From an uncultured Verrucomicrobia subdivision 3 bacterium (GTDB lineage: Bacteria > Verrucomicrobiota > Verrucomicrobiia > Limisphaerales > UBA11358), in the NCBI GenBank assembly GCA_903875465.1, contig CAIQWB010000146.1:1-52400 (forward strand): a DNA stretch of 52,400 nt, given 5' to 3'. Below, one piece after another: positions 1-52,400 of the stretch. The first letter of the stretch is position 1; every line of letters begins with the position of its first letter. The notes under the pieces were generated by a model. It worked only from the letters and a program-made list of their open reading frames with translations. It had not been told where the DNA came from and did no database searches. Position numbers and translations under genes: made by a program.

Positions 1-66
1 AGTTCGATCAAGGTAAAGGCCTGGCGGGAGGGTGAATGGGAAATTCTCATGTTATTTTTTAAAATT

Positions 67-126
67 GGGCCGGCACCAGACGGTGCCGGCCCAAGTGTTT
101 AGGCGGGGCGATTCACTCGCCCCGCC
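67..126 (-). terminator. Two tandem hairpins downstream of the triple-module secreted protein gene
   Basis: The first hairpin has an 11-bp perfect stem (67-77 with 82-92, 4-nt loop). Read on the minus strand it is followed by an A/T-rich run containing TTTT. The second has a 10-bp perfect stem (102-111 with 117-126, 5-nt loop). Both lie just beyond the stop codon at 138, so they fit tandem transcription terminators for the minus-strand gene. The T-tract is imperfect, so intrinsic termination is likely but not certain. Confidence 0.6.
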
Positions 127-137
127 CGGGAGGAGTG

Positions 138-2660
138 TTATTGAATCGAGATGCGGTAGAAACGATGGGCCAGTCCGGTGGTGGAATCCGGCACCGTGGC
201 GGCCGAACCCGTGCCGCTCACGGAACTCAGGGTGGTCCAGGTCGTATCCGTCAAGTTGTTTTTGTACTGCACCGTATAGGTGAAGCCGCTCTGCGTGGGG
301 AAGGTCACCTGGCAACCCCCGCTGGTCACGTGGGCGGTCACCGACGGTGCGGTCGGCGCGCTGTTCGCGTAGAAATACACGTTGTCGAAGTAGAAGTTAC
401 CCTGCTGCACGCCGGGGCCGCTGATGTCCCCATTGTCAATCCACAGCAACTGGCTGAGGTGAGTCAGGTCTATCGCAGGATTCAACGCGGTGAAGGCCGT
501 GAGCGGAATGTCCAGGCTCACCCAATGATTGCTGGTGATCACCCCAGTGCCGGCAGAATAAATCACTTCAGGAGCCGCGCCATTAAGGGTGCTGACCAGC
601 TTGATGGCCAGTTGGTTGGCCGTGGTCCACACGTCAACATGCAAGCCCACGCAGCCGCTGGCATCCACGTCCGTGCCGCCGCTATAATCAGGGTTGAGCT
701 CCACGCCGAAGTATTGGAGTCCCAGATAGGATTTAACCAAACGACCACTGGTGACCGTAAAATCACCGGAACCGGAGGCCGCGCCCCACGGATAGAAGTT
801 GATGGCCGGAGCATTGGAATAGGTGCCGCTGCTGTTCCACAGCGAGATCACCTTGGACTGCGGCCGGGTGGGAGTGGGCGCGTTGGTGGTCGGATAATTC
901 GGGGGCGGCGGGGTCACTACCACGTTGCTCGAAATCAGGACCTGGCCCAAGCTGGCCACCGTGGCCGGATTGGCATCCGGTCCCACCGTTTCAAAACCAT
1001 ATTGCACATGGTCACCAGCGCCCGCAACCCAGTTCAGGGTAAACCGGCTTCCGCCCACAAGCGGCAGGTTGGTGCCCACAAAGGAGGAGTAATTGGGGGC
1101 AAAGTCTTTGATGAAGACAGTGGAGGTATACGGGGCCACCAGGGTGTTGCTAATGCAATAGCCAGTGAAGGTGATGGACTGGCCGGCCAGCCCGTCGTTT
1201 TGCACATAGAAACTGGCGTCACAAATCTTGTTGCCCGAACCATCCGGATTCGCCCAATAAGCGTCGCTGGCATTGTAGGTATTGACGTTGGGAGCGAGGG
1301 TGACCACCGGTCCATTGAAGGTGGCCGGCAAGGCACCAGTGCCCCAACCACTGCCAAATTGATACGCGCCGCCCTTGCTCGGGAGGTCGGAGACATTCAT
1401 GTAACCCTGCCAGGCTTGGGCGGGGTCCACATAAACCGTGGAGGCAAACTGATTGTAGAAGTAAATGTTGTCGAAGTAAAAGACGCCGTTGCGCACACCG
1501 GAGCCGGCAATGTCCCCATTGTCCACCCACAAAAGCTGGCTGATATGGGTCAAATCCAAGTTGGGCGCCAGGGCAGTGAAAGCCGCGACGGGAATGTCCA
1601 GACTCACCCAATGGTTGCTGGTGATCACACCGCTGCTGGCAGGATAAATCAATTCCGGGGCCGCGCCGTTGTCGGTGCTGACCAGTTTGATGGCCAGTTG
1701 GTCGGCCGTCGTCCAGACATCCAAGTGCAAGGTGTTGAAACCGCTCACGTCCTCGTCAGCTCCGCCCAAATAATCAGAATCGGCTTCCACCCCGGCGTAA
1801 TTCAAGCCGATGTAGGATTTGAGCACACTGCCCAATTTATTGGTAAAATCACCCAAACTCCGGGCAGAACTCCAATTGGCGTAAAAATTGACATTGGGGG
1901 CATTAACATATTTGCCACTGCTGTTGTAGAGGGCCAGCACATTGGTGGCTGGCTGGCTGGGCGTGGGAGCATTGACCGTCGGGGCCGGGGTGGCCGGTGG
2001 GGCCACCACCACCAAATTGGTGCTGGCACCGAAATACACGTTGTCGATGTAGTAATCGGCGGGCGAGTCTTCCCCGGCATTATTAATGATCCAGCCCAAT
2101 TGTTGGATGCTGGTCAGATTCAAGGCCGGAGCAGAGGATACAAACTGCTTCAAAGGCAAATCCAGCCCAATCCAGCCATTGTTGGTGATCACGCCACTGG
2201 CGGCCGTGTAGGTAATATCGGCACTCACGCCCGCTGTGTCCACGATGCGGACGGCAAAACTGTCGCCATTCGGCGTAAAGACATCCAGGTGCAAATTGGT
2301 GCAACCCGCGACATTCTGCACATGGCCTTCAAAACCCACCCCGGTGAAGAGCAGGCCTTGATACCCCTTGACCACGTTGGTTGTGCCATCAATGGTGAAA
2401 TCCCCAAACGAACTCCACTGCCCGCTCCACCAGACTTCGTAAAAATTGACCCCGGGGATGTTGGTGTAGGTGGCGGTGCTGTTATAAAGTGAAATGACAT
2501 GGCCCGCCGGGAGGGTCGGGGTATTGGCAGGAATGAGGGGCTGTGCCTGGCCGGTCGCGGCTCCCAGCAGTAGCGCACCCAGGGCCATGGGCAGGGTGAT
2601 GGCCGAAGCCCATCGGGCCAGCCCGGCCGCGCGCGTGTTGTTTAACGTAGTTTTGTTCAT
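138..2660 (-). CDS. Secreted protein with three repeated carbohydrate-binding-like modules
   Basis: An 840-residue protein with a signal peptide (about 1-40, ending GQAQ). Three homologous modules of about 160 residues lie at roughly 54-211, 241-402 and 604-764. Each begins with a VISLYNS/VLALYNS/VISLWNS-type strand, contains an LHxDVxT segment and ends with YxDNVYF. A different region, about 410-580 (AWQGYMNVSDLP...), sits between modules 2 and 3. The last 60 residues (YTVQYKNNLTDTTW...HRFYRISIQ) match the C-terminal module of other secreted proteins in the window. No catalytic residues were recognised. Similar VISxFSD-type modules accompany glycoside hydrolases in Bacteroidetes and Verrucomicrobia, so a carbohydrate-binding role is inferred. 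The start is the ATG at 2660, directly before the signal peptide. Confidence 0.75.
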   Translation of the reverse strand: MNKTTLNNTRAAGLARWASAITLPMALGALLLGAATGQAQPLIPANTPTLPAGHVISLYNSTATYTNIPGVNFYEVWWSGQWSSFGDFTIDGTTNVVKGYQGLLFTGVGFEGHVQNVAGCTNLHLDVFTPNGDSFAVRIVDTAGVSADITYTAASGVITNNGWIGLDLPLKQFVSSAPALNLTSIQQLGWIINNAGEDSPADYYIDNVYFGASTNLVVVAPPATPAPTVNAPTPSQPATNVLALYNSSGKYVNAPNVNFYANWSSARSLGDFTNKLGSVLKSYIGLNYAGVEADSDYLGGADEDVSGFNTLHLDVWTTADQLAIKLVSTDNGAAPELIYPASSGVITSNHWVSLDIPVAAFTALAPNLDLTHISQLLWVDNGDIAGSGVRNGVFYFDNIYFYNQFASTVYVDPAQAWQGYMNVSDLPSKGGAYQFGSGWGTGALPATFNGPVVTLAPNVNTYNASDAYWANPDGSGNKICDASFYVQNDGLAGQSITFTGYCISNTLVAPYTSTVFIKDFAPNYSSFVGTNLPLVGGSRFTLNWVAGAGDHVQYGFETVGPDANPATVASLGQVLISSNVVVTPPPPNYPTTNAPTPTRPQSKVISLWNSSGTYSNAPAINFYPWGAASGSGDFTVTSGRLVKSYLGLQYFGVELNPDYSGGTDVDASGCVGLHVDVWTTANQLAIKLVSTLNGAAPEVIYSAGTGVITSNHWVSLDIPLTAFTALNPAIDLTHLSQLLWIDNGDISGPGVQQGNFYFDNVYFYANSAPTAPSVTAHVTSGGCQVTFPTQSGFTYTVQYKNNLTDTTWTTLSSVSGTGSAATVPDSTTGLAHRFYRISIQ

Positions 2661-2827
2661 TGGCTCAGTTCAGGTTGCGTTGTCGTTTTGGTTGTTGTAA
2701 CCATTACCGACGGCGACGCTGCCACAGCAGGCGTTAACGTCAGATGGTGATTTCGACCTTACTATAATCGTTTCCGGCCAAAGGGCTAGCTCCCAAAGTG
2801 GATAGGATTTCATGCCCAAACCGAATA
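2661..2827. other. Intergenic region upstream of the triple-module protein gene
   Basis: About 167 bases between the minus-strand start at 2660 and the left target duplication of the small inserted element. It should hold the promoter of the minus-strand gene. I see no clear hairpin or operator, and none of the repeated motifs described elsewhere in the window. Confidence 0.4.
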
Positions 2828-2835
2828 AATTGGAA

Positions 2836-2860
2836 CGGAAGTATAAAGATAACGCAAGGC
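2836..2860 (+). repeat. Left terminal inverted repeat of the 634-bp element
   Basis: A 25-bp sequence matching the complement of 3445-3469 with a single A/G difference at its eighth base. It directly abuts the AATTGGAA duplication. Confidence 0.9.
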
Positions 2861-2895
2861 TTGCTTGACGCGGAGACCGCTGGCTGTTACCAACG

Positions 2896-3132
2896 GTGAT
2901 TATGAACGAACCTGAGCACCGCGATTTGGCAGCGCAAATACAAGCACTTACAGCGAATCTTAAAAATTGTGAAACACTCACGCCAAATGAGAAAACACAC
3001 ATGGATGCGCTTGAAATAGAGCGTGTGCGTTTGACGCATAGTGCTTTTGGGCCGGGCTACAAAAAAAGGCCACCAAGCGGAAACCCAGAAAGCGATGAAG
3101 AGCCAACGGACCTCAATAAAGGCTTCTTCTGA
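2896..3132 (+). CDS. Small orphan protein carried by the 634-bp element (cargo 1)
   Basis: A 78-residue ORF with a GTG start at 2896; an in-frame ATG at 2902 is an alternative. The N-terminal half (about 5-45) is predicted helical (DLAAQIQALTANLKNCE). The C-terminal third is charged and proline-rich (KKRPPSGNPESDEEP). There is no signal peptide or membrane segment, and I recognise no family. Its composition is more AT-rich than the neighbouring genes, in line with arrival on the element. There is no convincing ribosome-binding site, as for most genes here. That it is translated is uncertain; the second ORF 42 bp downstream in the same direction supports a two-gene cargo. Confidence 0.45.
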   Translation: MIMNEPEHRDLAAQIQALTANLKNCETLTPNEKTHMDALEIERVRLTHSAFGPGYKKRPPSGNPESDEEPTDLNKGFF

Positions 3133-3174
3133 CCACCAAGCAATTGCTTTTAAACTCCTAATTATCAACGACAT

Positions 3175-3429
3175 ATGAGCAATAATTTTGAACCGACAAT
3201 TGATCCTAAAAACCTTTCAGACCGGGCGTTGATTCTGTTTCTGCTGCATGAGGTAACAGCGTTGCGGGGTCAGGTTTTGGTTCTGGATAACATTCTTCAC
3301 GGAAGGGTGCCGGGCGACAGTGCCGCAGCACAAAGATTGTTTGACCACTGCCATAAGGAGGTTTTTGCCGCACTTGCTGAAAACTTGAAACTTGCCGACA
3401 TGCAACGGCAAGACCCTGCATCAAATTAA
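3175..3429 (+). CDS. Small orphan protein carried by the 634-bp element (cargo 2)
   Basis: An 84-residue ORF with an ATG at 3175, ending 15 bp before the right terminal repeat. It is predicted largely helical (SDRALILFLLHEVTALRGQV, then HCHKEVFAALAENLK), with no signal peptide and no catalytic motif that I recognise. It follows cargo 1 by 42 bp on the same strand, so the two may be cotranscribed. A two-gene cargo could be a toxin-antitoxin or regulatory pair, but nothing in the residues shows this. The function is unknown. Confidence 0.5.
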   Translation: MSNNFEPTIDPKNLSDRALILFLLHEVTALRGQVLVLDNILHGRVPGDSAAAQRLFDHCHKEVFAALAENLKLADMQRQDPASN

Positions 3430-3444
3430 GCCCGCCACATAGCC

Positions 3445-3469
3445 GCCTTGCGTTATCTTTACACTTCCG
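3445..3469 (-). repeat. Right terminal inverted repeat of the 634-bp element
   Basis: The inverted partner of 2836-2860 (24/25 identity). It directly abuts the right AATTGGAA duplication at 3470-3477. Confidence 0.9.
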
Positions 3470-3523
3470 AATTGGAATTTTGAGGCTTGAAGCGGCCTGC
3501 CAGCGGGGAGTTTTTGGGACGAG

Positions 3524-4150
3524 CTATTTCCCCGACTTGAATTTCAAGGCCGCTTCCGTCCGGGAATGGACGTGCAATTTTTGGTAGATGTGCTTGAGAT
3601 GAAAGCGTACTGCTGCCACGGTTACTGAAAGCCGGTCGCAAATTTCCTTGTTGGACAACCCATGCACCACCAATTCCAGCACCTCGCGCTCGCGCGGCGT
3701 CAGTTCCTCGACGACCGTGCTGACAGTGGCTTGCTCGCGAAAATAACCGATCACCTTCCGGGCGATCTCACCACTCATGGCCCCACCTCCCAATTGAACC
3801 TCGTTCATGGCGTGCAGGACCTCTTCCGGGGTGGAACGTTTGAGCAAATACCCCGAAGCCCCGGCCCGTAACGCGCGGAAAATCCGGTCCGGATCTTCAT
3901 AAACCGTCACCATGATTGCCTTCACTGAGGGCAGCAGCTCTTTCAAACGCGCCACACAATCCACTCCCGACATGTTCGGCAGCTGGATGTCCATCAAGAC
4001 CAGTTCAGGTTCCAGCTTGGGCAGGACCTTTAAGGCCTCCTCGGCGGAGGAACAGGTCCCCACGCAGCGGAAGTCGGGCGAGAGATTGACAATGGTCTCC
4101 AATCCCTCACGGGTGGTTTTGTTATCTTCAACGATGGCAACTTTGGTCAT
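3524..4150 (-). CDS. NarL/FixJ-type response regulator (pair 1)
   Basis: A 208-residue DNA-binding response regulator. The receiver domain (1-120) has the acidic cluster ED at 8-9, phosphoacceptor D54 (VLMDIQLP), T82 and K104 (YLLKRS). The C-terminal LuxR/GerE helix-turn-helix (about 149-203) begins LTPREREVLELVVHGLSNKEI. Its ATG overlaps the stop of the upstream kinase gene by 4 bp (ATGA, 4147-4150), so the two are almost certainly cotranslated and form a cognate pair. The targets are unknown. The nearest minus-strand gene downstream is the triple-module secreted protein, beyond the inserted element. Confidence 0.93.
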   Translation of the reverse strand: MTKVAIVEDNKTTREGLETIVNLSPDFRCVGTCSSAEEALKVLPKLEPELVLMDIQLPNMSGVDCVARLKELLPSVKAIMVTVYEDPDRIFRALRAGASGYLLKRSTPEEVLHAMNEVQLGGGAMSGEIARKVIGYFREQATVSTVVEELTPREREVLELVVHGLSNKEICDRLSVTVAAVRFHLKHIYQKLHVHSRTEAALKFKSGK

Positions 4151-6267
4151 GGCACTGGCCCTTCCAAGGGCAAACTAAATTGCACCGTGGTTCCGCGATT
4201 CAGCTCGCTCTGGATGTCACAGTGGCCGCCCAGTTTGGCCATGCGTTCCTGCATGCTGGCCAGACCGTCGCTGCCCGGCTGCCGGACCGGACCGGTGAAG
4301 CCACGCCCATTGTCGGAAACCACGATCCGTAATTGTTGCCCGACCACATTCATTTCAATATGAACCTGGGAGGCGCCGGAATGCCGCACAGCATTGTTGA
4401 GCGCCTCTTTGAAGGCAAGAAAAACCCCGTGGCGCAGACGGGAATCCAGCGGGGCCACGGGAAAGGTCTCCGCCACACTCAAACGACAGGCCATGCCCGC
4501 GAGATTGAGAAACCGCTGGGCGAACAAGGAATAATAACTCGCCAGTGACGCCACCGAGTCGTATTTGGGATTCACCGCCCAGACAATTTCATCCAGCGTG
4601 GCCACCACCGCCCGGGACACATGCACCAGTTTGTCCAAATGCCCATCGCGGGTTTCCTGGGAGAGCGACGGGGTCTTGATCAGCGACCCCAGCATGCCCA
4701 CCTCGGTGAGGGTGGCCCCCAGTTCATCATGCAAATCCTGCGCCACGCGGGTGCGCTCCTGTTCGATTTCGCGCCGGCGCTCAGCCAGTTGCCGCTCCTG
4801 AATTTGAATTTCCAGCTCCCGGCCCCGTTCCGCCACCTGCCGGCGGAGCACCGCCACCCAGGCGAAGGCCGCCAGCGCCACCACCCCCACAATTATGGCC
4901 ATGCCCAGCACCCGGCGCAGAGTCCACCACGAGGGGGCTTCCACCAACTGGACATCGGCAATGGAGCGCATTTGCAGGCGAAACGCCTTGGCCCGCCACA
5001 AATCCCCGGCCTGCCAGGTGCCTGGCTCGATCCGACACACCCCGGTGACGGCCACGCGGCTGCCATTTTCCAAGCCCACCAGGGGGTCGCTGCCGTCCAA
5101 CCCGCCCAAAAACGCCTGGAAGATAAAATTGCCCGCTTGCAATACCAAATACCGGTCCGTCCCGTGCAGGGCCCGGTCGAGGACTTTGGCGGTCACTTGA
5201 ATCAACCGGCAGTCGTACTTGCCATTCAAGGCCTCATCCGGCAGGACCGCCAGGGGTGCCACCGGCGGGCCGGGGGCGATTTTACGATAGATGGAATCCT
5301 GCAGGACTGGCGTGTAATCGCCCTGGCTTACAAAGCCCAGGGCCTCCACCTGGTCCCCCAGGGCCAGCGGGGATTCGCCTTTAGTCTGCACTTCCACGCC
5401 TTCATCCCCTTCCTGCAAAAACAATTCCTTGCCGGGGGCACTATAAATGACCCGACCTGCCACCTTCACCCGCCGGCCAAAGGAGCCCTGCGGGGTGAAT
5501 TGCAGCAGGCTGCCCATGGGCCTAACGGGGCCGGCATACGGATCCGCTGGGGCCGGGGATTCCAGCATGAAATCTTCCGGGCGCGGCACCATCAAGCGGA
5601 TGGCAAACAACTGCCGCCGGTGATTAAATTGCGTGGAACACACCCCGCGCACGCGGACCGTGCTATCCGGCAGGGCCTCCATCCGGTCCACTGGCAGTTT
5701 GGGTGCGTAAACCGACAGGCGGCCACCGCCCGTGGTAATTTCGACCAGAAAATATTGGTTGGTTGCCAGAAACTCCACCGACCGCACCACCCCGCTGATC
5801 TCCACCAACTGGCTGTCTTCCTTGCCGCTGGCAATGTCCTCGTAACTCACCCGCTTGGGTTCGGGGAGCGCGGCCTGGCCGACCACACGGATTTCCTGCG
5901 GCACGACGATGGGTGCGTATTCCCCCGGGCTGGTGGTCCCCTGCACCTCCACCAACTGGCCGGGGATCAAATGCACGGGCAATCCGGCATCGAACAGGTA
6001 CACCCCGGAGGTGTCATCCTGAATAAACCGGGAAAAGAGGCTCTCCTCATAAAAGGTGACGACGCCGCGCAAGGTCACACGCCGGTGCTGTTGGGCCTCG
6101 GCGGCGGTCATGCTGCGCACCTCCGCCACGGTGTGCAAGGCCGTATTGGTGGGCTGGGCGGCCGCCGGCCGGACGCCAGCCGCCCACACCAGCAGCCAAA
6201 CCAGGAGCCACCCGCCGGCGGCCCATGGTGAACGATTCAATCCGGCATGCGGGGTGGTGGCAGTCAC
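4147..6267 (-). CDS. Membrane sensor histidine kinase with OB-fold-like periplasmic repeats (pair 1)
   Basis: A 706-residue kinase. An N-terminal hydrophobic segment or signal peptide (about 15-38) is followed by about 400 extracytoplasmic residues with three or four OB-fold-like units (near 60-130, 150-228, 262-330 and 345-435). Each has a VTLRGVVT/VEISGVVR-type strand and a later VxVxGxxS strand. A transmembrane helix lies at about 453-475, followed by a short coiled coil, a HisKA_3 domain with phosphoacceptor H513 (RTRVAQDLHDELGATL) and a HATPase domain (EALNNAVRHS at 621-630, DNGRGF at 652-657). The gene overlaps the downstream regulator by 4 bp. OB-fold modules in sensor regions often bind oligosaccharides or nucleic acids; a glycan ligand is inferred from the context. 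Confidence 0.9.
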   Translation of the reverse strand: MTATTPHAGLNRSPWAAGGWLLVWLLVWAAGVRPAAAQPTNTALHTVAEVRSMTAAEAQQHRRVTLRGVVTFYEESLFSRFIQDDTSGVYLFDAGLPVHLIPGQLVEVQGTTSPGEYAPIVVPQEIRVVGQAALPEPKRVSYEDIASGKEDSQLVEISGVVRSVEFLATNQYFLVEITTGGGRLSVYAPKLPVDRMEALPDSTVRVRGVCSTQFNHRRQLFAIRLMVPRPEDFMLESPAPADPYAGPVRPMGSLLQFTPQGSFGRRVKVAGRVIYSAPGKELFLQEGDEGVEVQTKGESPLALGDQVEALGFVSQGDYTPVLQDSIYRKIAPGPPVAPLAVLPDEALNGKYDCRLIQVTAKVLDRALHGTDRYLVLQAGNFIFQAFLGGLDGSDPLVGLENGSRVAVTGVCRIEPGTWQAGDLWRAKAFRLQMRSIADVQLVEAPSWWTLRRVLGMAIIVGVVALAAFAWVAVLRRQVAERGRELEIQIQERQLAERRREIEQERTRVAQDLHDELGATLTEVGMLGSLIKTPSLSQETRDGHLDKLVHVSRAVVATLDEIVWAVNPKYDSVASLASYYSLFAQRFLNLAGMACRLSVAETFPVAPLDSRLRHGVFLAFKEALNNAVRHSGASQVHIEMNVVGQQLRIVVSDNGRGFTGPVRQPGSDGLASMQERMAKLGGHCDIQSELNRGTTVQFSLPLEGPVP

Positions 6268-6713
6268 TCAATTCGTCAAAGCTTGGGTTATTAAGGAACC
6301 TCCAAGCTAATGCCTTTGCCCCGCCCAAAAGTCAACCGGCATTTGGGGTGAATGGTGGATGGCAGCAGGAAAAGGAAAGGCGCTGGCCGGGGCTGGGGCA
6401 GCCGATGACCGGGGGGGCGAATTTGGGGCCGAGCGGGTTAAACGCGGGATTAAAAAGTTATTAAAGAGCGGTAAAGATTATAAAATGGGCCGTTTTTGGA
6501 GACTTCTGTAACGGAGTACACCGCCTGGCGGAGGTCAGGCCGGGGCCGAAATGAGCCATTTTGACCCACAATAACCAGAGGACACCCAGCCGGATTACTC
6601 ACCATGCACGGCCAATGAGGGGGCGCGCCGGACGCGGCGGGTTTGGTTCATGGGACAAGCTTAATTAGTTTTTTACACTTACATAATTAGTAATGGTTAC
6701 ATTTCCAGATTGG
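6268..6713. other. 446-bp intergenic region between GH29 gene 1 and kinase 1
   Basis: It holds the upstream region of the minus-strand kinase gene (start 6267) and the 3' side of the GH29 gene ending at 6714. The only structures I see are a short perfect CCGCC-T-GGCGG dyad near 6525 and a tract around 6660-6700 with repeated AATTAG words. There is no convincing gene, tRNA or riboswitch, and no copy of the window's repeated motifs. Confidence 0.4.
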
Positions 6714-8471
6714 CTATTCTTCGGCGCGATACAGCTGCAATTCGGCCACGCCGGGGGAACCTTGGGGGCAATCCATGGTGAGGCGGAATTTCCGGGCCGT
6801 GACGGGCGGGAGGCTCTGGCAAGTGCCATGACCCTGGGTGGTTCCCCCGGCGATTTTGCGCCAGCCAGAAGCGTCAGCCACTTCGAGGGTGTAACTTTGA
6901 TGCAGGCGGGGCCAGACATCGGGCTCATCGAGGCCAAAGGCGCCAATGGCAGTCGGCTGGCCCAAATCCACCTCGAGCCAGGCGGATTTGACATTCCCGG
7001 GGGCACGCCAGCATTTTTGGCCGGAGCCGTCCAAGGCATGGGCGGGCTCGCTGCCCGGCAGCCAGGCGGATGCCTGGGCGGGGGCACCCGCCGAAGGCAC
7101 TGGTTGCAGGACCGGCGCCCCCTTGATTTCCAAGGCGACCACGGAATCGGCCGGGTCGGGCGCGGCGGCCGGCAGGGTCAACAGGAGCCGGCCATCCCGG
7201 GAGGCCACCGGCAGGGTACTGCCGGGCCGGGCCAACAGGGAAGCAGATTTGACTTCATTGGCCAGGGGCACCACGAGCCGGCCATCGTTCGGCCATTGAA
7301 AGATATGGAGGTACAGCAGGCTGCCTTTGCGGGTGGCGACGCCCCAGGGCAGGTACGCGAAGGGCCCGCGACTGGTTCCGTAAATGGAATCCCCATTCAC
7401 GCGCAGCCACTGGCCAATATCATGCAAGCGGGCGGTGCTGGCGGGGGGAAACTCGCCGGCCGAGGTGGGACCGATGTTGAGCAGGAAATTACCGCCCTTG
7501 GCGCATATTTCAGCGAGTTTGCGAATGAGTTCCGCGGAAGATTTCCAGTTCTGGTCGTAAGCGTTATAACCCCAGTGATCATTCATGGTCATGCAGGTCT
7601 CCCAATCGCCGGGATAGCCGGTGACCGGCACAAATTGCTCCGGCGTGGCCGTATCGCCGCCAAAGCCGCCGCCCAACCGATTATTGGTGACAAGGCCGGG
7701 GCGAAGTTTTACCAGCGCCGCCAGGGGAGCGATACGTTTGGGGGTCATATACAGCGGGGTGTCCCACCACAAAATATCCAGCGGGTAGCGGGTCAGGAGT
7801 TCCCGGACCTGCGGCACGGCGACCTGGTTTAAATAGGCATCGTAATCGCCTTTGTGCACGGGATCCCAACCGTCGCCCTCGGGGAAACCACTCTTGGCCC
7901 CGCCGGGATTGTTCCAATCCTGGGACTGGGAGTAATAGCAGCCGACTTTCAAGCCCTGGTCATGGGCGGCCTGGACGAGCGGCCCGACCAGATCCTGGCC
8001 ATAGGGCGTGGCATCGACGACGTTCCATTTGCTGGCAGCCGAGGGAAACATGGCGAACCCATCGTGGTGTTTCGCGGTGATGACGATATAGCGCATGCCG
8101 GCGTCCCGGGCCGTTTTGGCCCAGGCAGCAGGATCGTATTTTACGGGATTAAATTCCCGGGCATAGGCCTGGTATTCCGCCACGGGAATGCGGGCGGAGT
8201 TCATGATCCATTCGGCATAATTCGTATGGCTGCCGTATTTTCCGGCAGGCACGGAATAGACTCCCCAATGCAGGAAGAGGCCAAATTTGGCCTCCCGCCA
8301 CCAGGCCATGCGGGCGTCCCGCTGGGCGGGCGTCTCGGCGGACGCCGGCGGGCGGGTGGTGGTTTCGACGGTCACGCCCTCGGCGGGGGCGGGACCATTG
8401 GTGGCCGCGGAGGCAAGCTGGACCAGGCTGGCGGCCAGACACACATTCAGCAGGGGCATTTTCATAGGCAT
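6714..8471 (-). CDS. GH29 alpha-L-fucosidase with C-terminal F5/8-type module
   Basis: A 585-residue secreted enzyme predicted to release terminal alpha-L-fucose. After the signal peptide (about 1-24, LVQLASAAT) comes the GH29 catalytic domain, with motifs WWREAKFGLFLHWGVYSVPAG, ITAKHHDGFAMF and the probable nucleophile D237 in ILWWDTP. DWETCMTMN and the GGNFLLNIGPT strand follow. The last 120 residues or so (SAWLPGSEPAHALDGS...ARKFRLTM) resemble an F5/8 (discoidin) galactose-binding domain. The start is chosen at the ATG at 8471; ATG codons at 8465 and 8459 are also possible. Only 36 bp separate it from the preceding GH29 gene, so it is the last gene of a probable minus-strand operon from 15427. 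It resembles the GH29 at 32551-34086 closely enough to suggest duplication. Confidence 0.92.
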   Translation of the reverse strand: MPMKMPLLNVCLAASLVQLASAATNGPAPAEGVTVETTTRPPASAETPAQRDARMAWWREAKFGLFLHWGVYSVPAGKYGSHTNYAEWIMNSARIPVAEYQAYAREFNPVKYDPAAWAKTARDAGMRYIVITAKHHDGFAMFPSAASKWNVVDATPYGQDLVGPLVQAAHDQGLKVGCYYSQSQDWNNPGGAKSGFPEGDGWDPVHKGDYDAYLNQVAVPQVRELLTRYPLDILWWDTPLYMTPKRIAPLAALVKLRPGLVTNNRLGGGFGGDTATPEQFVPVTGYPGDWETCMTMNDHWGYNAYDQNWKSSAELIRKLAEICAKGGNFLLNIGPTSAGEFPPASTARLHDIGQWLRVNGDSIYGTSRGPFAYLPWGVATRKGSLLYLHIFQWPNDGRLVVPLANEVKSASLLARPGSTLPVASRDGRLLLTLPAAAPDPADSVVALEIKGAPVLQPVPSAGAPAQASAWLPGSEPAHALDGSGQKCWRAPGNVKSAWLEVDLGQPTAIGAFGLDEPDVWPRLHQSYTLEVADASGWRKIAGGTTQGHGTCQSLPPVTARKFRLTMDCPQGSPGVAELQLYRAEE

Positions 8472-8507
8472 ATTCAATTCGAAAGAGGTTTGGTGGGGAA
8501 CATACGT

Positions 8508-9941
8508 TTAATCAGTGGCCGGAGCGACAGGGGACGGGCTGACCGCAGGAACAGGCACACTGATGGCGGGGAACTTCATCACGTCACGGTCAAATTTAAG
8601 GGCCACGACCGTGTCCACGGCCGGCCGGTCGGCAAGCGGCACGGAGATATCGAGACCGGCGGCAGACTGCCGGGCAGCCACTTGTCCGCCATTTAACAAA
8701 CGCGCCTGGACCAGCCGGGCGTCGATGGGTGGCAGATGCAACGCTTGCGCCGGCCATTGCAACACGTGCACATAAACGGTGCTGGCCCGACGGGTGGTGC
8801 CGCCATACCTGCCCGGTTTGAAGGGACCGCCGCGGGTGGCATAAATGCTCTCGCCATTGATTTGCAGCCATTGCCCGATCTCCCGCAAACGGGCGGACTG
8901 GTCGGCGGGAATCTCGCCGGTGGCATCCGGCCCCACATCGAGCAACAAATTGCCGTCGCCAGTCGCACAACTAACCAGCATGTGCAGGCACGCGGCCAGG
9001 GACTGCAAGGTGCCATCCTTGCGATAGGACCAGCCGCCATGGGGGGCCTCCACAACGGTCATGCAGGATTCCCAGAGGCGGGTGTCCTGATAGGTGCCAA
9101 GGCGTTGTTCGGGGGTGTCAAAGTCTCCCCGGGAGCACGGTGGATTATTATTGGCGTGCAAGGCGGCCAGGCGGTTGTTGATCAGGACCTGGGGTTGCAA
9201 GCTTTTGATCAGCGCCCAAGTTTCGGGAATATGCCAAAAGTTCAGCGGATCGCCGTGCCCATAACTGTCGAACCACAACACGTCGACCGACCCATAATTC
9301 GAGAGTAATTCCCGCAACTGGCCGTCCAGATAGGCGACATATTTCTGGTTATCCCCGCGGCCATAGTCCGGCTGGTGCCAGTCGCGCGGGGAATAATAGA
9401 TGCCAAATCTCAGGCCCGCCTGATGACAGGCCGCAGCCAGTTCTTGGAGCACATCCCGCTGGAAGGGCGTGTGCCGGATGGAGTAATCCGTGAAACGCGT
9501 ATCCCACATGCAAAATCCGCCATGATGTTTCGCGGTGAAAACGAGGTATTTCATGCCGGTGGCCTGGGCCAGTCGCACCCAGGCGGCGGCGTCAAACCGC
9601 GTGGGATTGAACTGCCGGTAAAGCTGGTCGTAAACCGGATCGGCCACGTAACCCGCCGGGTCGCCGGTAATGTCCAGCGGTTTGGAACCCTGGCGCGACC
9701 AGCTAATTTCCGTGCCCGCCAGACTGGACATGTCCCAGTGGATGAACATGCCGAACCGGGACTCCCGCCACCACTCGGTGCGGGACTCCCGCTGGGCGGG
9801 CGTCTCCCGGGCCACGACCGGTGCGCCATTGCCGGACGATTCGGCCCGGCAAGGCAGGCCAAATAAAACCAAGCCGAGCAGGAGCCAATAAGTTTTCGGC
9901 AATTTAACCCGAACTCCGAAATTAAAACGGCCGGTCTGCAT
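8508..9941 (-). CDS. GH29 alpha-L-fucosidase 2
   Basis: A 477-residue secreted GH29 enzyme. The signal peptide is LPKTYWLLLGLVLFGLPCRA, followed by WWRESRFGMFIHWDMSSLAG, FTAKHHGGFCMW, the likely nucleophile D225 (VLWFDSYGHGD), WESCMTV and GDGNLLLDVGPDATGEI. The reading frame stays open upstream to 10196. I choose the ATG at 9941 because it is the only one that places a signal peptide at the N-terminus. The first dozen codons fall inside the left arm of a large foldback repeat (9903-10138), so the mRNA leader should form a strong stem over the start codon. It sits between the heparinase-like lyase gene and the first GH29 gene. Confidence 0.9.
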   Translation of the reverse strand: MQTGRFNFGVRVKLPKTYWLLLGLVLFGLPCRAESSGNGAPVVARETPAQRESRTEWWRESRFGMFIHWDMSSLAGTEISWSRQGSKPLDITGDPAGYVADPVYDQLYRQFNPTRFDAAAWVRLAQATGMKYLVFTAKHHGGFCMWDTRFTDYSIRHTPFQRDVLQELAAACHQAGLRFGIYYSPRDWHQPDYGRGDNQKYVAYLDGQLRELLSNYGSVDVLWFDSYGHGDPLNFWHIPETWALIKSLQPQVLINNRLAALHANNNPPCSRGDFDTPEQRLGTYQDTRLWESCMTVVEAPHGGWSYRKDGTLQSLAACLHMLVSCATGDGNLLLDVGPDATGEIPADQSARLREIGQWLQINGESIYATRGGPFKPGRYGGTTRRASTVYVHVLQWPAQALHLPPIDARLVQARLLNGGQVAARQSAAGLDISVPLADRPAVDTVVALKFDRDVMKFPAISVPVPAVSPSPVAPATD

Positions 9942-10138
9942 CAATATCTTGGAGCATAAACGCTTTGGAAAATTGGCTTCCCAAGCCGCTGCCAAGCAGT
10001 TGCCCATTAAAGGATGCGCGCTGCGCGCAGAGGCAGTCTCACCAGACCACTGCGGGTATGCCGGCGATTTTTCCAAAGTGTTTCTGCTCCAACAGCTTGA
10101 CGCATCCCAGCCATTTTCCTTTCGGAGTTCGGGTTTAA
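9903..10138. repeat. Foldback element: 70-bp inverted arms spanning the start of a GH29 gene
   Basis: The left arm (9903-9972) pairs with the right arm (10069-10138) in ungapped register at 57 of 70 positions. The best runs are CCCGAACTCCGAAA at the outer end and GGAGCA.AAAC.CTTTGGAAAA at the inner end. The 96-bp centre holds smaller dyads, including a GCGCGCTGCGCGC palindrome near 10016-10028. The left arm contains the probable ATG at 9941 and codons 2-13 of the GH29 gene. I see no clear target duplication. It could be a MITE-like insertion or a structured leader RNA. Confidence 0.75.
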
Positions 10139-10196
10139 AGGCGGGGTAACGGGTGGCTTTCATGTTAAACACTTTGGGATGGCACAGCCATGGCAT

Positions 10197-12098
10197 TCAT
10201 TTTACCGGCGGGTGAAAGGTGATTTTAATGGTGGCCTGGCGAACCGGCTTGAGCAATTGGAATCCCAGCCGGGTAAACGCCGGGGCGCCCAGTTCCTCGA
10301 CTCGTTCACTGGTTAGTTCAAAGCCATCCGGAGTCTCGACCGTCACATCCATCGCCTGCCCGCCCAGACTCAGCTCCAGGGTGCTGGCGTCGAGCCGTTT
10401 TACACTGCCGAGCGTGGGCAACCCCTCGGCAAACGTCATCGGCCGGCTAAACGCAACCTGATCTTCGATCACCACCGCGCCCGGGCCGGTGCGGGAATAG
10501 TGCATCGTTCGCACCAGACTCCGTAATTCCGGCACGGGATAAGCGGACTGGAGATCAATGCTGATGTCCTCGCCCCCGGCGCCGAAGTGGGTGCTGGTCA
10601 CCCGGGGGTGCAGGCGGGTGGCGTCGCTCTGCAACTGGCCGGCCACCACGGGCACGGGATGCCCAAAGGAGTTGAGGATTTTGTAGGTGAACCGCCCGGG
10701 TCCGAAGACTTTGTTATTGTAGGCGAAAGGGCCGCCCGGATCGCCCGCCAGAATTTGGTCGGCCACGCTGATCACAAACGAACCGATGTCGTTATGGCTG
10801 TGGCTGCCATTGCCGCCCGCCTTGATGGCGGCGCTGAACCGTTGGTTCGTGCCGGGGGAAGGACGGCAAACCAGCACGCCAGGGTGTTTGAAGTAAGAGT
10901 GATCGCCCGGGAAATCGCCGGCGGCAGCCGAGGGCGAGCGCAGGGGGGCAATGGGGAGCACGGGCATCAGTAATGAATCCAGGCGATCGTGCTCCACGCC
11001 CGAGTTGGTGGCGCAGCCGGGGATGCCGAATTGAAACACCTGGTTGCAGTAAGCGGTCACATACGGGTCGGCCGGCAAACCATAACGGCAGTCTTCAAAG
11101 GGGGGGACCAAACGATTTGCCAGTTGGATGCGGAAGCCGTAGGCGGCGATGAGCTTGATTTTGGGATGGGCAAACAGTTCCAAGCGACCGTCGGTCGCCA
11201 CCAGCATGGCCGTGCGGAGAATGGCATAATGACCAAAGCCAAAAGCCCAATAGCCCGGGCCTTCGAGACAGTAACCATCCGGGTCAAAGCTGTTGATAAA
11301 ATAGCGTGAGTAGTGCTCCCCGGCGGCGATGAACAAGGCCCGGTCGGCCCGGTCTGGCAACACCGCGCAAGCCGCGCTCACCACCCCGGCGAGGCAGACG
11401 GCATTCCAGTTATTCTGCACCGGCGCGGTCCGACTGCCGAGCCAATAGGTGCCCTTGCCGGTGGCCAGACTGTGGCGAATGGGGGCAAAAATCCGGGTTT
11501 CCAAAGCCGCCCGGACTTCCTGCTGCACGACGGGATCCAGCCGGTCATCCAGCAGATAGAGGGCCTCGGCAAGATCCGCCCCAAACGCCGCGGCCCCCAA
11601 ATCCACAAAATAATTTTCACGGTGGAAACTGCCCAACCCCCCATCGTGGGCCGGGAGCGTCCAGGTGGGTTCGCTGGCAAAGGCATGCAGCACTTGATTG
11701 AGCAACGGCAGGAAACGGCCCCGATTTTCGAGGCATTCCGCCACGACCAGGGGTTGGAGCCACGCCTTGCGGGCGGCGAGCATTTTTTCCCCGGGCGGCC
11801 GCTGGCCGGTGCGGGAAAAATCCAGGTACAGGTCATCACTCCAGGGGGGAAAGGTTTCCCCCAACAATTTATTGGCGGCGGTCAGGGCGGTGCCGCAGCG
11901 GTCCAGGGTGGCAGGGGATTGCCAGAAGGCGCGGTCGGAGCACGGCCGGCCAAAACCCGCCGGTTGCGGTGAGAGCATCGCGGCGATCGCCTTGATGCGG
12001 GCCGGCGGCAACTCGACCCAGGCAGAGGCGGCGGTGGCCTGCAGGGTCAAATCCAACAACAGTATCCAGGCGGCAAGAAAAACAAACAGGGTTCTCAT
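10197..12098 (-). CDS. Secreted heparinase II/III-family polysaccharide lyase
   Basis: A 633-residue protein. Signal peptide MRTLFVFLAAWILLLDLTLQ...; N-terminal alpha/alpha-toroid region with W/Y-rich motifs (EGPGYWAFGFGHYAI); then the Hepar_II_III beta-sandwich signature GSHSHNDIGSF. This family cleaves uronic-acid-containing polysaccharides by beta-elimination. The actual substrate (glycosaminoglycan, alginate, ulvan, rhamnogalacturonan or other) cannot be read from the sequence. The start is the ATG at 12098, before the signal peptide; the frame is open further upstream but runs into the neighbouring gene. It lies 41 bp after the GH30/PATR gene and 255 bp before GH29 gene 2, all on one strand. 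Confidence 0.85.
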   Translation of the reverse strand: MRTLFVFLAAWILLLDLTLQATAASAWVELPPARIKAIAAMLSPQPAGFGRPCSDRAFWQSPATLDRCGTALTAANKLLGETFPPWSDDLYLDFSRTGQRPPGEKMLAARKAWLQPLVVAECLENRGRFLPLLNQVLHAFASEPTWTLPAHDGGLGSFHRENYFVDLGAAAFGADLAEALYLLDDRLDPVVQQEVRAALETRIFAPIRHSLATGKGTYWLGSRTAPVQNNWNAVCLAGVVSAACAVLPDRADRALFIAAGEHYSRYFINSFDPDGYCLEGPGYWAFGFGHYAILRTAMLVATDGRLELFAHPKIKLIAAYGFRIQLANRLVPPFEDCRYGLPADPYVTAYCNQVFQFGIPGCATNSGVEHDRLDSLLMPVLPIAPLRSPSAAAGDFPGDHSYFKHPGVLVCRPSPGTNQRFSAAIKAGGNGSHSHNDIGSFVISVADQILAGDPGGPFAYNNKVFGPGRFTYKILNSFGHPVPVVAGQLQSDATRLHPRVTSTHFGAGGEDISIDLQSAYPVPELRSLVRTMHYSRTGPGAVVIEDQVAFSRPMTFAEGLPTLGSVKRLDASTLELSLGGQAMDVTVETPDGFELTSERVEELGAPAFTRLGFQLLKPVRQATIKITFHPPVK

Positions 12099-12139
12099 AA
12101 AATTTGATGGGCACGACACATTTTCATTTTCAAGCCATT

Positions 12140-15100
12140 TCACGGATGGCGCAGGCGAAAATAAACCGCCGGATTTTTTGGATTTAGGGGGATGACAGCT
12201 TGAATGCCGAACTGGCTGTTGGTGACATCCCCCCATTTTGAACCCAAGCCCGCCGCCAGGGCATTGGTTTGGGACTGCAAGATCCAACCCAGGTGATCCT
12301 CCGGCCAGGCCAGGTTCAAGCGGTTGGAGCTTACCGACCAGGCCAGGTTGGTGGGGTTGGAGGCAATGCCGGAATTGATCACGGCCGTGGTGAGGGAATA
12401 CGGTGGCAGGGTGAGGCTCATATTGGTGGTCAGGCCGGCGCCATTGGTATTTACCAGGAGCTGCAGGCGATATTGCTGGGTGCCCACATTGGCGGTTTGC
12501 CAGACTTTCCAGGAACGTTGGGCGGGGTCGCTGGACCAATTGGTAGCGGTATTAATAAAGGGGTAACTGTAATAGGGCCCGGTATTGATTAAAATGAGCG
12601 TGAGCCGGTCGGTGACACCCGGGCCGACATGATGGCGGTACAACTCGACGAGGACATTGGTATCCGTATCACTGACCCCGACCTGCCAGTCGCCGGGATT
12701 AATAAATTTACTGTAATGGCCAACGGCATAATAATTATCCGAGGCGGGCTGGCCATTGGCATTATACACCAAGCCATAGAAAATGCTCCAGACCAGATAC
12801 GCGTTGGCGTGCTCCAGGGCAAAAACATTGTGGATGGTGACGGCCAGGCCCATCCAGGCAGGATAATTAGTGGGCCACTTGTCGCCATCAAATTCGTCCA
12901 GGAATTTGAGATGAGAGGCCCAGGGATACTGGGCATTGAGGGTGGTCAAAAGTCCGGCGCCGGTGGTGGAGATATTATTGCCATACGGATGATGGGCAAC
13001 CGAGATCGCGCCGGCGGGCAATTGGTTCAGGTAGGCGGGGATGATATTGCCGCTCGTGCCCGAAGTGTCCGGCCCGATCAGCCGCACGCTGCTCAAGCCA
13101 CCGGCCAGAAACGCATTGGTGACGGCGGCGAAGGCCTGGGGATAGCCCGCGTAAGTCCCCTCGGTGGCCGTCAACTCGCAGCCGGCCTGCCAGGCATTGT
13201 TGGTGCCACTGGTGGGAAACCAGTCGGGCTCATTTTGGATGGACACATAATCCGGCAGGGAGGAGTTGCTTTGCCAATATTTCAAGGAAGCCACCCACCA
13301 GCTGGCAAAATTAGCGTAGCCAAATTTACCCTGGGCATCCACGGCCAGGGTGCCCTTGAAGGCGCTGCCTGTATTTTTCAACGCCCCGGGCGGGGACCAC
13401 GACGTCATCATGATTTTACCATGAGGCTGGAGCGCCCGGAAGGCCGAGATGACCGTATTATTGGCGTTCACCAAGCCGTCGAAAGCGGGCTCGGTCTGGC
13501 CGTAGGGATTGTCAATCCGCAGAAAACTGAGGTTCAAACCGCCCGGCGAAAACGCGTTGTTCAGCAAATTTGTACTAGTATTATACAACGCTAACTGCTC
13601 GCCGCCCGCCAGGTTGCCCCCAATGCCGGTAATCGTCTGGTAGCTCGTGGACGGATTCAGGTGCAGGGCGCTGTAGTTGGTGCCGCTTTGCACGGCCAGC
13701 CACCCGTGCGGGTAGAGATTATTGGTGTTCCACACCTGGTTGGGGTTCAAGGGGGGCAGAATCAAGCTGGCGAAGGAGCCGCTGCAACTGCCGGCATTGA
13801 AGAGGACGAACAAATCGCCGGCTTGCAGGGCGGAGCCGGTGTTGGTCACAACCAGGGTGCCGCCCGCGCTCAACGCCGTGATCCCGGTGAGCTTGGCGGC
13901 GTTGGGGGAGTTGGTGCGGTTGACCGCGATCCAGGTGGTGCCGCCGAGGGTCAGCGTATTATTCAGTTGCAAGCTGCCCGTGTCGCTGCCGCCCAGACCG
14001 GGTTGGAGCGTGGCCCCGGCGGCGATGGTCACCGGTCCGCTGACGGCGCCGTTGCCGCTCAAGGTCTGGCCGGGCGCCAGGTGCCAGCCGCCGGTGACAC
14101 CGGCAACATCCAGCAGCGAACCGGCGAGCACGGTAAGGGCGGAACTGGCGGCCAGGGACCCGCCACCGGTGAGCGCCAGGGTGCCGCCGGCCAGAGTGGT
14201 GGGGCCGCTGAACGTGTTGGTGCCGGCCAAGGTGAGCGTGCCGCCACCGGTGAGGAGCAGCGACCCGGTCTGGCCGGAGGCATTGGCGAGGGGAAATCCC
14301 AGGGAAGTGCTAAAACCGGCCGGGTTGATCACGGCATTGGTCCCCAACCAAAAATGCCCGGAGGCCGCACCGGAGGCCAAGGCCGGGAGGCTGGCCCCCA
14401 GCACCAGCGAACCGCCGTTTTCCAAAATTACCTGGCCGCTGGCACCGGCACCGGTCTGGTAGTTGAGACCGGCCAGGGTGACGACCGAGCCGCCATTTAC
14501 CAGCAAGGTGGCAGCGCCATTGGCATTGTTCCCGGGAATGAGCTGGAGGGGAGTGGTATTATTATAGAGCAACGTCCCGCCGGCGGCCACAGTGAGCCCG
14601 GCACCGTAGCCGCCCACACCGGCGATGGTCAGCGGTCCGTTTTGGATCCAACTGGCATGGGCCCCCATGGTGGTGCCGGAATTGCGTCCGCACCACAGAC
14701 TGCCATTATTGGTCACCAGGGTGGGTTGGCCGGGTGCACCGGCCACCGTGAGGGTTTCATATCCCAAATTGCCGGCGATGCCGCCCACTTGCACCAGTTG
14801 ACTGCCGGCCACGCCGGCCAGCGTGGGGGCTAGTTGGCTGGCATTACCCACATTCAAGCTGGCACTGGCACCATTATTGGTGGCCACGAGCCAGCCACCG
14901 AGCGCCCCGCTTTGGTTGCCCAACAGGGTGAGACTGCCGCTATTAACGGTGAGGCCGCCACTAAACGTGTTGGGGCCGGTGAGTTGCACGTTGCCGGTGC
15001 TGGACTGGATAACGCCGCCCGGACCCGCCACGGCATTATTAATGGCCAGGCTGGCGGCGCTGTTGTTGGTCAGACCGCCGTTTAGGATAAAACCATTGCC

Positions 15101-15427
15101 GGTCAGGGTAAAAGCACTGGCCCCACTGATGAAGGTGACACCACCAAAACCAAATCCCTGGTCATCATTGGTGAGATTTACCTGACTCGAACTGCCGAAA
15201 TAAAGCTGGTCGCCCGGGGCGGGCGTGCCGGTGGCGCTGCCCGGAACGGCACCACTGGTCCAGTTAGTCCCGGCCCAATTGGCGGAAGCGGGGGTGCTCG
15301 CCCAGGCCCAATTGGCCGCTTGGGCAGGCTCGATGTGGCGGGCGGCCAGGCAGGTCAGAGCGAGCCAGAGGCCCGCAACTGGGGGACGGTGGCGGCAGAC
15401 GATAGACTGGCTGCGATCGCGATTCAT
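12140..15427 (-). CDS. GH30 glycoside hydrolase fused to autotransporter-type beta-strand repeats
   Basis: A 1095-residue secreted protein with a signal peptide of about 38 residues (ending EPAQA). Residues about 40-585 are a PATR-rich beta-helix region (TFSGGLTVNSGSLTLLGNQ, TLTLAGTNTFSGPTTLAGGTL). From about 589 there is a GH30 (beta/alpha)8 domain with probable acid/base E733 (VSIQNEPDW) and nucleophile E845 (KFLDEFDGD), then a beta-sandwich (LTLPPYSLTTAVIN). The final 60 residues (LAWPEDHLGWILQSQTN...YFRLRHP) are the C-terminal module shared by other secreted proteins here. GH30 includes xylanases, glucuronidases, glucosidases and fucosidases; the specificity is not resolved. The N-terminal region is clearly paralogous to the giant PATR protein upstream. 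It is probably the first gene of block A, because a terminator at 15548-15587 precedes it. Confidence 0.88.
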   Translation of the reverse strand: MNRDRSQSIVCRHRPPVAGLWLALTCLAARHIEPAQAANWAWASTPASANWAGTNWTSGAVPGSATGTPAPGDQLYFGSSSQVNLTNDDQGFGFGGVTFISGASAFTLTGNGFILNGGLTNNSAASLAINNAVAGPGGVIQSSTGNVQLTGPNTFSGGLTVNSGSLTLLGNQSGALGGWLVATNNGASASLNVGNASQLAPTLAGVAGSQLVQVGGIAGNLGYETLTVAGAPGQPTLVTNNGSLWCGRNSGTTMGAHASWIQNGPLTIAGVGGYGAGLTVAAGGTLLYNNTTPLQLIPGNNANGAATLLVNGGSVVTLAGLNYQTGAGASGQVILENGGSLVLGASLPALASGAASGHFWLGTNAVINPAGFSTSLGFPLANASGQTGSLLLTGGGTLTLAGTNTFSGPTTLAGGTLALTGGGSLAASSALTVLAGSLLDVAGVTGGWHLAPGQTLSGNGAVSGPVTIAAGATLQPGLGGSDTGSLQLNNTLTLGGTTWIAVNRTNSPNAAKLTGITALSAGGTLVVTNTGSALQAGDLFVLFNAGSCSGSFASLILPPLNPNQVWNTNNLYPHGWLAVQSGTNYSALHLNPSTSYQTITGIGGNLAGGEQLALYNTSTNLLNNAFSPGGLNLSFLRIDNPYGQTEPAFDGLVNANNTVISAFRALQPHGKIMMTSWSPPGALKNTGSAFKGTLAVDAQGKFGYANFASWWVASLKYWQSNSSLPDYVSIQNEPDWFPTSGTNNAWQAGCELTATEGTYAGYPQAFAAVTNAFLAGGLSSVRLIGPDTSGTSGNIIPAYLNQLPAGAISVAHHPYGNNISTTGAGLLTTLNAQYPWASHLKFLDEFDGDKWPTNYPAWMGLAVTIHNVFALEHANAYLVWSIFYGLVYNANGQPASDNYYAVGHYSKFINPGDWQVGVSDTDTNVLVELYRHHVGPGVTDRLTLILINTGPYYSYPFINTATNWSSDPAQRSWKVWQTANVGTQQYRLQLLVNTNGAGLTTNMSLTLPPYSLTTAVINSGIASNPTNLAWSVSSNRLNLAWPEDHLGWILQSQTNALAAGLGSKWGDVTNSQFGIQAVIPLNPKNPAVYFRLRHP

Positions 15428-15547
15428 GCTGCCCCACCCAGTGGAGTGACCGGGAAGTGAAAGACCAAAAGCCACGCCATTCGCCGCCGACCCGGACCGC
15501 TGGGGTGGTGAAGCAGGGAGGGCGTGTTCATCATGGTTTTAAGACTC

Positions 15548-15587
15548 AAAAAAGGCTGGCCCGCGGCAAAACTAGCTGCCACGGGCC
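15548..15587 (-). terminator. Intrinsic terminator after the giant PATR gene
   Basis: An 11-bp stem (15558-15568 with 15577-15587, one mismatch that can wobble pair) with an 8-nt loop. Read on the minus strand it is followed closely by six T residues (15548-15553). It lies 68 bp beyond the stop at 15655 and upstream of the GH30 gene, so it should separate the two transcription units. Confidence 0.8.
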
Positions 15588-15654
15588 ACCTTGGTTGGAC
15601 AGCATTTACGGCCTCCCGCCGAGCGGGAAACAAACGCCGATGCTGCGCCGACGG

Positions 15655-18600
15655 TTAGTGATTATAGTTGGTGCTGCTCAGCATAAAATACTGCTGCGCG
15701 GCCGCCGGAATGAACACATTGGTGCCCACAAATGTGTAAGCCCCGGCCGCCTTCAAGACATTGGTCGCCACGACCGTCCACTGGTTCACAGGGGCAGCCA
15801 CATTGGTGGTGGTAAGGAGATAGTAAGCACAGCCGGCCTGGCCGTTGGTGGCCGTGAGCGCCAGGATGCCACCGTTCAGGTTAATACCGGTGATGCCGGT
15901 GGGGTTCGTGAAGGTGCCGGGCCCGGAGGCGGCCACGACCAGACTGCCCGCACCAGTAATGGCCGGCGTGTTGGCGCTGTTATAAACTCCGGCAGGCTGG
16001 CTGACGCCGGCAAGGACGAGGCTGCCCACCAGATTGGTGGTGGCATCATCCAATTGCAGGGTGGCGCCGCTGGCGATGGTGACGGTGGCATTGGTGGCCA
16101 ATTGCAGGTAGGCCAGTTCGAGGGTGCCGCCATTGATGGTGGTATTGCCAGTGTAATGGTTGGTGGCTGTCAGGCTGAGAATGCCACTGCCATTGACCAC
16201 CAGATTAATGTTTCCGCCAATGGAGCCACCATAGGTGGAACTGGTGGGAGTGAAGGCCAGGGTGGCAGGGAGGGAGGAACTGTTGGTAATGATTGCCGTA
16301 TAGGTGGCGCTGCTGCTCAGCTCCGTAAAGGCCTGGTTAAAGCCGCGCAAATCAAAGGTGGCATTGCCGGAGGCCGCGATCCCGAGGGCGGCATTGGTGC
16401 ATACCCCGTTATTGGCACCCAGGGAGGTGAGGCCCGCGGCCACCGTCAGCCCGGCATAGTCGCCCGCACCACTCAACTGGACCCGGCCATTACGGACGAC
16501 CACGGATCCGCCCGTATTGGTCACGGGGCCGGTAATGAAGAGCCAGCTATTGCCGCTGTTGGGGCCACAGAACTGGCCCCCATGGCCAACCGTGCCCGGA
16601 GCATAGGTGATGGGGCCGGCGAAGGTGGCGCCATTGGTGTCGCTGCCGGTCCCACTCCCATTGGCCCCGCCAAAGGCATAGCCGCCGGCATCCACCATCA
16701 AGAGACCTTGAAAATAGGAGGAAGCGGTGCCGAGGGTGATGGCATTGGTGAGGGTCACACCGTTTTTCAGGAACAATTGGGCATACGCGCCCGCGCCGGC
16801 CCCCTGGTTATCAATGAGAATGGGACCGGTGCCCAAGGCATTGCTGTTCCCCACAATCACCGCCCCGAGTTCAATGGTGACGCCGCCCGAGAACCCGTTG
16901 GAATTCAGGAGGGTGGTCCCATTCGCCCCGTGCTGAACCAGCGCCCCGCTGCCGGTGATCCAATTGGTGAGGGTGAAATTACCCGCCGCATGCAGGCTCA
17001 AGACGCCATTGGCACCCACCGAAATCACATTGTTAGTGACCGGCAAACCGAGCGCGCCCGGGGCCGTGGCCACGAGGGTGGTGTTGCTATTGATGAGGGT
17101 CCCGCCGTTGTAACTGTTGTTGCCCGTCAGGGTGAGGACACCCGGACCGGCGGCGAAAACCGAGCCGGAACCACTGATGTTGTTCGCGAGCGTGGCGTCG
17201 TTGGGATTGGCCACGGCCAGAGTCCCATTATCGGTAATGTTACCCAGAATCGAACCATTGTTGGCGGTGCCATCCCCCAAAATCAGGGACCCGCCGTTAA
17301 TCACGGTGCCACCGGAATAATCATTGGCGGTGGCGAGGGTGACGGAGCCGGGGCCATTTTGAGTGAGACTGGCGATGCCTGTAATATAGCCGCCGCTGCT
17401 TGCCAGCAGATAGTTATTGGTGCCGGTGAAAACGATCGGACCGGGGGCCACCGCCGGTGCCGCGATATTCACCTGCGCATTGGCAGCGGGGACATTGCCG
17501 AAGGTAACGGAGTCACCCGAGAAGAAATAGTCCGGACTGGCGGAGTTGAGCCAGTTGGCGGTGGTCTGGGTGTCCCACGCGTTATTATTCTGCCCGCCCG
17601 CCCAGGCCAGGCTGGCCGGTGCGCCGGAGTTCCCCACGGTAAGGACCACTTGTTGCACGGCACCAACGGTGTTGATAACCAGGTTGCAATTCTGCCGGCC
17701 CGGGGCGTTGAACAGCACAAAACTGCCGCTGCCGCCGATCCCGTTGGTGACCTGGAGCAACACATAGCTGCCCACTTTGAACCCGCTGGTTAGCGGCCAC
17801 TTGGCGAGGTTCAGGGTTGTGGTGCCATTCAACAGCAGCGCGCCACCGACGATTACCACATCATTGCTGCCGCCATTGCTGAAGTCAAAATTCAGGGTGT
17901 CGCCACCGGCGAGGGTCAGGTTGGCATTGAAGTTCAAGGTGCCAATCGGGCCGCTGCCACCGGGATAGAACTGGGTGCCGGCGCTGTCGGCCACGCTCCC
18001 AATAATGGTGCCGTTGCCGGAAAGGATATTGGTGGGTGCCAGCGAGTAAGTCCCCTGGGCGGAAACATCCAGCGTGCCGTTGTTGGTCAAAACAATCGTG
18101 CCGGAATTCAAGACGGCCGAAGCCCCCAACAGCAGGGTGCCGCCGCTGACGGTGGTGGGGCCGGTGTAAGTATTGACCGCATCTAATTCAAGCGTGCCCG
18201 CGCCGGATTTGACCAGGGAGCCGGTCTGGCTGGCGACATTGCCCAACGGCAGTCCGATGGCGGTGCTGTAACCGGCGGTATTGATGACCGCATTGGTACC
18301 GACCAAAAACCGCCCCAAAGTACCGCTGCCAGCGGTGGTGATAAATTGCGGGATATTGGCTGACAGGGCGATCACCCCGCCCGAGCTCAGCGTCAAGAGC
18401 GGATAAGACGTGCCCAAGTCATTAAAAGTGAAGCCCTGGGCCGTGAGGAGGGTGCCGGAGATGATCATGTTATCCAGCGCTGATCCGCCAACAGTGGCAT
18501 TGATCGGATCCGGTCCGGCATAAATAAACGTGCCACCGGCCGAGATGGTGTAGTTGGCCACATAACCACCTTGTTCCTCAATGGTCAGGTCCCCATTTTG

Positions 18601-21600
18601 AATCCAAGTGGCATAAGGATTGACCGTGAAACCGGAATCGCGGCCGCACCAGAGCGTGCCGTTATTGGTCACGAAGGTGGGAAAGCCGCTGGCGCCGGCG
18701 ATGGTGATCGTGCTGAAACCAGTGCCAACCGCCACCGTATTGCCCACTTGCACGGCCTGGCCCGAAGTCACGAGTGCGGTGGTGGGAACCGTCTGAGTGC
18801 TGCCGCCCAAGTTCAGCGCGCAACCGTTGAGACTGTTGGTGCTCACCAAATAGCCCCCGGTGGCCAGCGTCTGGTTGCCCAAAACCGTGAGGGTGCCCTG
18901 ATTAACCACGGTGGGACCGGAGTAGGTGTTGGTGCCGGACAAGACATCCGTGCCGCCGCCAATTTTGATGAGGGACTGGACACCGTTGGTCTGGCCGATG
19001 GGGCCGGTGAGGTAACCGGTGCCGGAGTTGGCGCCGATGGTGCCATTGGTGCCGCCGATGACCGGACCGGCAAGAGTGAGGGGACCGGCCCAGACGGCAT
19101 TGGCTTCAATCCGCGCCTGCCCGAAGGCTTCACCCGTGATGCCGCCGTTCAGGACCAGGGCGCAGGTTTGCGTCGCGCCATTCACATAAACGGTGCTGTT
19201 GCTGAGGATGTTCACGGTGGTCCCGGAACCGAGGGCTCCGTTCAGCTGGATTTTGCCGCCAGTGGAGTTGACACCCACGTTCAAAATTCCATTAAAGCCG
19301 GCGTTAGTCCCGTTCACCAGGACCGCCCCGGAACCGGAGCCAGTGGTGATGTTCACCGTGCCGCTGCCATTAATACCGGCGTTGAGGCTGTTATAAGTCA
19401 CGCCGCCCGCGGTCAGATTCAAAGTGGCCGCGCTGGCGAGGGTGACACCGGCATTGCCCAGACCGCCAGCCACACCGGTGTTGACGGTACCCGCATTGAT
19501 GACCGTGCCGCCGGTGTAAGTATTGGGGGTGGAAAGAGTCACCGCATTGGTGCCGGACTTTAACAGAGCGGTGGCACCGCTGATGCCGCCAGTGCCGGAA
19601 AGGGTGTAGCTGTAGGTGGAATTATTGAACGTCACGCCGGCCGGGGTGACGGTCGAATTCAGCGCCACGGCGGGATTGGCTGTAATGTAAGTGTCGGCGA
19701 ACACCACTTGATCATTCAACAGTCCGGTGCCCTGTTGATAATAAGTGGCGGTGGGCGTCGCGCCGGACTTCCAAACCAGATTCGTGGAATCGTTCACGTC
19801 CCAAGGCGCGCTGGCGCTGCTCCAAACCAGCGGTTCGGCGATGCTCGTCACGGTCAGCACGAGGGTTTTGGCGCTAAAGCCGGAACCACCCCAGGCGAGG
19901 GTGCCGCTCGTGGAACCCTGGCGGCTGGCCGGTGACCAGTTCAAAACTGGCACGGCGGAGGGGGCGGAGCCGCCCACCACGACCAGGGGATAGACGCCGA
20001 CGCCCACGTTGGCCACATCCACAGTGAGGGCAGGGGTAACGCCAAAAGTCAGGTTGCCCGCCACATTGAGCGGCGCGGTGGTGGGGCTGGGCGGGGTGAC
20101 AAAGGCAAATTCCAGGCCGGTGCCACTGCCACCGGCATTGAAAGTCAGGCTGCCGCAGGTCCATTGGGCATTGCCACCGGTATAAAGCACGCCGAGGGTG
20201 GCGACCCCGGAAGCGGGGGTCACGGCGACGGCGCTGTTGACCAAGGAACCGCCGGTTACCCCGGCCAACTCACCCGCCTTGACGGTGGTGACACCGGTGT
20301 AGGTGCTCACGCCGGAAAGCGAGAGCGTGCCCAAACCAGATTTGGTGAAGGTCCCGCCCGTCGTTTTATCCTGAAAAACCTGGGACACGGAAATATTGGT
20401 GCCGGTGCCCACGTTGAAGTTCACGCCATTAGCCGTGAGGTAAGCGTGGGTGAGTCCGCCCAGATAGGCCGGGCTGGTGGCAGCAGGCGCCAGGAAGCCA
20501 GTGGTAAAATCGAGGGTGAGATTGGCGGTGCCGGTCGGAACGGGGAAGGCGGGCAGAATCACCTGCGCAGCGCCCCCGAGGGTAAGATTGGCACTGCTGC
20601 TGGCGGCGGCCACCAACCGTTGGAAGTTATTGGCGGCAAAGGTGCCGTTGGAAATAGTGAAGGCGGCGGTGGTGGTGGTGCTGCCACTCTGGCCACCAAT
20701 GGACAGGTAGCCGATGGTGGCGGTGCCACCACTCTGATTATAGGCCACGGTGCAATTGGTGACGGCGCTGTCATCCCGGCCCACGGCGAGTTCTGCCGAA
20801 CTCAGGAGCAGGCTGCCGGTCCCGCTCAAGTTAAAGGTGGCGGAACAGCCGTTGTTAACGCCCAGCATCACCCCGCGGGAAGTGCTGGAGAAGCTGCCGC
20901 TGGTGAGCGTGCCACCGCTCAAGTTGTAGGTGCCGGCCCCGCCGCTGCCGTTGCCCACGATCATGGCGGTACCGCTGGTGAAGGACACCGTTCCGGCGGT
21001 TTGGTTCACGATGCCGGCGTAAGCGGACGAGGTGCCGTTGCCGAGGGTAAAGGTATTGGCACCGAGGGCCAGGGTACCGCCCTTGATGCCCAGGGTCGCG
21101 GTGGTCGCCGAGTTGCCCACGGTGACGGCTGCGGTGCCCCAACCGTAAATATCCAACTCCCCGGCGCTGACCGTGATGGCCCCGCTGGCCGTATTCGCTG
21201 CGGAAAGCGTGGCCAAACCAGTGCCCACCATGGCCAGTGTGCCACTGCCGCTGACAATTCCGCCCAGGGTGAGATTGCCGGTGCCGGCGAGGGAGTTGCC
21301 GCCACTTAAAACCACCGGGGTATTGATGGCTTGCGGATTGGCACTATTGTTCGTGATGCCGCCACTCAGGGTAAACGAGTTACTATTAATAATAAACGCG
21401 CTGGCCCCGGCATTAAAGGTTAGACCGCCAAAGGTGAAGGCCGACGCATTGTTGGTCAGGGTGGTGAGACTGGAGGTGCCGAAGTACAGACTATCACCGG
21501 AAACCGGGGTGGCAGTGGCGGCGCCGGGGGTGGTGCCGCTGGTCCAGTTATTGCCCGCGACGTTGCCGTTGGCAGGGGCGGTGGACCAGGCCCAGTTGGC

Positions 21601-21687
21601 AGCGGGCAGCTTGGTGGCGAGAGTGAGACTTAACAGGCAGGCCGCCCGGCTCACATGGCGCCGGAGCAGCGATTGATTCGTTTGCAT
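15655..21687 (-). CDS. Giant secreted protein of autotransporter-associated beta-strand repeats
   Basis: A 2010-residue protein. The start is the ATG at 21687, giving a signal peptide of about 30 residues (ACLLSLTLATKLPAANWAW). Most of the length is a Gly/Asn/Thr-rich beta-helix made of many PATR units such as SLVKSGAGTLELDAVNTYTG and GTVINAGTVNTG. A block containing LWCGRDSG...ATWIQNGDLTI is shared with the GH30/PATR protein. The C-terminus ends in a degenerate form of the window's shared C-terminal module (QYFMLSSTNYNH). I see no autotransporter beta-barrel and no PEP-CTERM tail, so the mode of surface display is unknown. No enzyme domain is recognised; a structural or adhesive cell-surface role is inferred. 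One copy of the CCCCCCAAACGTGCGACTGA motif lies 275 bp upstream, pointing toward this gene. Confidence 0.88.
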   Translation of the reverse strand: MQTNQSLLRRHVSRAACLLSLTLATKLPAANWAWSTAPANGNVAGNNWTSGTTPGAATATPVSGDSLYFGTSSLTTLTNNASAFTFGGLTFNAGASAFIINSNSFTLSGGITNNSANPQAINTPVVLSGGNSLAGTGNLTLGGIVSGSGTLAMVGTGLATLSAANTASGAITVSAGELDIYGWGTAAVTVGNSATTATLGIKGGTLALGANTFTLGNGTSSAYAGIVNQTAGTVSFTSGTAMIVGNGSGGAGTYNLSGGTLTSGSFSSTSRGVMLGVNNGCSATFNLSGTGSLLLSSAELAVGRDDSAVTNCTVAYNQSGGTATIGYLSIGGQSGSTTTTAAFTISNGTFAANNFQRLVAAASSSANLTLGGAAQVILPAFPVPTGTANLTLDFTTGFLAPAATSPAYLGGLTHAYLTANGVNFNVGTGTNISVSQVFQDKTTGGTFTKSGLGTLSLSGVSTYTGVTTVKAGELAGVTGGSLVNSAVAVTPASGVATLGVLYTGGNAQWTCGSLTFNAGGSGTGLEFAFVTPPSPTTAPLNVAGNLTFGVTPALTVDVANVGVGVYPLVVVGGSAPSAVPVLNWSPASRQGSTSGTLAWGGSGFSAKTLVLTVTSIAEPLVWSSASAPWDVNDSTNLVWKSGATPTATYYQQGTGLLNDQVVFADTYITANPAVALNSTVTPAGVTFNNSTYSYTLSGTGGISGATALLKSGTNAVTLSTPNTYTGGTVINAGTVNTGVAGGLGNAGVTLASAATLNLTAGGVTYNSLNAGINGSGTVNITTGSGSGAVLVNGTNAGFNGILNVGVNSTGGKIQLNGALGSGTTVNILSNSTVYVNGATQTCALVLNGGITGEAFGQARIEANAVWAGPLTLAGPVIGGTNGTIGANSGTGYLTGPIGQTNGVQSLIKIGGGTDVLSGTNTYSGPTVVNQGTLTVLGNQTLATGGYLVSTNSLNGCALNLGGSTQTVPTTALVTSGQAVQVGNTVAVGTGFSTITIAGASGFPTFVTNNGTLWCGRDSGFTVNPYATWIQNGDLTIEEQGGYVANYTISAGGTFIYAGPDPINATVGGSALDNMIISGTLLTAQGFTFNDLGTSYPLLTLSSGGVIALSANIPQFITTAGSGTLGRFLVGTNAVINTAGYSTAIGLPLGNVASQTGSLVKSGAGTLELDAVNTYTGPTTVSGGTLLLGASAVLNSGTIVLTNNGTLDVSAQGTYSLAPTNILSGNGTIIGSVADSAGTQFYPGGSGPIGTLNFNANLTLAGGDTLNFDFSNGGSNDVVIVGGALLLNGTTTLNLAKWPLTSGFKVGSYVLLQVTNGIGGSGSFVLFNAPGRQNCNLVINTVGAVQQVVLTVGNSGAPASLAWAGGQNNNAWDTQTTANWLNSASPDYFFSGDSVTFGNVPAANAQVNIAAPAVAPGPIVFTGTNNYLLASSGGYITGIASLTQNGPGSVTLATANDYSGGTVINGGSLILGDGTANNGSILGNITDNGTLAVANPNDATLANNISGSGSVFAAGPGVLTLTGNNSYNGGTLINSNTTLVATAPGALGLPVTNNVISVGANGVLSLHAAGNFTLTNWITGSGALVQHGANGTTLLNSNGFSGGVTIELGAVIVGNSNALGTGPILIDNQGAGAGAYAQLFLKNGVTLTNAITLGTASSYFQGLLMVDAGGYAFGGANGSGTGSDTNGATFAGPITYAPGTVGHGGQFCGPNSGNSWLFITGPVTNTGGSVVVRNGRVQLSGAGDYAGLTVAAGLTSLGANNGVCTNAALGIAASGNATFDLRGFNQAFTELSSSATYTAIITNSSSLPATLAFTPTSSTYGGSIGGNINLVVNGSGILSLTATNHYTGNTTINGGTLELAYLQLATNATVTIASGATLQLDDATTNLVGSLVLAGVSQPAGVYNSANTPAITGAGSLVVAASGPGTFTNPTGITGINLNGGILALTATNGQAGCAYYLLTTTNVAAPVNQWTVVATNVLKAAGAYTFVGTNVFIPAAAQQYFMLSSTNYNH

Positions 21688-22085
21688 AAATACAGTGCGG
21701 GGATGTCTGGTTGGTAATTTGTGGGTTTTAACGGGTCGAGTGGGTCGGCTGGAGGCCGGCAGGGTCGGCAAAAGCGTGTCGTCATCCGGGTAAACATGAG
21801 CGCCAGGTAAAGCCATCAGGGCGACGGAGACGAGTTTTATTACCGGAAAATGGATTCATCGAATGGCCGGTTTGAGCGGGTTATCACCATCATGCGGATG
21901 CCCGCGTGTTGAAAACATTTTCCATGGGTTGATTAGGTTTAAGATTAACAGTTCTGAGGCCGGCGTCAGTCGCACGTTTGGGGGGTATGCCTGGCCCGCC
22001 GGCGACGATTATCCGGGCATTGAGCGTAATGCCACCGGCCGGAACACCTGCGGTTTATGGGGCGTCAACTCGTGGTGGCGGGCAA
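21688..22085. other. Long leader/promoter region of the giant PATR gene
   Basis: Roughly 400 bases without a gene, between the PATR start and the pseudopilin terminator. It contains the conserved motif at 21962-21985, with the TTAACAG word at 21945-21951. The minus-strand leader between the motif and the ATG is about 275 bases. I see no other clear structure. Confidence 0.5.
21962..21985 (-). promoter_or_regulatory. Conserved 24-bp motif, copy 1 (toward the giant PATR gene)
   Basis: Read on the minus strand it begins CCCCCCAAACGTGCGACTGA. It is identical over 24 bases to copy 2 at 23125-23148, and both copies have the plus-strand word TTAACAG exactly 10 bp to their left. It lies intergenically in the upstream region of the PATR gene, so a regulatory role is inferred. 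Confidence 0.65.
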
Positions 22086-22086
22086 T

Positions 22087-22111
22087 AAAAAACGGCGGGT
22101 TGCCGCACCCG
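22087..22111 (-). terminator. Probable terminator of pseudopilin gene 1
   Basis: Just beyond the stop at 22115 on the minus strand: a short CGGGT/ACCCG stem (22096-22100 with 22107-22111), followed by CCG and then six T residues (22087-22092). Confidence 0.55.
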
Positions 22112-22114
22112 TCA

Positions 22115-22915
22115 TCAAGGCGTGTAAACCGTGTTCTGAAGCCGGATCAGGTCGTTGACACTGGTGCTGGCCGGGGCATTATAAGAGAGTTCTTGATTTA
22201 AAGACTGCCATTTCCAATGTTCGGAATGGCCGTCGGCAAAGGCAAAGGTGGCCCCCTTGGAATGCCTTATCGTGGGGGTGTTGGACCATAAGGATTGCTG
22301 GTTGCAGATCACAAAGAACACCCCGTCACCCACCGACAGCAGGCTTTCATCCGCAAAGGTCAAGGCATTCACCGGCGGGGGGCGATTGATGGCGGTGGTT
22401 TTCCTGAAAACCGGGTAGACGGCGGTAACGGTAAAGGTATTCACCGTGCCCGCGGTGCTGGTGTCGCCAGTGGTGGCGCCGCCCATCCGGGCATTCATCG
22501 ACAGAGTGCGCACGGGAACAACATTGGCCCCGGCCGGGCTGGGGGGCCGGACCGCCGGGCATTGGTAGATGCCAGGATTAGGATTGTATACATAGAGCCG
22601 GCACGTTTTGATCCAGGTAATATTGGTGGCATCCACGGGGTTTTGCATGTCGCCGCCCACCCACGATTCCGGCGGCGAACCACCCGTGGTGAGCACCCAG
22701 TTTGGCACCAGGCGCTCTTGATTGTCGCCGGCATACATAATCCACCCGATATCCAGCTGTTTCAAGTTGCTCAGGCAGTGAATGCTTTGCGCCCGATCCT
22801 TCGCCCGGCCCAGGGCGGGCAGCAGCATGGCCGCCAGAATGGCGATGATGGCGATGACCACCAGGAGTTCTATCAAGGTGAAGGCGCCCAGGGCCGGGCT
22901 CGCCAGTTTTTTCAT
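22115..22915 (-). CDS. Prepilin-like (type II secretion G-type) protein with FADGH motif
   Basis: A 266-residue protein. The N-terminus [32 protein letters not shown] is a textbook prepilin peptidase site (cleavage before F, E at +5) plus a hydrophobic helix. A globular region with [18 protein letters not shown] follows, and near the C-terminus [20 protein letters not shown]. This architecture is highly multiplied in Verrucomicrobia and Planctomycetes (DUF1559-like pseudopilins). Its exact role in a secretion or pilus machine is unknown. The frame opens at 22987, but I choose the ATG at 22915 because the prepilin leader must be N-terminal. The leader carries two hairpins, and the conserved 24-bp motif lies about 210 bp upstream. 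Confidence 0.9.
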
Positions 22916-22943
22916 AATCTTGCTTGGCACAATAATAAGTAAG

Positions 22944-22972
22944 GGCCCGCGGCGATACCCACGCCGCGGGCC
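22944..22972 (-). promoter_or_regulatory. Strong hairpin in the 5' leader of pseudopilin gene 1
   Basis: An 11-bp perfect GC-rich stem (22944-22954 with 22962-22972, 7-nt loop). On the minus strand it is followed by TTACTTATTATTGTG and then the ATG at 22915. It could be an attenuator or an mRNA-stabilising stem. A second, smaller hairpin (CCGCCAG at 22999-23005 with CTGGCGG at 23014-23020) lies just upstream. Confidence 0.5.
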
Positions 22973-23124
22973 GGTCCCAGCACTCATTTACTGGTTCCCC
23001 GCCAGACCCAAAACTGGCGGAAAGCATGCTTCAACTGCCGTTTTTGATTAATTGCCCGGCGGGCACGGCCGATGAGTATTGGTTTGACGGGTCATTACGG
23101 TGATACTTTAACAGACTGAAGCGG

Positions 23125-23148
23125 GGCGTCAGTCGCACGTTTGGGGGG
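23125..23148 (-). promoter_or_regulatory. Conserved 24-bp motif, copy 2 (divergent pseudopilin/kinase region)
   Basis: Identical to copy 1 over 24 bases, with TTAACAG (23108-23114) at the same 10-bp spacing. It lies between the divergent pseudopilin gene (minus, start 22915) and kinase gene 2 (plus, start 23219). It is oriented toward the pseudopilin but only 70 bp from the kinase start, so it could control either gene. Confidence 0.65.
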
Positions 23149-23218
23149 ATATAATTAACCCACGGGTCTGGGTTATCTGGCCTTGTATCTCGTACGCCAG
23201 GTCCATAACAATGGCGGC

Positions 23219-26200
23219 ATGACCTTCCAGTGGAACACGCTCGTGGGGCGGTTTTGGCGTGCGGGGCGCAGAGCGATCACCGCCAGCCTGGCGCTGGTGC
23301 TGATCACGGGCCTCGCTGCGGCGAGCCTGCCCAACCAGGCATTTTCGGTGCATGGCTGGGATTTGGATGAAGGGCTGCCCAGCACCTGTGTGAATGCCGT
23401 GGTCCGCACCCCGGATGGGTACCTCTGGCTGGGCACCCGGCACGGGCTGGCCCGGTTCGACGGCCTGCACTTCACGATCTTTAACATGACCAACGAACCG
23501 GCCTTGGGGGACAACCGAATCAGCTGCCTGACCACCAACGCCCAAGGAACGCTGTGGATCGGGACGGATAATGGAACCCTGACCAGGTATGCCAACGGGC
23601 GTTTCACGGCAGTCGATACGCAGCAGGCCACCCACGGGGCGAGAATTTCCGGCATCGTGGCGGGGGCGGACGGAGTTTTATGGCTGGGCATTTATGATAA
23701 TGGAATCATTCGGTTGCACCCCGGGCGGGCGGAAACCCAAGCGACCAAACTGCTGCCGGCGGCCAGCATCTGGCAACTAATGGCGGATCCCAAGGGGGGC
23801 ATCTGGTATTTGGCGGATCCCGGGGTACTAGGCCGGATTGACGACGGGGCGAAGATGGTGCCGGTCACCCTGGCGCCCGGGTTCCCGGCCATCCATGCCA
23901 TGGCCCCAGCCCGAGACGGTGGTTTGTGGCTGGCCGCGCAGCGGGATTTAGGCGCTGGCACGCGCATTTTCAAGTGGCAGGACGGGGCGTTGACCGAGCC
24001 ATGGCCCGCCTATCCCTGGCCGCAAAATTCCTGGCGGTCCCGTCCGGGCGCGTTACTGGAGGACCACGCGGGCAACCTCTGGTGCGGCACGTTGGGGGCG
24101 GGGGTTTATTTTAAACCGGCGGACGGCCCGTGGCAAATCCTGGCGGCCGACCTCGCGTTTTCCCAGGCGGAAACGGTATGCCTCCTGGAGGATGAGGCCG
24201 CATCGATTTGGATTGGCACCCGCACCTCCGGCCTGCACCAGGCGGTGCCGCAACCCTTGACGGCGTTGCTGCTGTCGCCCGCCAACCCCCAAAACGTGAT
24301 CCTGACGACCTGTGTCCGCCATGACGGCACCGTCTGGGCGGGTACGGACGGGGACGGAGTTTTTCGCTGGCCGGAATCAGCCACCAACCGGATTGGGGAG
24401 CGGGTGGGGCTGGAAAATTTGCAAATCAACTGCCTGCTGGAGGATTCTGGCAGCAATTTTTGGGCCGGTACCAGTGGCGGCCTGTTTGAATACCGGCAGG
24501 GGCGGTTCCTGCGCGCAACGAACATACTCCGGGGCGGCAAGGTAAACGCCCTCTACGAAAGTCCCCGGGGCCATTTATGGGCGGGATTGAGCGGCGGACT
24601 GGTTTGCCTGAACGGACCCGGGAAAAATTATTATACCCCTGAAAGTGGTCTGCCTAATGGCACCATTCAGGACATTTTGGAAACTCCGGACCAGCGGCTG
24701 TGGGTCGCCATGCAAGGCCAGGGGGTATTCTTCCAGGAGGACGGCCATTTTATCCGCTGGCTGCCAAAACGGGGCGCGCCCGCGGATCACGACCGTTGGG
24801 GCAAGGGAGCCAATGTCCGAAGCCTGGTGCTCGATGCGGATGGTTCCATCTGGGTCGCCACGCATGGCGATGGCTTGTTCCAACTTCAAGGCGATACCAT
24901 CCGGAATTGGAATTGGGAAAATGACGGGCTGCCCAGCAATCACCAGTTCGCCCTCCTGGCGGAAGGCGGCGGCAACCTGTGGCTCAACTGTGAAAATGGG
25001 ATTGTCGGTTACTCGCGCAAAGCCTTGGTGGATTACCACCCCGGCGAGGCTCCGCCGGTGCCGTGGCGGCTCACCCAGGCCGATGGTCTCCCCAACAAGG
25101 TCTGTTCCGGCGGTGGTTCACCGTCCGCCGCCCGGTCGGCGGACGGCCGGCTATGGTTTCCCGATGGGCCGGCCGTGGCGGCCTTTGATCCCGCCACGGT
25201 CGCGCGCCGGCACACCCATACCTGGCCGCCGATTATTGAAGAAGTGCGCGTGGACGGGCGGGCGGAATCACTGGCGGAGCCCAGGGCCTTGCACCTCCTC
25301 TCCGGGGTGCGGAGCCTGGAAATTTATTTCACCTCGCCGAATATCCTCGCCCCCAACCAGCTCCACTTTCGGTATCAACTGGCCGGACTGGACAAGGACT
25401 GGATCGAAGCCGGGGCGCGGCGTTCCGCCCAATACAGCGGCCTGCCACCGGGGGATTACACGTTCCGGGTGATGGTGGCAGACGACTACCGGGTTTGGAA
25501 CGACCAGGCGGCCCGGCTGCCCTTGAAGGTGGAGCCGCATTTCTGGGAAACTGCATGGTTTAAACTGCTCGCCAGTTTGGGCCTGCTGGCCAGCGTCGGG
25601 GTCGGGGTCCACCAGGCGGAGCGCAACCGCAGCCGGCGCACCCTGATGGCCCTGGAGCGGGAGCGCGCCCTGGAACGCGAACGCTCCCGGATTGCGCGGG
25701 ACATCCATGACGATCTGGGGGCCAGCCTGACGGAAGTGGCGTTGCTGGGGGAAATGGCCGGGGACGGTTCCGGCAGCCAGGACGAGTTGCGCGAGCAAAC
25801 CCGGAAGATCTCCGCGGCCGCCCGCGAAATGTCCCAATCCCTGGAAGCCATTGTCTGGGCCGTGCGCCCGGAAAATGATTCCTTGCAAAGCCTGATTGAA
25901 TACATGGGCCGGCGCACGGACGAGCTGTTTGAAAAGATGCCACGCCAGTATCAATTCACCGTCCCCGCCGAGCTGCCGGAATGCTCCCTGCATGCCGAGG
26001 TGCGGCACAATGTATTTTTGGCCTACAAGGAGGCCCTGACCAATTGCTTGAAACACGCCCACGCCCCGCTGGTGCGCATTGAACTAGCTTGCGATTCAAC
26101 GGGGTGCCGGATTTTGATTGCCGATAATGGCCGGGGATTTAACCCCGAACTCATCCGGGCTGGTGCCACCGGGCTCAAAAACATGCGTCACCGAATGGAG

Positions 26201-26281
26201 GAGATCGGCGGGAGGTTTGAAGCCAGCTCCCAGCCGGGCCAGGGAACCACCTTTAAGCTGCAGTTTCCCCTACCCCGCTAA
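23219..26281 (+). CDS. Sensor histidine kinase with beta-propeller (reg_prop) and Y_Y_Y sensor (pair 2)
   Basis: A 1020-residue membrane kinase. After an N-terminal hydrophobic segment (SLALVLITGLAAA) come about 14 two-component-regulator propeller repeats (DGYLWLGTRHGLARFDG, GTLWIGTDNGTLTRY) forming two periplasmic beta-propellers. A Y_Y_Y domain (about 690-770, FRYQLAGLDKDWIEAG) and one transmembrane helix (about 776-797) follow. The HisKA_3 domain has H830 (RSRIARDIHDDLGASL) and the HATPase domain has KEALTNCLKH and DNGRGF. This layout matches Bacteroidetes HTCS-type polysaccharide sensors, except that the regulator is encoded separately, 80 bp downstream. The start is the ATG at 23219; an in-frame TTG at 23183 is possible. 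It is one of the few plus-strand genes and lies between the two glycan blocks. Confidence 0.92.
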   Translation: MTFQWNTLVGRFWRAGRRAITASLALVLITGLAAASLPNQAFSVHGWDLDEGLPSTCVNAVVRTPDGYLWLGTRHGLARFDGLHFTIFNMTNEPALGDNRISCLTTNAQGTLWIGTDNGTLTRYANGRFTAVDTQQATHGARISGIVAGADGVLWLGIYDNGIIRLHPGRAETQATKLLPAASIWQLMADPKGGIWYLADPGVLGRIDDGAKMVPVTLAPGFPAIHAMAPARDGGLWLAAQRDLGAGTRIFKWQDGALTEPWPAYPWPQNSWRSRPGALLEDHAGNLWCGTLGAGVYFKPADGPWQILAADLAFSQAETVCLLEDEAASIWIGTRTSGLHQAVPQPLTALLLSPANPQNVILTTCVRHDGTVWAGTDGDGVFRWPESATNRIGERVGLENLQINCLLEDSGSNFWAGTSGGLFEYRQGRFLRATNILRGGKVNALYESPRGHLWAGLSGGLVCLNGPGKNYYTPESGLPNGTIQDILETPDQRLWVAMQGQGVFFQEDGHFIRWLPKRGAPADHDRWGKGANVRSLVLDADGSIWVATHGDGLFQLQGDTIRNWNWENDGLPSNHQFALLAEGGGNLWLNCENGIVGYSRKALVDYHPGEAPPVPWRLTQADGLPNKVCSGGGSPSAARSADGRLWFPDGPAVAAFDPATVARRHTHTWPPIIEEVRVDGRAESLAEPRALHLLSGVRSLEIYFTSPNILAPNQLHFRYQLAGLDKDWIEAGARRSAQYSGLPPGDYTFRVMVADDYRVWNDQAARLPLKVEPHFWETAWFKLLASLGLLASVGVGVHQAERNRSRRTLMALERERALERERSRIARDIHDDLGASLTEVALLGEMAGDGSGSQDELREQTRKISAAAREMSQSLEAIVWAVRPENDSLQSLIEYMGRRTDELFEKMPRQYQFTVPAELPECSLHAEVRHNVFLAYKEALTNCLKHAHAPLVRIELACDSTGCRILIADNGRGFNPELIRAGATGLKNMRHRMEEIGGRFEASSQPGQGTTFKLQFPLPR

Positions 26282-26297
26282 AACAGCCGTGCAGCCC

Positions 26298-26322
26298 ATA
26301 CCCCCCAAACATGTGATTGCCG
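26298..26322 (+). promoter_or_regulatory. Diverged copy of the conserved motif upstream of regulator 2
   Basis: The plus strand reads CCCCCCAAACATGTGATTG, matching the motif at 18 of its first 22 bases; three of the four differences are transitions. It lies in the 80-bp gap between kinase 2 and its regulator, oriented toward the regulator, 38 bp before the ATG. Possible autoregulation is inferred. Confidence 0.45.
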
Positions 26323-26361
26323 GGCCAGGGACCGATCCACTAAAACTCCCCAGTGTTTGAA

Positions 26362-27084
26362 ATGCCCCCGAAACCCGCCAAAGCCTCCGCGCCCCTGCCG
26401 GCGACTGCCCCGGCCATGACCCCGATTCCAGCCAAGGCCGCCCGGGTGGTGGTGGTGGAGGATGATGCCAATCTGCGGAAAACCATGATCGCCTTCATTA
26501 ACCGCTCCCCGGGCTTTTGCTGCGCTGGCAGCTTCGCGGATGGGGAATCCGCCCTGGCAGAAATCCCCCGCCTCAAACCGGATGTAGTATTAATGGACAT
26601 CGGGCTGCCCGGGATGTCCGGGATTGCCTGCGTCTCCCAGCTGAAACCGCTGCTGCCCGCCACCCCCATCATCATGCTGACAGTTTATGATGAGGGCGAT
26701 TACCTCTTTGATTCCCTCAAGGCGGGAGCCAGTGGGTATCTGCTCAAGCGGGCCATCGGGGACAAGCTCTTGGAAGCCATGGAGGAAGCGGGCGCGGGGG
26801 GCCTGCCACTGACCCGCCACATGGCCGCCAAAGTGGGCCAGTATTTTCAAAAATTCGGCCAGATGCAGAATGAGGTGCACACCCTGACGCCCCGGGAACA
26901 GGAGGTCTTGCAATTGCTGGCCGATGGCTTTCGCTACAAGGAAATCGCGGGGCTGATGGGCATTAGCCTGGACACGGTGCGCGAACATGCCCGCCGCATT
27001 TATGCCAAACTGCACGTCAGTTCCCGCACGGAAGCGGTGGTAAAATTTCTGGGAGGCGCCACCAATCCGCCGGTAAAAAACTGA
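26362..27084 (+). CDS. NarL/FixJ-type response regulator (pair 2)
   Basis: A 240-residue regulator. An unusual Ala/Pro-rich N-terminal extension of about 27 residues precedes the receiver domain. The receiver has the acidic cluster EDD, phosphoacceptor D79 (VLMDIGLP), the switch residue T in MLTVYDEG and K in GYLLKRA. The C-terminal LuxR/GerE domain begins LTPREQEVLQLLADGFRYKEIAGLMGIS. It lies 80 bp after kinase 2 on the same strand and is almost certainly its partner. The start is the ATG at 26362; a GTG at 26353 and an ATG at 26416 are alternatives. It converges with the GH29 gene ending at 27131, so it may control the flanking glycan blocks. Confidence 0.92.
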   Translation: MPPKPAKASAPLPATAPAMTPIPAKAARVVVVEDDANLRKTMIAFINRSPGFCCAGSFADGESALAEIPRLKPDVVLMDIGLPGMSGIACVSQLKPLLPATPIIMLTVYDEGDYLFDSLKAGASGYLLKRAIGDKLLEAMEEAGAGGLPLTRHMAAKVGQYFQKFGQMQNEVHTLTPREQEVLQLLADGFRYKEIAGLMGISLDTVREHARRIYAKLHVSSRTEAVVKFLGGATNPPVKN

Positions 27085-27130
27085 CCGCTCGGGCAGCGGG
27101 ACGGACCATCCCGAAAGCACCCGCGGACCG

Positions 27131-28768
27131 TTAATTGGCTTGAGACGATGGCAGGGTGGACAACCTGATCTTAAACACCACGGCCGATTCAGCGGGCCAT
27201 GATTTCAACGGTTTGATCACCAGGCCGGCGGGGGTTTGACGCCATTGCACGGTTGCCGGGCTGCCCAGCAACTCGACCCCGGCAATGGGATCACCCGCAA
27301 GTGAGTGGATGGTGGTATCACCGTCCGGCACCGCCAGGATAATGGCATAGAGGAAACCGCCTTTGGTGGTGAAACGAATATCGCGGGGATTGTAATCCGG
27401 CATGGCGGGGCGCTGGTTTTGCTCCTTGAACTCGGACAGGGTTTTCATGCGGTGCGGGCCCTCCCCCATTTGCCGCCAGGGCCGCGTACCATAAATGGCC
27501 TCGCCATTGAGCTGCAGCCACCGCCCCACCTGCAACAGGGTTGGCGCCTGATCGCCGGCCAGGGTGCCATCCGGTTTCTGCACGACATTCAACAGCAGGT
27601 TGCCATTGCGACACACCGTTTCGACCAATGCTGCCACCACGCGGTCGGGGGCCATATAACGGTCGCCGACCCGGTAATGCCAGTCGCCCATGCTGGTTTC
27701 ATGCTGCCAGGGGTGGGGCAGGATCCCGGCGCTGTAATCTTGTTCGATCGCCAGCGTCACGGCCGCGCAACGGTCGGGCGGCAATTGTTTCAGGGTGATA
27801 ATGCCGTTGTCAGCACCGGCATGCCATTGCCGTTCGCGATTGTAATAGTGACTGGCGATGAGCATGCCCGCCTTGTCGTCCACCACCGCCGGGTTGGTGG
27901 CATTTTCAAACTTCACCCATTGGCGCCACATTTTCGCCGGGGAGGCCAGGTCAAATTCCAGAATATCGGGCTGATAGTTGTCGATCAGATCCTGGGTGCG
28001 CAGAAACCAGTTGGCCATGAAGGCGGGCGTGGGGGCATCGCCCGTGGGGCCGGGCCGGTGGGGAGGACCGTAGAGCTCGGCCGGATCATAGCCGGCCCAC
28101 CATTTGCCCTGGCCATCCGCCTTGGTTTGCCAGCCATCATAACGCACCCCGGCTTGGGGACCGCTGGCATCGGCGCCGCGCGCCGGATCGTACCATCCCC
28201 ACGAATTAATGTTGTGAATGGACACCCCAAAGCGGAGGCCCTGTTTCAGGGCGGCATCTTTCCACAGGCGCAGAATGTCGCGTTTGGGCCCCATATTGAC
28301 GGAGTTCCAGGGCTGGTAACGGGAGTTCCAATTATCAAAATTATCATGATGGTTGGCCAGGGCCACCAGGTAGCGCGCGCCGGCATTTTTGTAGAGGGCC
28401 GCGAGCGCGTCGGGATCAAATTTCTCGGCCTGCCATAGCGGGATGATGTCCTTGAAGCCAAATTGCGAGGGATGGCCGTAATGGTGCAGATGGTATTCGT
28501 AGGTGGCGCTGCCCGGATGATACATGTTGAAGGCATACCAGTCGCCCTGCCCCGGGGCCGATTGCGGCCCCCAATGGGCCCAAATGCCAAACTTGGCGTC
28601 AGCAAACCAGGCCGGCATTTGATATTGCCTCAGCGATTCCCATGTCGGCTGAAAGGGGCCGGCAGCGAGGAGGTTGGTTTCCGCCGATGGACTGGTGAAA
28701 GTCCAGGTCGCCAGTCCGGCCAGGAGTAACACCCCAAGGAATTTTTTAATCTTTTTCAAAATATGCAC
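27131..28768 (-). CDS. GH29-family alpha-L-fucosidase 3 (divergent)
   Basis: A 545-residue secreted protein. Lys-rich N-terminus (KKIKKFLGVLLLAGLATWTF) forming a signal peptide; GH29 motifs MPAWFADAKFGIWAHWGPQSAPGQGDWYA, LANHHDNFDNWNS, probable nucleophile D273 in ILEFDLASP, WHYRVGDRYM, NGNLLLNVVQKPDGTL and LNGEAIYGTRPW. It is clearly different from the other three GH29 proteins (a longer insertion rich in W/Y around 175-230), so it may act on another fucoside. No ATG exists near the signal peptide; a GTG at 28768 or a TTG at 28774 is the likely start. It follows the PL22-like gene by about 20 bp and is the last gene of block B. Confidence 0.87.
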   Translation of the reverse strand: MHILKKIKKFLGVLLLAGLATWTFTSPSAETNLLAAGPFQPTWESLRQYQMPAWFADAKFGIWAHWGPQSAPGQGDWYAFNMYHPGSATYEYHLHHYGHPSQFGFKDIIPLWQAEKFDPDALAALYKNAGARYLVALANHHDNFDNWNSRYQPWNSVNMGPKRDILRLWKDAALKQGLRFGVSIHNINSWGWYDPARGADASGPQAGVRYDGWQTKADGQGKWWAGYDPAELYGPPHRPGPTGDAPTPAFMANWFLRTQDLIDNYQPDILEFDLASPAKMWRQWVKFENATNPAVVDDKAGMLIASHYYNRERQWHAGADNGIITLKQLPPDRCAAVTLAIEQDYSAGILPHPWQHETSMGDWHYRVGDRYMAPDRVVAALVETVCRNGNLLLNVVQKPDGTLAGDQAPTLLQVGRWLQLNGEAIYGTRPWRQMGEGPHRMKTLSEFKEQNQRPAMPDYNPRDIRFTTKGGFLYAIILAVPDGDTTIHSLAGDPIAGVELLGSPATVQWRQTPAGLVIKPLKSWPAESAVVFKIRLSTLPSSQAN

Positions 28769-28789
28769 CCGCAATTAGCCGGCCGGCCG

Positions 28790-30034
28790 TCATTTTAAAG
28801 CCACACGATAAATGGCGCGCTGGCCGGTTTGATCGGAAGTGAACCAGATGGCATCGTCGGCATGGCTGAACACAGGATGTGGATGGCAATCCTGGGAGGT
28901 CCAGGAGGAACCGTGCGCCAGCAGCGGCTGCCAGTGAATCACCTGGTGCGGCCAGTCCACTTCGAGACGGCTGATCCAGGCCCCGCCCCATAAATGATCG
29001 CCCGGCGCCTCATAATAACCATCGGTCACCAATTCGCCCGGCCGGCCCACGGTGAAATGCCCGTAGCGTTTCCACGTGGCGGGAAACGGGATTTCCACCC
29101 GGCCACTGCCATCGGGCCGCACCCGGCCCACATAGCTCGTGCCATTGGTATAAGTGCCGTGGTAAATGATGGCGCGCCCATCCCGCTCCCACATTTCATG
29201 GCACGTCCAGTCCTTGGGGTTCCGGCCGTCGCCCGCCGTGCGCAGTCGCAAGTGGGTATGGCCATCCCAAAGCCACATCCGCCGAACCCCGCTATCGGCA
29301 CAGTATTCGTAGTTATACAAAACCAGCCGGCGGTCCACCGGAGAGAACTGCACGTGGGTCACCCAGCCTTGGGGAATCCGCTCACAGGCGGTGAGTTTTC
29401 CGGTGGCGGTGTCGTAGATGCGCAAATAAGAGGAGAGTCCTTCGTCCTGAACCCGCTGGTCCACCTCAAAATTGGATTTCCCCGCCACCTGCTGGTAGCC
29501 CGCCAAGGCCCGCGCATCGGTCGTGGGCACACACAGCCGAGTGCCATCGGCGGAAACGTGGGTAAACGCCGTCACCTGGTCGGGCGGCAGCTCCGCCAGC
29601 ACGGTTTGCCGGCCGGCCAGGGTCACCGCACAGACCTGCCGCCCCTGGATGTAATAGACCACGCCGGTGCGGGGATCGAGGCTCACACTGCCCTTGCCAA
29701 AACCACGATAAGGCTGGCCATCAAAATACACATAAGATTTCAATATGCCCGCGGTGTTGGTGGTCAACTGGCGTTCAGTGCCCGTCGTTAAATCGCGGGT
29801 GAAGAGATTGGGATTGCCCGTGCGGTCACTGATAAAAACCAAATGCCGGTCATCAGCGGTCAGGCTCGACGAGGTAAAATAGAGCAACTGGTTGTTGCCC
29901 GCATCCGTGGCGGTCACCCTCTCGGCCACCGTGCGCCGGGAAGGATCCACACTCACCCCGGCCGCGCCCGCGACCACGGGCGAAACCAGGCACCCAATTG
30001 CCAGCCAAAATCCAGCCATCCCCAAGTGTTTCAT
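28790..30034 (-). CDS. Oligogalacturonate lyase-like (PL22) beta-propeller protein
   Basis: A 414-residue protein with a signal peptide (GMAGFWLAIGCLVSPVVA). The beta-propeller repeats are TolB-like (YFTSSSLTADDRHLVFISDRTGNPNLFTRDLTTG), with the PL22 pattern CHEMWERDG...IIYHGTY and a late HPHPVFSHADDAIWFTSD. PL22 enzymes cleave unsaturated or saturated digalacturonate and small oligogalacturonides. The conserved His residues that bind the metal appear present (H in CHEMW, HPHP). A secretion signal is unusual, because characterised PL22 enzymes are mostly cytoplasmic. The ATG at 30034 overlaps the GH95 stop as ATGA, so translation is coupled. Confidence 0.82.
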   Translation of the reverse strand: MKHLGMAGFWLAIGCLVSPVVAGAAGVSVDPSRRTVAERVTATDAGNNQLLYFTSSSLTADDRHLVFISDRTGNPNLFTRDLTTGTERQLTTNTAGILKSYVYFDGQPYRGFGKGSVSLDPRTGVVYYIQGRQVCAVTLAGRQTVLAELPPDQVTAFTHVSADGTRLCVPTTDARALAGYQQVAGKSNFEVDQRVQDEGLSSYLRIYDTATGKLTACERIPQGWVTHVQFSPVDRRLVLYNYEYCADSGVRRMWLWDGHTHLRLRTAGDGRNPKDWTCHEMWERDGRAIIYHGTYTNGTSYVGRVRPDGSGRVEIPFPATWKRYGHFTVGRPGELVTDGYYEAPGDHLWGGAWISRLEVDWPHQVIHWQPLLAHGSSWTSQDCHPHPVFSHADDAIWFTSDQTGQRAIYRVALK

Positions 30035-32502
30035 AAATGCCAATGCCAAAAACCTGATTGCCTGACGTGCCCGCGGGCATCCACCGTGAACACCTCCCCG
30101 GGCCGCGTCGGCAAGGCCACCACCTGGCCACCTTCACGCAACCGCAACAACCGGCCCGTCAGAGACTTGATGCGGGCCGACTGCAGCGCCCCGTGGCGCC
30201 AGGTCATTGCCACTTCAAAGCCCCCGCGCGCGCGCAAACCGGCGACATGGCCATCCGCCCAGGTCCGGGGCAAGGCGGGCAGCAATTCCATTTCATAATC
30301 ACCATTCGCATCGCTGGTCTGGCTCTGTAAAAGCAGCTCGCCAATGGCGGCGGTCTGGCCCAGGTTGCCGTCGATTTGAAAATCGCAAAACCCGGGAAAA
30401 CGCGCGGTGAGATTGGCATTCACCGCCTGATGCAAATGGGTGTTCAACACCGTCAAGGCCGCGTCGCCGTCGTGCAGGCGCGCGTACACATTCGCCTGAA
30501 AAGCGCCCTGCCAGCTCCCCACCTCGCCGTGTTTCCACATCTGCTCGCGGTCAAAGATTTGGCGGATCCCGGCGGCCAGCTCCGGGGTTCCGCGCGGGGT
30601 GATTTGGGCACTGCAAATCAACCCCCAACTGGACAACGCCTCGTCGTGGGCCATGCGTGGCCAGTCCGCCAGATATTCCTGAAGCTCACCGGTGGTGGGG
30701 CTGATACGCAGGGGCGGCAGTCGCGGCAGCGCGAGGGCCAACTGCTGTCCAAAGGCCGCGTCCTGGTGCAAAACCTCCGTTGCCCGCACGCAATTTTGAA
30801 ACAATTCCCGAATCATCTGCATACTCGCCGTCGGCCCCAGGCATACGGAACCCGTGGAACCGTCAGGCTTCTGCCAGATGTTTTCAAAATTAACGTCCGG
30901 TCCGGTGACCAGCCAGTGGTGCCCCGGCTCTTCAATCATCGAGTCTAGATAAAACTGCGCCGCCCCCTGCAACACCGGCCAGATTTCCGCCAGATAGTTG
31001 GTATCCCCGGTGAAGGCATAATGTTCCCACAGGTCCTGGCACAGCCAGGCACTGCCCACCTGAAAGATGGCCCATTTGGCCTGGCCGGAGACGGGTCCGG
31101 CGGTGCGCCAGATATCCGTGTTATGATGGGCCATCCAACCCCGCGCCCCGTACAGTTCCCGCGCCACATTGGTGCCATCCACACTCAGCTCCCGCGTGAG
31201 CGCAATTAATGGCCCGTGGCATTCGGACAGATTCGCCGTCTCCACCGGCCAGTAATTGATTTCCGCATTGCAGTTGAGCGTCCAGTTGGCGGCCCAGGGA
31301 GGATAGAGGGAATTGTTCCAAATCCCCTGCAAATTGGCCGGCTGGGTTCCGGGCCGGGAGGAGGAAATCAGCAGGTAACGGCCAAATTGATAATAAAGCG
31401 CGGCCAGGCCGGGATCGTTGCCGGGCTGGTAGGCTTTGACGCGCTGGTCGGTGGGCAGGGTCTCGGCGGCGGGATGATGGCCGAGGTCCAGCGTGACACG
31501 CTTGAACAACCCTTGATAGTCAGTGACGTGCGCCGCCCGCAACTGGCGGTAAGACTGACCCGCCAGGGCTTGCAAGTCTTGCGCACACGCCGCAGCCGGA
31601 TTCCGGCCCGCCTGGCTGGGACTTTGGTGCGGCCCGTTGTAACTGGTGGCCGCCACGAGCAGGAGCGTTACCGCATCGCACTGCTCCGCCACCACGCCCT
31701 CCGGTGTATAACGCACATGGCCCCCTTCCGGCTGGGCCGCCAGCCGGAGTTCGAAGGTCATTCCCCGCGGCTGGGCATTGGTGTCGAAAACATGGAAATG
31801 TTTATGGTAACTGTCCGAAAAACTGGGACAGCGACCGGCCAGCCGGCAGGACTCAGATTCGGTATTGATTTGGTGCGGCAATTGACTGTCCAAGGCGGCG
31901 GTAAACGATAATTTTCCCGGCCGGCTGGCGGTCAGGTGCACCACCATCGCCTGGGCGGGTTGCGAAGCGAAGATTTCGCGGGTGTACTGGACTCCGCCGA
32001 CCTCAAACGTTTCCTGCACCACCGCCGTGTTTAAGTCCAAGGCACGTTCATAATGGGTGGCCAGCCCGGTGAATCCGAAATCAATCTTCAAGCCACCCGG
32101 CGCGAGGTAATTTTCATTGTAACGGCCCAGCATATTGGTTTCCACGAGGCGCTGGGCCGCCAGTTCCTGGCCGGCGAGGAGCAGTTGGCGGATTTCGGCG
32201 AGTGCGGGCCGGCCATTGGGATTGATATTTTCATAAGGTTCACCCGACCAGAGGGTGTCTTCATTGAGATCAATCTGCTCCCGCCGCACCCCGCCCCAAA
32301 CCGCGCCGCCCAGCCGGCCATTGCCGATAAACAAGGATTCGCGCCAGGCGGTGGCGGGTTGCTGGTACCACAGCCGCAAACTGGCGGAACTGGAGTCGGC
32401 CGCCGCGACCGGCAGTGGATTGCCGAATTGCCCCAGCACCCCGCCCAGCAAACAGATGCGGGCGGCGATGGTCACGATTCGCAAGGAAGTCAGGATGGTC
32501 AT
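30031..32502 (-). CDS. GH95 alpha-L-fucosidase (probably 1,2-alpha-L-fucosidase)
   Basis: An 823-residue secreted protein. Signal peptide (about 1-34); N-terminal beta-sandwich (AWRESLFIGNGRLGGAVWGGVRREQIDLNEDTLWSG); then the (alpha/alpha)6 domain with the GH95 motif WTLNCNAEINYWPVETANL, whose Asn pair corresponds to the catalytic Asn residues of AfcA. WLVTGPDVNFEN and ARLHDGDAAL contain the likely acidic residues. The length fits the family. GH95 enzymes invert terminal alpha-1,2-fucose; some act on galactosides. It lies 48 bp after the GH29 gene at 32551 and overlaps the PL22-like gene by 4 bp. Confidence 0.92.
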   Translation of the reverse strand: MTILTSLRIVTIAARICLLGGVLGQFGNPLPVAAADSSSASLRLWYQQPATAWRESLFIGNGRLGGAVWGGVRREQIDLNEDTLWSGEPYENINPNGRPALAEIRQLLLAGQELAAQRLVETNMLGRYNENYLAPGGLKIDFGFTGLATHYERALDLNTAVVQETFEVGGVQYTREIFASQPAQAMVVHLTASRPGKLSFTAALDSQLPHQINTESESCRLAGRCPSFSDSYHKHFHVFDTNAQPRGMTFELRLAAQPEGGHVRYTPEGVVAEQCDAVTLLLVAATSYNGPHQSPSQAGRNPAAACAQDLQALAGQSYRQLRAAHVTDYQGLFKRVTLDLGHHPAAETLPTDQRVKAYQPGNDPGLAALYYQFGRYLLISSSRPGTQPANLQGIWNNSLYPPWAANWTLNCNAEINYWPVETANLSECHGPLIALTRELSVDGTNVARELYGARGWMAHHNTDIWRTAGPVSGQAKWAIFQVGSAWLCQDLWEHYAFTGDTNYLAEIWPVLQGAAQFYLDSMIEEPGHHWLVTGPDVNFENIWQKPDGSTGSVCLGPTASMQMIRELFQNCVRATEVLHQDAAFGQQLALALPRLPPLRISPTTGELQEYLADWPRMAHDEALSSWGLICSAQITPRGTPELAAGIRQIFDREQMWKHGEVGSWQGAFQANVYARLHDGDAALTVLNTHLHQAVNANLTARFPGFCDFQIDGNLGQTAAIGELLLQSQTSDANGDYEMELLPALPRTWADGHVAGLRARGGFEVAMTWRHGALQSARIKSLTGRLLRLREGGQVVALPTRPGEVFTVDARGHVRQSGFWHWHL

Positions 32503-32550
32503 GTCAGAGGTCTATGATTAACTTTCCGGTGCCGGGAGCAACGCAAATGT

Positions 32551-34086
32551 TCACCGAGGCAGCGCGCCCTGGTTTTGGGCAACCGAGGGGACCGGCAGGG
32601 CCAGTTGGCTGCCCAGTAGTTGCCAGGCTCCAGAGGCCGACTGCGGCCGGGGAGCAACCGCAATTTCCGGTGGGCCTTTGATTTTTAAAACGATGGTCGA
32701 GGAGATGGCATCCACGGCGGTTCGGGGGATCGTAATGACAACTCCGTCCGCCGCCGCCACGGCCCTCAGCACGTGGTGGTGGCCCCACCAGTTAGGCTTC
32801 AATAAACTGGCCTGCGCCACCGGGTTCTTCAGGCCCGGCACCAGCAACGTGCCATTGGTTGGCCAGTCGAAGACATGCAAGTAGAGAATCGTCTCCCCAC
32901 CGGAAATCCGTTTGGTGCAACGGCCCCAGGGCAGGTCCTTGAAGGGGCTGGCGGTGGTGTCGTAAATGGCCTCGCCGTTCACGGCCATCCAGGTGCCAAC
33001 GGCTTTCAGCCGTTCCACGCTTGGCGGCGGAATCAGCCCCTCCCCGGTGGGACCAACATTGAGCAGGTAATTGCCACCCTTGCTGGCGATGTCCACCAGA
33101 TTGCGGATGAGTTTCGCGGTGGATTTCCAATTATTGTCATACTTCTTGTAGCCCCACGTGCCATTCATCGTCATGCAGGTTTCCCAATCGCGCCCGGGAA
33201 TGCCGGTCGCCGGGATTTTTTGTTCCGGCGTTTGGGTATCCCCGGAAAAACCGCCACCCAACCGGTCGTTCTGGATGATGCCGGGCTTGAGCTTGAGCAA
33301 TTCCTCCAGTTTGCCGGCGCGCTCTTTGGTCATGTCACTCGGCGTATCCCACCAGAGCACGGCGGGAAATTCACCGTAGTTGGTGAGCAACTCGCGCACC
33401 TGCGGCACCGCCACTTCGGTCAGGTATTTGTCCATGTCCCCATCCTGCGCCTGGTCCCAGTGATGGGTGGTGCGCTTGTTGACTTTGTTGGCCGCGCCGC
33501 CGGGATGATTCCAATCCTGGGCCTGCGAATAATAAAAGCCGAGCTTCAGACCGTATTTGCGGCAGGCCACGGCCAGTTCGGCGAGCGGGTCGCGCTTGAA
33601 GGGTGTGCCGTCCACAATATTAAAGCCACTCGTCTGGCTGTTGAACATCGCGAACCCGTCATGATGCTTGGCGGTGATCACGATATATTTCATACCGGCA
33701 TCCCGGGCCAGTTTCACCCAGGTGTCGGCGTTGAATTTCACCGGGTTGAATTGCGCCGGCAATTGCTGGTAATCGGCCACCGGAATCTCGCCGCAATTCA
33801 TAATCCATTCGCCACCGCCCCAGACGTGCTTGCCGTTCCACTCGCCAGCCGGAACCGCATACACCCCCCAGTGGATGAACAACCCAAAGCGGGCGGCACG
33901 CCACCAGGCCATGCGCGCGTCGTGCTGCGCCGGGGTTTCATTCGCGCAGGGATCCGGTGAATCGGCGGCCAGCAGCCGGGATGGGCCCCCCACGATGGCC
34001 AGCCCCAAAAGCAGGAGCGCGGCCAGCCAAAGGAGGGGCGGCAAAAACCGCGGGTTGAGGCGTTTGATGTCAGTATGGTGGTTCAT
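32551..34086 (-). CDS. GH29 alpha-L-fucosidase 4
   Basis: A 511-residue secreted enzyme. Signal peptide (LPPLLWLAALLLLGLAIVGG); GH29 motifs MAWWRAARFGLFIHWGVYAVPAG, ITAKHHDGFAMF, probable nucleophile D247 in AVLWWDTPSD, RDWETCMTMNGTWGY and GGNYLLNVGPTGEG. The C-terminal beta-sandwich is shorter than that of the GH29 at 6714-8471 and lacks an F5/8 module, although the catalytic domains are very similar. The start is the ATG at 34086, with a further in-frame ATG at 34113. It is the first gene of block B (GH29-GH95-PL22-GH29) and follows the GH30 gene by 94 bp. Confidence 0.93.
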   Translation of the reverse strand: MNHHTDIKRLNPRFLPPLLWLAALLLLGLAIVGGPSRLLAADSPDPCANETPAQHDARMAWWRAARFGLFIHWGVYAVPAGEWNGKHVWGGGEWIMNCGEIPVADYQQLPAQFNPVKFNADTWVKLARDAGMKYIVITAKHHDGFAMFNSQTSGFNIVDGTPFKRDPLAELAVACRKYGLKLGFYYSQAQDWNHPGGAANKVNKRTTHHWDQAQDGDMDKYLTEVAVPQVRELLTNYGEFPAVLWWDTPSDMTKERAGKLEELLKLKPGIIQNDRLGGGFSGDTQTPEQKIPATGIPGRDWETCMTMNGTWGYKKYDNNWKSTAKLIRNLVDIASKGGNYLLNVGPTGEGLIPPPSVERLKAVGTWMAVNGEAIYDTTASPFKDLPWGRCTKRISGGETILYLHVFDWPTNGTLLVPGLKNPVAQASLLKPNWWGHHHVLRAVAAADGVVITIPRTAVDAISSTIVLKIKGPPEIAVAPRPQSASGAWQLLGSQLALPVPSVAQNQGALPR

Positions 34087-34180
34087 GATTTTAAAATAAT
34101 ATGGGGCATCCATTCAGGAGGAATGGTGCGTGATGGTCGCCTTAACGGATGATTTTGGGGTTTCATTGGCTGGCATACCA

Positions 34181-37100
34181 TCAGGGCAATCGCAATATTA
34201 AAAACATCCGCGGCCCGTTGGCGGGCCAGGCGTTGGTGATGGTGAAACCGCCCCCGGGCCCGAAGGCATTCGTGGCGACGACCGTCCAATTGGTGAGCGG
34301 CAGCGCCAGATTGGTGGTGGCCAGGGTGAGAAAGCCACTGCCGGCAGCGGTGCCGTTGGTGCCGGAGCAAATGAGGTTCGCACCGGTCCACCGCAACCGG
34401 GTGATGACCGGGTGCGGCAGGGGCAGCACCGTTAACATGGCCGGCGTGCTGGTGAGACTGCCGGCATAATTGCTAATGACGACGGAATAGGTTCCCGCAT
34501 TAGTCAGGCTCAAACCGGTCAGCACCTGGGTGGCGTTGGTGGCGTTGGGCAGGGCGGCATTCGTATTAAAGTACCATTGATAATTCAGCGGCAGGCTGCC
34601 GGTGGCCGTGACGCTGAAGGCCGCCGCACCATTGACATACGCCGTCTGGTTCGTCGGTGGCTGGGTGATGCCTGGCGGCACCGCCAGGTCGCGCACCTGC
34701 AGGGCATTGAGTTGGGTCGAGGCATTGCCCAGGATCGTGAAGGACTGGGTGCTGGCGGCAGCCGTGAAGGTGCCGGTGGCGAATTGCCCCACGCCACCGG
34801 CCGCGTAGGTGTTGTTGTAGGCCAGGGTCACCGTGTTGCCGAAAGCATCGGTGAGGGTCTCGGTGCGGTTGGTGGTGCCGCCCGCCCGACTGTCATTCAC
34901 CCAGACTTGAACCAGGTAAGGATGGCCGGCCACCAGATTGTTGACGGTCACGGTCGCCGGTCCGCCATAATTCCACACGCCGCCTTGCAGCATCGTTTGG
35001 TAAGGCCCGGGCAAATTACTCCAGGGTGCGCTGGCGCCTCCGGCATAGGCCGAGGTGGTGGTGGCGGTCCAGCCCGAGCCGAGCGTGATGCCCGGGCCCC
35101 AAGCGGTGTCGCTGTTCACCCCGGCAAAAGTCACGCCATTGACCGTCGCCGAAACTCCCGAATTATTGGCAGCATACAGGAGGGTGCCATTGGTGGCGAT
35201 GTCGGCGGCGCCGGCAATGGTCACGGGCGGGTTCCAAACCAGGGTGTTCAGGCCCAAATTCGCCACACTGCTGGTGACACTGCCCGCGACATTGGTAACC
35301 ACCACGGCATAAACGCCGGTATTGGCCGCGGTCACCGCCGGGAGATTCAACGTGGCGTTGGTGGCCCCCGGCAGGTTGGTGCCGTTGCCGAGCCACTGGT
35401 AATAGAGCGGAAGCGTGCCCCCTGAGGCTTGGACGGTGAAGGTAACCGCACCGCCGGCGTAAGTGGTTTGACTTGCGGGTGGCTGGAGGATGGCGGGCGG
35501 GTTGGTGACGGGCGGTTGATAGACCAACGTGGTGACGGTATAGGGCGGCAGCACCGTGGCCCACGTGCGGTTGGTGGGGGTCAGCGCCCCGCCATGATTT
35601 CCCAGGGATTCCGTGGCGGAGGTGACCCACTGGCGCAGCGGTCCCACCCAGGGGAAATTGGTGAGGGTGAACGTCTGGCTGACCGGAAAGGCGTTGGTAT
35701 TGACCGCCACGATGACCAAATTGGAGGCAGCGGGATTCACGAACGCACTCACCAGGGCCGCAGAATTATTAGCCACGCCAATCCGATAAGCATTCGGACG
35801 CACAAACCGGCTGTAATTGCCCAGGACATACATCCGTTTGGCCGGGCTAAAGCCGCTCCCGGTCAGCCCCTCATTGTCGCCCGCGCTCAACCACCAGTAA
35901 TGCCAGGCACTGACTTGCGCCAGCGTGAGGAATGCATGAATGCGCCCGGCCCAAAACATGGCGTTGGTAATGCTGTCATCGTAAGCATCAAAGGTGGACA
36001 CTTCCGTCTCCCACAGCGGCTTGCCCCAGTTCGTGACCGCCGCCACGCCATTGTCATAATTGTGGTTGGCAATGATGCCCACCAGCGGGGCCACCGCCGC
36101 ATCCAACATGGTGTTGGTTTGCAACACCAGGTCCTGGGACCAAACAAAACTTTCGGGGAAGAGAATTTTGGTGGAGGCCACATTGCTGGCCGCCAGCGCG
36201 GCGGCCAGGTAAGGGATAAAATCATGGAATTGTTTGCCCGACCAGCCACAGGAACCATAGTTCGTGGTGATGAAATCCGGCTCGTTCTGGAGGGAGATGG
36301 CGTAAAGGGGCACGCCATAATTATTGCTCATGGAGGCGGCGAAGCCGGCTAAAATCGCCGCATAACCCTGGTAATTGGCGGGGCTGTTCGAAAAGGACCC
36401 GCCATTGCCGCTGACGACGCCCAGCGCATTAGTGGTTTTGTAAATGGTGGGGGGCGTCCAGGGGGTGCCCCAGACCCGCGCCCCGCGGGTCTGCGCTTGC
36501 TGGGCAATAGTGCCCTCGGTGGTGGTGCCATCCGGCGCGATGGACGTGCGCAACAGGGACAGGCCAATGCCCACGTTGGTGGAAAAAAAGAGGTCGGCCA
36601 CATTCGTTGGCAACGCGCCCGACATCCAGGCCGACGAGGCCCCGAAACCATCGATGCGCTGGCCGGTGCTGGCATAATCAATCAGCGCCAGGCTGGCAGC
36701 CAGGGGGACGGCCAATCGGCGCACTTGCAGGGCATTGATTTGCGCTGAATTGCCACCCGCCGGCAAAGCACCGGTGAGGGTGAATGACTGGGTCACGGCA
36801 TCCGCCGTGAAGCCGCCCAAGACAGATTGGCCCACCCCCCCCTGCGCCTGGGTGCTGTTATAGACCAGGGTCACGGCATTGCCCCCCGGGCTGGCCACCC
36901 CTTCGGTGCGGCTGGCGACGGTGCCGGAACGGCTGTCGTTCACCCATACTTGCACCAGATAATTGCTGCCGACGGCGAGGTTATTCAGCGTGACCGTCAG
37001 GGGCGTGTTGTTATTGGCGTAGGTGCCCCCGGCCAGCAGCGTTTGATAATTGGCGCTCAAGCCCGCCCAGGGCAGGCTGGTTCCGCCGGCGAAGGCATTG

Positions 37101-37381
37101 CCCACGGTGCCGGCGGAGCCGCTGACCGTGATATTTCCGGAAATACTACCGGCGAAGGGGACCGAATTGACCGTGGCGGTCGTGCCGGAAAATCCACCCG
37201 CGTAAAGGAGGCTGCCGCTGGTGGCCACATCGGTGTCTCCGGTTACGGTCACCGGTGGATTCCAAGCGATGCTGGCGGCCAATGTGGACGACGCCGCCAG
37301 CACGGGCAGCAAGGCAACACAGACCAACCGGCCGACTTCTTGGAGAAGTCCGGAGCCTGCATGTTTTACTGCTGATCTCAT
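34181..37381 (-). CDS. GH30 glycoside hydrolase flanked by two copies of an uncharacterised module
   Basis: A 1066-residue secreted protein with a signal peptide ending STLAAS. Module A copy 1 (about 35-225: IAWNPPVTVTGDTDVATSGSLLY...VQVWVNDSRSG...INALQVRRL) precedes a GH30 catalytic domain with probable acid/base E367 (SLQNEPDF) and nucleophile E460 (PLWETEVS). An Ig-like domain, module A copy 2 (VWNPPVTIAGAADIATNGTLLY...VQVWVNDSRAGG...LNALQVRDL), a second Ig-like domain (ITQPPTNQTAYVNGAAAF) and the shared C-terminal module ending FLILRLP follow. Module A has no function known to me; a carbohydrate-binding role is inferred from its position. GH30 specificity is unresolved. The start is the ATG at 37381, before the signal peptide. 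Confidence 0.87.
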   Translation of the reverse strand: MRSAVKHAGSGLLQEVGRLVCVALLPVLAASSTLAASIAWNPPVTVTGDTDVATSGSLLYAGGFSGTTATVNSVPFAGSISGNITVSGSAGTVGNAFAGGTSLPWAGLSANYQTLLAGGTYANNNTPLTVTLNNLAVGSNYLVQVWVNDSRSGTVASRTEGVASPGGNAVTLVYNSTQAQGGVGQSVLGGFTADAVTQSFTLTGALPAGGNSAQINALQVRRLAVPLAASLALIDYASTGQRIDGFGASSAWMSGALPTNVADLFFSTNVGIGLSLLRTSIAPDGTTTEGTIAQQAQTRGARVWGTPWTPPTIYKTTNALGVVSGNGGSFSNSPANYQGYAAILAGFAASMSNNYGVPLYAISLQNEPDFITTNYGSCGWSGKQFHDFIPYLAAALAASNVASTKILFPESFVWSQDLVLQTNTMLDAAVAPLVGIIANHNYDNGVAAVTNWGKPLWETEVSTFDAYDDSITNAMFWAGRIHAFLTLAQVSAWHYWWLSAGDNEGLTGSGFSPAKRMYVLGNYSRFVRPNAYRIGVANNSAALVSAFVNPAASNLVIVAVNTNAFPVSQTFTLTNFPWVGPLRQWVTSATESLGNHGGALTPTNRTWATVLPPYTVTTLVYQPPVTNPPAILQPPASQTTYAGGAVTFTVQASGGTLPLYYQWLGNGTNLPGATNATLNLPAVTAANTGVYAVVVTNVAGSVTSSVANLGLNTLVWNPPVTIAGAADIATNGTLLYAANNSGVSATVNGVTFAGVNSDTAWGPGITLGSGWTATTTSAYAGGASAPWSNLPGPYQTMLQGGVWNYGGPATVTVNNLVAGHPYLVQVWVNDSRAGGTTNRTETLTDAFGNTVTLAYNNTYAAGGVGQFATGTFTAAASTQSFTILGNASTQLNALQVRDLAVPPGITQPPTNQTAYVNGAAAFSVTATGSLPLNYQWYFNTNAALPNATNATQVLTGLSLTNAGTYSVVISNYAGSLTSTPAMLTVLPLPHPVITRLRWTGANLICSGTNGTAAGSGFLTLATTNLALPLTNWTVVATNAFGPGGGFTITNAWPANGPRMFLILRLP

Positions 37382-37484
37382 GATCGTGGCTGGCTTGGTG
37401 CCCCCAGCTGCTTGAGGTGCCTGCAACTATTTAAACGGCCTGGTGCCGACTTGTCCATGGCCATTCCAGGCCGCTCATTTTGTT

Positions 37485-37574
37485 AAAAATCCGGCTCGCA
37501 ATGCCGGGGCACTGCGAGCCGGGATTCCCATACCCAACTATCCGCGCTTCGGCCAAAACCCAATCCTGGCCGAA
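37485..37574 (-). terminator. Two hairpins downstream of the LamG/PATR gene
   Basis: The first after the stop at 37593 has an 8-bp perfect stem (37548-37555 with 37567-37574). The second has a 10-bp perfect stem (37491-37500 with 37513-37522), followed on the minus strand by ATTTTTAAC. Together they should end the transcript before the GH30 gene starting at 37381. Confidence 0.75.
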
Positions 37575-37592
37575 ATTTTATTACTCATTGTC

Positions 37593-40500
37593 TCAGGGAT
37601 GCACCATGCGGTAGAACACCGCGGCTTTGGTCGGATCAATGGTGATGACCTGTTGCGTGCTGGCGTCCGAGCCGGGCACCGTCGACCAAGCGCCGGGCTG
37701 GTTGAGACTGGCCGAGTTGGATTGCAACAACCAGCCTTGGTAACTGGCCGGCCAGCTCAGGGTGAGTTGCTTGCCGGTGATGCTGAAGGTGAGGTTGGTG
37801 CCCGTGGCGGGCAGCGTGGCGGGCGCGCTGGTCACCAGCAAATCAATCGATTGATTGGCCGTGTTATTGACCAGGGAAGCCGTGACGTTGGCCGGCAAAT
37901 CCGCGCTGTCAAACGTCAGCCCGGCAAAACCACCCGAACCGCCAATGGTGCCGGAATATTTGATCAACGGGAACTGACCCACCTGGTAATTCGTGGCCGG
38001 CGGAATGAGGGTGCCGACATTGATGACCAGGTTGGTCGCAAAGATGACCGGCTTGGTGGCGGACGGGAAGGAGATCCGGCTGAAGCTCAGGTTGCCCCCG
38101 CCGGTGGTTTGCTGATCCAGGGTGAGACTGGACACCGGCAGCGTGGCCAAGCCGTTGGTGATGGCCACGTCCAGCGTGCCATTGTCCACGACCGTGTAAG
38201 CCCCGCCACTCTGGTTGGCGGTGGTGATCAACAACTGCACCAGGTTGCTAACCAGGGTCGGCCCGGAGTAGGTGTTGGCACCGTTAAAGAGGACGTAATT
38301 GGCGCCTTCAAAACCATTCGGCAGATTGTTGTACGGACTGCCGGCCACCACCACGGCACCCGTGCCGCTGATCGCTCCGTTGAAGGTCATCTTCCCATAC
38401 ACGGAGTTGAAGAAGCTGGTGTCTAAAATGGTCAGCAGGTCATTCAAAACCACGTTGCCGTAATAGTAGTCCGTATTCGCCGTACCGCTGCCCTGGGCGC
38501 CCAGGGTGTTCCACAACTGGCCCCCGCCATTCGCAATGGTAATGTTGTTGGAGACGGTGATGCCGCGCGTGGGCGCGAAGTTGTCCCAGGAATTCAACCA
38601 GGCATTGTTGGTAATGAGAATCGCGGCGGTGGACCCAATGGAGGAGCCACCGGTATTGGCATAAATGATGCCGCCGTTGCCAATCACCAACTGGGACAAG
38701 GGCGAGATATTTCTGGTCTCCAGCACCACGGTATCATCCCCGACCTTGGTCAGGCTGTGTCCCAGTCCGTCCAGGTACCCGCCAATGCCATTGCCGGAAT
38801 TGACGTCCGGGCCGAGCTGCCAGTCGTACGTATCATTGCCGATGGCGGCATCGCCCGCCAACCGCAGCGTGCGGATGCACACCGGGCCATAGTAGCCCGG
38901 CAAGGTCACGCGGCCCACGCTGGAAAAGAGCGCGCCCTGATTGCCGGCCACGCCCGGTCCGCTGATGACCACCGGATTGGCCGTGCTGTTAAAAATCGCC
39001 CGGCCGCTCAAGTCAAAGGAAGCCCCGTTGGTCACGGTCAACAAAGGGCCCGTGGGACTGCCCAGCGAAGTCTCATTGCCGATGGAAAGCACCCCGCCGT
39101 CCACCAGTGTGCCGCCGGAATAGGTGTTGGCCGTTTGCAAGGCCAGGGAACCATTGCCGCTCTTGGTCAGACTGGTGCTGCCCGCGATGCTGCCGTACCC
39201 GGTCAGCGTATACGCGTTGGTGGTGTTGAAAAACACGGCCGCCGGGTTGACGGCCACGTCCAGCGTGGGCTCGTTGATGGCGCCGCTAAAATTTGTGCCG
39301 GCATCGGTGAAATAGGCCGTGTCGCCATCATGGTAAGTGTCCAGGTGGTTGCTATTCCACCAATTGGAGGAGGTGATGACATCCCAGGAGTTGGCCGCGC
39401 CGTTGGCCGTGTCCCCGACCCAGGTCAGGCTGGCCGCGGGGCGCGTGCCGGCCACCGTCAATACCAGGCGGTTCGCGGTATAAGCCAGGCTCACCACTTT
39501 GCCGGAAAGGTTGGCGTTGGAAACCACTTGGAAATTTGCCGCCGAGCCGGTGGTGGTGTTCGCCGTCAACAGGGTATAGGTGCCCGTGGGCGGAATGTTG
39601 CTGATGGCAATGGCGGTAACCCCGCTCGCCGTCAGGCGGCCTTTCACCACGATGGCGTCACTGCTGGCCGCACCCAAATAGAAACCCAGCTGCCCGCCGT
39701 CTACCAAGGTGAGGTTGTTGCTGAAGGTCAGGGTGCCAATGGAACTGCCATAGCCGGGCAGGATGACGCTGCCGGCGCTGTTGGTCACGCTGCCCGTGAC
39801 CACGCCGCCGCCGGTCAGATTCTGGCCGCTGGTGAGTTGCAGACCGGTGGTGGAAAAATCCAGGTTGGTGCCAGCCGGGGCGGTGATCCACGGGAGGGAT
39901 CCCAGCGGCCAGATGGATTCGCGCAAATATTCGATATAATCAGGCCGGGCGGCGCCCAGGTAAAAACCCACGTGTGCCAGTTCACCGGCAAACGTCCGGC
40001 TGGTGGAGGAGATGCGGTTGCCCAGGGCGAGCGCAAAGGTTGAGCCCACATTCGCCGGCGTAAAGGCATCCGCCTCGGAATAGAGGGAGGACACCGGGGT
40101 GTTGACCCCGCCCCCGTAGAGCGTCCACAAGCCGTTAGTATAGGTCCAGGTCACAAAGGACCAATTGCCAGCCGACAACAGGCTGGGAACCTTGTTGGCC
40201 GTGGAGACGGCGTTGTAAGCCGCATTGTACCCCCCGTTTTGATTACCCTGCCAGCCAAACGTGTTGGCCGAGGACGGGTCCACGGCGGTGGCGTTCGCGC
40301 CCAGCACGAAGATGCGGGGATTAATGCCGCCTTGCATGCTTAGCGGGTTCACCCACATGGAAATGGTGAAGTTGGTGACGATGCCGAAATTAATGTTGGT
40401 GTTGCCAGTGGTCAGGGCGATGGGACCGCCAAAACCGCCCGATCCGGCACTGCCCCAGGTCAGGCAGTTGTCATTGCCGGCCGGTCCGCTGCCCGCCGTG

Positions 40501-40760
40501 GCATGCAGATCCTTCGGCGCGCCGCTGGGTGCAGAGCTCAACAAATTGAGCACAATTTGATGCACCGAGTCGGTGGTGGTGATGCCACTGGGTTCAGGAA
40601 AATCAAACTGGAGCTGCTTGTTGGGGATTTGCGCCGCGGCGGAGAACCCGAGCAAACAGGAGCACAGGGTGGCCAGACCGGCGGCCCGGTTGGCTCCAAA
40701 TGACACCACACGCGGGGCCTGGCCGCCCGGGCGAATCAAGGTTCCAAGGAAGTTTTTCAT
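37593..40760 (-). CDS. Secreted LamG-domain protein with autotransporter-type beta-strand repeats
   Basis: A 1055-residue protein with a signal peptide ending GFSAAAQ. At about 85-270 there is a concanavalin-like LamG domain (FTISMWVNPLSMQGG, FVTWTYTNGLWTLYGGG, AGELAHVGFYLGAARPDY). A PATR beta-helix region (SLTKSGNGSLALQTANTYSGGTLVDGG) follows, then the shared C-terminal module (LTLSWPASYQGWLLQSNSA...FYRMVHP). No catalytic residues are seen. LamG domains bind carbohydrates or proteins, so a surface glycan-binding role is inferred. The start is the ATG at 40760, before the signal peptide. A perfect 20-bp palindrome lies 82-101 bp upstream. Confidence 0.83.
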   Translation of the reverse strand: MKNFLGTLIRPGGQAPRVVSFGANRAAGLATLCSCLLGFSAAAQIPNKQLQFDFPEPSGITTTDSVHQIVLNLLSSAPSGAPKDLHATAGSGPAGNDNCLTWGSAGSGGFGGPIALTTGNTNINFGIVTNFTISMWVNPLSMQGGINPRIFVLGANATAVDPSSANTFGWQGNQNGGYNAAYNAVSTANKVPSLLSAGNWSFVTWTYTNGLWTLYGGGVNTPVSSLYSEADAFTPANVGSTFALALGNRISSTSRTFAGELAHVGFYLGAARPDYIEYLRESIWPLGSLPWITAPAGTNLDFSTTGLQLTSGQNLTGGGVVTGSVTNSAGSVILPGYGSSIGTLTFSNNLTLVDGGQLGFYLGAASSDAIVVKGRLTASGVTAIAISNIPPTGTYTLLTANTTTGSAANFQVVSNANLSGKVVSLAYTANRLVLTVAGTRPAASLTWVGDTANGAANSWDVITSSNWWNSNHLDTYHDGDTAYFTDAGTNFSGAINEPTLDVAVNPAAVFFNTTNAYTLTGYGSIAGSTSLTKSGNGSLALQTANTYSGGTLVDGGVLSIGNETSLGSPTGPLLTVTNGASFDLSGRAIFNSTANPVVISGPGVAGNQGALFSSVGRVTLPGYYGPVCIRTLRLAGDAAIGNDTYDWQLGPDVNSGNGIGGYLDGLGHSLTKVGDDTVVLETRNISPLSQLVIGNGGIIYANTGGSSIGSTAAILITNNAWLNSWDNFAPTRGITVSNNITIANGGGQLWNTLGAQGSGTANTDYYYGNVVLNDLLTILDTSFFNSVYGKMTFNGAISGTGAVVVAGSPYNNLPNGFEGANYVLFNGANTYSGPTLVSNLVQLLITTANQSGGAYTVVDNGTLDVAITNGLATLPVSSLTLDQQTTGGGNLSFSRISFPSATKPVIFATNLVINVGTLIPPATNYQVGQFPLIKYSGTIGGSGGFAGLTFDSADLPANVTASLVNNTANQSIDLLVTSAPATLPATGTNLTFSITGKQLTLSWPASYQGWLLQSNSASLNQPGAWSTVPGSDASTQQVITIDPTKAAVFYRMVHP

Positions 40761-40841
40761 GCAGTTAGGGATAAACGCAGTTGTTTTTGGTTCGTGTTTT
40801 GGGATTACAAGAATCACTCTAACGGCAAAATACGATTTGTA

Positions 40842-40861
40842 ACCTGTCCAACTGGACAGGT
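40842..40861. promoter_or_regulatory. Perfect 20-bp palindrome resembling a lux box
   Basis: ACCTGTCCAACTGGACAGGT has 8-bp perfect arms around AACT. It lies in the gap between response regulator 3 (stop 40899) and the LamG/PATR gene (start 40760). The outer six bases on each side equal those of the Vibrio fischeri lux box, and 14 of 20 match overall. No T-tract follows on the minus strand, so a terminator is less likely than an operator. Which protein binds it is unknown. Confidence 0.5.
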
Positions 40862-40898
40862 ACCCGCGCGAAGCGTTTCCGTCTTCCCCCAGGGTTGA

Positions 40899-41519
40899 CT
40901 AATTGATAATCCCGCGCTGAAATGCGGCCGTGGCGGCCTCGGTGCGGTCGCTGACGCCCAGTTTGGCGAGGATGTTTTTAACATGGAACTTGGCCGTGAA
41001 TTCGGAAGCTCCCAGCACCGCGCCAATTTCCTTGTTGCTCAAGCCTTTGATGAGCAACCGCAGCACCTCCAGCTCACGCGGGGTCAATTCCGGGGCCGAG
41101 GCGTGGTCGGCCAGACTGCGGGCAATTTCCGGCGGGATGAATTTTTCCCCGGCCGCCACCGTTTTGATGGCCCGGAATAATTCCTCGCCCAGCACGTCCT
41201 TGCGCAAATAGCCCAGTGCCCCCGCCTGAAAAGCGCGGTAGACATCCTCCTGGGCGTCAAAGCTGGAAATAATGATGACCTTCGCCCCGGGAAAATCCCG
41301 GCATAAGGTGGCGGTGGCTTCAATGCCGGTCAGGTCGGGCAGGCGGAGGTCCATGAGCACGACCTCGGGCCGCAACTGCCGGTAGAGCGCGAGCGCCTGC
41401 CGGCCAGTGCCCGCCTCCCCGACCGCCTCCAACCCTTCATCCATTTTCAAGGAGGTCAACAGGCCGATGCGGACCACAAAGTGGTCGTCCACAATCAGTA
41501 CTTTAATGCGCTTCTTCAT
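40899..41519 (-). CDS. NarL/FixJ-type response regulator (pair 3)
   Basis: A 206-residue regulator. The receiver domain has DD at 11-12, phosphoacceptor D57 (VLMDLRLP), S85 and K107 (GYLRKD). The LuxR/GerE helix-turn-helix (about 145-200) begins LTPRELEVLRLLIKGLSNKEIGAVLG. Its 5' end overlaps the kinase gene by 17 bp (41503-41519), so the two are cotranslated partners. The first gene downstream is the LamG/PATR gene, 138 bp away, with the 20-bp palindrome between them; that gene is the obvious candidate target. Confidence 0.93.
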   Translation of the reverse strand: MKKRIKVLIVDDHFVVRIGLLTSLKMDEGLEAVGEAGTGRQALALYRQLRPEVVLMDLRLPDLTGIEATATLCRDFPGAKVIIISSFDAQEDVYRAFQAGALGYLRKDVLGEELFRAIKTVAAGEKFIPPEIARSLADHASAPELTPRELEVLRLLIKGLSNKEIGAVLGASEFTAKFHVKNILAKLGVSDRTEAATAAFQRGIIN

Positions 41520-44500
41520 GCTTGGATTGGACTTCAGCCCGGGGCCCGGTCAGGGGCACGACCACTTCCACGGTGGTCCCCCGGTCCGGAACACTGGTAA
41601 TGGTCAGTATCCCGTTTATTTTTTCGGCTCGTTCCCGCATGCCGAGCAGGCCGAAATGTCCCGCGGAGCTGGGGCCCGTGTGCGCCACATCAAAGCCAGT
41701 GCCGTCGTCCTGCACCAACAGCCTTACGGCCTGGGGCTCAAAGCGCAAATGGATTTGCACGGTTTTCGCGTGGGCGTGCTTCAGCACATTGGTGGTCGCT
41801 TCCTGGCCCACCCGGAGCAGATGATTCTCCACCTGGCTCGCCAGCGGCACGGGCGCGCCAGCCACCTTGAACTCAATCTTCACTACCAGTCCGGCCTCCA
41901 CCTCGCGCGCCAGGGCCGCCAGGGCCGACGGGAGCCCGCCGCTTTCCAGCGCCAGGGTGCGGAGGTTGCGCACGGTGCGCCGGGCCTCATCCTGGCCATG
42001 ACGGACCATCTGGCGGGTTGTTTTTAAAATCTGCGCCGGTTTCGCGGGCATCTCCCGCCAGGAATCGGTCAAGGCCCGCAACTGCAAACTGATCCCCGCC
42101 AGCGCTTGCTCCAGGGTGTCGTGCAATTCCCGCGCAATCCGCGTGCGCTCCTCCAGCGTGGCCTCGCGCTCGGCTTTTTCCCGGATAATTTTGGTCTGCA
42201 AACTCACCTGCCGCCGCAGTTGAAACACCCACAAGGCCACCAGCGACAGCAGCAAGGACAAGGCGCCCACGAGGGCCAGCCAGCGTTTCAGCGACCACCA
42301 GGGCGGCTGCTTTAAAATCTGGATGGCGCCGGGCGCATCCAGCCATAATTCAAACGAATCCAAGCCCCGGCCGGGTTCGCCTGCGGGGCGGAGACTGGCA
42401 TAGACGCCAGTCATTTCCAGCAGACTGCCGGTGCGCAACGCCGGCAGCAACGCCGCCCGGCCCGGGAGGCGTGCCAAAAACGGCCGCAGCCCGGCCTGCA
42501 TTTCCAGCACCAGTCCCGCGCGCTCCACCCGCTGGTTCACCAGCACCGCGGCAATTTGAATACGCGTGGCGTCCAGCCCCCCGCCCACCAAATCCTCCGC
42601 CCCAACCCCTTTGGCGGCAGGCAGCGGTCCCGTCCCCAGTTTACGCACCGCCGCTTCATGCAAGATCGGGGAAGCGCCGCCAATTTCCGGATAGCCCACG
42701 GTTTCCACCAGGTCACCGGGTTGCACACTGGCGGGTGCCAACGGCAGAATGCGCAGCCCGGAGGTTTCATCATTCAAAAAAATCTCGTGTGGCTGGGCGA
42801 AAATCACCACCCCGCACATTTTGATGCGCTGGAAGGAAGCGGCCTGCAAATCGAAATGCAGCAAATCCCGGGGGGATTTCAACGGGGCGTCAAACACGTC
42901 GGGCGGGGCCGGACGAATGAGGTTGATCCGGGTGTTGCGGAGAAAAATTTGCCCCGGGATGATCTCGTGCGTTTTAACGTCCCACGTCGCCATCAGCACC
43001 CCCCGGATGGCCACCTGACAGTTCAGCACCGCCTTTAAAATAGTTTGGTTTTGCGCCTCAAACCAAACGCGGAGCCGCCCCTCCGGCATGAGCAGGCTGG
43101 CCTGATTGGAGGACACCTGCGTGATGACGCCTTGAATTTCCACCCATTGCACATCCATGCTGCCATTGATCAACTGATTCCAGGAAGGATGCGCCGGCGC
43201 GGGCAGCCGTCCGCTCCCCAGAAACTTGAGGGTTTCCGGCATAATAATCGGCGCAAAATCCCCGGGCTGGGCCTGGCCGGCCACTTCCCACAGTTCGCCC
43301 GCGCCCGGCAGCACGTGGTTGGTCAGCCGCCGCATGTCCACATAGACACCGCGCGTGTCATCCTGCAAGGTCAGGCTGCCAAACGCACTGGTCACCACTC
43401 CCCGGATGCGCACTGGCAGATGCCGCGCGGCATCCTCGGGCCGCAGCAATTGGACCTGCTCGGCGGTGGCAAGCAGCGGCGGCGGCGCATCCAGCTGCGG
43501 GGCCGGCTCCAGTATTTCCAAATCCTGGGGGCCCGCCACCACCAGCCGTCCCAAAATTAAATTCGTTTCCAAACTCGCTATACTGCGGCCCAAACCGCGC
43601 GCGCGAATCCGGGCGTGGAACAATCTGGCCGAGGCCAATCCCCGGGCATCCACCAGGCGCACCTGCATGGTCCCATTGCCGGAACGCAGCTCAAACTCCA
43701 GCCCGGCGCCCATTTTCGTGATGAAATCCACCCGGCCGGCCATGGCCACCCACCGGCCCGCGGTGGCGCGTGGCATCACCTCGCCGGCCGTGGCGGCGGC
43801 GGCGGGCGGCGGCGTGGCGTGCCCCAGCAACTGAACCTGGGGCTCCGGGTTCGCCAAAAACACCAAGGCCCCATTGGCCGAGCGCAGGTGAAAGGCATAC
43901 GTTCCCGCCACCGGTGCGGCAAAGCTCCCGGTGAACCGCACCCCCACCCGGTCCCGTTGCGGGTATAACTCCAAGCCAAGGTTGGTCACCGTGACGGTTT
44001 TGACCGGTTCCAGCCAGTTGAAATCTGGCACCGATTTCCAATGGCCCTCGTAAAGCCGGGCCAGCAAACCTGGCCGTTCGGTCGTGTCTGGACCGTCGGC
44101 ATGCCACCAGGCGGTCGCGGGTACGGGTTGCAACGGCAGTTGCGGCCCGTCAACCGTCAATGCCAGGCCGGGGGCAAAATCGCCGTTGAACCAATCCAGT
44201 TGGAACGGGTGCCGCCCGGCGGCCAGGGCCACTGCCCCGCTTTTTTCCACCAGGCCATGCATCCCATCATTATCCACCAGCGGGACGGCGGAAATTTCCA
44301 CGCCCGTGTCCCGCTGGCGAAACCACGCGCGCTGCCCCTGCACGTGAATGGCATCGCCGGGTTGGAAGAGCGTCCTCAAATAATCCCATTGCAGCAATTC
44401 CACCCCGGTGACATCCCGCACCACCAGCACCCCCAGCTCCGGCCGGCTGGCGGCACAGACCCAGGCGTCCAGATTCAAATCTGCAATCAGCTGAGGTTGG

Positions 44501-44679
44501 GTTGCGAGCGCCGTTTGTAATTGCGCGAGGTTCGTGATCGTGACCGCCGAGGAATCAGCCATCGCGACCGTGGGCGGCCCGCCACTCAAAAGGCCCACCA
44601 GCCAGCAAAACCACACCAAGCCGGTCCACCTCGCCGGACGCGGGCGATTGGCAAAACTTTGGTTTCCGGGCGGATGCAT
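41503..44679 (-). CDS. Membrane sensor histidine kinase with OB-fold-like repeats and PA14-like domain (pair 3)
   Basis: A 1058-residue kinase. Signal or anchor segment (about 20-40); OB-fold-like units in the N-terminal region and again between about 300 and 770 (VRIRGVVTSAFGSLTLQDDTRGVYVD, VEIQGVITQVSSNQASLL). In between, at about 200-290, is a PA14-like segment (GLLARLYEGHWKSVPDFNW...AGTYAFHLRSANGALVFL). One transmembrane helix lies at about 797-818, then a coiled coil, a HisKA_3 domain with H853 (ERTRIARELHDTLEQALAGI) and a HATPase domain (GQEATTNVLKHAHAK, DDGTGF). PA14 domains commonly bind glycans, so a carbohydrate ligand is plausible. Its sensor architecture is an expanded version of kinase 1. 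Confidence 0.9.
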   Translation of the reverse strand: MHPPGNQSFANRPRPARWTGLVWFCWLVGLLSGGPPTVAMADSSAVTITNLAQLQTALATQPQLIADLNLDAWVCAASRPELGVLVVRDVTGVELLQWDYLRTLFQPGDAIHVQGQRAWFRQRDTGVEISAVPLVDNDGMHGLVEKSGAVALAAGRHPFQLDWFNGDFAPGLALTVDGPQLPLQPVPATAWWHADGPDTTERPGLLARLYEGHWKSVPDFNWLEPVKTVTVTNLGLELYPQRDRVGVRFTGSFAAPVAGTYAFHLRSANGALVFLANPEPQVQLLGHATPPPAAAATAGEVMPRATAGRWVAMAGRVDFITKMGAGLEFELRSGNGTMQVRLVDARGLASARLFHARIRARGLGRSIASLETNLILGRLVVAGPQDLEILEPAPQLDAPPPLLATAEQVQLLRPEDAARHLPVRIRGVVTSAFGSLTLQDDTRGVYVDMRRLTNHVLPGAGELWEVAGQAQPGDFAPIIMPETLKFLGSGRLPAPAHPSWNQLINGSMDVQWVEIQGVITQVSSNQASLLMPEGRLRVWFEAQNQTILKAVLNCQVAIRGVLMATWDVKTHEIIPGQIFLRNTRINLIRPAPPDVFDAPLKSPRDLLHFDLQAASFQRIKMCGVVIFAQPHEIFLNDETSGLRILPLAPASVQPGDLVETVGYPEIGGASPILHEAAVRKLGTGPLPAAKGVGAEDLVGGGLDATRIQIAAVLVNQRVERAGLVLEMQAGLRPFLARLPGRAALLPALRTGSLLEMTGVYASLRPAGEPGRGLDSFELWLDAPGAIQILKQPPWWSLKRWLALVGALSLLLSLVALWVFQLRRQVSLQTKIIREKAEREATLEERTRIARELHDTLEQALAGISLQLRALTDSWREMPAKPAQILKTTRQMVRHGQDEARRTVRNLRTLALESGGLPSALAALAREVEAGLVVKIEFKVAGAPVPLASQVENHLLRVGQEATTNVLKHAHAKTVQIHLRFEPQAVRLLVQDDGTGFDVAHTGPSSAGHFGLLGMRERAEKINGILTITSVPDRGTTVEVVVPLTGPRAEVQSKHEEAH

Positions 44680-44770
44680 GGTCTGGCCATCCTAATGGAA
44701 GTGAATTTAAGGGCGCAACCTTGGATCTGGGAAGTTGCTGAGGGGCGTGGGGCTGGGATCGTATGATCGT

Positions 44771-44810
44771 GGCGGCGAGACGCCATAACCCGCAGGCGAG
44801 AATGCCTGCG
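44771..44810. repeat. Two small GGCGAGA-loop palindromes (REP-like)
   Basis: Adjacent dyads in a non-coding stretch: TGGCG-GCGAGA-CGCCA (about 44770-44785) and CGCAGGC-GAGAAT-GCCTGCG (44791-44810). The shared CGAGA core between complementary arms, followed by CTAC, looks like an intergenic REP-type repeat. They lie between the divergent kinase 3 gene and the SRPBCC gene. Confidence 0.5.
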
Positions 44811-44950
44811 CTACCTGGGTCCAGCTTCGGCCGCCAGGGAAAACAAAAAAATCATTGCTCTCCACGCATGATTCTGAATAATTCTTGCCAGCAGCCAGAC
44901 TGATATGGCTGGCGGATTCATCATTAACCCTTGAAGCAAAAAACCTGAAT

Positions 44951-45484
44951 ATGCTTATTCCCATCCTTATTGCGAGCGCGTTCATTGTGCTGGCGTTCAT
45001 CATCTTCGTCGCCACCCGGCCGGCCGGTTTTCGGGTCATCCGCTCGGCCACCGTGGCGGCCCCGGCCGCCAAGGTGTTCGCGCAGGTCAATGACTTCCAC
45101 CAATGGGCGGCCTGGTCGCCTTGGGAGAAGCTGGACCCGGCCATGCAAAAAACTTTCAACGGCGCGCCCTCCGGCACCGGGGCAATTTACGAATGGAATG
45201 GCAATAAAAAAGCGGGGGCGGGCCGCATGACCATTACCGAGAGCCTGCCGGGTGAAGTGATCCGGATTAAACTGGAATTCCTCAAGCCGTTCCAATCCAC
45301 GAATATTTCCGAATTCACCTTCCAGCCACACGGTGGTAACACCTTGCTGACCTGGACCATGAGCGGCTTCCCCGATTGTTTCATGTTCAAAGCCATGAGC
45401 CTGCTGTGCAACATGGAGAAACGCATCGGCGGTGATTTCGAGCGCGGGCTGGCCCAGATGAAGACGATCGTGGAAAAGTCCTGA
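44951..45484 (+). CDS. SRPBCC/polyketide-cyclase-like protein with N-terminal membrane anchor
   Basis: A 177-residue protein. One N-terminal transmembrane helix (LIPILIASAFIVLAFIIFVAT) is followed by a START/SRPBCC fold pattern: FRVIRSATVAAPAAKVFAQVNDFHQWAAWSPWEKLDP, then WNGNKKAGAGRMTI and a C-terminal helix with DFERGLAQMKTIVE. These proteins bind hydrophobic ligands in a helix-grip cavity; no specific ligand can be inferred. The start is the ATG at 44951, which places the membrane helix at the N-terminus. It is followed on the same strand by a pseudopilin gene, 182 bp away, so they are probably separate units. Confidence 0.85.
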   Translation: MLIPILIASAFIVLAFIIFVATRPAGFRVIRSATVAAPAAKVFAQVNDFHQWAAWSPWEKLDPAMQKTFNGAPSGTGAIYEWNGNKKAGAGRMTITESLPGEVIRIKLEFLKPFQSTNISEFTFQPHGGNTLLTWTMSGFPDCFMFKAMSLLCNMEKRIGGDFERGLAQMKTIVEKS

Positions 45485-45666
45485 CGTTCAAGGCACCCCG
45501 TCCGTTGTATTGGCGAGCCTGGGGTGCGCGCCACTCCGCGCGTCAGGCAAATATCCCCGGCGCAACCACTGGCCTGGCGCGGGGCATGGTTGCGGCGGAC
45601 CAATTGATTTCGGCCTTTTCAAGGCGTTACTTTAACTCATAATGCGGCGGCGCAGCCCCATTTAAC

Positions 45667-46497
45667 GTGCAGCAAAATTCCCCACCGGCCGGTGCCTTCA
45701 CCTTGATCGAACTCCTGGTGGTGGTGGCCATCATCGCCATTCTGGCGGCGATGTTGCTGCCCGCCTTGTCCCGCGCCAAGGCCCGGGCGCAGGCCGTTTA
45801 TTGCCTGGGGAATTTGAAACAATTGCAACTCGCCTGGCAACTGTATGCCAATGAGAATCGCGAATTCATTGCAGGCAATGACTGGCAGGGCGAGGCCGGC
45901 GCCAACGGCACCCCGCGCGGGAACGCGAACTGGGTCACCGGCTGGCTGGATCCGCGCCAGGCCAACAACCCCGACAACACCAACACCCTGTTGCTGGTCA
46001 ATTCCCAGTGGACGGACCTGGGCCCGGACACGCAGTCGGCCACCCTGTACCGCTGCCCCACCAGCTCCATCCAGGTGCAGGAAGGCAGTGCCTTTTACCC
46101 CCTGGCCCGCACCGTGTCCATGAACGGCTGGATGGGGTATAACAGCTCCCGTTGGAACCCGGGTTACCAGTTATTTCGGAAAACCACCGAGCTGGTCCGG
46201 ATCGCCCCCACCGATGCCCTGACGTTTATTGATGAGCGCGACGACAGCATTGATGACGGTTATTTTGCCATCGACCTGACGGTCGCCCAGCTGGCCAACC
46301 TCCCGGCAGGTTATCACGCCGGTGCCGGGGCGGTTACGTTTGCCGATGGCCATTCGGAAATCCACCGCTGGCGAAGCCGGGAAGTGCTCGCCAGCCAGCC
46401 GACCGCGACGGTGACCGCAAAACATGAGTTTCAGGCCGTGGCTGCGGACAACCCCGACCTGCTCTGGCTCCGCGCCCACGCCACCTATCTGGAATAG
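45667..46497 (+). CDS. Prepilin-like protein 2 with FADGH motif
   Basis: A 276-residue protein with a GTG start at 45667. Very short leader ([10 protein letters not shown]), then the prepilin cleavage site [31 protein letters not shown] and, near the C-terminus, [19 protein letters not shown]. It shares the same plan as the pseudopilin at 22115-22915 (RAKxRAQ, CLxNLKQL, FRKTT, ALTF, FADGHSE), so the two are paralogues. A role in a type II secretion-like system is inferred from the family; none of the machinery genes lie in this window. Confidence 0.9.
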
Positions 46498-46526
46498 TTA
46501 AAACCCGGGCTTTTGACCGGGCCGCG

Positions 46527-47099
46527 TTAGGCCCTTGCCGGATGGCGGCGAAAGCACAGGGTGCCCGCCAGGAGCCCGGTGGTCAGGAGGCCCATCATAA
46601 CACCGCTTGGTTCGGGAACCGCTTGCACGGCCCAAACGGCAAACAAGCTGCTATTGGGCCGGCTACCGGGATAGCCATAGTAAAAATTAAAGTCCGTGCC
46701 GGACGTACTGGTCCAGTATTCCGGCTGGACGTTACTGGCATAGTCATTGGGCCCGGAGCCAAAAGTAATCTGCGCCCCATATTTGAAGCCATTCGCCGGA
46801 TTCGGCGCGATCAACTGGTCAAACAGGGAGGTAAATTGGGCCGGGGTCGGCAGTTCCCAAGTGGCCGTCACGCCGGGCACCTGCAAACCCGCCGCCCAAG
46901 CCTGGGCACCGGCGTAGGTAAACGACTGGCCGGAGATATTCGCATTTTGAGTAAAGGTGGCATGATCGGTGGTATCATAAATGACCCCGCTCCCGCCGAT
47001 GTTTTCGAAAATCAGATTAGCCTGCACGTCTGCGGGCGCAAAGGCCAGCAGGGCACCCGCGCAAAGGCCGGCGAAAGGGACAACGTTTTTGTTAATCAT
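46527..47099 (-). CDS. PEP-CTERM exported protein
   Basis: A 190-residue protein. Signal peptide (LCAGALLAFAPADVQA); a middle region with QSFTYAGAQAWAAGL, ATWELPTPAQFTSLFDQL and EYWTSTSGTDFNFYYGY, which resembles a DUF1566/Lcl-like fold; then a C-terminal sorting signal VPEPSGVMMGLLTTGLLAGTLCFRRHPARA (PEP motif, hydrophobic helix, basic tail). PEP-CTERM proteins are processed by an exosortase (EpsH/XrtA type) and released or anchored at the cell surface. No exosortase gene is visible here. It converges with the pseudopilin 2 gene, only 29 bp apart. Confidence 0.88.
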   Translation of the reverse strand: MINKNVVPFAGLCAGALLAFAPADVQANLIFENIGGSGVIYDTTDHATFTQNANISGQSFTYAGAQAWAAGLQVPGVTATWELPTPAQFTSLFDQLIAPNPANGFKYGAQITFGSGPNDYASNVQPEYWTSTSGTDFNFYYGYPGSRPNSSLFAVWAVQAVPEPSGVMMGLLTTGLLAGTLCFRRHPARA

Positions 47100-47211
47100 A
47101 AGGTTCCTAAGAGTTAAATTGAACGGCCCTTAAAACTAGGGTGACCCGCCGGGGCACACAAGCGGATTAGTTCCAATTTAGCGTGTAACCCACTGTTTTC
47201 GAGGCATTTGC

Positions 47212-47234
47212 GGGTGTGCTTCTCGCGCACACCC
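47212..47234 (-). terminator. Hairpin downstream of the kinase-NHL gene
   Basis: An 8-bp perfect stem (GGGTGTGC 47212-47219 with GCACACCC 47227-47234, 7-nt loop), 70 bp beyond the stop at 47306 on the minus strand. No T-tract follows, so it may be a factor-dependent terminator or a 3' stabiliser. Confidence 0.45.
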
Positions 47235-47305
47235 CCCTTGAACCCGGGCAATTGTGGGGCGCACCGTAAATTGTCTGCGGGGAGCTGGCGGGGCGCGCCA
47301 CGGGA

Positions 47306-49549
47306 TTATTGGCTGACGGGCCGCACCGGCCGGGGCGGTCCGAGGAACGGTTGCGGTGGCGGGCCGAAGACCAGTTTGCGGATGGTGTGGTTCCCGGTAT
47401 CGGCCACATAGAGGTTGCCGGCCACATCGACCGCCACACCCCCGGGACTGTTAAAGCGGGCGGCCAGTCCGCCCGCGTTATTCGTGCCACTGGTGCCCGC
47501 GAGCCCCGCCAGGGTGGTCACTTCGCCAAAGGGAGAAATTTTGCGGATCGCATGGTTGCCCGTGTCCGCCACATAAACCGTGCCATAAGCATCCACGGCC
47601 AGGCCCTGGGGATTCCAAAACCGCGCACTGGTGCCGGTGCCATCAGCGGCACCCGCATAACCGGGCAATCCGGCCAGGGTGCTAACCATGCCCTTGGGCG
47701 TGATCTTGCGTATGGCATGGTTGCCACTGTCCGAAACATACACATTGCCGTCCGGATCGGCGGCCACCCCATAAGGCGAGTTGAAACGGGCCAGCAAGCC
47801 GGGGCCATCGGTATGTCCGGCCGGGCCAGGCTGGCCGGCCAGGGTGGTGACTTCCCCGGCCGGGGTGATTTTCCGGATGGAATTATTGCTCATGTCCGCC
47901 ACCAGCACATTGCCAGAACCATCCAGCGCCACACTCCACGGGTTGCGAAACCGGGCCTGGTCACCCAAGCCATTGGCGGACCCCGCCTGTCCGGCCTGCC
48001 CGGCCAGGGTGCTGACCACCCCGGCGGCCGTGATATGCCGGATGGTATTGTTGGCGGTGTCAGCCACGAACACCGCGCCTGCGGCATCCACCGCCACACC
48101 AAAGGGCGCGGAGAACCGGGCCTGGCCGCCCACCCCATCGGTGATCCCATGACTGCCGCTCAAACCCGCCAGGGTTCGCACCAACCCGTTGGGAGCAATC
48201 ATGCGGACCGTGTGACTGGCGGTATCCGCCACATAAACATTCCCCGCCAGATCCGCTGCCACACTGTTGGGCAGCCAAAAATGGGCCTGCTGGCCGGTGC
48301 CACCCTCCAGCCCGGCCACGCCCATTTGTCCGGCCAGCACGGTGACATTCCAGATTGAGGGCGGCGGGACCACGGGCGTGGTCACGACGGGCATGGGGGG
48401 CACGGCGGGCGCCGGTATGACTGGTTTGGCCGGGGCCGCCACTGACACGACCGGCTGGGCCACCAGCTTGACCGGCGGTTGGCGCCAGACCCACCAGCCC
48501 ACCCCGGTCGCACTCGCCAGCACGGTCACCACCCCGCCAATCAGCAGCGTGCGCCGGACCGGGAGCGGCCAGGGCTTGCCCCGTCCCGTAAACCCACGCG
48601 GACCCGCCGGCGACTGCTTCGCACGCAAACCTTCCAGATCTTTTAAGACATCCCGCATGTCGGCATAGCGGTCGCGCAATTCCCGCGCCATGCACCCCTC
48701 GGCAACGATCACCAGACCGCGATCCGCCTGGGGATTCAGGCTGGCGATGGGCCGGGGCGGGCCGGCGATGATGAGCCGCAGGATTTCCTTGGTGCCGCCA
48801 CCCTGGTAGGGCGGGAATCCTGTGAGCATTTCATAGAGCAACGCCCCAAAGGAATAAATGTCACAACGCGTGTCCTCGGCATCGCCGGCCGCCACCGCGG
48901 GGGACATATAGGGCGCGGTGCCCTCCAGACTCGTATTGCCCACCTCGGTGATGGAATCATTGAACAGCGTGCGGGCCAGCCCAAAATCCGCCAGGCAGGC
49001 GCGCCCTTCGGCGGTCAGCAAAATGTTGGCCGGTTTCAGATCCCGGTGGATGATGCCATTGCGATGCGCAAAGCTGAGGCCTTCCGCCACTTGCGCGGCC
49101 AGGTCGAGCACCACCCCGCTGGCCAGGGGCTGGCCTGGTTGAATCCGGCCGGCCAGACTGCCCCGGGCAAACCAGGGCATTACGAAGTAGGGGCCGGCCA
49201 GCCGGTTGGAAATCGCCTCGACAGAAACGACATTCGGATGCTGTAATCGTTGCAAATGGCCCGCTTCTTTGAGGAAACGGTACACCATGTTTTGATTCGC
49301 CAGCATCTCCACTTTCACCAGCTTGATGGCCACCTCGCGCTGACTGGCCGGGTCCCGGGCCAGCAGCACAATGCCCATGCCGCCGCCCCCAAGCAGACGC
49401 AAAATTTCATAGTGGTCCAGCACGGCCAGCAAGCCCGGCCGAGTGGGCGGCGAGAGCATGCCCTGGGCAATCAATTCCGCCACCGGGCCGGTGTAGGCAG
49501 AAACCGGCGGTGCAAAGGCCGGGCGCACATCCTGGGGATCCTCCTTCAA
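47306..49549 (-). CDS. Transmembrane Ser/Thr protein kinase with NHL-repeat propeller
   Basis: A 747-residue protein. The cytoplasmic kinase domain (about 46-305) has a glycine loop GGGGMG (54-59), K76, HRDLKPAN (168-175), DFG (188-190) and an APYMSP activation segment. A juxtamembrane region with one transmembrane helix (333-356) and a Pro/Val-rich linker (362-398) follow. About six NHL repeats (405-735; e.g. ARFNSPGGVAVDVAGNLYVADTGNHTIRKL) form an extracellular beta-propeller. All catalytic residues are present, so it should be active. The start is a TTG at 49549 that overlaps the preceding gene's stop as TTGA, so translation is coupled. The propeller probably binds a protein or carbohydrate ligand. 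It is the last gene of a sigma-orphan-kinase operon. Confidence 0.92.
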   Translation of the reverse strand: MKEDPQDVRPAFAPPVSAYTGPVAELIAQGMLSPPTRPGLLAVLDHYEILRLLGGGGMGIVLLARDPASQREVAIKLVKVEMLANQNMVYRFLKEAGHLQRLQHPNVVSVEAISNRLAGPYFVMPWFARGSLAGRIQPGQPLASGVVLDLAAQVAEGLSFAHRNGIIHRDLKPANILLTAEGRACLADFGLARTLFNDSITEVGNTSLEGTAPYMSPAVAAGDAEDTRCDIYSFGALLYEMLTGFPPYQGGGTKEILRLIIAGPPRPIASLNPQADRGLVIVAEGCMARELRDRYADMRDVLKDLEGLRAKQSPAGPRGFTGRGKPWPLPVRRTLLIGGVVTVLASATGVGWWVWRQPPVKLVAQPVVSVAAPAKPVIPAPAVPPMPVVTTPVVPPPSIWNVTVLAGQMGVAGLEGGTGQQAHFWLPNSVAADLAGNVYVADTASHTVRMIAPNGLVRTLAGLSGSHGITDGVGGQARFSAPFGVAVDAAGAVFVADTANNTIRHITAAGVVSTLAGQAGQAGSANGLGDQARFRNPWSVALDGSGNVLVADMSNNSIRKITPAGEVTTLAGQPGPAGHTDGPGLLARFNSPYGVAADPDGNVYVSDSGNHAIRKITPKGMVSTLAGLPGYAGAADGTGTSARFWNPQGLAVDAYGTVYVADTGNHAIRKISPFGEVTTLAGLAGTSGTNNAGGLAARFNSPGGVAVDVAGNLYVADTGNHTIRKLVFGPPPQPFLGPPRPVRPVSQ

Positions 49550-50130
49550 GCCGCGCCTCCGGTCGGCGTGGCCGAGACTTTGGCCAGGGCCTGGGCGAGC
49601 AATGCCCGGGTTTGCTCATCCAACCAGGTTTGTTCGAGGGTGCGGAGGAGGCCTTCGCGCAAGGCGGCATCCGGCAATTGGGTGATGCGCGCATTCAAGC
49701 GCACCAACGCGGCGGCGATGCTGGCATAATACAGCGCGGCGGCGATTTCCCCGGGCAGACCGCTCTCGGGATGATCCACGTTGGCCCGGGCAAAGGTCTT
49801 GACCATCTCCAATAATTCCAGCGCGGGCGCGGGATGCTGAAACAAATCGCCAAAACTTTTTAACCGCAAGCCCGGCGCCTCGCCCAGCGTTTTCAAACGC
49901 TGGGCGGTGGGCGCATCCAGCACCCCCAAATCCACCATCATGGGGGCGGACATTTGGTGCCGGAAAATTGCCGCCAGTTCCTCGGTGCGCCACAAGCGGG
50001 TCCGCTCCCCGCCGGAAGACAGCAACGAGGCCAGCTTGTTCGCCCGGCTTTGATAAATCGCCGCCGAAGAGTTAAATTCGGACATAACAGTTCCATCAGC
50101 CGGTACGGGAGGTTGATGGGGATCTTGCAT
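49546..50130 (-). CDS. Conserved-looking orphan protein between sigma factor and Ser/Thr kinase
   Basis: A 194-residue, predicted all-helical soluble protein with no signal peptide. Recognisable segments are RTRLWRTEELAAIFRHQMSAPMMVDLG, FGDLFQHPAPALELLEMVKTFAR and IAAALYYASIAAALVRLNARIT. I know of no characterised family. It lies 9 bp after the sigma factor gene and overlaps the kinase gene by 4 bp, so the three are cotranscribed. A role as an anti-sigma or adaptor protein for the kinase is inferred from position only. The start is the ATG at 50130; an internal ATG exists at residue 16. Confidence 0.8.
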   Translation of the reverse strand: MQDPHQPPVPADGTVMSEFNSSAAIYQSRANKLASLLSSGGERTRLWRTEELAAIFRHQMSAPMMVDLGVLDAPTAQRLKTLGEAPGLRLKSFGDLFQHPAPALELLEMVKTFARANVDHPESGLPGEIAAALYYASIAAALVRLNARITQLPDAALREGLLRTLEQTWLDEQTRALLAQALAKVSATPTGGAA

Positions 50131-50139
50131 GATTAATAT

Positions 50140-50877
50140 TTAATCGCGTTGCGCCAGGCGCACGAGAAATGCTTCCAAGGATTGAATCTCCGCGGCCGCC
50201 GCGGCATCCTGGCCGGCATATTCCTTAATCACCCGCCCCAGATGCGCTTTGAAGATGCGTTTGGCGCTCAGGAGGGTGTTCGAGGCATCGGTGGGTGACT
50301 TCAAATCAAACCGGGTGATCAACTCATCGTAGGCGGGCACCTCGGCATCGTTAAAAATGGGCTCCAGCAGCCGCAGGCGAAACAATTCCCAGATATAACC
50401 GCGCCGGGGCTGGTCGTCCCCCGGCCGCCGACAATCCTGCTCCATCCGCTGAAGCGTCTCCGCCAGCACGGCCCGGGCCCAGGCCAGGTCAAAGGCCTCG
50501 GAAGGAGCGTCGGGCTGGGGCAATTCCAGCACCAAATCATCCAGGGAAACCGGGGGGTTTTTCACCTCCGCCCGGTTTAATCGATCCAGGACGAAATGGC
50601 GGAGGCTGGTCTTGAGGAAATCGCGGAAACGTCCCCGGTTTTGGTCCGCCCGGCGGAGCCAGCCTTCCTGTAGCATTTTATCTTCCGCAAAATCTTGGAG
50701 CAGCAAATCGGCCTGGTCTTTCAGGCCGGGAAACGTGGCCAGCAGAAAAATCCGCAGGGGCTGCCAGTACCGGCGAATCAGCCGGTCCAGCGACTCAGTT
50801 TCCGCCACGGCCGCCCGGCCTAATTCGGCCCAGTCGGTGCGGGGAAACAAAGACGTATGGGGGGGTTCACCAGCCAT
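50140..50877 (-). CDS. ECF-type RNA polymerase sigma factor (planctomycete/verrucomicrobial kind)
   Basis: A 245-residue protein. The sigma-70 region 2 pattern is RRYWQPLRIFLLATFPGLKDQADLLLQDFAEDKMLQEGWL...GRFRDFLKTSLRHFVLDRLNR. The C-terminal helical region (PTDASNTLLSAKRIFKAHLGRVIKEYAG) should correspond to region 4, although a classical region 4 helix-turn-helix is hard to see. Sigma factors with the RGRFR.FLK..LRHF motif are repeatedly linked to Ser/Thr kinases in Planctomycetes and Verrucomicrobia. This supports control by phosphorylation by the kinase encoded 590 bp downstream. The gene is first in its operon, starting with the ATG at 50877. Confidence 0.85.
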   Translation of the reverse strand: MAGEPPHTSLFPRTDWAELGRAAVAETESLDRLIRRYWQPLRIFLLATFPGLKDQADLLLQDFAEDKMLQEGWLRRADQNRGRFRDFLKTSLRHFVLDRLNRAEVKNPPVSLDDLVLELPQPDAPSEAFDLAWARAVLAETLQRMEQDCRRPGDDQPRRGYIWELFRLRLLEPIFNDAEVPAYDELITRFDLKSPTDASNTLLSAKRIFKAHLGRVIKEYAGQDAAAAAEIQSLEAFLVRLAQRD

Positions 50878-51280
50878 GGGGTTGCGCCACCGTGCGGTTG
50901 GATTCCCGGACCCACCACGCTACCCGGGGAAGGCCGGGCCAACTGTTGCCGTTGCTGTGCATAAACGTGAGGGGGATAATGAGGGATGGGAACGAAATTG
51001 GAAAGGATTTCAACGGTGGCAGGGGATGCCTTGGGAGCCACCTCCCGGCTTCCTCCCGGAACCGGGTGGGGTTTGCAGGTTGTTGTTTAATCAATTATCT
51101 GTCAGCGACTTGCGCTGAAATGATTCAGCCCGCGGCGCGCGGACGGACGAACTTTCCGACCGGAGCCGGCAGCCCAGCCAGCAGCGGCTGATCGCTGGCT
51201 TCCGCCGGCCTCACCATCCGAAATCCGCCGGGTGTTAAAGCGGCAGATCGGGCGGTTTCTGAGGGGCAGCCCCGGCGGGC
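50878..51280. other. 403-bp intergenic region between lipA and the sigma operon
   Basis: It holds the 3' side of lipA and the upstream region of the sigma factor gene, both on the minus strand. I see a CCCGG-AA-CCGGG dyad near 51053-51064 but no clear T-tract terminator for lipA. There is no gene, tRNA or repeated motif. The promoter controlling the sigma-orphan-kinase operon should be here. Confidence 0.4.
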
Positions 51281-52165
51281 TTATGGTTCCACCGTCGGTG
51301 CAAATTCATCCGCATGGTAGGAACTGCGCACCAGCGGGCCGCTCGAAACGTGAACAAAACCCATCGTTTTGGCAATTTGGGCGTAGGCGGCAAATTGTTC
51401 GGGCGTGATGAATTCCTGCACCGGCAAATGCTTCAGGGTGGGCTGCAAATACTGGCCCATGGTCAGCAAATCGCATTTGGCCTCGCGCAAATCGGCCATG
51501 GCCGCCAGCACCTCCGGCTCGGTTTCGCCCAGCCCCAGCATCAAACCGGATTTGGTGTACACCCGGTTGCCGGACCTGGCTTTCACCCCGGCCAGCACCC
51601 GCAGGGAACGGTCGTAGGTGGCCCGGTGGCGCACACTCGGCGTCAGCCGGCGGACCGTCTCGAGGTTGTGGTTAAAAATCTGGGGGGCGGCCGCGAGCAC
51701 CAGGTCAATGGCGGCATCACTCTCGTTGAAATCGGGCACCAGCACCTCAATGACAATGCCGGGATTCAAACGCCGCACGGCTTCGATGGTTTGTTGAAAA
51801 TGTTCCGCTCCGCCATCTTTCAAATCATCCCGGGCCACCGCCGTGATGACCACGTGCTTTAATTTCATCCGGCGGGTCGCCTCGGCCACCCGCAGGGGCT
51901 CGTCCTTTTCCAGCGGCAGGGGTTTGGCCGTGTCCACCGCGCAAAATCCACAAGCCCGGGTGCAGCGATCCCCGGCAATCATGAAGGTGGCCGTGCCCTT
52001 GCTCCAGCATTCCCAATGGTTCGGACATTTGGCGCTCTCGCACACCGTGTGCAACTTCAGCTCATCCAGCAAGGCGCGGGTATGGCTGAAAGTGTTGGAC
52101 GTGGGCAGCGGCAGGCGCAGCCATTGGGGCAGGCGTGGGCGTGGTTTCAGTTCGGTGGTCGTCAT
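51281..52165 (-). CDS. lipA: Lipoyl synthase
   Basis: A 294-residue radical-SAM enzyme that inserts two sulfur atoms into protein-bound octanoyl groups to make lipoyl cofactors. Both [4Fe-4S] cluster motifs are intact: the auxiliary CESAKCPNHWEC (C42, C47, C53) and the radical-SAM CTRACGFC (C68, C72, C75). The C-terminal RSSYHA segment supplies the serine ligand of the auxiliary cluster. The length and sequence are typical of the family. It starts at the ATG at 52165. No lipB or dehydrogenase genes are adjacent. It is the only clear housekeeping gene in the window. Confidence 0.97.
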   Translation of the reverse strand: MTTTELKPRPRLPQWLRLPLPTSNTFSHTRALLDELKLHTVCESAKCPNHWECWSKGTATFMIAGDRCTRACGFCAVDTAKPLPLEKDEPLRVAEATRRMKLKHVVITAVARDDLKDGGAEHFQQTIEAVRRLNPGIVIEVLVPDFNESDAAIDLVLAAAPQIFNHNLETVRRLTPSVRHRATYDRSLRVLAGVKARSGNRVYTKSGLMLGLGETEPEVLAAMADLREAKCDLLTMGQYLQPTLKHLPVQEFITPEQFAAYAQIAKTMGFVHVSSGPLVRSSYHADEFAPTVEP

Positions 52166-52281
52166 GTTTGGTTCTTCGCGAATGTCGCAAATGAACGGCC
52201 GCTAAATTACCACCAAAGCCAGTTTGTGTAAATTAGCGAAATGCGCGGAGGTTCAGGCCGGGTGCAGGACAAAATTCTTCA

Positions 52282-52400
52282 TTATTCTGAAAGGCTGAGG
52301 GTGTCATTGCGTTTGGCGTGTTGATTGAGGCGGTATTTCCAGAACTCGTCGTGGCGTTGGCTGGCCTGCAGGCAGCGGAGGGCGAGGATGTTTTCGGCAC
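52282..52400 (-). CDS. C-terminal end of a probable transposase (cut by the window edge)
   Basis: The last 38 codons of a minus-strand reading frame run in from the right edge, ending with TAA at 52282-52284. The peptide includes AENILALRCLQASQRHDEFW and ends NDTLSLSE. The G/A-E-x-I-L-x-L-R...FW pattern is what I would expect at the end of an ISKra4-like transposase, but the fragment is short and the assignment tentative. It lies about 115 bp upstream of lipA on the same strand. The catalytic part is outside the window. Confidence 0.5.
   Translation of the reverse strand, partial: AENILALRCLQASQRHDEFWKYRLNQHAKRNDTLSLSE

Follow-up and report, generated by a model that had tools for sequence, protein, structure and literature searches.

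The locus considered here raises the question of what kind of mobile element would have the terminal inverted repeats (TIRs) and target duplication of an insertion sequence (IS), and yet enclose two small open reading frames (ORFs) of its own where the transposase would sit. The element measures 634 bp (positions 2836-3469), or 650 bp counting both duplications, and is flanked by the stop of a response-regulator gene on one side and by the start of an 840-aa gene on the other, in a window of 52,400 nucleotides, i.e. the whole stretch of DNA that was analysed. Its features and neighbours are as follows.

138-2660, minus strand: 840-aa gene, from the ORF listing
2828-2835: left copy of the target duplication, AATTGGAA, read directly and equal to 3470-3477
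2836-2860, plus strand: left TIR, CGGAAGTATAAAGATAACGCAAGGC, 24/25 complementary to the right TIR
2896-3132, plus strand: ORF1, 78 aa from a GTG or 76 aa from the ATG at 2902, from the ORF listing
3175-3429, plus strand: ORF2, 84 aa, from the ORF listing
3445-3469, minus strand: right TIR, reading CGGAAGTGTAAAGATAACGCAAGGC on that strand, 24/25 to the left TIR
3470-3477: right copy of the target duplication, AATTGGAA, read directly
3524-4150, minus strand: response-regulator gene, the name being a reading of its sequence

The first-pass annotation had described 25-bp TIRs directly bounded by a perfect 8-bp duplication, and both were confirmed on re-reading: the TIRs are complementary at 24 of their 25 positions, and the duplication is identical at all 8 positions and abuts the TIRs without a gap. 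By arithmetic, such a repeat would arise by chance within 3 kb at any place in the window with a probability of about 1e-5, to be multiplied by 4^-8 for the duplication; the probability of a chance origin is negligible. Most of the element is taken up by the two plus-strand ORFs, and its interior, described earlier as AT-rich, is so relative to the window (47.6% GC for the element vs 61.0%) and not in absolute terms. The cassette lies upstream of the 840-aa gene, with 175 bp (window 2661-2835) between it and the start of that gene, and it may come between the gene and transcription that reads through from the response-regulator operon.

The element is an insertion relative to G012, a genome of the same genus. 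When the flanking response-regulator/kinase DNA was used as a query against 49 genomes of the genus, 46 gave some match, and the far flank was then compared at the seven loci of other genomes that matched best. Of these, G012:C79 (L026) alone matched the 840-aa gene and the DNA between the genes as well; the sole other far-flank match was a 26-bp intergenic one in G016. G012 has the upstream gene, then the intergenic stretch and then the response regulator, with the element missing, and since the same neighbouring genes occur there without it, the element of the window must have been inserted. This element-free site is independent support for the reality of the element. The intergenic DNA of G012 is only about 68% identical to that of the window, because of which the exact target base is unreadable there; a single AATTGGAA, which the first-pass annotation had proposed to look for at an empty site, was not seen.

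A route to the family of the element was provided by the transposase genes of its relatives. IS1595 transposases (PF12762) were found in 24 and PF01609 transposases in 40 of the 49 genus genomes, while IS66 transposase loci were taken from the window's own genome only. We scanned 63 loci for paired TIRs: 2 with IS66, 30 from each of the larger IS1595 and PF01609 sets, and the copy in the window itself (L057). Excluding L057, the two best scores among the 62 loci were 35/48 each, both at IS1595 loci; the next two were 31 (one IS1595 and one PF01609 locus, both without a duplication), and the best reversed-motif control reached 30. Locus L065/L168 (G035:C303, 639-1755) holds an autonomous relative, a 1117-bp IS with the ends CGGGAGTA[G/T]GTAGATAACGCAAAT, an 8/8 duplication AAAAATCC and an intact 335-aa transposase, which matches PF12762 (E = 8.6e-33), the IS1595 zinc ribbon PF12760 (4.2e-10) and NCBIfam transpos_IS1595 (1.2e-45). 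A 721-bp degraded relative of this IS is present in G016 (L081/L176). According to passages of PMC8101967, IS1595 members usually leave 8-bp duplications, and an N-terminal zinc finger is usual for the family outside the IS1016 group.

The G035 IS and the window element share the 8-bp duplication and ends of the form CGG[A/G]AGT----AGATAACGCAA in the same register, but they differ in that the transposase fills most of the former, in 3-4 of 22 end positions, and in their interiors, which are unrelated. The first 22 bases of the window's left end agree at 19/22 with the IS1595/MITE end CGGGAGTATGTAGATAACGCAA, and the right end agrees at 18/22 (three and four consensus mismatches, respectively); the register is exact, the same outermost base adjoining the 8-bp duplication. 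Because of these 3 and 4 differences in 22 positions, the exact partner IS of the window element was not seen; of the full-length IS with the same ends and 8-bp duplications that the first-pass annotation proposed to look for, G035 has a form with similar, not identical, ends.

The ends belong to a family. From the IS1595 loci and the window we built the consensus CGGRAGTnnnnAGATAACGCAA, which, with at most one mismatch, is matched 42 times across 18 of 331 genomes, two of these matches being the window's own by construction; the reversed control gave 3. Outside the window's genome this leaves 40 places in 17 of 330 related genomes, against the same 3 control matches. Counting as paired those elements with both ends at least 20/22 to the family end, we found 16 further ones, 13 of them 140-174 bp long and the others 721, 1117 and 1452 bp. 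Ten of the 16 have an 8/8 duplication and one has 7/8; the remaining five have 1-5/8, a counterpoint to the IS1595 reading. The 13 short elements, among which 8 have an 8/8 duplication, are MITEs found in G008, G037, G041, G069, G264, G303 and others; like the window element they are non-autonomous, with similar ends and mostly 8-bp duplications, and unlike it they have about a quarter of its length and unrelated interiors. In a comparison with the other elements at a blastn limit of E 0.01, the window element matched just one MITE, over 22 bp at its ends.

Pieces of the G035 IS were also found in five more species (G006, G016, G026, G037 and G039). One-ended matches in G037 (C9 and C166), G039 (three), G006:C86 and G026:C373 run into DNA of this IS for 96-567 bp, as expected for a multi-copy IS that breaks draft assemblies. 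The two G037 ends bear the reverse-complementary 8-mers AAACATTG and CAATGTTT, and are probably the ends of one IS copy. At five other one-ended loci (G002, G009:C21, G027, G026:C184 and G006:C115) neither a partner end nor IS DNA beyond the end was found, the longest match being 39 bp at G006:C115. Ends of intermediate sequence occur in G027 (CGGAAGTAGGTAGATAACGCAAGAC) and G006 (CGGAAGTATGTAGCTAACGCAAATA). The G027 end stands alone on the reverse strand of G027:C157 (L153, end at 2141) and has CGGAAGT and GCAAG in common with the window's; no partner was found within 2.1 kb, and it might belong to another cassette or a broken copy. The 1452-bp element, G006:C92:38366-39817 (L149:1567-3018), is a family MITE with the duplication CGTTGAGA and a nested insertion of PF01609 type: each of its ends aligns to one half of the G006:C87 MITE, and the arms overlap by 9 bp, which suggests that the nested insertion made a 9-bp target duplication.

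Searches for the exact ends gave a different picture. The window element is present as one copy in its own assembly, where no TIR besides its two was found at up to 3 mismatches, and where the family pattern at 3 mismatches gave 2 more single matches against 4 for the control. In a class sample of 384 genomes, 3 TIR matches were found outside the window (G327, G455 and G533, at three mismatches), which we attribute to chance, all being single and the reversed control having given 4. The core of 20 specified TIR bases had no exact match in the genome_contigs set. Six viral contigs match a 17-mer of the exact TIR; these matches were also rejected as chance, as in the four of the six that were included in an inverted-repeat scan (L019, L021, L023 and L024; L020 and L022 were left out) the match had no partner among the five longest inverted-repeat pairs, and three of the four carry identical repeats and thus represent one lineage. 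The family consensus had no exact match in the viral contigs, and Rfam gave no match. A DNA search with the whole element in 97 genomes did not find a full relative. Candidates discarded were G038 (a gapped 47-column match near the ORF2 start, where tblastn of both ORFs was blank), G070 (a single 30-bp match) and G004 and G015, in which the match is a short inverted repeat common to both. This repeat, GCACTTGCTGAACACTTGAAACTTG / CTGAAAACTTGAAACTTG, shared by two species of the same genus (G004:C388, L005; G015:C12, L006), is possibly another repeat family. The lack of any other TIR copy, named in the first-pass annotation as an argument against its own reading, accordingly holds for the exact ends and not for the family consensus.

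The element of the window is best described as a derivative and not an IS, since the IS1595 transposase is absent from its 634 bp, and we think it very probable that it is a non-autonomous IS1595-family cassette of the mobile insertion cassette (MIC) type, which would have been moved in trans. It has the 8-bp duplication and TIRs similar, not identical, to those of a PF12762 IS; it has IS ends on both sides and no transposase, as a MIC does; and its length and single copy in the genome speak against a MITE, an element that is short, non-coding and usually multi-copy, though its interior may be non-coding. The earlier claim of a transposable element without a transposase has in this way been sustained by related ends, 8-bp duplications, an autonomous IS and an element-free site in G012.

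MIC231 of Bacillus cereus is of the IS231 (IS4-family) type; unlike it, the window element has ends of IS1595 type and two orphan genes, and its mobilisation in trans is our reading of its structure. The MIC concept is set out in passages of PMC3129680 and PMC6542083, and a MIC carrying qnrS2 in a passage of PMC5444012. As far as these passages go, MICs such as MIC231 share with the window element the IS-type ends, the passenger gene or genes (putative ones in the window element) and the lack of a transposase, and in both cases activation is expected from a cognate IS. The window element fits this concept and adds one more member to a kind already known. Among the literature matches listed for IS1595, MIC, MITE and Verrucomicrobia no title deals with this IS1595 TIR family, which does not prove that there is none.

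A rival view of the cargo is that the element is a plain enlarged MITE whose interior is non-coding filler and whose ORFs are both chance frames; it concerns the cargo only, is compatible with the IS1595 assignment, and we consider it unlikely, though not far-fetched. MITEs with ends of this type do occur in relatives, but the 13 short ones are only 140-174 bp long. Single ORFs of this length are frequent by chance, as 475 of 2000 dinucleotide shuffles contain some ATG ORF of at least 84 aa, but two tandem ATG ORFs of such size on one strand were seen in only 11 of 2000. This test does not choose the strand, because the antisense strand of the element meets the same criterion (95 and 71 aa); host codon usage is not in favour of the ORF frames either, the antisense frames scoring slightly better. 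On the other side, ORF2 has a GC content of 0.61 at first and 0.34 at second codon positions, a periodicity as strong as which appeared in 0 of 5000 base shuffles; that of ORF1 was reached by 95 of 5000. By this composition ORF2 looks coding and ORF1 weakly so, and the earlier claim of two unknown genes is upheld to that degree. Third-position GC is 0.43-0.47 in the ORFs vs 0.70-0.76 in four neighbouring genes, in keeping with a foreign origin.

Further in favour of the enlarged MITE, neither ORF has a credible relative in the searches made. Pfam and NCBIfam gave no match at the curated cut-off and PHROGs and PADLOC none of value, the best profile match in the four collections being Pfam DUF6399 at E = 0.047, far below the cut-off. 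No credible relative of the ORFs was found in plasmids, viral contigs or 293 genomes of the order, nor of ORF2 alone in phages, 387 genomes of the phylum or the genome_contigs set. Matches of ORF2 in G233, G269 and G297 (E 0.004-0.007 over 42-52 residues, inside frames of 218-640 aa) were rejected, and would all fail the limit of E 0.001 of the phylum search; so was a match of ORF1 in viral contig L118, which covers 30 codons within another, longer frame, with an E value relative to the candidates only. A single-sequence model of ORF2 has two long helices (mean pLDDT 73), for which the best match of a fold search against the PDB was a meaningless E 2.8; ORF1, modelled without an alignment, has a pair of shorter helices plus a loose tail (pLDDT 72).

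Returning to the IS1595 cassette, one may ask whether it is instead a decayed autonomous IS1595 that lost its transposase by deletion and kept its accessory genes, the remnant of a 'transporter IS'. A passage of PMC3129680, with the IS1595 paper as its reference, tells of IS copies that carry passenger genes, and degraded IS copies exist, e.g. the 721-bp one in G016; but the 634 bp hold no transposase trace (the best tblastn E is 0.91, and blastn at E 0.01 did not align them with the G035 IS) and the element retains intact ends and an intact duplication, and we regard this origin as improbable. That the element belongs to another family with 8-bp duplications (IS66, or IS4/IS5 type), with ends that merely look similar, is very improbable: IS66 and PF01609 transposases are present in its own genome, where IS1595 was not found, and L114, a PF01609 locus, reached 31 where the best control reached 30, but L114 lacks a matching duplication, the ends of the IS66 copy, as read in the DNA after the stop codon, differ, and IS66 was rejected as donor because they do not fit, and the sole long paired element with PF01609 matches between ends of the family, G006:C92, is a MITE with a nested insertion. 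IS66 transposase fragments lie at contig ends of the window's own genome (G000:C96:1-396 and G000:C152:11-334), where IS66 may be a multi-copy element that broke the assembly.

For the IS1595 cassette we propose that two IS1595-type ends came to enclose two small genes in the place of a transposase, that the transposase of an autonomous IS with similar ends would have recognised both ends in trans, and that the cassette would have been inserted between the response-regulator gene and the next gene, with duplication of 8 bp of target. This transposase may have been present earlier or may reside in unassembled sequence: PF12762 had no match in the window's own assembly, a draft of 153 contigs and 96% completeness, which does not settle its absence. 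A second cassette with ORF1 and ORF2 is not known among the genomes searched, so that this cargo is presumed mobile on account of its structure.

We infer that the ORFs are expressed passengers, and as cargo they are most likely either passive or marginally useful. The earlier suggestion of an addiction module or a regulator found nothing to support it in Pfam, NCBIfam, PHROGs or PADLOC, and searches of Pfam, NCBIfam and PADLOC linked neither ORF to any known family of toxins or antitoxins, a result that concerns described types only. It would be a long shot if the two orphan genes formed a module under selection for its benefit to the cassette, which might, for example, recruit or regulate an IS1595 transposase from elsewhere or stabilise the insertion; the cassette would then be a 634-bp IS parasite with assistance genes of its own.

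In itself, the cassette of the window is an ordinary mobile-element finding. It has brought to light a family that comprises one cassette, MITEs and an autonomous IS and is represented in 18 of the 331 genomes searched, the window's among them, and it suggests that in this bacterial lineage IS1595-type ends can carry a cassette of small orphan genes. Such cassettes offer small genes of unknown origin a way into genomes.
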